Positions 1 through 34,538 of a DNA stretch of 34,538 nucleotides are shown here, in pieces. Every line of letters starts with the position of its first letter. Positions within the stretch are counted from its first letter, which is position 1. The notes under the pieces are model-generated. The model was not told the DNA's origin, made no database searches, and saw nothing but the letters and a program-made list of their open reading frames with translations. The position numbers and the translations under genes are program-made. The DNA is from an uncultured Gilliamella sp. Lineage in GTDB: Bacteria > Pseudomonadota > Gammaproteobacteria > Enterobacterales > Orbaceae. Location of the stretch: contig CAMLAI010000009.1 in NCBI GenBank assembly GCA_946477995.1, positions 1-34,538 of the forward strand, read 5' to 3'.

Positions 1-227
1 GCACTTAAAAAATTCCTGCAAGTGTTTATTGCTATTTTTTTTCTGTTTGTGTTTTATTTGCTCAATTTAATTGTTGTATAGACAATTATCGTAAAATAAA
101 TAAACATTAATAAGTTTATTAAAAAATAATTTATTACTTTAATATTAGTTTATTAACTTGAACAGGAATTAATATCCTCGTATTATCTGATAATAATAGA
201 AAGCTTAATAAGATATTGGGTTAAACA

Positions 228-650
228 ATGAAGAAGTTTGTATTATTAACTACTGGTCTACTTTTTACGTTCAATAGTTATGCTGATGAAATGGTATTTG
301 ATTGTCCTGAAGTGGTTTATATTGATTCAGTTGTATTAGAGCATAATCGTCCTTTACCTTTTAATATCGATGTGAATGCTTTTACTAAACCAAAAGCACA
401 TCTAACTAGCATTAATCTTTATAATAATGATAAACCCATACCCTCTGAAAACAAGGGCAATAAAAACTATCATTGGAAAGATTTAAATTCTTATAATCAG
501 GGATTTAATGATTGGATTTACTTCGTTTGCCAGTATGAAAATAGTATTCAATTAACCAAAAAAGCTATTTATGTTTCTGATTGCAAAGCACTTACTGTGC
601 CGTCAAATAATAACAAATATCTCATAAGCGCTGAATTTCAATGCGAATAA
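228..650 (+). CDS. Small secreted protein, STY0301-family-like
   Basis: This 140-residue protein opens with a classical signal peptide: a Lys pair, a hydrophobic core and a likely cut after SYA near residue 19. It is therefore probably periplasmic. The mature part has four cysteines (in DCP, VCQ, DCK and at the C-terminal CE), enough for two disulfides. The layout (a CP motif at the N-terminus, a short 'SINLYN' strand, then 'W-x-YFVCQYEN' and a late Cys) resembles the small enterobacterial STY0301 family, whose role is unknown. That match is from memory and moderate. The ATG at 228 follows an AT-rich leader with no strong ribosome site. The gene ends 7 bases from the convergent acyltransferase gene with no terminator between them. 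No function is assigned. Confidence 0.6.
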   Translation: MKKFVLLTTGLLFTFNSYADEMVFDCPEVVYIDSVVLEHNRPLPFNIDVNAFTKPKAHLTSINLYNNDKPIPSENKGNKNYHWKDLNSYNQGFNDWIYFVCQYENSIQLTKKAIYVSDCKALTVPSNNNKYLISAEFQCE

Positions 651-657
651 TTGAGGA

Positions 658-1728
658 TTAGCGACTTCCCCCAATAAAAAATTTAGCTTTATCTTTGAAG
701 ATAAATTTTATTGCATTAGCTATAACAATACTAATAGATAATGTTAATACTAAAAAGCTAATTGCACCTAATGATGCGAGTTGACCATTATCAGTTTTAA
801 TGACATCTCCTATAGCTGAATTAATCACTTGCTGCTCAAGTTCTAATACGATAATTTCATGTATAAAATAAATTGGAAAGCTGATATTAGCCATGTAAGA
901 GAAAAATTTATAAACTCGACCATCGTTGTTTTTATGATTTAGTGGATCCAATAAATAGAGTGCTAATATGAATAAAATAATTTTTTGCAATGTATCAAAA
1001 TAAAGATTTTCAATACCCAATTGGCTAATATATCGATAAGCAAAGGGCACAAAAAAGCATAAACAGAAAAAGGATATAAACAAAAATAGGTTATCTTTCA
1101 CTGCCTTCATAATAGTTTGATAATTTTGCTTAATCATCATACCAATTAGATAAACCGGACCATAATGCAATAAATTTAAAATAGGCTGAGTAAAATCAGG
1201 TTTGGTAAAAATCACGACCCAAAACATAGACATTAAACCAGCAACAATTAAATTTTTATGTGACCACATATACAATAAAGGAGCCATTAAATAAATAATA
1301 ATAATCATTGGCATAAACCATAACGGTAATAACTGTGTTCCAGTCAACATCATTTTAGTTATTGTGCTTAATATGCTAGGCTCTGTTGATGAAATCCACG
1401 GTAAATCAGATAAATATTGATAATGAAAAAACAGAAAACAAAAAATAGAGACTGAAATATATGGGCATACTACTGTTTTAAATTTCGATAAATAGTAAGT
1501 TTTAGTATTAAATTTATAAGTCAAATGTTGAAATAAAAATCCGGCAATGAGTACAAAAAATGTTGTGAAATTAAAGGCAAATAGATTTAAAAAAGAAAAT
1601 AAGTAACTGTTTGCAATTAAATTACTATTTTTAAACACACCTAAACAGTGGCTAAAAACAATCATGATAATAGCAACACCACGTAAAACGTGGATTGAGT
1701 GAATTTTTTGTGATTTTGCAGATTCCAT
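658..1728 (-). CDS. Acyltransferase 3 family membrane protein
   Basis: This is a 356-residue polytopic inner-membrane protein with about ten hydrophobic segments. The N-terminus carries the family hallmark: Arg16 in 'LRGVAI' and His27 in 'VFSH', the R-x10-H pattern of acyltransferase-3 (OafA/WecH/NodX-type) enzymes. Family members move O-acetyl, succinyl or similar groups onto surface sugars, peptides or lipids. The length matches the minimal membrane domain with no fused SGNH domain. The acceptor cannot be told from the sequence, because no LPS, capsule or enterobacterial common antigen genes lie nearby. The start at 1728 has only a weak Shine-Dalgarno, but it places the TM1 motif normally. 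The gene stands alone between a convergent small-protein gene and a mini-GNAT gene on the same strand. Confidence 0.85.
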   Translation of the reverse strand: MESAKSQKIHSIHVLRGVAIIMIVFSHCLGVFKNSNLIANSYLFSFLNLFAFNFTTFFVLIAGFLFQHLTYKFNTKTYYLSKFKTVVCPYISVSIFCFLFFHYQYLSDLPWISSTEPSILSTITKMMLTGTQLLPLWFMPMIIIIYLMAPLLYMWSHKNLIVAGLMSMFWVVIFTKPDFTQPILNLLHYGPVYLIGMMIKQNYQTIMKAVKDNLFLFISFFCLCFFVPFAYRYISQLGIENLYFDTLQKIILFILALYLLDPLNHKNNDGRVYKFFSYMANISFPIYFIHEIIVLELEQQVINSAIGDVIKTDNGQLASLGAISFLVLTLSISIVIANAIKFIFKDKAKFFIGGSR

Positions 1729-1878
1729 CTTAAATATCGAAATTCTACGTTTAGGGAGTTGCTATACATTAGCACATATTCACTTAACTATAACTAAATT
1801 TGAAAAAAATAATAATCAAAATAAAACTTGACAGTATTTGATTCAAATTTTTTAGTTTATTTGAATATGGTTCCAGTA

Positions 1879-2130
1879 TTATTTCATCAATTTTTTAGCT
1901 GCATAAGAACAGATAGGAATAATTTCACGTTGTTCTTGTTGCAATTTGGTCACAACCAAATTTAATAATTTATCTGCAATCCCTTTGCCACGATATTCAG
2001 GATCAATATAAGTATGATTAATTGTTGCTTTATTTTGACCAACTCTAGTAAACGTCATTTCTGCTATTTGCTTATTGTTAGCATCACAAACATAGAAACG
2101 CTCATGATCTTCTAAATAATTTAATGCCAT
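1879..2130 (-). CDS. Mini-GNAT (YidJ/YjdJ-like) N-acetyltransferase domain protein
   Basis: This 83-residue protein consists almost entirely of one compact GCN5-related acetyltransferase fold. The acetyl-CoA pyrophosphate-binding loop is visible as 'EYRGKGIADKLL' around residues 44-55 (Q/RxxGxG/A). It is preceded by a beta strand with 'INHTYIDP' and followed by 'IIPICSYAAKKL' near the C-terminus, typical of the small YjdJ/Acetyltransf_CG family. The substrates of these minimal GNATs are largely unknown. A GGGGAG ribosome site lies just upstream of the ATG. The gene is monocistronic, with the pfkA terminator lying upstream of it. Confidence 0.8.
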   Translation of the reverse strand: MALNYLEDHERFYVCDANNKQIAEMTFTRVGQNKATINHTYIDPEYRGKGIADKLLNLVVTKLQQEQREIIPICSYAAKKLMK

Positions 2131-2295
2131 TATTTATCTCCCCTGTTCAATAATTAATTACTTATAATTGATAATAATAATGAAATGAAACTTTATTGAA
2201 GCATTTATCAATGCTAATGACTAAAGTGGTGCATAAACCAGTTAATTTGCACTTTTGTAAAGACTATTATTTAAGAATAACGAACTAACTTAATT

Positions 2296-2309
2296 TTATC
2301 AGCTGATAA
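2296..2309. other. 14-bp perfect palindrome upstream of the mini-GNAT gene
   Basis: TTATCAGCTGATAA is a perfect 14-bp palindrome in the 295-base gap between the pfkA and mini-GNAT genes. It lies just past the pfkA terminator and about 165 bases upstream of the GNAT start codon. It could be an operator for a dimeric regulator, but no regulator is identified. Apart from this and the terminator, I see nothing in the gap. Confidence 0.3.
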
Positions 2310-2324
2310 CTAAGAACTTCAATG

Positions 2325-2372
2325 AAAAAAGTGAATACTTATTTGGTTAAATTATTACCAATAAGCATTCAC
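2325..2372 (-). terminator. Rho-independent terminator of pfkA
   Basis: Read on the minus strand, arms at 2372-2357 and 2346-2331 (starting GTGAAT and ending ATTCAC) pair over about 16 bp with two or three mismatches around an AT-rich loop. A run of six T follows. It lies 54 bases after the pfkA stop codon. Confidence 0.8.
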
Positions 2373-2425
2373 CTAAATTGTTTTATTTTCATAACACTAT
2401 TAATCGTGCGGGATCAAACTCACCG

Positions 2426-3388
2426 CTAGAAAAGACGTTTTGCTGTATTATAAAGATCCATATCAAATGGTCGTTTCATATTGTTAATTGCATCAATAAT
2501 ATCATGATGAACTAACTTACCATTTTGCACACCGACACTTCTACCTGCATGCCCTTCTAGAAGTAATTGAACGGCATATGCACCCATACGTGAGCCAAGT
2601 ATACGATCATAAGGAACAGGACTTCCACCACGTTGCACATGTCCTAAAACAGTAGCACGAGTTTCATGATCTACCGCATCTTCAATGTCTTTAGCTAGCT
2701 GATTAACATCACACATATGCTCAGTGACAGTGACAATGGCATGTCTCTTACCTTTAGCAAAGCCTAATTTAATTTCTTCAATCAAATCTTCTTTAGTATA
2801 AGAAACCTCAGGAATGATCATGAACTCACACCCGCCAGCTACCGCTGCATTTAAGGTTAGATCACCACAATCGCGCCCCATGATTTCAATAACTGAAATT
2901 CGATGATGTGATGAACAAGTGTCACGCAGTCTATCAATAGCTTCAACCGCTGTACTTAACGCAGTGAAATAACCAATAGTATAATCAGTACCACGAATAT
3001 CGTTATCGATAGTACCCGGTAAACCGATACATGGAAAACCTTCTTCGGTTAAACGCATGGCGCCCATATAAGAACCATCACCACCAATAACTACTAATGC
3101 ATCAATACCGTGTTTTTTTAAATTCTCGATACCTTTTTTTCTAACTTCTTTATCTTTAAACTCAGGAAATCTAGCCGAACCCAAGAAAGTACCGCCACGA
3201 GTGATAATATCGGAAACACTATAACGATCAAGTTGAGATATGCGATCCTCACACAGCCCTAAATAACCATCATAAACACCATAAACATCTAAACCTTCTG
3301 TTAACGCAGTTCTAACTACTCCTCGAATAGCAGCATTCATTCCCGGAGCATCACCACCACTCGTTAAAATACCTATTTTTTTTATCAT
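2426..3388 (-). CDS. pfkA: 6-phosphofructokinase, ATP-dependent (PfkA)
   Basis: PfkA phosphorylates fructose-6-phosphate with ATP, the committed step of glycolysis, as a cytosolic tetramer. The 320-residue protein has the usual length. It shows the ATP-binding start '[12 protein letters not shown]', the 'GGDGS' nucleotide loop, the catalytic stretch 'PGTIDNDI' with its general-base Asp, 'GRDCGDL', and 'HVQRGG' near the substrate site. I chose the ATG at 3388, giving [11 protein letters not shown], because GGAG lies 9 bases upstream. An in-frame start 15 bases earlier adds five residues with no better signal. The fieF-pfkA order matches enterobacteria. It has its own promoter in the 92-base gap after fieF and a strong terminator downstream. 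Confidence 0.97.
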
Positions 3389-3420
3389 ACAAAATAACTC
3401 CAACTAATTAAATTTTAACT

Positions 3421-3449
3421 ATTATAGAGTTTAAACAGATATCTAACAA
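3421..3449 (-). promoter_or_regulatory. Predicted sigma70 promoter of pfkA
   Basis: On the minus strand a -35 TTGTTA (3449-3444), a 17-base spacer and a perfect -10 TATAAT (3426-3421) place the transcript start near 3414, about 26 bases upstream of the pfkA start codon. Confidence 0.65.
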
Positions 3450-3480
3450 TAGATGATAAAAGCTATTTTGCTGAAATTGT

Positions 3481-4377
3481 CTACTGCATCATTTCGATAG
3501 GTACAACAGAAATAGGATCTTGATGGATAATAACAGTTGCCGGTGAGAACTCTTCTGAAATACGTTTTTCAACACTATCGGCAATAGCATGGGCTTGAAT
3601 TAAAGGCATATCATCATCTAGCTCAAGATGTAATTGAATAAATTTTAATGGTCCGGCTTGTCTGGTTTTAAGATCATGAAAACCACGCACATCGGGATAG
3701 GCAGCAATAATTTCAGCAATTTTGGCATTATCACTATCCGGTAAAGCGCGATCAAGTAAATCTTGAATAGCATTATAAGCTATTTGATAAGCGCTATAGC
3801 AAATATATAAAGCAATAAAGAAAGCAAAAAAAGCATCAGCATAAGCCACGCCATACCAACTTAAAGCTAAGGCAAATATGACAGCAATATTCATTAACAT
3901 ATCCGAAGAATAATGCAACATATCAGCTTCAATTGCTTTACTTCTTGTCAATTTTATGACGTACTTTTGATATAAGACTAAAAATGCAGTTATGACAGTC
4001 GATATAATTGAGATAATGATACCGAGTAAAGGAACCTGAATTTCACTAGGCGAAATAACTGATTTTACACTCGACAACAATACAATTGTTGCCGACCCTA
4101 TAATAAAAGTACTTTGTGCTAAAGCAGCTAGTGATTCAGCTTTACCATGTCCAAAAGTATGATCATCATCTGCCGGCTTTAACGCATAACGAACCAAAAA
4201 AAAATTCAATCCTGAAGCAAGCAAATCAATACTTGAATCTAATAAAGATGCCAACAAACTTATTGATCCTGTAAGCCAACAAGTTAGCAGTTTTATTATG
4301 ATCAAAACAATAGAAATTAAAACAGCACTAAGTGTCGCGCGTTTTACTAACTTTTCATACAAATGTGAATTTGACAT
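3481..4377 (-). CDS. fieF: Cation-efflux pump FieF (CDF family)
   Basis: FieF is a proton-driven inner-membrane exporter of Fe(II)/Zn(II) of the cation diffusion facilitator family. It has six transmembrane segments and a cytosolic ferredoxin-like C-terminal domain that binds metal and dimerises. With the ATG at 4377 (MSNSHLYEKL) it is 298 residues, close to E. coli FieF (300). The transport-site residues are visible: Asp47 and Asp51 in 'LLDSSIDLL' (TM2), and His and Asp in 'HYSSDMLMN' (TM5). The C-terminal domain has 'RGFHDLKTRQAG' and 'IIHQDP'. An in-frame start at 4467 would add 30 residues inside yajL and is unlikely. The ATG lies 7 bases after the yajL stop, so the two are probably co-transcribed. 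Confidence 0.95.
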   Translation of the reverse strand: MSNSHLYEKLVKRATLSAVLISIVLIIIKLLTCWLTGSISLLASLLDSSIDLLASGLNFFLVRYALKPADDDHTFGHGKAESLAALAQSTFIIGSATIVLLSSVKSVISPSEIQVPLLGIIISIISTVITAFLVLYQKYVIKLTRSKAIEADMLHYSSDMLMNIAVIFALALSWYGVAYADAFFAFFIALYICYSAYQIAYNAIQDLLDRALPDSDNAKIAEIIAAYPDVRGFHDLKTRQAGPLKFIQLHLELDDDMPLIQAHAIADSVEKRISEEFSPATVIIHQDPISVVPIEMMQ

Positions 4378-4384
4378 TTGATAC

Positions 4385-4960
4385 CTATTGATAGCATTCA
4401 ATACCTGATGGTAGAACAAGTTGCTGTGCAACTTCAGCGGCTTTTTTACGACCGAGTAAAACATCAATAATTTTTAGCGCAAAATCAATCGATGTGGCAG
4501 GACCTTGACTGGTAATCACGTTATTTTTTTGATCAAAATAAACTCTTTCATCTTTCCAAAGTTGAAAGGCATCTTTCGTTGTTGGGTACCCAGTCATATA
4601 AGCGTTAGGAAATAAATGATGATGCTGTAAAACCATTGCTGGTGAAGCACAGATTGCAGCAACGATATTTCCAGCTTGATGGGTTTGCTGTAGTTTTTCA
4701 ATAAGCGCAGGACAATCACGAAAATTTTCTGCGCCTTTTAATCCACCAGGTAAAATAACAACATCAAAATTAAGTTCTTTAACTTCAAGCCAAGTTTTTT
4801 GAGCTAAAATAGTCACCCCTCTTGAGCAATGCACTTCTCTATCCTGCGAAATACTTGCGGTGGCAACATTAATACCCGCTCGGGTTAAAAGGTCAATTGT
4901 TGTTACAGCTTCTGTTTCTTCACAACCATTTGATAAACAGACCAAAGCTTGTTTTGTCAC
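4385..4960 (-). CDS. yajL: DJ-1 family protein/nucleotide deglycase YajL
   Basis: YajL belongs to the DJ-1/PfpI superfamily. In E. coli it protects proteins against oxidative and carbonyl stress and is reported to repair glyoxal/methylglyoxal adducts. The 191-residue protein has the nucleophile-elbow cysteine Cys104 in 'AAICASPAMV' and the supporting Glu in 'NGCEETEA' near residue 14. 'GFPTT-K'-type family residues appear as 'GYPTTKDAF'. The end 'VLPSGIECYQ' follows the usual C-terminal helix. The gene lies 54 bases downstream of murA on the same strand and 7 bases upstream of fieF, suggesting a murA-yajL-fieF transcript. Confidence 0.92.
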   Translation of the reverse strand: MTKQALVCLSNGCEETEAVTTIDLLTRAGINVATASISQDREVHCSRGVTILAQKTWLEVKELNFDVVILPGGLKGAENFRDCPALIEKLQQTHQAGNIVAAICASPAMVLQHHHLFPNAYMTGYPTTKDAFQLWKDERVYFDQKNNVITSQGPATSIDFALKIIDVLLGRKKAAEVAQQLVLPSGIECYQ

Positions 4961-5014
4961 GATTACACTCCTTTATCACCTTACGTTGTATTTACAAGTA
5001 TTTTAAGTTAAAAA

Positions 5015-6277
<1,263 letters not shown>

Positions 6278-6438
6278 TTATTAGAATTAAATTGCCCGAT
6301 ATTATAAAAGTTATTTACTCATAGATAAATCAATTTATTGAAACCTTTTTTAAAACATCACCACTTGAATTTAATTAATCAAAATTATACTTTCTTTTTA
6401 GCTTTTATAGCATTGTATAAATTAGTATTAATCAGCAA

Positions 6439-6467
6439 TTGACTCAAACAAATTAGCACTTTATAGT
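6439..6467 (+). promoter_or_regulatory. Predicted sigma70 promoter of yjiX-yjiA
   Basis: TTGACT (6439-6444), a 17-base spacer and TATAGT (6462-6467) form a good sigma70 promoter about 90 bases upstream of yjiX. A second -10-like TATAAT at 6504-6509 lies closer to the gene but has a poor -35. The rest of the 291-base murA/yjiX divergent gap shows no clear operator. Confidence 0.55.
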
Positions 6468-6559
6468 GAATCAACAGTAATTCGTGATTTATGTGTCACA
6501 GATTATAATGAAGAAATAAGATCTACTTATCAATATCTTTAGCTAATAAGAGATAAAAT

Positions 6560-6757
6560 ATGTTTGATTCAATCGCCAAAGCAGGAAAATATCTAGGCCA
6601 AGCAGCTAAACTTATGGTCGGTATTCCAGATTATGATACTTATGTTCAACATATGAAACTTACCCACCCAGAACAAACGCCTATGACTTATGAAGAGTTT
6701 TTTAAAGAAAGGCAAGATGCACGTTACGGTGGTAAAGGCGGATTCAAATGTTGCTAG
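6560..6757 (+). CDS. yjiX: YbdD/YjiX family small protein
   Basis: This 65-residue cytosolic protein of the YbdD/YjiX family (formerly DUF466) keeps the family features: an N-terminal helix, '[17 protein letters not shown]', '[18 protein letters not shown]', and a Cys-Cys end. In enterobacteria YjiX is encoded between the pyruvate transporter gene btsT and yjiA, and YbdD sits next to cstA. A link to peptide/pyruvate transporters is inferred in the literature, but no molecular role is established. Here yjiA follows after 25 bases but no transporter gene is present. Confidence 0.9.
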
Positions 6758-6782
6758 TTGCTAAATAGTAAAGAATGAAGAA

Positions 6783-7823
6783 ATGACAATACAAACCAGT
6801 TCCCCATCAATACCTGTCACTTTATTAACTGGATTTTTAGGTTCAGGTAAAACCACATTAATTAATCATTTGTTAGCACAGAATCCTAACGAAAAAATAA
6901 TTATTATCGAAAATGAGTTTGGCCCGATAAACGTTGATAGCCATCTGCTAAATGTAACAACCGACATTAAAATTGTTGAAATGACTAATGGATGCATCTG
7001 TTGTACAGTACAAGGAGAGCTAACCGATGCCTTATACCAATTACACGATCAGCGCATAGCAGGAGAGTTATTATTTGATCGATTAATAATTGAAACAACT
7101 GGACTTGCCGATCCTGCACCAATTATTCAACTATTTTTTATTGATGATTTGATTCGTCAAAGCTTTCAACTTGATGCAATTATTACTTTAGTCGATGCCC
7201 AGCATATCTTACAGCATCTTGATGAGCATCGCGTCACGCTTTCACAAATTGGGTTTGCAGATCGCATTATTGTGACTAAAACTGACTGCATTAGTAATTC
7301 AGAAAAATTAAAAGTGATTAATCGAATTAACAACATCAACCATAAAGCCACAATCATTGAAGCCGTAAACGGGCAAATACCTAAATCGCAGTGGATTGAT
7401 ATACATGCTTTTGATCTAACGGATGATCTAAGTATTCATAAAGGCTATTTTGTCATTAATCCCGCCAAAAAATTTATGGCCGATTTCACTGTTCTGCCTC
7501 GACAAAAGCAAACTCAATCATGGAATGATGATATTTGCTCTTATCTTTTTGAAGCAGGTGAGCTTGATATCAAAAAAATTGGTTCTTTTATGGAAAATTT
7601 AGTCGAGCAATACGGCAATGACATGCTACGATACAAAGGTGTACTTGCTATCAAAAATAATCCACAACGCTTAATTGTTCAAGGTGTCCACAAAGTCGTT
7701 GGCTTTGATTATGGTTCACCCTGGCAAGATTCTGCAGAAAAACTATCACGTTTAGTCATAATTAGCCGAACTTTACCCTTTGAAGAATTAAACCAAGCTT
7801 TTTTGACAACCGTTGCCAGTTAA
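6783..7823 (+). CDS. yjiA: CobW/COG0523-family GTPase YjiA
   Basis: YjiA is a G3E-family P-loop GTPase that binds transition metals. It is thought to be a metallochaperone or metal sensor, and its exact client is unknown. The 346-residue protein shows the Walker A 'GFLGSGKTTL' (about residues 17-26), the switch region 'ENEFGPINVD', and the metal-binding CxCC in 'NGCICCTVQGEL'. Also visible are 'ETTGLADP' (Walker B-like) and 'TKTD' as guanine-specificity motif. A CobW C-terminal domain follows from about residue 220. It is somewhat longer than E. coli YjiA (318). It forms an operon with yjiX. ZigA/YeiR-like relatives share these motifs, but the yjiX neighbour decides the name. Confidence 0.9.
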   Translation: MTIQTSSPSIPVTLLTGFLGSGKTTLINHLLAQNPNEKIIIIENEFGPINVDSHLLNVTTDIKIVEMTNGCICCTVQGELTDALYQLHDQRIAGELLFDRLIIETTGLADPAPIIQLFFIDDLIRQSFQLDAIITLVDAQHILQHLDEHRVTLSQIGFADRIIVTKTDCISNSEKLKVINRINNINHKATIIEAVNGQIPKSQWIDIHAFDLTDDLSIHKGYFVINPAKKFMADFTVLPRQKQTQSWNDDICSYLFEAGELDIKKIGSFMENLVEQYGNDMLRYKGVLAIKNNPQRLIVQGVHKVVGFDYGSPWQDSAEKLSRLVIISRTLPFEELNQAFLTTVAS

Positions 7824-7840
7824 AAATAGCCAATTTTAAC

Positions 7841-7875
7841 TTAGCTATATGGGATTATATATCCATATAGCTTAA
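7841..7875 (+). terminator. Hairpin downstream of yjiA, possible terminator
   Basis: AGCTATATGG (7843-7852) pairs perfectly with CCATATAGCT (7863-7872) across a 10-base loop, 18 bases after the yjiA stop. No real T-run follows, so it is either a weak terminator or an mRNA 3'-end stabilising hairpin. Confidence 0.4.
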
Positions 7876-7927
7876 TAAATACTATGTCAACGATACCTAA
7901 CTTACCCTATTCTCGTCCTTGATTAGC

Positions 7928-7947
7928 CACATTTCACTTTAAATGTG
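7928..7947. promoter_or_regulatory. 7-bp inverted repeat upstream of cbrA
   Basis: CACATTT-N6-AAATGTG is a perfect inverted repeat about 50 bases upstream of cbrA. It directly precedes a -10-like GATAAT/TATAAC (7947-7957). The half sites resemble CRP halves but in the reverse (everted) order, so it is not a CRP site. It may be an operator for another dimeric regulator. Confidence 0.35.
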
Positions 7948-7994
7948 ATAATATAACATTAGTCAAAAATTGATAGGGCAAATAACATAATTTT

Positions 7995-9053
7995 ATGGAT
8001 TACGATATTGCAATTATTGGTCTAGGGCCTGCCGGTAGTACGTTGGCACGATTACTTAGTCCTTCATTTAAAATTATTGCATTAGACAAAAAAAACCAAA
8101 CAGGTCATGATGGCTTTCATAAACCATGTGGTGGATTACTGGCAAATGATGCGCAAAAATCTTTTGTCAGACAAAAATTAAACATACCTGCTGACATTTT
8201 AACCGATCCACAAATATTTAGCGTTAAAACCATCGATTTGCAAACTCAACTAGTTCGTAATTATCAACGCAGTTATATCAGCTTTGATCGACATAAGTTT
8301 GATCTATGGCTAAAGTCACTCATTCCCGAAACCGTTACTGTTTTACATAATACGTTATGCAAAGAAGTAAGAAGAATCATTGATGGATACCAAGTCACTT
8401 ATATTGATGAAAATAATAGAGAACAAAAATTCACTGCTCAATATGTTGTAGGTGCTGATGGCGCTAATTCCATTGTAAGGCGAATGCGTTACCCTAAACA
8501 CTCCATCAGACAATATGTCGCTATTCAGCAATGGTTTGCCGAAAAACATACTACACCTTTTTACTCTTGCATTTTTGACAACAATTTAACTAACTGTTAT
8601 GCATGGAGTATGTCTAAAGATGGTTACTTTATTTTAGGTGGAGCCTTTGCGAAAAAAGAAGCAAATCAACATTTCGAAAAATTAAAACAAAAATTAACGC
8701 AACAAGGTTTTATTTTTAGTGATTTAGTCAAAACTGAAAAATGCCTCGTTATCTATCCAAATCGTTTACGTGATTTTTACACGGGCAATGAGAACATATT
8801 TTTAATCGGTGAAGCGGCTGGTTTTATTAGTGCAAGTTCTTTGGAAGGAATTAGCTATGCACTCGATAGCGCTGAGATTCTAAGTAAAATATTAAATAGC
8901 GGCCAAGCAAAACCCAATAAACTGTATTACCAAAAAACACTACTATTACGTCTAAAATTATACAGCAAAATTATCAAGGCCAAAATTTTAACCACACCAA
9001 TGTGGCGAAAATTAATAATGAAAAGTAAAATCCAACACATTGAAACCAATTAA
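7995..9053 (+). CDS. cbrA: FAD-dependent oxidoreductase CbrA
   Basis: This 352-residue flavoprotein of the geranylgeranyl-reductase-like family aligns with E. coli CbrA (354 aa, linked to colicin M tolerance) over its whole length as I recall that sequence. Shared blocks include 'IIGLGPAGS' (FAD Rossmann motif, residues 7-15), 'KPCGGLLA-DAQ', 'DPQIFSVKT', 'RNYQRSY', 'VGADGAN' (DG motif), 'AIQQWFAEKH', 'YSCIFDN', and 'FLIGEAAGFISASSLEGIS' (GD motif). The physiological substrate is unknown, and a reduction in polyprenyl or lipid metabolism is only inferred from the family. The ATG at 7995 puts the Rossmann motif at the usual distance. The ribosome site is weak (AGGG about 16 bases upstream). 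Confidence 0.88.
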   Translation: MDYDIAIIGLGPAGSTLARLLSPSFKIIALDKKNQTGHDGFHKPCGGLLANDAQKSFVRQKLNIPADILTDPQIFSVKTIDLQTQLVRNYQRSYISFDRHKFDLWLKSLIPETVTVLHNTLCKEVRRIIDGYQVTYIDENNREQKFTAQYVVGADGANSIVRRMRYPKHSIRQYVAIQQWFAEKHTTPFYSCIFDNNLTNCYAWSMSKDGYFILGGAFAKKEANQHFEKLKQKLTQQGFIFSDLVKTEKCLVIYPNRLRDFYTGNENIFLIGEAAGFISASSLEGISYALDSAEILSKILNSGQAKPNKLYYQKTLLLRLKLYSKIIKAKILTTPMWRKLIMKSKIQHIETN

Positions 9054-9120
9054 ATAATATAAAGTTTATTTTCAAAAATAATACAATCTTATAATAATGA
9101 AATATTAAAGGAATAGATGA

Positions 9121-9780
9121 ATGGTAAATGTAAACGATTTAATTCGTTTTAATCACGAGTGGTCAGAAAAAATTGAGCAAGAAGATCCCGAATTTTTTAA
9201 ACAACTAGCAATTGCCCAAAATCCTAAATTTTTATGGATCGGCTGTTCTGATAGCCGGGTTCCTGCCGAAAAACTGATTAAATTGCAACCTGGTGAATTA
9301 TTTGTCCATCGAAATGTAGGTAATTTAGTCATTCATACCGATCTCAATTGTTTATCTGTCGTCCAATATGCCGTTGATGTACTAAAAATTGAAGATATTA
9401 TTGTCTGTGGCCATTTAGGATGTGGAGGAATACGCTCAGCTGTTGAAAACCCAGATTTAGGTTTAATTAACAATTGGCTTCTACATATTCGAGATTTATG
9501 GTTTCGATATAGCTCACTTATTGGTGAATTTCCAGCGCATATTCGCCTAGATATTTTATGTGAACTCAACGTCATTGAGCAAGTTTATAATTTAGGTCAC
9601 TCAACCATTATTCAATCGGCATGGCAGCGCGGTCAAAAAGTTAATTTGCACGGATGGGTTTATGGTATTGATAATGGTAAAATTACTGACTTACACATCA
9701 CCTCGTCTAGCAGTGAAAATCTAGAAATTAATTATCGTGAAGCGATTTCTTATCTTTTAAACTTACACAAATCGCAATAA
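9121..9780 (+). CDS. can: Beta-class carbonic anhydrase (Can)
   Basis: Can interconverts CO2 and bicarbonate in the cytosol and supplies bicarbonate for carboxylations such as those of fatty acid, purine and arginine synthesis. The 219-residue protein is the same size as E. coli Can (220). All four active-site residues of the beta class are visible: Cys42 and Asp44 in 'GCSDSRVP', His98 and Cys101 in 'CGHLGCGG', with Arg46 pairing with Asp44. An AAGGA ribosome site sits 8 bases before the ATG. The gene is monocistronic and ends 12 bases from the convergent nrdG stop with no clear terminator. Confidence 0.96.
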
Positions 9781-9792
9781 TGGCAAATAATT

Positions 9793-10260
9793 TTATTGTT
9801 TAAATCGATGTATGATTTGATTGCTGCTTCCTCGCCATAACAGCCGAGGATCAGCAAGTTCTTGAATAAATTTACCATCAATTAATACATCAATATAAGG
9901 CACAACTACTTGTTGTTCGGCGGTTAATTCATCAAGTTTATACCCCGTCCATAGCCAAATATCTTTGTTAATACATTCTGATTTAACCCGTTGAACTAAT
10001 TTTAATATAGCTGGAACATTTTGTGGATGCAAAGGATCACCACCAGAAAGCGATAATCCTTGGCGTTTGATCTCTGTGTCTTGCAGATCTTTAATAATTT
10101 GATCTTCGAGCGATTGTGTAAAAGGCACACCTGAATTGATTCCCCATGTACTTTTGTTATAACAACCAGGACACTGATGTACACAACCTGCGACAAACAG
10201 CACGCAACGCGTGCCTTCACCATTTACAACATCTACAGGATAATAACGATGATAATTCAT
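9793..10260 (-). CDS. nrdG: Anaerobic ribonucleotide reductase-activating protein (NrdG)
   Basis: NrdG is the radical-SAM activase that makes the glycyl radical on NrdD under anaerobic conditions. The 155-residue protein has the CxxxCxxC cluster-binding motif in 'GCVHQCPGCYN' (about residues 25-35) that binds the 4Fe-4S cluster and SAM. It also has 'LSLSGGDPL' (the GGE/D SAM motif) and 'DIWLWTGY'. The size matches E. coli NrdG (154). It lies 16 bases downstream of nrdD and must share its transcript and its NrdR-type control. Confidence 0.96.
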   Translation of the reverse strand: MNYHRYYPVDVVNGEGTRCVLFVAGCVHQCPGCYNKSTWGINSGVPFTQSLEDQIIKDLQDTEIKRQGLSLSGGDPLHPQNVPAILKLVQRVKSECINKDIWLWTGYKLDELTAEQQVVVPYIDVLIDGKFIQELADPRLLWRGSSNQIIHRFKQ

Positions 10261-10276
10261 AACTATTTAATTAACA

Positions 10277-12412
10277 TTATCCAATTTGACCGTTGTTTAA
10301 ATGTTTAACTCGTCGTTTTACTTCCTCTTGTTTACCGGCATTAAATGGACGAGCATCAGGACTACCTAAATAGCCACAAACTCGGCGAGTAACTGAGACT
10401 TTTGACGAATCATGATTACCACAACTTGGACAAACAAAACCTTTACTTGTACACGAAAATTCACCAGTGTAGCCACACTCATAGCACTCATCAATCGGGG
10501 TGTTAGTCCCATAGTAAGGAACTCGACTATAACTATAATCCCAAACATCCTCTAATGCTTTAATATTATTCATCATGTTAGGGTATTCACCATAACAAAT
10601 GAATCCGCCATTAGCTACTTCAGGATAAGGCTTTTCAAACTCTATTTTTTCGTATGGATTGACTTTCTTCTCTACATCTAAATGAAAACTATTTGTATAA
10701 TAACCTTTGTCAGTTACCCCTGGAATAACACCAAATTCAGCCGTATCAAGTCGACAAAAACGATCACAAAGGTTTTCGCTTGGGGTACTATACAAACTAA
10801 ATCCATAACCCGTTTCAGCTTTCCACTGTTCCACGGCTTGTCGTAAACGCTGAACAATAGCTACGCCTTTTTCGCGCAATGTATCATTATCAAATGGATG
10901 CGTTTTATTTCCATAAAGTGCATTTAATGTTTCGTGAATACCGATATAGCCTAAAGAAATCGAAGCTCGACCATTTTTGAATATTTCACAAACACTATCA
11001 TCTTCTTTTAATCTCACACCACAAGCCCCTTCCATATATAAAATAGGTGCGACGCGAGCTTTTACCCCTTCAAGACGAGCAATACGTGTCATTAAGGCTT
11101 CTTTACATAATTCTAAACGCTTATCTAAAATTTGCCAGAAACGAGATTCATCACCTTGGGCTTCAATGGCAATACGCGGCAGATTCAAACTAATCACGCC
11201 AAGATTATTACGTCCATCGTGAATTTGCTCACCATCTTCTTCATAAACACCTAAAAAGCTTCGACATCCCATTGGGGTTTTAAATGATCCTGTAACCTCA
11301 ACCACTTTATCGTAATTCAAGATATCAGGATACATACGTTTACTTGCGCACTCTAACGCTAGCGCTTTGATATCGTAATTAATATCGCCTTGCTTGTGAT
11401 TAATACCATCTTTGATGGCAAACACCAATTTTGGGAAAACTGCTGTTTTATGATTTTTACCTAACCCCTTAATGCGAACTTTTAGAATAGATTCTTGAAT
11501 TAAACGTGATTCCCAACTTGTTCCTAAACCAAAACCAAAAGTAACAAAAGGAGTTTGGCCATTAGCAGTATGTAAAGTATTAACTTCATACTCTAAAGAT
11601 TGAAACGCATCATAACACTCTTTTTGAGTACGGCTTTCTGCATATGCCTCTGGATTAGGTATATCCCACTCTTGAGCGATTTGTTTATGTTTTTGATAAC
11701 TAATGGTAACAAATTTCGCTAGCACTTCATCGATACGATTAATAGTTGTACCACCATAAATATGGCTCGCAACTTGTGCAATTATTTGTGCGGTGACCGC
11801 TGTCGCTGTTGCAATCGACTTTGGTGGCTCAATTTCAGCGTTACCCATTTTAAAGCCATTGGTCAACATACCATCTAAATCAATTAACATACAGTTAAAC
11901 ATAGGAAAAAATGGTGCATAATCTAAATCATGATAATGAATCTCGCCACAATCATGAGCGCGTGATATTTCTTTTGGTAATAAGTATTGTTTAGCATAAT
12001 GCCTTGCTACAATACCGGCTAACAAATCGCGTTGTGTTGGAATAACTTTACTATCTTTATTAGCATTTTCGTTCAAAATTGCAACATTACTCTGTTCAAT
12101 TAAGCCGCGAATATCTTGAGTCAAACGACTACGTTGGTCTCGCGCTCGGTCACGATCATGTCGATATTCAATATAAGTCCTTGCCAGTTTTTTATAAGGT
12201 CCTGACATTAACTGATTTTCAACCGCATTTTGAATTTCGTTAATATCAACACTTTCACGTTCTGTCATTTGATTAGTCACAACGCGAGCAACAGCAGCAC
12301 AATAATCAGGATCATTCACATTAGCAGCAACAGCTGCTTTAACTATGGCATCTTTAATCCGACCTTCATTAAATGCGGTTTGACAACCATCACGTTTGAT
12401 GACTACGGGCAT
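10277..12412 (-). CDS. nrdD: Anaerobic (class III) ribonucleoside-triphosphate reductase (NrdD)
   Basis: NrdD reduces ribonucleoside triphosphates to dNTPs without oxygen, using a glycyl radical and formate as reductant. The 711-residue protein contains an N-terminal ATP-cone (residues about 3-95, starting 'VIKRDGCQTAFN') that senses ATP/dATP. A large catalytic barrel follows. Next come the C-terminal zinc site with four Cys ('CYECGYTG' and 'CPSCGN') and the radical loop 'RVCGYLG' with the radical Gly near 680. Length and end match E. coli NrdD (712). A GAGGAG ribosome site precedes the ATG. nrdG follows 16 bases later, and two NrdR-box-like palindromes lie upstream. Its presence shows the cell makes DNA during anaerobic growth. 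Confidence 0.97.
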   Translation of the reverse strand: MPVVIKRDGCQTAFNEGRIKDAIVKAAVAANVNDPDYCAAVARVVTNQMTERESVDINEIQNAVENQLMSGPYKKLARTYIEYRHDRDRARDQRSRLTQDIRGLIEQSNVAILNENANKDSKVIPTQRDLLAGIVARHYAKQYLLPKEISRAHDCGEIHYHDLDYAPFFPMFNCMLIDLDGMLTNGFKMGNAEIEPPKSIATATAVTAQIIAQVASHIYGGTTINRIDEVLAKFVTISYQKHKQIAQEWDIPNPEAYAESRTQKECYDAFQSLEYEVNTLHTANGQTPFVTFGFGLGTSWESRLIQESILKVRIKGLGKNHKTAVFPKLVFAIKDGINHKQGDINYDIKALALECASKRMYPDILNYDKVVEVTGSFKTPMGCRSFLGVYEEDGEQIHDGRNNLGVISLNLPRIAIEAQGDESRFWQILDKRLELCKEALMTRIARLEGVKARVAPILYMEGACGVRLKEDDSVCEIFKNGRASISLGYIGIHETLNALYGNKTHPFDNDTLREKGVAIVQRLRQAVEQWKAETGYGFSLYSTPSENLCDRFCRLDTAEFGVIPGVTDKGYYTNSFHLDVEKKVNPYEKIEFEKPYPEVANGGFICYGEYPNMMNNIKALEDVWDYSYSRVPYYGTNTPIDECYECGYTGEFSCTSKGFVCPSCGNHDSSKVSVTRRVCGYLGSPDARPFNAGKQEEVKRRVKHLNNGQIG

Positions 12413-12560
12413 ATATACTCCTCAATATTCATGGTTTATTAGCGGTTAATGGGTCATATATCAATGTTAATACTCATTATAATTATCGGGATTTCTTAAA
12501 TCTTTATTAGAATATTAGACTTAATTTGATATACGCCGGAATTTTCACATCGCTTGACTG

Positions 12561-12576
12561 ATACTATATATAGTAA
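12561..12576. promoter_or_regulatory. NrdR box 1 (degenerate) upstream of nrdD
   Basis: ATACTATATATAGTAA matches the NrdR consensus ACACWATATATWGTGT at 13 of 16 positions. Its start is 31 bases from box 2, the about three-helical-turn spacing usual for paired NrdR boxes. It would lie just downstream of the predicted start site near 12580. Confidence 0.65.
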
Positions 12577-12586
12577 ATATATTATG

Positions 12587-12617
12587 ATTATACACCATAT
12601 ATTGTGTTTTTCTACAA
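12587..12617 (-). promoter_or_regulatory. Candidate nrdD promoter
   Basis: On the minus strand TATAAT (12592-12587) is preceded by a -35-like TTGTAG (12617-12612) with a 19-base spacer. NrdR box 2 lies between the two elements. The transcript would start near 12580 with a leader of about 165 bases. A second TATAAT-like hexamer at 12481-12476 has no clear -35. The rest of the 379-base nrdD/gnd gap holds only the NrdR boxes and the gnd terminator. Confidence 0.45.
12592..12607. promoter_or_regulatory. NrdR box 2 upstream of nrdD
   Basis: ACACCATATATTGTGT matches the NrdR consensus ACACWATATATWGTGT at 15 of 16 positions. It sits between the candidate -35 and -10 of the nrdD promoter, where bound NrdR would block transcription when dATP is plentiful. 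Confidence 0.78.
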
Positions 12618-12722
12618 TTTAAAAAAAATAAAATTGCTTGACAAGCCTAAGATTAATGCACGCAACGGTTTTTATTTTTAATAATAGAAATGAGCTTAAT
12701 AAAGCGGGGCGGATTCAAAGAA

Positions 12723-12767
12723 TTTTTTAGTTAGAGCGGAAGGTATACTTACACTCTAACTAAAAAA
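12723..12767 (-). terminator. Rho-independent terminator of gnd
   Basis: CTCTAACTAAAAAA (12754-12767) pairs perfectly with TTTTTTAGTTAGAG (12723-12736). Read on the minus strand, the stem ends in six T. The stem is symmetrical, so it may work in both directions. It lies 25 bases after the gnd stop. Confidence 0.75.
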
Positions 12768-12791
12768 TAGATGTAACAGTATTACGACCAA

Positions 12792-14207
12792 TTACGATTC
12801 AATATTTAACCAATCAGTGTGAAATACACCTTCTTTGTCTAAACGTTTATAGGTATGCGCACCAAAATAATCTCGTTGTGCTTGAATTAAATTCGCTGGT
12901 AAAACAGGCGAACGATAACTATCGTAATAAGCAATAGCAGCAGAAAGCGTTGGCACTGCAATACCTTGTTGAACGGCTAAACAAACCACATCACGTAATG
13001 CTTGCTGATAAGCTTGAGCTGTTTGAGAAAAATAAGGTGTTAATAACAAATTATCTATATCATTATTGTCTGCGTAAGCATCAGTAATTTTTTGTAAAAA
13101 TTGTGCACGAATAATGCATCCTGCTCTAAATATTTTAGCAATTTCACCAAAATTTAACTGCCAATTATAATGAGTTGATGCAGCTTTGAGTTGTGCAAAA
13201 CCTTGAGCATAAGAGATAATTTTTCCCATATAAAGTGCTTTGCGAACCTTCTCAATTAATTCTTTTTTATCACCAGTATAAGTCACCTGTTGTGGCCCTT
13301 TTAAAACTTTTGCCGCAGCAACACGCTGATCTTTAATAGCCGAAATGTAACGGGCAAATACTGATTCAGTAATCAATGATAAAGGCTCACCTAAATCTAA
13401 TGCACTTTGACTGGTCCATTTACCGGTTCCTTTATTACCTGCTGCATCTAAAATCACATCTATCAGATATTGACCTTGTTCATCCTTATATTTAAAAATA
13501 TCAGCAGTAATTTCAATTAAATAACTATTTAACTCGCCCTTATTCCAGTCAGTAAACACACTTGATAATTGCTCATTATCTAATCCGACCACATGTTTTA
13601 ATACTGAATAGCTTTCAGCAATTAGCTGCATATCACCATACTCAATACCATTGTGAGCCATTTTCACATAATGGCCTGCGCCATCGGGTCCAATATAAGT
13701 AACACATGGTTCACCGTCAGCTTTGGCAGCGATTTTCTCTAATATTGGTGCAACTAAATCATAGGCTTCTTTTTGACCACCAGGCATAATAGATGGTCCT
13801 TTAAGTGCTCCTTCCTCACCACCAGAAACACCAGTACCAATAAAATTAAAACCCTCATCTGAAAGCATTTTATTGCGACGGATGGTATCTTCAAAATAGG
13901 CGTTACCACCATCAATAATAATGTCGCCTTTATCTAACAGGGGGCGTAGCTCATCAATTACGGCATCCGTTCCTTTACCTGCTTGTACCATTATCAGAAT
14001 ACGGCGCGGTTTTTCTAATGAAGCAACAAAATCTTCAATCGTAAAATGGGGAACCAATTGTTTATCGGGATGTTCAGCCATCACTTGCTCGGTTTTATCT
14101 TTAGAGCGATTATAAATCGCGACAGTATATCCACGGCTTTCAATATTAAGAGCAAGATTTCGCCCCATTACTGCCATTCCAATAACACCGATTTGTTGTT
14201 TAGACAT
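12792..14207 (-). CDS. gnd: 6-phosphogluconate dehydrogenase, decarboxylating (Gnd)
   Basis: Gnd oxidatively decarboxylates 6-phosphogluconate to ribulose-5-phosphate with NADP+, the last oxidative step of the pentose phosphate pathway. The 471-residue protein is near the usual 468. It has the Rossmann start '[16 protein letters not shown]', followed by 'YNRSKDKT', which fits NADP preference. The substrate signature '[19 protein letters not shown]' and the catalytic segment '[16 protein letters not shown]' (Lys and Glu) are intact. The C-terminal tail '[11 protein letters not shown]'-type motif appears as '[14 protein letters not shown]'. An AAGGAG ribosome site precedes the ATG. The gene is monocistronic, with terminators on both sides. 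Confidence 0.97.
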
Positions 14208-14305
14208 GATTTGGCTCCTTTATATAATCTCACATGACCTTGATAATAAGGTTTTTACAACTTAAAACTTAAACGGGTTTTATAAATTATCTTATATTTT
14301 GCCAT

Positions 14306-14333
14306 AAAAAAACCGTATCAAGATATAATACGG
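14306..14333 (-). terminator. Rho-independent terminator of rho
   Basis: On the minus strand CCGTAT (14333-14328) and ATACGG (14318-14313) form a 6-bp stem with a 9-base loop, followed directly by T7. It lies about 40 bases after the rho stop and insulates gnd. Confidence 0.8.
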
Positions 14334-14370
14334 CTATTTTATTTTTGACTAAGCTAATTGATTCCCAAAA

Positions 14371-15633
14371 TCATGAGCGTTTCATCATTTCAAAAAACTC
14401 GTCATTGGTTTTGGTCATCGCTAATTTATCAATTAAAAATTCCATCGCATCAATTTCACCCATTGGGTTTAAGATCTTACGTAGAATCCACATTTTTTGT
14501 AGTTCATCAGGCGAAGTCATTAAATCTTCTTTACGTGTACCTGAACGATTAAAATCAATAGCAGGGAAAACACGACGCTCAGCAATCTTACGAGATAAGT
14601 GTACTTCCATATTACCGGTACCTTTAAACTCCTCGTAAATAACTTCGTCCATTTTTGAACCGGTATCAATTAATGCTGTTGCAATAATGGTTAAGCTACC
14701 ACCCTCTTCTACATTACGTGCTGCACCAAAAAAGCGTTTAGGGCGATGTAAAGCATTTGCATCCACACCACCTGTTAATACTTTGCCCGATGAAGGAATA
14801 ACAGTATTGTAAGCACGCGCCAAACGAGTAATTGAGTCTAATAGAATAATCACATCTTTTTTATGTTCAACTAAACGTTTTGCTCGTTCAATTACCATTT
14901 CCGCAACTTGAACATGTCTTGCTGCTGGTTCATCAAAAGTTGAAGCAACCACTTCACCTTTAACTAAACGTTGCATCTCGGTAACTTCTTCAGGACGTTC
15001 ATCAATCATCAAGACAACTAACTCACATTCAGGATGATTTACCGCTAAACTTTGTGCGATATTTTGCAGAAGCATGGTTTTACCTGCTTTCGGTGGAGCA
15101 ACAATCAAACCACGTTGACCTTTACCGATAGGTGATGCTAAATCAAGTACTCTTGCTGTGATATCTTCTGTTGAACCATTACCTCGTTCCATACGTAATC
15201 GAGAATTTGGGTGAAGCGGAGTTAAGTTTTCAAAGAGGATTTTATTGCGGGCATCTTCAGGTTTATCATGATTAACTTCATTAACTTTTAATAAAGCAAA
15301 ATAACGTTCACCTTCTTTAGGCGGTCTTATTTTACCGGCAATGGTATCACCCGTCCGCAAGTTAAATCGTCTGATTTGACTAGGTGAAACATAAATATCA
15401 TCAGGACCCGCTAAATACGAACTATCAGCAGAACGTAAAAAGCCAAATCCATCTTGCAAAATTTCAAGCACACCGTCACCAAAGATATCTTCACCACTTT
15501 TGGCATGCTGTTTTAAAATAGCAAAAATAATGTCTTGTTTTCTAAGGCGAGCAAGATTTTCAAGACCCATTGTTTTTTCGCCAAGCGTTACAAGCTCGGA
15601 AACAGAAGTGTTTTTTAATTCAGTTAAATTCAT
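14371..15633 (-). CDS. rho: Transcription termination factor Rho
   Basis: Rho is the hexameric RNA-dependent ATPase/helicase that ends transcription at rut-dependent terminators. The 420-residue protein (419 in E. coli) has an N-terminal helix bundle and a cold-shock-like primary RNA-binding domain ('[21 protein letters not shown]', residues about 48-69, in the conserved form). The RecA-like motor has Walker A 'APPKAGKT', Walker B '[11 protein letters not shown]', the Q-loop region '[11 protein letters not shown]', and the R-loop 'GTGNMEVHL'. It is preceded by its own promoter and a leader of about 140 bases, as expected for an autoregulated gene. trxA is upstream in the same orientation, as in E. 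coli. Confidence 0.98.
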
Positions 15634-15781
15634 AATTTTAAAAATTCTTGAGGATAAAATTGATATGTTTGCAATTACTGCTATTTTTGTATATTTCTTT
15701 CATTTATTAATAAAAAAATCTCTTTCTTACAATATACAAACGCAATGAATTACTAAGTTTTCAATGATAATTATGCGTTTA

Positions 15782-15809
15782 AATATAGACTGTTCACCCA
15801 CTTAATCAA
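15782..15809 (-). promoter_or_regulatory. Predicted sigma70 promoter of rho
   Basis: On the minus strand TTGATT (15809-15804), 16 bases and TATATT (15787-15782) place the start near 15775, leaving a rho leader of about 140 bases. The -10 lies inside one arm of a 12-bp inverted repeat (15779-15790 with 15878-15889). Confidence 0.5.
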
Positions 15810-15892
15810 TAAAAACAATGGATTGCAGAAAGGAGCTTTCGTAAGAAGTTAGCAATTTACACTAAAAAAGGTAGTCTGTCTATATTTAATTA

Positions 15893-15967
15893 TGTTATTG
15901 AAAATAACAACGCACTTGATTTAAGCAGTAATAAGCGTAATTTTTATTACGTTTATTACTGTTTTTT
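15893..15967 (+). ncRNA. Candidate small RNA, opposite strand of the trxA-rho gap
   Basis: On the plus strand a short hairpin GTTATT-GAA-AATAAC (15894-15908) is followed by about 17 unpaired bases. A 16-bp stem with one G-T pair then follows (15926-15941 with 15946-15961, loop TTTT) and six T (15962-15967), an ideal intrinsic terminator in this direction. Read on the minus strand the stem has no T-run, so it is not an obvious trxA terminator. A TTTACA/TATATT pair with a 19-base spacer (15856-15886) could be its promoter. This would make an RNA of about 75 nt. Both flanking genes run on the minus strand, so no known plus-strand gene needs this terminator. It resembles no sRNA family that I recognise. 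Confidence 0.4.
15926..15967 (+). terminator. Strong intrinsic terminator facing trxA 3' end
   Basis: CAGTAATAAGCGTAAT (15926-15941) and its partner (15946-15961) enclose a TTTT loop and are followed by T6 on the plus strand. It may also fold in the trxA transcript and protect its 3' end. Confidence 0.7.
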
Positions 15968-15998
15968 ATTGATTTTGTGAGGGCAGCAATCACAACTA

Positions 15999-16325
15999 TT
16001 ACAGTTGTGCTTCAATAAAACTTTTCAATTGGGCTTTAGATAACGCGCCAACTTGTGTTGAAACAACTTCACCATTTTTGAAAATGAGTAATGTAGGAAT
16101 GCCACGAATACCAAACTTAGGTGCTATATTAGGATTTTCTTCAACATTTAGTTTAGCAATAACGATACGATCACTATATTCTTGAGCTATTTCTTCTAAA
16201 ATAGGCGCAACCATTTTACAAGGACCACACCATTCAGCCCAAAAATCAACTAGTACGGGTTTAGTTGCTTCGTTAATGGTTTTCTCAAAACTTGCTTCAG
16301 TTAACGCAACAATATTATGACTCAT
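15999..16325 (-). CDS. trxA: Thioredoxin 1 (TrxA)
   Basis: TrxA is the cytosolic 12-kDa dithiol protein that reduces disulfides in ribonucleotide reductase, PAPS reductase, methionine sulfoxide reductases and others. The 108-residue protein has the active site Cys33-Gly-Pro-Cys36 in 'WAEWCGPCK', the cis-Pro loop 'RGIPTLLIF' and the buried Asp in 'VDFWA'. It is the same size as E. coli TrxA (109). A GGAG ribosome site sits 8 bases before the ATG. It is divergent from rhlB and upstream of rho, a conserved arrangement in gammaproteobacteria. Confidence 0.97.
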
Positions 16326-16391
16326 TTTATTATCTCCAATAATAATATAATTTTTATGGTTTTAAATGTTAAAATATTTTCAAAGCACGCG

Positions 16392-16424
16392 CTAGTAATT
16401 ATTATAATAGGAGATAATTATTAG
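16392..16424. promoter_or_regulatory. Inverted repeat between trxA and rhlB
   Basis: CTAGTAATTAT (16392-16402) and ATAATTATTAG (16414-16424) pair at 10 of 11 positions around an 11-base centre that contains TATAAT on the plus strand. It lies in the shared divergent promoter region. It could be an operator, or chance in AT-rich DNA. Confidence 0.25.
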
Positions 16425-16486
16425 TGATGTCAGTATGACTAATATGTTATAATTAAAAAACTTTGATAATTAACTTTGAAACCATA

Positions 16487-17716
16487 ATGATTCAATCCTA
16501 TCTCACCAAAACGACTTTTAGTCAGTTTCCTTTACATCCATTAGTACTAAAAGCCCTTGATCAAAATGGCTTTACTTATTGTACGCCAATTCAAGAAAAG
16601 ACGTTACCGTTAACCACAAAAGGAATTGATATTGCTGGGCAGGGACAAACAGGGACAGGAAAAACCATCGCGTTTTTAGCCTCAACGTTTAATTATTTAT
16701 TGAATCATCAACCATTACCTGATCATCAAACCAACCAACCTCGAGCAATCATTATCGCGCCAACTCGCGAACTCGTTGTGCAAATCTATCATGATGCTCA
16801 AGTATTATCAGAACAGACAGGCCTAAAACTAGGTTTAGCATTTGGTGGTGATGGTTATGATAAACAATTAAAAATGTTATCAGCTGGCGTCGATATTCTC
16901 ATCGCAACGACAGGTCGTTTGATCGATTATGCTAAACAAAATTATATAAATCTTGAGTCAATACAAGTTGTTGTTTTAGATGAAGCTGACCGTATGTTTG
17001 ACTTAGGATTTATTCGGGATGTTCGTTGGATTTTTAGACACATGACGCCACCACAAAAACGATTAACTATGCTATTTTCTGCAACACTCACGCATAATGT
17101 CCGTGAATTAGCATTTGAGCATATGAATAATCCACAATATGTTGAAGTGGAACCAGAACAAAAAATTGGTCATCGTATAAAAGAAGAACTATTTTTCCCA
17201 TCGAATGAAGATAAATTAGCGCTGTTACAAACACTAATAGAAGAAGAGTGGCCAGATCGCTGTATTGTGTTTGCCAATACCAAAGTTGCGTGTGAAAAAA
17301 TATGGCGCCATTTAGTTGCAGATGGCCATCGAGTTGGATTATTAACTGGTGATATTGCACAAAAGAAACGTTTATCGATTCTTGAACAATTTACGCAAGG
17401 CGATTTAGATATTTTAGTGGCAACAGATGTGGCTGCGCGAGGTTTACATATTCCTCATGTAACACATGTTTTTAATTACGACTTACCCGATGACTGTGAT
17501 GATTACAGACATAGAATCGGGCGTACTGGTCGTGCTGGTGCAGAAGGTTATTCTATTTCACTTGCTTGTGAACGTTACTCACAAAATTTACCCGCTATCG
17601 AAAAAGCGATTGATCATGCTATTCCTGTTAGCCAATACGATCCAACAGCACTATTAACGAATTTACCTACACCAAAGCCATTTAAACGAACATCACGTCG
17701 TAGAACGTCTTCATAA
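16487..17716 (+). CDS. rhlB: ATP-dependent RNA helicase RhlB (DEAD box)
   Basis: RhlB unwinds structured RNA for the RNase E/PNPase degradosome. The 409-residue protein has all DEAD-box motifs in order: Q motif '[11 protein letters not shown]', motif I '[10 protein letters not shown]', Ia 'PTRELVVQI', 'TTGRLIDY', II 'DEAD', III 'SAT', 'VFANTK', '[11 protein letters not shown]' and VI '[10 protein letters not shown]'. A short basic tail ('[12 protein letters not shown]') follows. I chose the ATG at 16487 ([14 protein letters not shown]), which matches RhlB starts; a TTG 24 bases earlier is less likely. A TATAAT at 16448-16453 may be its -10. It is divergent from trxA and ends at a bidirectional terminator. 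Confidence 0.95.
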
Positions 17717-17726
17717 CAATATTTAC

Positions 17727-17776
17727 AAAAAAACAGTTATCCTAACATGAATTGATTTCAGGATAACTGTTATTTT
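17727..17776. terminator. Bidirectional terminator between rhlB and tfoX
   Basis: AACAGTTATCCT (17732-17743) pairs perfectly with AGGATAACTGTT (17760-17771). On the minus strand the stem runs into T7, and on the plus strand a short T-run follows. It serves the convergent rhlB and tfoX genes. Confidence 0.82.
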
Positions 17777-17819
17777 CATGGTTGACTGATAATCATAATA
17801 ATAGATAAAAGTTTACAAC

Positions 17820-18434
17820 TTAATTATCCGATATATTGTCTAAAAAATCTTGATATGCAACTTCAATATCAGTTTTTGTCGATTTAGATAATACTTCTAC
17901 ATGGCAATAATTTAATGCACTATACAAAACAAATAGAACATTGTCCGAAATAGTCGATTTTATACTCTTAATTCGGTAAAAAGCCTCCAGATAACCAACT
18001 TTATTAAATATTTCTATATTGGTTATACCAACGCTAAATAATAGTTTTTCCAAAGATAAGTTGATATTAGGTAAAGTCTTAATTTGCTGATTTTTTAATT
18101 GAATTTTCTCACTATGTTCTAAAATAGCATATTCAATGACCATTTTGACCATAGCGTGAAGCTTATTAGGATGTTTTAACAATTCATCACTCACTTTATA
18201 ATAATCAAGTGATTTTCTAGACATTGCGGTTGGTAGTGTTAATGTGGGCATATCCAAATCAATAAAAACTGAACGATAGTGATCATGCCCCCTTAAATAT
18301 AGCTCACCTTTACCAATCCATCCAAACATGACTCCTTTGCTATTGATACTAAATCCACCAAAAAATGTTTTGATTGAAATATCCTCAAAGCAAGAAAAAT
18401 CTTCTAGTATTTTATTTGCAAATGTTGAACTCAT
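17820..18434 (-). CDS. tfoX: Competence regulator Sxy/TfoX
   Basis: Sxy/TfoX acts with CRP to switch on natural-transformation and type IV pilus genes at CRP-S promoters. The 204-residue protein has both family domains. The TfoX N-terminal domain shows 'TFFGGFSINSKGVMFGWI' and 'GELYLRG' (residues about 23-50), and the C-terminal helix-hairpin domain shows 'LPNINLSLEKLLFSVGI' and 'EAFYRIKS' (about 124-155). The length is close to E. coli Sxy (209). A TATAAT hexamer (18501-18496) about 62 bases upstream is a possible -10. No competence structural genes lie in the window. It converges on rhlB and is divergent from an orphan secreted protein. Confidence 0.88.
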   Translation of the reverse strand: MSSTFANKILEDFSCFEDISIKTFFGGFSINSKGVMFGWIGKGELYLRGHDHYRSVFIDLDMPTLTLPTAMSRKSLDYYKVSDELLKHPNKLHAMVKMVIEYAILEHSEKIQLKNQQIKTLPNINLSLEKLLFSVGITNIEIFNKVGYLEAFYRIKSIKSTISDNVLFVLYSALNYCHVEVLSKSTKTDIEVAYQDFLDNISDN

Positions 18435-18774
18435 AATTTATTTCCATTTAAAATTAATTGACTGAATAACATAAACAACTTACTGCTCAAATAAAATTAT
18501 AGTAATTTTTCTAATACTCAAACTATTTTTCAAATAAATTCATCATTTTGGGATCAGTCTTCCATAAATAAAGATAAATAAGATTATTGCTTGATAAAAT
18601 ATATAATTATATTGTTAGATTTACTCAATACCTTTAATAAAGGTTAAGTATTCACCAATCTTAATAATTCTTTAAAAAAGAAAAGGGGGATTAACATTGT
18701 TATTATTCTTTAAAAATTATACAATCAAGGCAACTTAACTTAATAATTTTTATTTTTTGTCAACTCCAACCAAC
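18435..18774. other. Gene-free gap between tfoX and an orphan secreted protein gene
   Basis: This 340-base, very AT-rich gap holds a possible tfoX -10 (18501-18496). It also has two short perfect hairpins: ACCTTT-AAT-AAAGGT (18630-18644) and TTCTTT-AAA-AAAGAA (18668-18682), the second followed by AAGGGGG. No ORF of convincing length follows that G-rich ribosome-site-like run. I see no recognisable operator, RNA gene or repeat family here. Confidence 0.4.
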
Positions 18775-19398
18775 ATGATCAAAAGCGTTATTACAGTAAT
18801 ACTAATAGTTTGTTCTTTTGTCGCATCAGCCGATAAATTACCATTAATAGAGTCATTATCTCTCTGTAATACCAATTTTTTCAAAGCTATATATGATAAT
18901 AAAGATGAGTTACTAAAAGTAACAAATGTCAATGTAATTAATAATAATCAGGCCTTTATTCCCGTTGAAAATCGCAGTGACACTAATAAAAATTATGTTT
19001 ATTTTCAAACCCCTATCCACTATAACAATCTAACAATTAAAGGTTATTATGATAGTGCGATGGATTTAGGCAAAATAGGAAAATATTATTTTTGGGGTTT
19101 TATTATTGATAACGATATAAATCAAATAAAAGAGACATTAAATTTTATCAATTGGAAAGATATGGAAGATGACTTACTGTACATCGCCAATCCAATGATT
19201 CGTAACATTAATGATGATGTTCATGTATGGAAAGAAAACACCGGTACTGTAGTTGGTGTAAAAACAATTCCAGCACCGGATACAACAGAAAAATTACTCT
19301 TAATTGAAAAAGGCACAAATATGAATCTGCTTATTTGTTCTATGCAGGGCATTGTGACTAATGAATTACTCAAACAAGAGCGACCTGATATCAAATAA
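18775..19398 (+). CDS. Orphan secreted protein, unknown function
   Basis: I do not recognise this 207-residue protein. The ATG at 18775 gives a clear signal peptide: Lys3, a hydrophobic core 'VITVILIVCSFV' and a likely cut after ASA, so it is probably periplasmic or exported. An in-frame TTG at 18757 would add six residues before the signal and is less likely. Neither start has a good ribosome site. The mature protein is rich in Asn, Asp, Ile and Lys. It has only two cysteines ('LCNTNF' near the N-terminus and 'LICSMQG' near the C-terminus), which could pair. There are no repeats and no further membrane segments. It ends 6 bases from the convergent glnB stop with no terminator between. Confidence 0.6.
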   Translation: MIKSVITVILIVCSFVASADKLPLIESLSLCNTNFFKAIYDNKDELLKVTNVNVINNNQAFIPVENRSDTNKNYVYFQTPIHYNNLTIKGYYDSAMDLGKIGKYYFWGFIIDNDINQIKETLNFINWKDMEDDLLYIANPMIRNINDDVHVWKENTGTVVGVKTIPAPDTTEKLLLIEKGTNMNLLICSMQGIVTNELLKQERPDIK

Positions 19399-19404
19399 TC
19401 TCAA

Positions 19405-21374
<1,970 letters not shown>

Positions 21375-21494
21375 ATTAAATTTAATATTACTAAACAAAA
21401 TTGGCGATAAGTTTAAATGATTCTAAGTTGCACTGCTACTTTTTTATCGCTAACATGCAACAATAAATTAGCTTTGACTTGTCTGGGTATTATT

Positions 21495-22574
21495 ATGCAA
21501 AAAATTTTAAATGTGGCGCTAGCAAAACGTAGTTATCCTATTACTATTGGCGAAAATCTTTTAACTCAATTTAAACATTTCAAACTCCAGCCAGGTCAAC
21601 GTGTATTAATCGCAACCAATGACACCATTGCCCCACTATATTTACAAACTTTAATTCATATGCTTGAAGACAACGGTATAAAAACTGATTCTGTCATTTT
21701 GCCTGATGGTGAACAATATAAAACCATGGAAACATGGAATAAAATTCTTACCGCTTTGCTTGCCAATAATCATACGCGCAATTCCAGACTAATTGCATTA
21801 GGTGGTGGTGTTATTGGTGATGTCGCTGGATTTGCGGCATCAGCGTATCAACGAGGAATTAAATTTATACAGGTGCCCACAACTTTACTTTCGCAAGTGG
21901 ACTCGTCTGTTGGTGGTAAAACCGCCATTAATCACCCTCTTGGTAAAAATATGATTGGCGCATTTTATCAACCTCAATCAGTGGTTATCGATCTCAATTG
22001 TTTAAAAACGTTACCACAGCGTGAATTATCAGCAGGTCTGGCCGAAGTCATAAAATATGGCATTATTATGGATGCTGATTTTTTTAATTGGTTAGAATTG
22101 CACATTGACCAGTTACTTAAATTAGATGTCGAAGCACTCAGTTATTGCATTTATCGCTGCTGCGAACTCAAAGCACAGGTAGTTGCGGCCGACGAAACTG
22201 AACAAGATATGCGTGCAATTTTAAATCTGGGTCATACTTATGGTCATGCCATCGAAGCAGAATTAGGTTATGGTAATTGGTTACATGGTGAGGCTGTCAG
22301 TGTCGGTATGTTGATGGCTGCTCAAACAGCTAAACTGTTGGGTAAATTTACAACCGCTGATATTGATCGTATTAAAACACTGCTTATTAGAGCAAAACTT
22401 CCAGTTACCCGGCCATCTCAAATGACAAGTGATGCTTATATTCCTCACATGTTACGCGATAAAAAAGTTTTATCAGGCAAACTCAGGCTGGTTATTCCGA
22501 CACAAATTGGACAAGTTGAAGTGCTTGATGGCATTGATAAAAACATCGTCCTTGAGTCGATAGAACGAACATAA
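21495..22574 (+). CDS. aroB: 3-dehydroquinate synthase (AroB)
   Basis: AroB converts DAHP to 3-dehydroquinate, the second step of the shikimate pathway, with NAD+ and a divalent metal. With the ATG at 21495 ([16 protein letters not shown]) it is 359 residues, matching E. coli AroB (362). An in-frame ATG at 21417 would add 26 poorly conserved residues. The NAD-binding '[15 protein letters not shown]', the phosphate-site '[19 protein letters not shown]', 'GLAEVIKYG' (metal Glu), '[11 protein letters not shown]' and '[11 protein letters not shown]' (metal His residues) are all present. aroF, which makes its substrate, lies about 7 kb away. aroK, the frequent partner, is not adjacent. Confidence 0.96.
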
Positions 22575-22623
22575 TAATGTATATAATAGTGAATTATTAG
22601 ATTGGTAGTTAAGTATACAAAAT

Positions 22624-22649
22624 AAGGAGCACAGAAATCTGGCTCCTTT
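22624..22649. terminator. Hairpin between convergent aroB and MFS gene
   Basis: AAGGAGC (22624-22630) and GCTCCTT (22642-22648) pair perfectly, with an added AGA/TCT pairing in the loop. T-runs are short on both sides, so it is a likely but weak bidirectional terminator. Confidence 0.55.
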
Positions 22650-22670
22650 AGCTTAAATGCGAACTTATTA

Positions 22671-23897
22671 TTAATTGTTCGATTGTCTTTGTTTAGTAAA
22701 TTTATAAATCATGTTTAACACTAAGCCAACAAAGGCTACAGCGATCGCAATATAAAATGCGTAAGTATAACTGCCATTATTATTGATAAGGATATCCGCC
22801 GTTAATTTTGGTGCAAAAAATGCCGCTGAAGAATAACCCACAAAAATAATACCGTAGTTAACACCTTGGTGAATCGGTCCATAATTTTCCATAACCATTG
22901 GTGGGAACACGCCCATCACACCACCAAAGCATAAACCAAGCGCGATAATTCCTATTGCAAATCCTGCTTGTGTTGGAATAAATAAAAATGCCATAAAAGC
23001 CAAAATAATTACCGAAAAGATAATATCTAATGTTCGATTACGACCAAGTTTATCCGATACCGTTCCCCAAACAACTCGCCCAGCACAATTACTTAATGAA
23101 TATAAACTGACATAAAATGCTGCTGCCACAGAAGATAGCCCAAACATGTTTTGCCCAATACTCGATGCATTCGAAGCTATCATCAACCCAGAAAATGCAC
23201 CAGTACCTAACATAAAAAATATGAGGTAAAAATATGGCGTTTGTAGCATTTGTTGCCAATTTTTGTTAACAATAGGCGCATTTTGTTGGCTGTGTGCTTG
23301 AGTCCAACCTTGCGGTTGATAATTAGCGGGTGCTACCTTTATAAAGAAACTGGCAACAATAACCACAGCTATATAGGTACAACCTAGAATTTGGAAAGCA
23401 TATAGCACATCAAAACGCTCAATCAAATGGTTACCGATTGGTGCTGATATAATTGCAGCGCCCCCCATACCTGCTGTAATGATACCTGAAGCAAGACCTT
23501 TTTTATCAGGAAATAATTTAATGGTATTACTTAAACAGCCCGAATAAGCAAGCCCTTGACCAAAGCCACTTAATAAGCCATAAGTCACATAAAGCATTAG
23601 TGGACTGGTCACATAACCCGTCAGAAAAAAGCCTAGTCCAAACAGCAAACCACCTAAAACACTAGACCATTTAGCTAATCCTCTATCCGTTAAAAAGCCA
23701 CCTAAAATCATAGGAATTGGGCCAACAGCTGAATTAATAGCAAACGCTGTCATCACCTCTGACATACTCCAATTTTTAGCGGCACTTAAAGGACCGGCAA
23801 AAACACTAAAAGCATAAATCGCACCAGTACAAAGCAAGATTGATGTTGATGCTATCAGTACAAGCCATCGATTGAGATTTCTAGTTTGTTGTTCCAT
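22671..23897 (-). CDS. MFS transporter, OFA (oxalate:formate antiporter) family
   Basis: This is a 408-residue inner-membrane protein with about twelve transmembrane segments. The OFA subfamily is recognised from the start '[24 protein letters not shown]', the loop '[10 protein letters not shown]' between TM2 and TM3, '[12 protein letters not shown]' and '[11 protein letters not shown]' (about residue 130). The second half has '[14 protein letters not shown]'. OFA members exchange or import small mono- and dicarboxylates (oxalate/formate; pyruvate-induced YhjX in E. coli). The start overlaps the end of the upstream three-domain reductase gene by 17 bases, with GGAG 7 bases before the ATG, so the two are translationally linked. 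The most likely cargo is therefore the acid that the reductase uses, or its product. That is inference. Confidence 0.88.
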
Positions 23898-26337
23898 GTC
23901 CAGACTCCATTCTTGACTTGATATCTTTCAAAGCAGTTTTTCCCGCAATTCGTCCAAAGGTAAAAATATCGGTTAGTGAATTACCACCCAATCTATTACC
24001 CGCATGGATACCCCCTGCTACTTCTCCTGCCGCATATAAGCCAGAAATTTTTTGTCCTGATTTATCCAAAACATGGGTTTGTGTATCGATTTTTAGTCCA
24101 CCCATTGTATGATGCACCGCTGGTTTTCTTGGTGTTGCATAAAATGGAGCGACTTCTACTTTCAAATCAAATACATCTTTACCAAATTCAGGATCATACC
24201 CAGCATCAGCATACGCATTATAGTTGGCAATCGTTTGTTTAAAAATATCAGCATCCATTCCCAATTTTTCGGCCAATTCTTCTAAAGTGTCTGCACAAAA
24301 TAGCGTACCAGCCGCAATTTGCTTATCAATTTTTTCTTGTGATGTGTTGTAAGCCGTCTTTTTAATTTCTTCATCAGCTATTAAATAAAATAATCCACCA
24401 TTATCAATAGCGGCTTGTGTAAGTTTGTCTCGGCTGCCATATTCATTAACAAAACGTTTTCCTTGCTTGTTAACCATAATGAAATTTTGTGGTGGAACTT
24501 GTAACCCACTAAATAATGCCCCAGTCTCTGGGTCAGAAACAGGCATCATTTGTGAAAAGCCCATACCAACCAGATCCGCACCAACACTTTGTCCTAACAA
24601 AATACCATCACCAGTGATTGCCGGAGAATTAGAGGTTTTAATATTGTCATCAATTTCAGTCCAATAAGTGTTATACTCTTTGAGCATTTTGGTATTAGCA
24701 CCAAAACCACCCGATGCCAAAATGACAGCATCGGCTTTAACGGTAACTTTTTTACCATTTAAACCTTGTCCAATTACCCCAGACACATGCCCATCTTCAA
24801 CAATTAACGATTTAACAGCCGTATCGGTTATGATAATTCCTCCCTTATCTTCTACATATTTTTGCAATGCAGAAACATAAGCATAACCTTCACTTTTTAA
24901 CGGTTTATGACCTCGACGCCATAAAGCTCCTACTGGCATAGTGACATCATGTTTATCAAATTCAACACCAATATTTTCAAGCCATTTAACCGATTCTAGC
25001 GCCTCATCAGTCAAGATTTTAACCAGATCATATTGTCCATAAATTACATTTCCTAATTGGTCGGTACGCTTACCGCCAAGATAGGTTTGAATACGATGAA
25101 GTAGTGCCGAATCAAATAGGTAACCGGTTTTGCCTTTATTTTCTGATAAATAATCATTAATTTGCTGTTTTAAGCTTCTAAAATCTTGCAAATATTCAGG
25201 ATCAATCACGGACTCATCAATTGCTACTATTTCAGATAAAGTATGGCTTTCGCCCGCGATAGCATCGAAAGTATTTTGCCATTTAGGATTGGCGGCATTC
25301 ATTGGACCACCAGTACGGACAGTATTCCCACCAACGGCTGGAAATTTTTCAACAACGACAACGCGCTTGCCTTCTTGTAAAATACTTGCCGCGGCTGATA
25401 ATCCTGCACCACCAGCACCAACCACAACGACATCTGTTACATATTGCGCATCACTATTATCAAGCGCGCTTGGTGCTTTTGGTCTTTTCCTTAATACATC
25501 AGGATTAGCACCTGCCATTTTAATGGCTTTTGCCACACCATCAATAACACCATTACTTGTAACCGATGCACCAGAAATCAAATCGACATTCAGTGTCTGA
25601 CCTTCAAGGATTTGAGATGGAATACGTTTAAACACAACGTCAGCAATACCTTCTGACTCGCCTTCGGTATCAATATCAATCGATTCAATGCGGTCAGTTG
25701 ATAAAGTAACAACCATAGGTAAATCGCCATTATGACCCGGTGCTGTTACACAATATTTACCTGGTTCATACGAGATTTCTTCCGGCACATTAAGTAAATT
25801 GACAACTTGAGTAAATCGCAAAAAACGTAAAAAACAGCTTTCTAAAAAATCGACTGTTCGTTCTGATTTAAGATTACCTTGCTCATCAAAAGCTTGATGG
25901 GCTCGACCCAGTAAAAATTCAGAGCCCGGCATAACTGTTGCATTAACCCCTGGCGCATCAAGGATTTGACGTAAATGTAATTGTGCTCGAGAAGAGCCTT
26001 GTACATCATAAGATGCACCAACAATCATAACCGGTTTACCATCAAACGGATGCAAATTAAATGACAACCATTCAATGATACTTTTTAAGGCCGATGGAAT
26101 TGAGTGATTATGCTCTGGCGTGGCAAGAATAACACCATCTGCTTGAATAATTTTATTATTAAAATTCTGAATGATAGGACTATTAGATTGGTCATCTGAC
26201 TCATTAAACATTGGAACATCAGTCAACTCTAATATTTCAATTTCGGCTTTATGACTAAAATGTTTTTGCATAAATTGCAATAACATGCGGTTATAAGATT
26301 CTTGAGCATTTGTTCCTACTATACCAATAAATTTCAT
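23881..26337 (-). CDS. Three-domain flavin reductase of unsaturated carboxylic acids (CrdB-like)
   Basis: This 818-residue soluble flavoenzyme has no signal peptide. Domain 1 (1-190) is an NAD(P)H:FMN reductase ('IVGTN', '[19 protein letters not shown]', 'GSSRAQ'). Domain 2 (about 195-280) is FMN_bind, with the ApbE flavinylation motif '[10 protein letters not shown]' (acceptor Ser258). Domain 3 (about 300-815) is FAD_binding_2: '[15 protein letters not shown]', 'GGNTVRTGG', '[10 protein letters not shown]' (proton-donor Arg636), 'HHTMGG' and '[12 protein letters not shown]' (Arg782). Automatic annotation would say fumarate or urocanate reductase. However, the fumarate-binding His and Thr of flavocytochrome c3 align to Met and Gly. 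The layout matches Vibrio ruber CrdB, a cinnamate reductase subunit. I chose the ATG at 26337: it has AAGGAG and overlaps the upstream stop as ATGA. A start 33 bases earlier adds a spurious basic stretch. Confidence 0.85.
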
Positions 26338-26960
26338 AACGATGCTCCTTCTTCTGCGGCCTGTTTCCAACTAAATTTTTTATTTTGATCTGTATTAATT
26401 TTTGCTGTTTTGAGTAATTGATTAGTAATGGACACAAATAATAAAAATTCATCAAAGCATTCATCTAACTCTTTGACTTTATCAGCATAAACAAGATTAC
26501 CTTGATCATCAAAAGCCTGTAACGACTGCCCTAATAAAAACTCCGAGCTTGGCATAATTCGTGCTTTTAATTCTGGCGCATCCAAAATTTGGCGTAAATG
26601 AGCCTGTGCCCTTGATGACCCCAACATACCATGTGAAGCACCGACAATCATTACACATTTATTAATCAGAGGGCGGGTAGTATAAGACAACCACTCAATA
26701 ACACTTTTCAACGCAGCGGTAATGGAATGATCATATTCGGGAGTAGCAATAATCACACCATCTGCGGCTAGTATTTTATCCGATAGCTCTTTTACTGCTG
26801 CTGGCGGAGTTTTATCCTTAGGTTCATTAAATGCTGGTAATGATTTAATTTCACAGACCTCAATTTCTGCTTTTTCGGCAAAATGCGTTCGCATAAAATG
26901 CAGTAATTTTCTATTAGTAGAACGATCAGAATTCGTTCCGACTATAGCAACAAATTTCAC
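26334..26960 (-). CDS. Single-domain NAD(P)H:FMN reductase (CrdA-like partner subunit)
   Basis: This 208-residue flavodoxin-like protein of the NADPH-dependent FMN reductase/azoreductase family has '[15 protein letters not shown]' (phosphate loop), '[19 protein letters not shown]' (flavin/NAD loop) and '[20 protein letters not shown]'. It is about 55% identical by eye to the first domain of the next gene, so the two arose by duplication. The start codon is GTG, with GAGG 7 bases upstream. Its stop overlaps the next start (ATGA), a sign of equimolar synthesis. In Vibrio ruber Crd a single-domain subunit pairs with the larger one through these domains, so I infer a heterodimer here. It is first in an operon divergent from a LysR gene. 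Confidence 0.87.
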
Positions 26961-27156
26961 TTTAAAACCTCACTTAGTACCTTGCGGCACAATTTTGTTA
27001 ATATTTAATTTTCGTAATACAAATTCTTTAGCTAATCACACAAAATGGTAAAATAAATTCTTGTTCTATTAATTATGTTAATTATTGTGCAATATGATTT
27101 GTTATCTAGTGTAAAATAGAAAAAAATATTTGTGAAATAGCTGATTAATTATGGGG

Positions 27157-27176
27157 TTATAACTAATTTGTTATAA
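27157..27176. promoter_or_regulatory. Candidate LysR-type operator, TTATAAC-N6-GTTATAA
   Basis: This perfect 7-bp inverted repeat with a 6-base centre contains the T-N11-A core of LysR sites. It overlaps a TATAAT (27172-27177) just upstream of the lysR start, the usual place for autoregulation. It also lies about 200 bases upstream of the divergent FMN reductase gene. Confidence 0.5.
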
Positions 27177-27187
27177 TCTTAAAAAGG

Positions 27188-28129
27188 ATGAAAACAAGCG
27201 GAATGGCTAAAATTAATTCACTAATAATGCTGCAATATATTGATGTTTTAGTTAAGCATGGTAATTATACCAAAGCAGCACAAAACCTTTATATCTCGCA
27301 ATCTTACCTAACACAAACCATAAAAAAAATTGAAAATGAACTAGGTATTGAAATCATCAATCGACAAACCGTCCCATTACAGTTAACCGAAGCGGGAAAA
27401 ATTTATTATGAATATCTCACGTCGTTAGTCAACAAACAGGAACAGTTTAGAAAAAAAATCCAAAAATATACTGATACTAACTACACAGCAATTCAAATCG
27501 GTGTATTGCCAAGCTTAGGAACCTACTTATTACCTCTAGTTCTACCTGCTTTTATGCAAAAATATCCCAATATTAAAATCGAATTACATGAATATATGCC
27601 CAAAAACAGTGAAGAAAAAACCATTAACCAAACTCTCGATTTTTTTATTGGGCAAAATCCTGAAACAATATCCCCAAATTTAATTAGTCATAAATGTGGT
27701 AAACATCATTATTATGCACTTATACCAGAAAGTTCTAAACTTTATCGAAAAAAAACAAGTAATATTGAATGTAATCATTCTTTTATAAAAAAATTATTGC
27801 AAGAAAAACTTATTCTAACGTCTCACGGTTCAGGTATACGACAACAAATTGAATACCTCATTGCAAAATATAAGATTAAACCCGATATCGTACTTGAAAG
27901 CAGTAACATTTTTACTCTTGTCGAATTAGCAAAAAAAGGAATGGGGGTGACGTTTATTCCGGAAAGTGTCAATATCTGCGGAAAAACTGGCGATTTAGCA
28001 TATAATTTGATCCCCCTACCATTAGAATTCATCTCGTTAAGTTATTTCATTGCATATTCAGCAAATAAAATGCTTAGCGTGGCTGAAAAAGAATTCGTCA
28101 ACCTTTTCGTCTCTTCCTTTAATCAATAA
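27188..28129 (+). CDS. LysR-family transcriptional regulator
   Basis: This 313-residue regulator has an N-terminal winged helix-turn-helix (about residues 15-70: 'NYTKAAQNLYISQSYLTQTIKKIENELG', in part) and a LysR substrate-binding domain beginning 'IQIGVLPSLGTYLLPLVLPAFMQKYPNIKIELHE'. The C-terminal part 'ELAKKGMGVTFIPES' is typical of effector-sensing LTTRs. The start may be the ATG at 27188 or, more compatible with the TATAAT at 27172, the ATG at 27203 (MAKINSLIM); neither ribosome site is ideal. It is divergent from the FMN reductase/CrdB-like/MFS operon and convergent with apbE, so it is the likely regulator of that module. The effector would be an aromatic or other unsaturated acid (inference). 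Confidence 0.88.
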   Translation: MKTSGMAKINSLIMLQYIDVLVKHGNYTKAAQNLYISQSYLTQTIKKIENELGIEIINRQTVPLQLTEAGKIYYEYLTSLVNKQEQFRKKIQKYTDTNYTAIQIGVLPSLGTYLLPLVLPAFMQKYPNIKIELHEYMPKNSEEKTINQTLDFFIGQNPETISPNLISHKCGKHHYYALIPESSKLYRKKTSNIECNHSFIKKLLQEKLILTSHGSGIRQQIEYLIAKYKIKPDIVLESSNIFTLVELAKKGMGVTFIPESVNICGKTGDLAYNLIPLPLEFISLSYFIAYSANKMLSVAEKEFVNLFVSSFNQ

Positions 28130-28152
28130 TACAAAGATGAAAACTAAACGAG

Positions 28153-28168
28153 TGTTAACGCGGTAACA
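28153..28168. other. Near-perfect 16-bp palindrome between lysR and apbE
   Basis: TGTTAACG/CGGTAACA is a palindrome with one mismatched pair in the 51-base gap between the convergent lysR and apbE genes. No T-run follows on either strand. It may be a weak hairpin at both transcript ends. Confidence 0.25.
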
Positions 28169-28180
28169 TCATATAAATAC

Positions 28181-29101
28181 CTAGATCAATAGACCATTAG
28201 AACTAGCATATTCATGATTTTTGGTGATAACTATCCCTTCGATATGGTCAATTTTATTTATTTGCTTAATTACCTGTTGAGCAGAATAACCATATAATTG
28301 TGTAGTCCATATTTCGCCATCTATAGCATGCTCAGTCACAATAGTAATACTTTCAATATCGGTTTCAACTGGATAACCTGTTTGACTATCAAAAATATGA
28401 TGATAGGTTTTACCATTATAGTTAAATGTTCTTTCATAAATACCAGAAGTCACCACTGATTGATTTTGAATCTTCAAAACAGTAATCACATTGCCTCTGG
28501 TTAAGAAGGGATTTTGAATGCCTACTCGCCAATATCCATCATCATGAAAAGGACACGCCCCAAATGTTAATACATTTCCACCTAAATCAATATACGCTGC
28601 GTGAGCGTTTTGTTGTTTAAAAAATTCAATAACTTTATCAGCAAAATAACCTTTGGCTAACGCACCTAAATCGATTGCCATTCCAGAATGCTTTAACAAC
28701 ACGGATGAATTATCTTCATCTAAAAGAATATCATTAGGGTTAATGAGTGTTAAAAGCTGATTGATTTCTGAAACAGAAGGATATCTAGCATCACTAAAGC
28801 CAACCCGCCACGCTTGAATAAGTGGTCCTATTGCAATATTTAAAAAACTATTTTTTGCTAAACTCTGAGTTTTGCCTATTTTTATTAATCTAAAAAGATC
28901 AGATTGCAGTTTTACGGGTTTAATACCCGCATTAAGATTAACCTGCATTAATTGAGAATCTAAGCGATTAGCACTAAAGCGCTGTTCGTAGTCGATTAAC
29001 ATTTTTTGAGCTTGATTCAATAAGTGTTCAACCTCATCATGTTCTAGCCATATTTGAATCTTCGTGCCCATCAAATTAAGCAAGCGCTTACCTTGGTTCA
29101 T
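28181..29101 (-). CDS. apbE: Cytosolic FAD:protein FMN transferase (ApbE)
   Basis: ApbE transfers FMN from FAD to a Thr/Ser hydroxyl in target FMN_bind domains. The 306-residue protein starts directly with 'LLNLMGTKIQIWLEH' (the family's early 'MGT' motif). It shows 'FLNIAIGPLIQAW', 'DLGALAKGYFADKV', 'YIDLGGNVLTFG', 'VVTSGIYERTF' and 'HIFDSQTGYPVET'. The metal-site region is present as 'AIDGEIWTTQLYG'. Most ApbE proteins are exported lipoproteins, but this one has no signal peptide or lipobox, so it should act in the cytosol. That fits the cytosolic FMN_bind-containing reductase encoded 2 kb away, its likely target. It converges on lysR, so it has its own promoter. Confidence 0.9.
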   Translation of the reverse strand: MNQGKRLLNLMGTKIQIWLEHDEVEHLLNQAQKMLIDYEQRFSANRLDSQLMQVNLNAGIKPVKLQSDLFRLIKIGKTQSLAKNSFLNIAIGPLIQAWRVGFSDARYPSVSEINQLLTLINPNDILLDEDNSSVLLKHSGMAIDLGALAKGYFADKVIEFFKQQNAHAAYIDLGGNVLTFGACPFHDDGYWRVGIQNPFLTRGNVITVLKIQNQSVVTSGIYERTFNYNGKTYHHIFDSQTGYPVETDIESITIVTEHAIDGEIWTTQLYGYSAQQVIKQINKIDHIEGIVITKNHEYASSNGLLI

Positions 29102-29209
29102 TTTGCTTTGTTCCTAAAATTAATATCTTAATACCTTACAATGATAAAATAGGAAAATCTAGCCATCACCAAAGACTTGTTAATAATAAATCATTTCAAA
29201 CATATAAAG

Positions 29210-29227
29210 TGTAAATATTTCATTACA
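29210..29227. promoter_or_regulatory. TyrR-box-like site 1 upstream of aroF
   Basis: TGTAAA-N6-ATTACA matches the TyrR consensus TGTAAA-N6-TTTACA at 11 of 12 positions. A weaker half-site TGTAAA follows at 29234-29239, 24 bases on. Confidence 0.6.
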
Positions 29228-29330
29228 ATAAAGTGTAAAATAGCTTTTCTGGTATAGAAAAAATCAAAAAAACATCGATTATACCAACATTAAATTATTA
29301 TCTTTGTAAAATTCACAAAATATCATTTAC

Positions 29331-29336
29331 TATAAT
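29331..29336 (+). promoter_or_regulatory. Candidate -10 of aroF
   Basis: A perfect TATAAT about 85 bases upstream of aroF. No convincing -35 sits at the proper spacing. A TyrR-box-like site begins at its last base. The 318-base apbE/aroF gap otherwise contains only TyrR-like sites. Confidence 0.45.
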
Positions 29337-29353
29337 GTAATTTTGTGTTTACA
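29336..29353. promoter_or_regulatory. TyrR-box-like site 2 upstream of aroF
   Basis: TGTAAT-N6-TTTACA matches the TyrR consensus at 11 of 12 positions. It touches the -10 hexamer and covers the predicted transcript start, a repressing position. Confidence 0.65.
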
Positions 29354-29367
29354 TATTAACCGTTAAT

Positions 29368-29385
29368 TGTAATATTTTTTTTACA
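29368..29385. promoter_or_regulatory. TyrR-box-like site 3 upstream of aroF
   Basis: A second TGTAAT-N6-TTTACA, 32 bases (about three helical turns) after site 2 and 34 bases before the aroF start codon. Confidence 0.6.
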
Positions 29386-29419
29386 AAAAAGTTTAAATGA
29401 TTTTAACTAGGAAAATACA

Positions 29420-30505
29420 ATGTTAAAAGACACACTGAATAATGTTCGAATTCGAGATGAACACATGCTCATTACACCTGATGAAATAAAAAAACTTTAT
29501 CCATTATCAAGTGAGTTAGAAAAACAAATTAGTTTATCTAGACAAACAGTCGTTGATATTTTAGAACGCCGCGATCACCGGCTACTTGTTGTTTGTGGCC
29601 CTTGCTCAATTCATGATACCGATGCTGCAATTGAGTATGCGCATCGATTAAAAAAACTTTCAGATGAAGTAAAAGATAATCTATTTATTGTGATGCGTGT
29701 TTATTTTGAAAAACCAAGAACCACCGTTGGTTGGAAAGGCATGATCAACGATCCACATATGGATAGTTCATTTGATATTGAATATGGTCTAAAAAAAGCA
29801 CGAAAATTATTACTGGATATCGCGCAAATTGGCTTGCCAATGGCAACAGAAGCTTTAGATCCTAACACTCCACAGTATATCGGTGACTTAATTAGTTGGT
29901 CTGCTATCGGTGCAAGAACCACTGAATCACAAACACATCGAGAAATGGCTTCTGGATTATCGATGCCAGTTGGTTTTAAAAATGGAACAGATGGCAGTTT
30001 AGATGTTGCAATCAATGCGATGAAATCAGCGTCTATGGCACATCGTTTTGTTGGTATCAATCAACAAGGGCAAGTTACTGTCCTACAGACAATGGGTAAT
30101 CCACACGGGCATGTTATTTTACGTGGTGGAAAAACGCCAAACTATGATGCTCAAAACGTATCATTATGTGAAATTCAAATGAAAAAAGCCGGTTTAGTAC
30201 CAAATTTAATGATTGATTGTAGCCACGCTAATTCCAATAAAGATTATCGTAATCAACCAATTGTAGCTAATTCAATTATTGAGCAAATTGAGAACGGTAA
30301 TAATTCAATTATTGGGGTTATGATTGAAAGTAACTTATTTGAAGGTAATCAATCGTCAGAACAACCAAAAGAAAACTTTAAATATGGTGTATCGGTTACT
30401 GATGCTTGTATTAATTGGGACAGCACTGATGAGTTATTACGAAAAATGAATAGCTTGTTAGCTGAGCCTTTATTAAAAAGACAACAACAACCAATAACCG
30501 CTTAA
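29420..30505 (+). CDS. aroF: DAHP synthase, tyrosine-type (AroF)
   Basis: AroF condenses PEP and erythrose-4-phosphate to DAHP, the entry to the shikimate pathway. The 361-residue protein follows E. coli AroF (356 aa) most closely. It starts 'MLKDTLNNV' with the Asn8 linked to tyrosine inhibition in AroF. It then has the metal Cys62 in 'CGPCSIHD', 'MRVYFEKPRTTVGWKG', 'ATEALDPNTPQY', 'GARTTESQTHRE', 'GFKNGTDGS', and 'DCSHANSNKD' with 'IGVMIESNLFEGNQ'. AGGA precedes the ATG by 8 bases. TyrR-like boxes upstream support tyrosine control. No tyrA follows, unlike E. coli aroF-tyrA. Confidence 0.94.
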   Translation: MLKDTLNNVRIRDEHMLITPDEIKKLYPLSSELEKQISLSRQTVVDILERRDHRLLVVCGPCSIHDTDAAIEYAHRLKKLSDEVKDNLFIVMRVYFEKPRTTVGWKGMINDPHMDSSFDIEYGLKKARKLLLDIAQIGLPMATEALDPNTPQYIGDLISWSAIGARTTESQTHREMASGLSMPVGFKNGTDGSLDVAINAMKSASMAHRFVGINQQGQVTVLQTMGNPHGHVILRGGKTPNYDAQNVSLCEIQMKKAGLVPNLMIDCSHANSNKDYRNQPIVANSIIEQIENGNNSIIGVMIESNLFEGNQSSEQPKENFKYGVSVTDACINWDSTDELLRKMNSLLAEPLLKRQQQPITA

Positions 30506-30519
30506 TTGGTTGAAAACAC

Positions 30520-30551
30520 ATTATCGCCGACTTTTATCGGCGATAATTTTT
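30520..30551 (+). terminator. Rho-independent terminator of aroF
   Basis: ATTATCGCCGA (30520-30530) pairs perfectly with TCGGCGATAAT (30537-30547) around CTTTTA, followed by T5. It lies 14 bases after the aroF stop and 4 bases from the end of convergent purL. It may act in both directions. Confidence 0.9.
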
Positions 30552-30554
30552 ATG

Positions 30555-33500
30555 TTAACCTAATTGCCGACGAGCGTTACGGAATATCCGCATCCATGGG
30601 CTATCTTCCCCCCAATTATTAGGGTGCCATGAATTACTTACCGTTCTAAATACTCGCTCTGGATGCGGCATCATAATTGTTGCGCGTCCATCTTTAGATG
30701 TCACAGCAGTAATACCATTAGGTGAACCATTTGGATTAGCCGGATATTGCTGGGTAACTTGACCAAAGTGGTCAATATAACGCACAGCAACAAGTTTGGC
30801 TGCCTCTAAATGAGTTAGATGATTTTCGTCATTAACTTCAACCTGTCCTTCCCCATGTGAAACTGCAATTGGCATATGACAACCCGCCATATCAGTAAAG
30901 AATAAAGAAGGGCTTTGCTGAATCTGCACTAAACTAAAGCGCGCTTCAAAGCGTTCTGATAAATTACGCACAAAACGTGGCCATAATTCAGCACCTGGAA
31001 TCAGATCTTTCAAATTAGACATCATTTGACAACCATTACAGACACCAAGTGATAGCGTATCGTTACGATTAAAAAACTGTTCAAACTCATGACGAACACG
31101 TTCATTAAAAAGCACTGATTTAGCCCAGCCTTCACCGGCCCCTAACACATCACCATATGAGAAGCCACCACAAGCAACAACGGCTTTAAATTGATCTAAA
31201 CTGGTGTCACCAGCAAGTAAATCGGTCATATGCACATCGATTGCAGCAAAACCAGCCCGATCAAAGGCGGCAGCCATCTCAACATGTGAATTTACACCTT
31301 GTTCACGTAAAATAGCGACTTTAGGTTTTATACCTTTGGCTATAAATGGGGCTGCTATATCTTGCTGTGGATCGAATGTTAATAACACATTTAGACCCGG
31401 ATCGTTTTCATTTTGTTTTGCCTGATGTTCTTGATCGGCACATAGCGGATTATCACGTAAGCGTTGCATCTGCCAAGTGGTTTCTGCCCACCATGTTCTT
31501 AACGTTAAACGTGACTCACTAAAAACAACTGCTGATTGATTTCGAATAATAAACTGCTGCCCAACTTTAGCACTACCAAGCACTTGCACGCAGTGAGATA
31601 AATTAAACTGCTTAAAGCACGCCATTACCTGATCTAAGTGACTATTTGCAATTTGAATAACAGCACCTAATTCCTCATTAAACAGCGCGGCAATCACATC
31701 ATGACCTAGCATCGAAATATCAACATCTATACCACAATGTCCAGCAAAAGCCATCTCAGCTAAGGTAACCACTAAGCCGCCATCTGAACGATCATGATAG
31801 GCAAGCAATAAATGTTGATTCACTAGCATTTGCATAGCTTGATAAAAACCAGCCAACGCTTTAGCATCATGAACATCTGCCGTTTTTTGACCTAAATGGC
31901 GATAGACTTGAGCAAGGGCTGTCGCACCAAGAGCCTGATGACCTTTTGATAAATCGATAAATAATAATGTATTATCTTGATCTACACAAAGTTGAGGTGT
32001 AACAGTTTTGCGAACATCTTCAACCCGAGCAAAGGCCGAAATCACCAATGATAACGGCGAAGTTACCGATCTTTGTTCACCATCTTGCTGCCAAGTGGTT
32101 TTCATTGACATGGAATCTTTTCCAACAGGAATAGCAAGTCCCAAAGCCGGGCATAACTCTTCACCAATAGCTTTCACTGCTTGATAAAGTCCGGCATCTT
32201 CGCCTGGGTGACCAGCAGCGGCCATCCAGTTAGCCGAAAGTTTAATTCGTTTGATATCACCAATATTCGTTGCTGCAATATTGGTAATCGCTTCACCAAC
32301 AGCTAACCTTGCTGAAGCGGCAAAGTTGAGTAATGCAACTGGCGCACGTTCACCAATTGACATTGCTTCACCATAATAACTATCTAAACTCGCTGTGGTA
32401 ACAGCACAATCAGCCACCGGTACTTGCCATGGACCGACCATCTGATCACGTGCCACCATACCCGTGACAGTTCGATCACCAATAGTAATTAAAAATGTTT
32501 TTTCAGCAACTGTTGGTAAATGTAACACACGTTTTACCGCATCATATAAATTAATGTCAGAGGTTGAAAAATTATCACCATGAGCTTGATAGGTTTTTAC
32601 ATCGCGTAACATTTTCGGTGTTTTACCTAAAAGAACATCTAAAGGTAGATCAATAGGATTATTGTTAAAGTGATTATCATGCAAAACCAACGCTTTATTT
32701 AACGTTGCACTACCAATTACAGCATAAGGTGCGCGTTCTCGCTGACACAATTTATCAAAAAGCATCAAACTTTCGGGGCGAATAGCTAGCACATAACGTT
32801 CTTGTGATTCATTACACCAAATTTCTAACGGTGACATGCCAGGCTCATCGTTTAAGATATTTCTCAATTCAAATTGACCACCACAACCACCATCATTAAC
32901 AAGCTCCGGCATGGCATTAGATAACCCACCCGCCCCAACATCATGAATAAATAAAATAGGGTTGTCATCGCCTAATTGCCAACAGCGATCTATCACTTCC
33001 TGACAACGACGCTCCATTTCAGGGTTATCACGTTGTACTGAAGCAAAATCCAGATCAGCATCAGATTGACCGGATGTCATTGAGGATGCGGCTCCGCCAC
33101 CTAATCCGATATTCATAGCAGGTCCACCTAAAACAATCAATTTAGAACCTACCGGAAATTCACCTTTTTGAATATGTTCGCGGCGAATATTTCCTATTCC
33201 ACCCGCAAGCATAATGGGTTTATGGTAACCTCTAACCTCTTCACCATTGTAACTATTTACCTTTTCTTCATAAGTACGAAAATAACCCAATAAAGCAGGA
33301 CGACCAAATTCGTTATTAAAAGCAGCCCCACCTAAAGGTCCGTCAATCATAATATCAAGCGCACTCACGATACGATCAGGCTTACCAAAATCATATTCCC
33401 AAGGTTGAACAAAATCTGGTATACGTAAATTTGATACTGAAAAACCAACTAATCCTGCTTTTGGTTTGGCGCCGCGCCCTGTCGCACCCTCATCTCGAAT

Positions 33501-34457
33501 TTCACCGCCACTACCGGTTGCCGCTCCAGGCCAAGGTGATATTGCTGTTGGGTGATTATGCGTTTCAACTTTCATCAAAATATCTGCATATTCTTGAGAA
33601 TAGCTATAGGTTTTATTTTCGTTATCAGCAAAAAAACGTCCAACCATAGAGCCATCCATCACCGCTGCATTATCTTTATAAGCCGAGGAGACATAATCTG
33701 GTGTGCTTTCAAACGTATTTTTGATCATTTTAAATAGCGATTTAGGCTGCTTTTTGCCATCTATAACCCAATCAGCATTAAAAATTTTATGTCGACAATG
33801 TTCAGAATTCGCTTGTGCAAACATATAAAGTTCAATATCGGTCGGATTACGATTTAACTTTTTAAAATTTTCGATTAAATATTCAATTTCATCCGATGCT
33901 AATGCTAAACCCAATTTAAGATTGGCTTGCTCTAAAGCTTGTCGCCCCTGCCCTAACAAATCAATGGTAACAACTGGTGCGGGTTGTTCAATTTTAAATA
34001 GTTGATCAGCTTGATCAAAACTCGTTAATACCGATTCCATCATCCGATCATGTATTAATGCTGCAAACTCATTTTTTTGGATGTCGGTTAACGCCGAACT
34101 CACTTGCACATAATAAGCAATACCTCGCTCAATGCGATGGATGTGCGATAGACCACAATTATGTGCAATATCAGTTGCTTTTGATGACCATGGCGAAATC
34201 GTACCGGCTCGAGGTGTAACTAAAAAGAGTAATTTACTGTCTTTATTTTGAATATCGATTTGGGCATTTTTAGAACCATATTGCAACAAACTTTCGAGCG
34301 TAGATTGTTGATCCGCTGTTAAATCACCAAACAAGTCAATAAAGTGAATGTATTGCGCTTCTAAGTTAATAACAGGAATCGATGTTTCACGGCAAGTTGA
34401 TAAGATTTTACTAATACGAAATGCAGATAGAGCAGAACAACCAGCTAAGATTTTCAT
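30555..34457 (-). CDS. purL: Phosphoribosylformylglycinamidine synthase (PurL, large type)
   Basis: PurL makes FGAM from FGAR, glutamine and ATP, the fourth step of purine synthesis. At 1300 residues it is the large single-chain form of gammaproteobacteria (1295 in E. coli). In order it has an N-terminal PurS-like domain (about 1-145) and a linker with '[14 protein letters not shown]'. Two AIRS-like synthase halves follow ('[23 protein letters not shown]', in part, and '[12 protein letters not shown]...[10 protein letters not shown]', in part). The C-terminal glutamine amidotransferase has its nucleophile Cys in 'GVCNGCQMM', and His/Glu in 'SHGEG' and 'PHPERVFR'. The ATG at 34457 has AAGAG upstream. 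A TATAAT lies at 34508-34503, but no PurR operator is visible in the short upstream part. Confidence 0.98.
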
Positions 34458-34538
34458 GTAAGTTACTCTTTTTAAGCCAAAAATAAGTAAAAATAGAGCA
34501 ATATTATAAAAGAAAGTAACCCAAGTGGCTATCTTAAA

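Follow-up and report, generated by a model that had tools for sequence, protein, structure and literature searches.

The question raised by this locus is what five adjacent genes at positions 22671-29101 of the window (the whole 34,538-nucleotide stretch that was analysed) do for their host. The host is Gilliamella, in agreement with an earlier note that had supposed a bee-gut member of the Orbaceae. The block is probably (roughly 0.8) an NADH:(hydroxy)cinnamate reductase module of the hcr/crd type that was gained by horizontal transfer. Open reading frames and domain searches placed all five genes that the earlier note had described in the window, at the coordinates it had claimed:

22671..23897, minus strand: MFS transporter of the SfMCT (monocarboxylate) type, 408 aa (NF049980)
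23881..26337, minus strand: crdB/hcrB-like catalytic subunit, 818 aa, with three Pfam domains (FMN_red 1-148, FMN_bind 201-273, FAD_binding_2 302-788)
26334..26960, minus strand: crdA/hcrA-like single-domain NAD(P)H:FMN reductase, 208 aa, GTG start (FMN_red PF03358, 1.4e-36)
27188..28129, plus strand: LysR-type regulator, HcrR-like (PF00126, PF03466)
28181..29101, minus strand: apbE, FAD:protein FMN transferase, 306 aa (PF02424, 3.3e-71, 240 bits)

The proposed coupling of crdA to crdB through an ATGA overlap was found (26960-26334 and 26337-23881), and the transporter gene overlaps crdB by 17 bases. The LysR start may instead be an inner ATG at 27206, since a Gilliamella homologue reads MAKINS. 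The N-terminus of ApbE, MNQGKRLLNLMGTKIQ, carries no leader, as had been expected, and a search of 22500-29500 for Rfam families found none. Domain matches support the set of a two-gene flavin reductase with its maturase, transporter and regulator. This set is not due to chance, because the same unit recurs in other genomes and in 13 of 35 Gilliamella genomes, always at one site between aroB and aroG. Among the named loci, which are the best 80 of 207 relatives, CrdA is the same-strand upstream neighbour of CrdB in 78, LysR is divergent from CrdA in 54, ApbE lies within 6 kb of CrdB in 46, and an MFS homologue stands directly 3' of CrdB in 25 or divergent beside CrdA in 15; the full ApbE/LysR/CrdA/CrdB/MFS layout occurs in 14 named loci outside Gilliamella. 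The earlier view of a self-contained system thus holds in that the five genes stand together, but the layout is not peculiar to this host. CrdA also lies upstream of CrdB in 26/26 Lactobacillaceae loci (six of which repeat named loci) and 11/11 Vibrio loci.

The earlier note had taken the Vibrio ruber Crd enzyme as the only characterised relative. This is incorrect, since Lactiplantibacillus plantarum HcrAB, described as biochemically validated in the available text of PMC10295242, has the same plan and is closer to the window protein (71% versus 67-68% identity for the Vibrio type). The comparison was made with locus L134, named L. plantarum-type on its gene lengths: its LysR, HcrA, HcrB and HcrC measure 315, 204, 812 and 186 residues, equal to the WCFS1 lengths listed in Table 2 of PMC11126511. 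CrdB is 71% identical over 797 residues to its HcrB, CrdA 67% to its HcrA, and the regulator 47% to the 315-aa LysR beside hcrA. Likeness extends to the domain plan, near-equal gene lengths, a divergent LysR, pocket residues and a promoter block. The L. plantarum-type locus differs in having HcrC downstream and neither ApbE nor MFS beside it, whereas Gilliamella has both, with the MFS gene following crdB, and lacks HcrC. HcrC is not known to define hydroxycinnamate reductase activity.

Closer still is Enterococcus locus L030 (CrdB 82%, CrdA 74%, LysR 59%, ApbE 59%). It belongs to a series of Enterococcus/Vagococcus loci (L033, L035 and others) that share both the order ApbE, LysR, CrdA, CrdB, MFS and the promoter block, but differ in their Bacillota host; we know of no functional test of these loci. 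CrdB is 67-68% identical to 11 matches presumed to be from Vibrio. HcrB and this Vibrio type are 62-64% identical, so that each of the two is closer to the window protein than to the other. The Vibrio-type loci have adjacent ApbE and LysR genes in 11/11 cases and differ from Gilliamella in falling in a clade with clostridia, in lacking MFS and in having another promoter block.

It is quite possible, if short of an even chance, that CrdA merely helps CrdB to fold or stay stable and that CrdB does the chemistry alone, with no electron chain between two reductases. According to the available text of PMC10295242, HcrA is inactive by itself, with a proposed role in stabilising HcrB, and HcrB alone is the minimum requirement in E. 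coli extracts. Against this, CrdA and CrdB are neighbours in 115 of 117 loci (six counted twice; the named ones being the best 80 of 207), and the FMN_red motifs of the window CrdA look intact. V. ruber Crd is said to carry FMN in both subunits, reportedly forming a heterodimer in which each FMN_red domain holds an FMN, besides covalent FMN and FAD. The window pair would resemble it in having two subunits and a predicted covalent FMN; the FMN_red domains, FMN_bind, FAD_binding_2 and their motifs are present.

Three regions of CrdB bear on its chemistry:

25564..25584, minus strand: predicted covalent-FMN site D252-x-x-S255-G-A-S258 with acceptor S258, from a motif
24484..24546, minus strand: substrate-pocket stretch M598 to N618, from alignment to Fcc3 and relatives
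24430..24432, minus strand: R636, equivalent of the Fcc3 proton-donor arginine R401/402, conserved in 119/119 CrdB rows

S258 was placed by D-x-x-[ST]-G-A-[ST], which we take to be the flavinylation motif. Among 119 aligned CrdB rows (eight being repeats of the same locus), the motif is present in 118, D252 in all, S255 in 118 (one Ala), and position 258 is Ser in 118 and Thr in one. The assignment of ApbE combines its PF02424 match with this motif in its client CrdB. An AlphaFold model of CrdB had a mean pLDDT of 74.3 and a pTM of 0.61, with low values around the cofactor sites.

A new element, read from the sequence, is that the block appears to have its own control region, composed of an operator and a promoter, the latter common with lactic acid bacteria:

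27159..27174, minus strand: predicted LysR operator ATAACAAATTAGTTAT, an ATAA-N8-TTAT dyad, from conservation
27149..27162, minus strand: second dyad TTAT-N6-ATAA between operator and -35, activation-site-like, from conservation
27108..27136, minus strand: predicted crdA promoter TTCACA-N17-TACACT, from conservation

The very loci that suggested the operator and promoter patterns also supplied their counts, and loci that are related cannot be taken as independent; removal of four repeats reduced 84 intergenic stretches to 80 distinct ones (Lactobacillales, 46 to 42). The operator dyad occurs in 7/7 Gilliamella, 11/11 Vibrio, 20/20 clostridial or paenibacillar and 22/42 distinct Lactobacillales stretches, where shuffles predict 0.6, 0.4, 1.6 and 2.0, respectively. 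Nineteen of these 22 are in register with a second dyad and three look like chance; in the operator of the L. plantarum type, ATAG replaces ATAA, a single mismatch. The second dyad is found in 27 of the 80 distinct stretches (28/84 before repeats were dropped, against 4.7 expected).

The promoter pattern TT[CT]ACA-N17-TANACT is present in 7/7 Gilliamella and 31/42 distinct Lactobacillales stretches. In the 46 Lactobacillales stretches including repeats, 0.02 would be expected. No instance was found at spacers of 14-16 or 18-20, and none in the clostridial and Vibrio stretches, which have the operator in common with Gilliamella but not the promoter block. In L120 and L134, neither in the training set, the block reached 31.5 bits, while the 99.9% level of shuffled sequences is 6.7. 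When up to two mismatches were allowed, a 24-base promoter pattern gave 12 further matches in the genus, about as many as the reversed control, so that only the 13 exact matches are meaningful. A simple promoter scan showed no excess over shuffles (27 sites, mean 31.8); it includes TTCACA-N17-TACACT, and the weight of that site comes from conservation. The clostridial and Vibrio loci without the promoter block were counted against the module reading, as were the L. plantarum-type hcr locus without adjacent MFS or ApbE and the two of 13 Gilliamella carriers without the transporter.

An unsaturated aromatic acid, as first suggested, is supported as the most likely acceptor. The following course concerns substrate, transport direction, induction, flavinylation, electron path and complex formation, all of which we infer. 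p-Coumarate, caffeate, ferulate or cinnamate would enter the cell, probably helped by the MFS carrier, and would be sensed by LysR on the ATAA-N8-TTAT operator, activating the TTCACA-N17-TACACT promoter. CrdA and CrdB would be co-produced, and ApbE, acting in the cytosol, would attach FMN to CrdB at Ser258. NADH would reduce the FMN of the FMN_red domain or domains, from which electrons would pass to the covalent FMN and then to FAD. The FAD domain would reduce the alkene with Arg636 as proton donor, giving phenylpropionate and NAD+. Most likely, the reduction of cinnamic-type acids of pollen gives Gilliamella an oxygen-independent outlet for electrons.

Pollen coumaroyl and caffeoyl amides do reach the bee gut microbiota (PMC5726620, available part). 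Several reports, each available in part, count against this function: in mono-colonised bees, pollen phenolamides were depleted by Firm-5 only and not by Gilliamella (PMC5726620); Gilliamella abundance was unchanged in Apis cerana fed p-coumaric acid; an hcrB-like gene is not always predictive of the reduction phenotype, and cinnamic acid induces hcrB yet is no substrate (PMC10295242). The module is unlikely, though not negligibly so, to serve mainly in detoxifying phenolic acids or to act on other phenolics with no energetic role. Oleuropein and gallic acid also induce hcrAB (PMC10295242, available text), but an NADH-dependent, flavin-based reduction would re-oxidise NADH whatever its purpose.

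The transporter and the substrate pocket bear on which acid is reduced. The transporter had been labelled OFA-type, which was not upheld: it scored 230.8 bits against a cut-off of 374.85 for the OFA model TIGR00890 and 162.2 against 335 for OxlT (TIGR04259), but 420.1 against the curated cut-off of 320 for the SfMCT L-lactate model NF049980. Two of 13 Gilliamella carriers lack it, so the module does not strictly depend on it. In the pocket, M598, L608, S610, G611 and P615 replace H, M, T, E and R of Fcc3. Among the 119 rows (eight repeats), M598, G611 and P615 are invariant, and residue 610 is Ser in 96 and Thr in 23. P468, M598, L608, S610, G611 and P615 are identical in CrdB, HcrB and two aligned Vibrio enzymes. 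The signature does not single out cinnamates, because it is also found, with Thr at 610, in OYE-type enzymes of other or unassigned specificity.

The natural substrate could be another monocarboxylic enoate (acrylate, methacrylate or crotonate) brought in by a lactate-type carrier, with cinnamates as side substrates. The match to the lactate carrier model and the occurrence of most of the signature in OYE-type Vibrio and Gilliamella enzymes favour this; the Vibrio ARD acrylate reductase is reportedly a precedent, and V. ruber Crd is said to have moderate acrylate activity. It is nevertheless improbable, as CrdB groups in the tree with the two-subunit HcrB/Vibrio enzymes, not the OYE type, and has its promoter block in common with the hcr locus, which hydroxycinnamates induce.

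A soluble NADH:fumarate reductase for fermentative redox balance has hardly any likelihood: CrdB has the fold family and catalytic residues of fumarate reductases and passes the flavocytochrome c model TIGR01813, but the fumarate set of Fcc3 (M235, H364, M374, T376, E377, R380) is replaced at all six positions, with Met598, Ser610, Gly611 and Pro615 for His364/365, Thr376/377, Glu377/378 and Arg380/381, which rules that identity out, whereas a separate core Gilliamella reductase retains the pocket H, E and R in 9/9 loci compared (six in non-carriers and three further, one of these in carrier G001). Urocanate reductase was likewise ruled out, by Met598 in place of the Tyr that is the UrdA hallmark at the Fcc3 His364 position; UrdA was judged by this published criterion (PMC7921117, available part). 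Shewanella Fcc3 and UrdA resemble CrdB in the FAD-domain family, the proton-donor Arg and the carboxylate-binding His and Arg, and differ in their electron-entry domains and in the residue on the substrate side, which is His in Fcc3 and Tyr in UrdA but Met598 in CrdB.

A hydroxycinnamate reductase module remains the preferred reading, and its distribution points to transfer. The aroB-aroG interval is an occupied or empty locus within the genus. An assembly artefact or contamination was ruled out because four carriers are single-contig assemblies with the block at the same site. Of the 22 non-carrier sites, 13 were searched for remnants. In L176 (genome G021), 68 bases match LysR at 75% in the expected orientation (E 4e-5; protein E 0.001), which points to at least one loss of the block; the other 12 gave no module match beyond the aroG leader. 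At E 1e-100 the two-subunit type was present in 7 of 394 genomes of the order, all Gilliamella. It is unbroken in 11 of 227 genomes of another genus of the order, presumably Vibrio, and in two pieces in a twelfth, G1240. No relative was found at E 1e-50 among 368 further genomes drawn evenly from the class, a weak negative since at most two candidates were scored per genome.

In the CrdB tree, the window protein, HcrB and the Vibrio type form one supported clade of two-subunit enzymes, in which Gilliamella is nested among Enterococcus-like Bacillota and apart from Vibrio. The Gilliamella block was apparently acquired from lactic-acid-type bacteria. A common origin with the Vibrio genes was ruled out because the two enzymes fall in different Bacillota clades; judging by the tree, the Vibrio crd genes, in a clade with clostridia, were probably acquired separately. 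In the parts of the MFS, LysR, ApbE and CrdA trees around the window, Gilliamella forms one group among Bacillota copies in each, although its neighbours in the CrdA tree are not resolved. Since these copies are all linked to CrdB loci, the four trees hardly test independent histories. Vagococcus fluvialis ApbE groups elsewhere than its own CrdB.

Taken together, a broader picture may be offered tentatively, at less than even odds. The reductase, cytosolic maturase, carrier, regulator and promoter would form a transferable island for anaerobic respiration that crossed from Bacillota to Pseudomonadota at least twice, into Gilliamella from an Enterococcus/Vagococcus-like source and into Vibrio from a clostridial-like one. 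In bees, Firm-5 lactobacilli would free hydroxycinnamates from pollen phenolamides, Gilliamella would respire them as electron acceptors, and the MFS carrier would take up the acid in exchange for the phenylpropionate made from it.

The enzyme is of a known kind; its place in Gilliamella and the travelling genetic switch are unexpected. In the part of the literature on Gilliamella and coumar- compounds that was available, no report of such a reductase was found. Two enzymes described separately, V. ruber Crd and HcrAB of L. plantarum, are joined in one family with a common regulatory site. HcrB carries the flavinylation motif and the ApbE of E. coli is periplasmic, so a lack of covalent FMN may be a further reason why HcrB produced in E. 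coli has low activity. The purified enzyme was proteolysed and weakly active, and oxygen sensitivity was suggested (PMC10295242, available text); ApbE has 0 occurrences in the main text of this 2023 review. For Gilliamella, a core bee symbiont, the block provides a concrete candidate route for the anaerobic use of pollen phenolics.

The five-gene set anticipated by the earlier note is present in the window, arranged as follows.

Genes of the reductase module
26960-26334, minus strand: FMN reductase (CrdA), 208 aa, GTG start, first in transcription order
26337-23881, minus strand: large reductase (CrdB), 818 aa, with Pfam domains FMN_red, FMN_bind and FAD_binding_2; ATGA junction with the CrdA gene
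23897-22671, minus strand: MFS transporter, 408 aa, with a 17-base overlap with the CrdB gene
27188-28129, plus strand: LysR gene, divergent from crdA
29101-28181, minus strand: ApbE, leaderless, beyond the LysR gene

The host belongs to Gilliamella. The same five genes are found at 100% identity in the Gilliamella MAG contig CALYPO010000011.1 and at 97-100% identity in Gilliamella sp. wkB171. The transporter, previously assigned to the OFA type, fails the OFA and OxlT models and passes the SfMCT lactate model.

A scan of named genomes, from which the best 80 of 207 relatives were kept, placed Gilliamella at the top, followed by Enterococcus, Vagococcus, Amphibacillus, Lactobacillaceae, Streptococcus, Clostridium, Lacrimispora, Paenibacillus and others. 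A genus inferred to be Vibrio also has full-length relatives, in 11 of its 227 genomes searched. Among 301 Lactobacillaceae genomes searched, one of 3.2 Mb has a cluster encoding a LysR protein of 315 aa, an FMN_red protein of 204 aa, a three-domain protein of 812 aa and a 186-aa protein. These lengths are identical to those of the hcr genes of L. plantarum WCFS1 (PMC11126511, Table 2), and the genome is presumably L. plantarum. The window CrdB is 67-68% identical to the Vibrio-type enzymes, all 11 of which are just 62-64% identical to the L. plantarum-type HcrB. The earlier note had used the Crd enzyme of Vibrio ruber for comparison, and had claimed that no other characterised relative matched its plan. 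This was incorrect since HcrB, which is 71% identical to CrdB, is a biochemically validated hydroxycinnamate reductase, with partial conversion (PMC10295242). The main functional idea of a Crd-like reductase module is probably right.

From an alignment with Fcc3, the fumarate reductase of Shewanella, the residues that grip the second carboxylate of fumarate and those of its proton path are all exchanged in CrdB (M235 to P468, H364 to M598, M374 to L608, T376 to S610, E377 to G611 and R380 to P615). All 119 CrdB rows, including eight that are repeat entries for a locus, conserve R636 (the proton donor), His 742 and 743, and Arg 782 of NRLGGN, and the new pocket set is common to HcrB and the Enterococcus, Clostridium, Streptococcus and Vibrio representatives. 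Where CrdB has Met598, the urocanate reductase UrdA differs in presenting Tyr, rather than Met, at the H364 position (PMC7921117). A second Gilliamella enzyme, composed of OYE and FAD_binding_2 domains (Pfam on locus L017), retains the fumarate-pocket His, Glu and Arg in all nine loci compared, eight from genomes lacking CrdB and one from the carrier G001, and differs from Fcc3 by Ser for Thr, Leu for Met374 and Thr for Met235. Because the CrdB pocket is replaced and this other enzyme keeps the fumarate residues, fumarate is probably served elsewhere, and CrdB, judging by its residues, probably acts on a monocarboxylate whose tail is less polar. Cinnamates and smaller enoates are not separable by residues alone since OYE-type enzymes from Gilliamella (locus L016) and Vibrio have a near-identical set.

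Such a second reductase, approximately 1010 aa in length, occurs in two Gilliamella genomes (L016 of G027, C1:1472448-1474340; G016:C73:63501-65363) and is 58% identical to CrdB across its last two domains. The OYE, FMN_bind and FAD_binding_2 domains of L016 include a Crd-like pocket with Thr replacing Ser610, and in G027 (L194) it is adjoined by an ApbE with 46% identity to that of the module. Many matches of this sort were obtained in the genus inferred to be Vibrio. This may be an acrylate-type reductase.

A D-x-x-S-G-A-S motif is found in 118 of 119 CrdB rows, one of these as D-x-x-S-G-A-T, and S258 is expected to be the FMN acceptor of CrdB. An ApbE gene is no more than 6 kb away from CrdB in 46 of the 80 named loci (best 80 of 207) and in 11 of 11 Vibrio loci; the Lactobacillaceae loci L104-L129 are too short to show a nearby ApbE. 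The L. plantarum-type cluster has no adjacent ApbE, and three are encoded elsewhere in the same genome. The near-universal motif, the ApbE near many loci and these three copies suggest that HcrB may likewise require covalent FMN. When made in E. coli, HcrB had low activity (PMC10295242), for which missing flavinylation, as well as oxygen, may be responsible. In the carrier G012 (L191), the only ApbE match genome-wide is that of the module and a match to the core-type reductase is also present; the acquired ApbE may serve both enzymes.

The five-gene layout of the window is seen in 20 of the 80 named loci (best 80 of 207): six from Gilliamella, eight from Enterococcus, two each from Vagococcus and Lapidilactobacillus, and one each from Amphibacillus and Lacticaseibacillus, with one gene split over two frames in two of the 14 non-Gilliamella loci. 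ApbE, LysR, CrdA and CrdB are all present at the 11 Vibrio loci and at the clostridial ones, but these, unlike the window, lack a transporter in place. Among the 24 named streptococcal loci, also within the best 80 of 207, the transporter is divergent from CrdA in 15 and neither LysR nor ApbE is nearby in any. A CrdB tree of 127 rows (119 different), made by a quick method with SH-aLRT support only, a midpoint root and long-branch warnings, united the eight Gilliamella rows (100) within a 17-row clade (97) containing Enterococcus, Vagococcus, Amphibacillus and others. The 11 Vibrio rows fell within a clade (100) of Clostridium, Lacrimispora and Paenibacillus. The simplest interpretation is that Pseudomonadota were entered twice, separately. 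Trees of the remaining four genes, which hold CrdB-linked copies only, again showed Gilliamella as a single group amid Bacillota copies, with its neighbours left unresolved in the CrdA tree.

Full-length CrdB was found in 13 of 35 Gilliamella genomes searched; Gilliamella sp. wkB171 and wkB108 are examples of cultured carriers. In 12 of these carriers aroB and aroG are on one contig, 6.0-6.9 kb apart, and in 20 of 22 non-carriers the gap is 281-1412 bases; the three remaining genomes have the two genes on separate contigs. The carrier MAG G015 also has an empty copy of the site, perhaps from its 5% contamination. The MFS gene is absent in carriers G007 and G032, where aroB follows crdB. One of 13 empty sites examined (L176 of G021, 252-320) retains a LysR scar of 68 bases at 75% identity in the expected orientation and is otherwise empty; therefore, one or more Gilliamella lineages have probably lost the module. 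At the same site the non-carrier G023 (L173, 280-1239) has two ORFs in tandem, each roughly 150 aa long and lipoprotein-like at the N-terminus, thus the site holds other cargo too.

The crdA-lysR intergenic stretch of the window contains ATAACAAATTAGTTAT, with the putative operator and promoter between 27108 and 27174. A putative operator, exactly ATAA-N8-TTAT, is present in 7 of 7 Gilliamella (0.6 expected), 11 of 11 Vibrio (0.4), 20 of 20 clostridial and paenibacillar (1.6) and 22 of 42 distinct Lactobacillales stretches (2.0). Both the operator and the promoter pattern were derived from the same loci that were used for counting, and related loci among them do not count as independent. Of the Lactobacillales dyads, 19 are in register with a second dyad and three appear due to chance. 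Over 80 distinct stretches, a spacing of 8 gives 60 matches, and the remaining spacings between 4 and 13 give 1-7. The L. plantarum-type operator, ATAG-N8-TTAT, has a single mismatch to the Gilliamella dyad. Downstream of the operator come the second dyad and a putative promoter, TTCACA-N17-TAnACT. All 7 Gilliamella stretches have this promoter, as do 31 of the 42 from Lactobacillales, with a spacer of 17 only (0.02 expected); it is absent from all clostridial and Vibrio stretches examined. With a matrix trained without it, the L. plantarum-type locus scored 31.5 bits versus 6.7 at the 99.9% level of shuffles. The 24-base core of the promoter block occurs with zero mismatches in 13 of 13 carriers and 0 of 22 non-carriers; allowing two mismatches added 12 scattered matches, about equal to a reversed control. 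Since this non-coding stretch is conserved between phyla, it points to the regulator and promoter having travelled together with the genes. Past the shared operator, the clostridial and Vibrio branch (L152-L162 and the clostridial and paenibacillar loci among L079-L103) has a different block that often includes a CTATTAGATA stretch, which suggests a promoter type of its own.

Phenolamides of the pollen coat, with p-coumarate and caffeate units, are consumed in the bee gut, and in mono-colonised bees by Firm-5 only (PMC5726620). Gilliamella could use the acids thus freed by cross-feeding. In one study, feeding of p-coumaric acid left Gilliamella abundance unchanged (PMC13115751). The block in the window is a new member of the known hcr/crd kind, in an unexpected host and with a conserved control region that probably travels with it. 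With a module-level part list and control region, the maturation and transport steps become testable.
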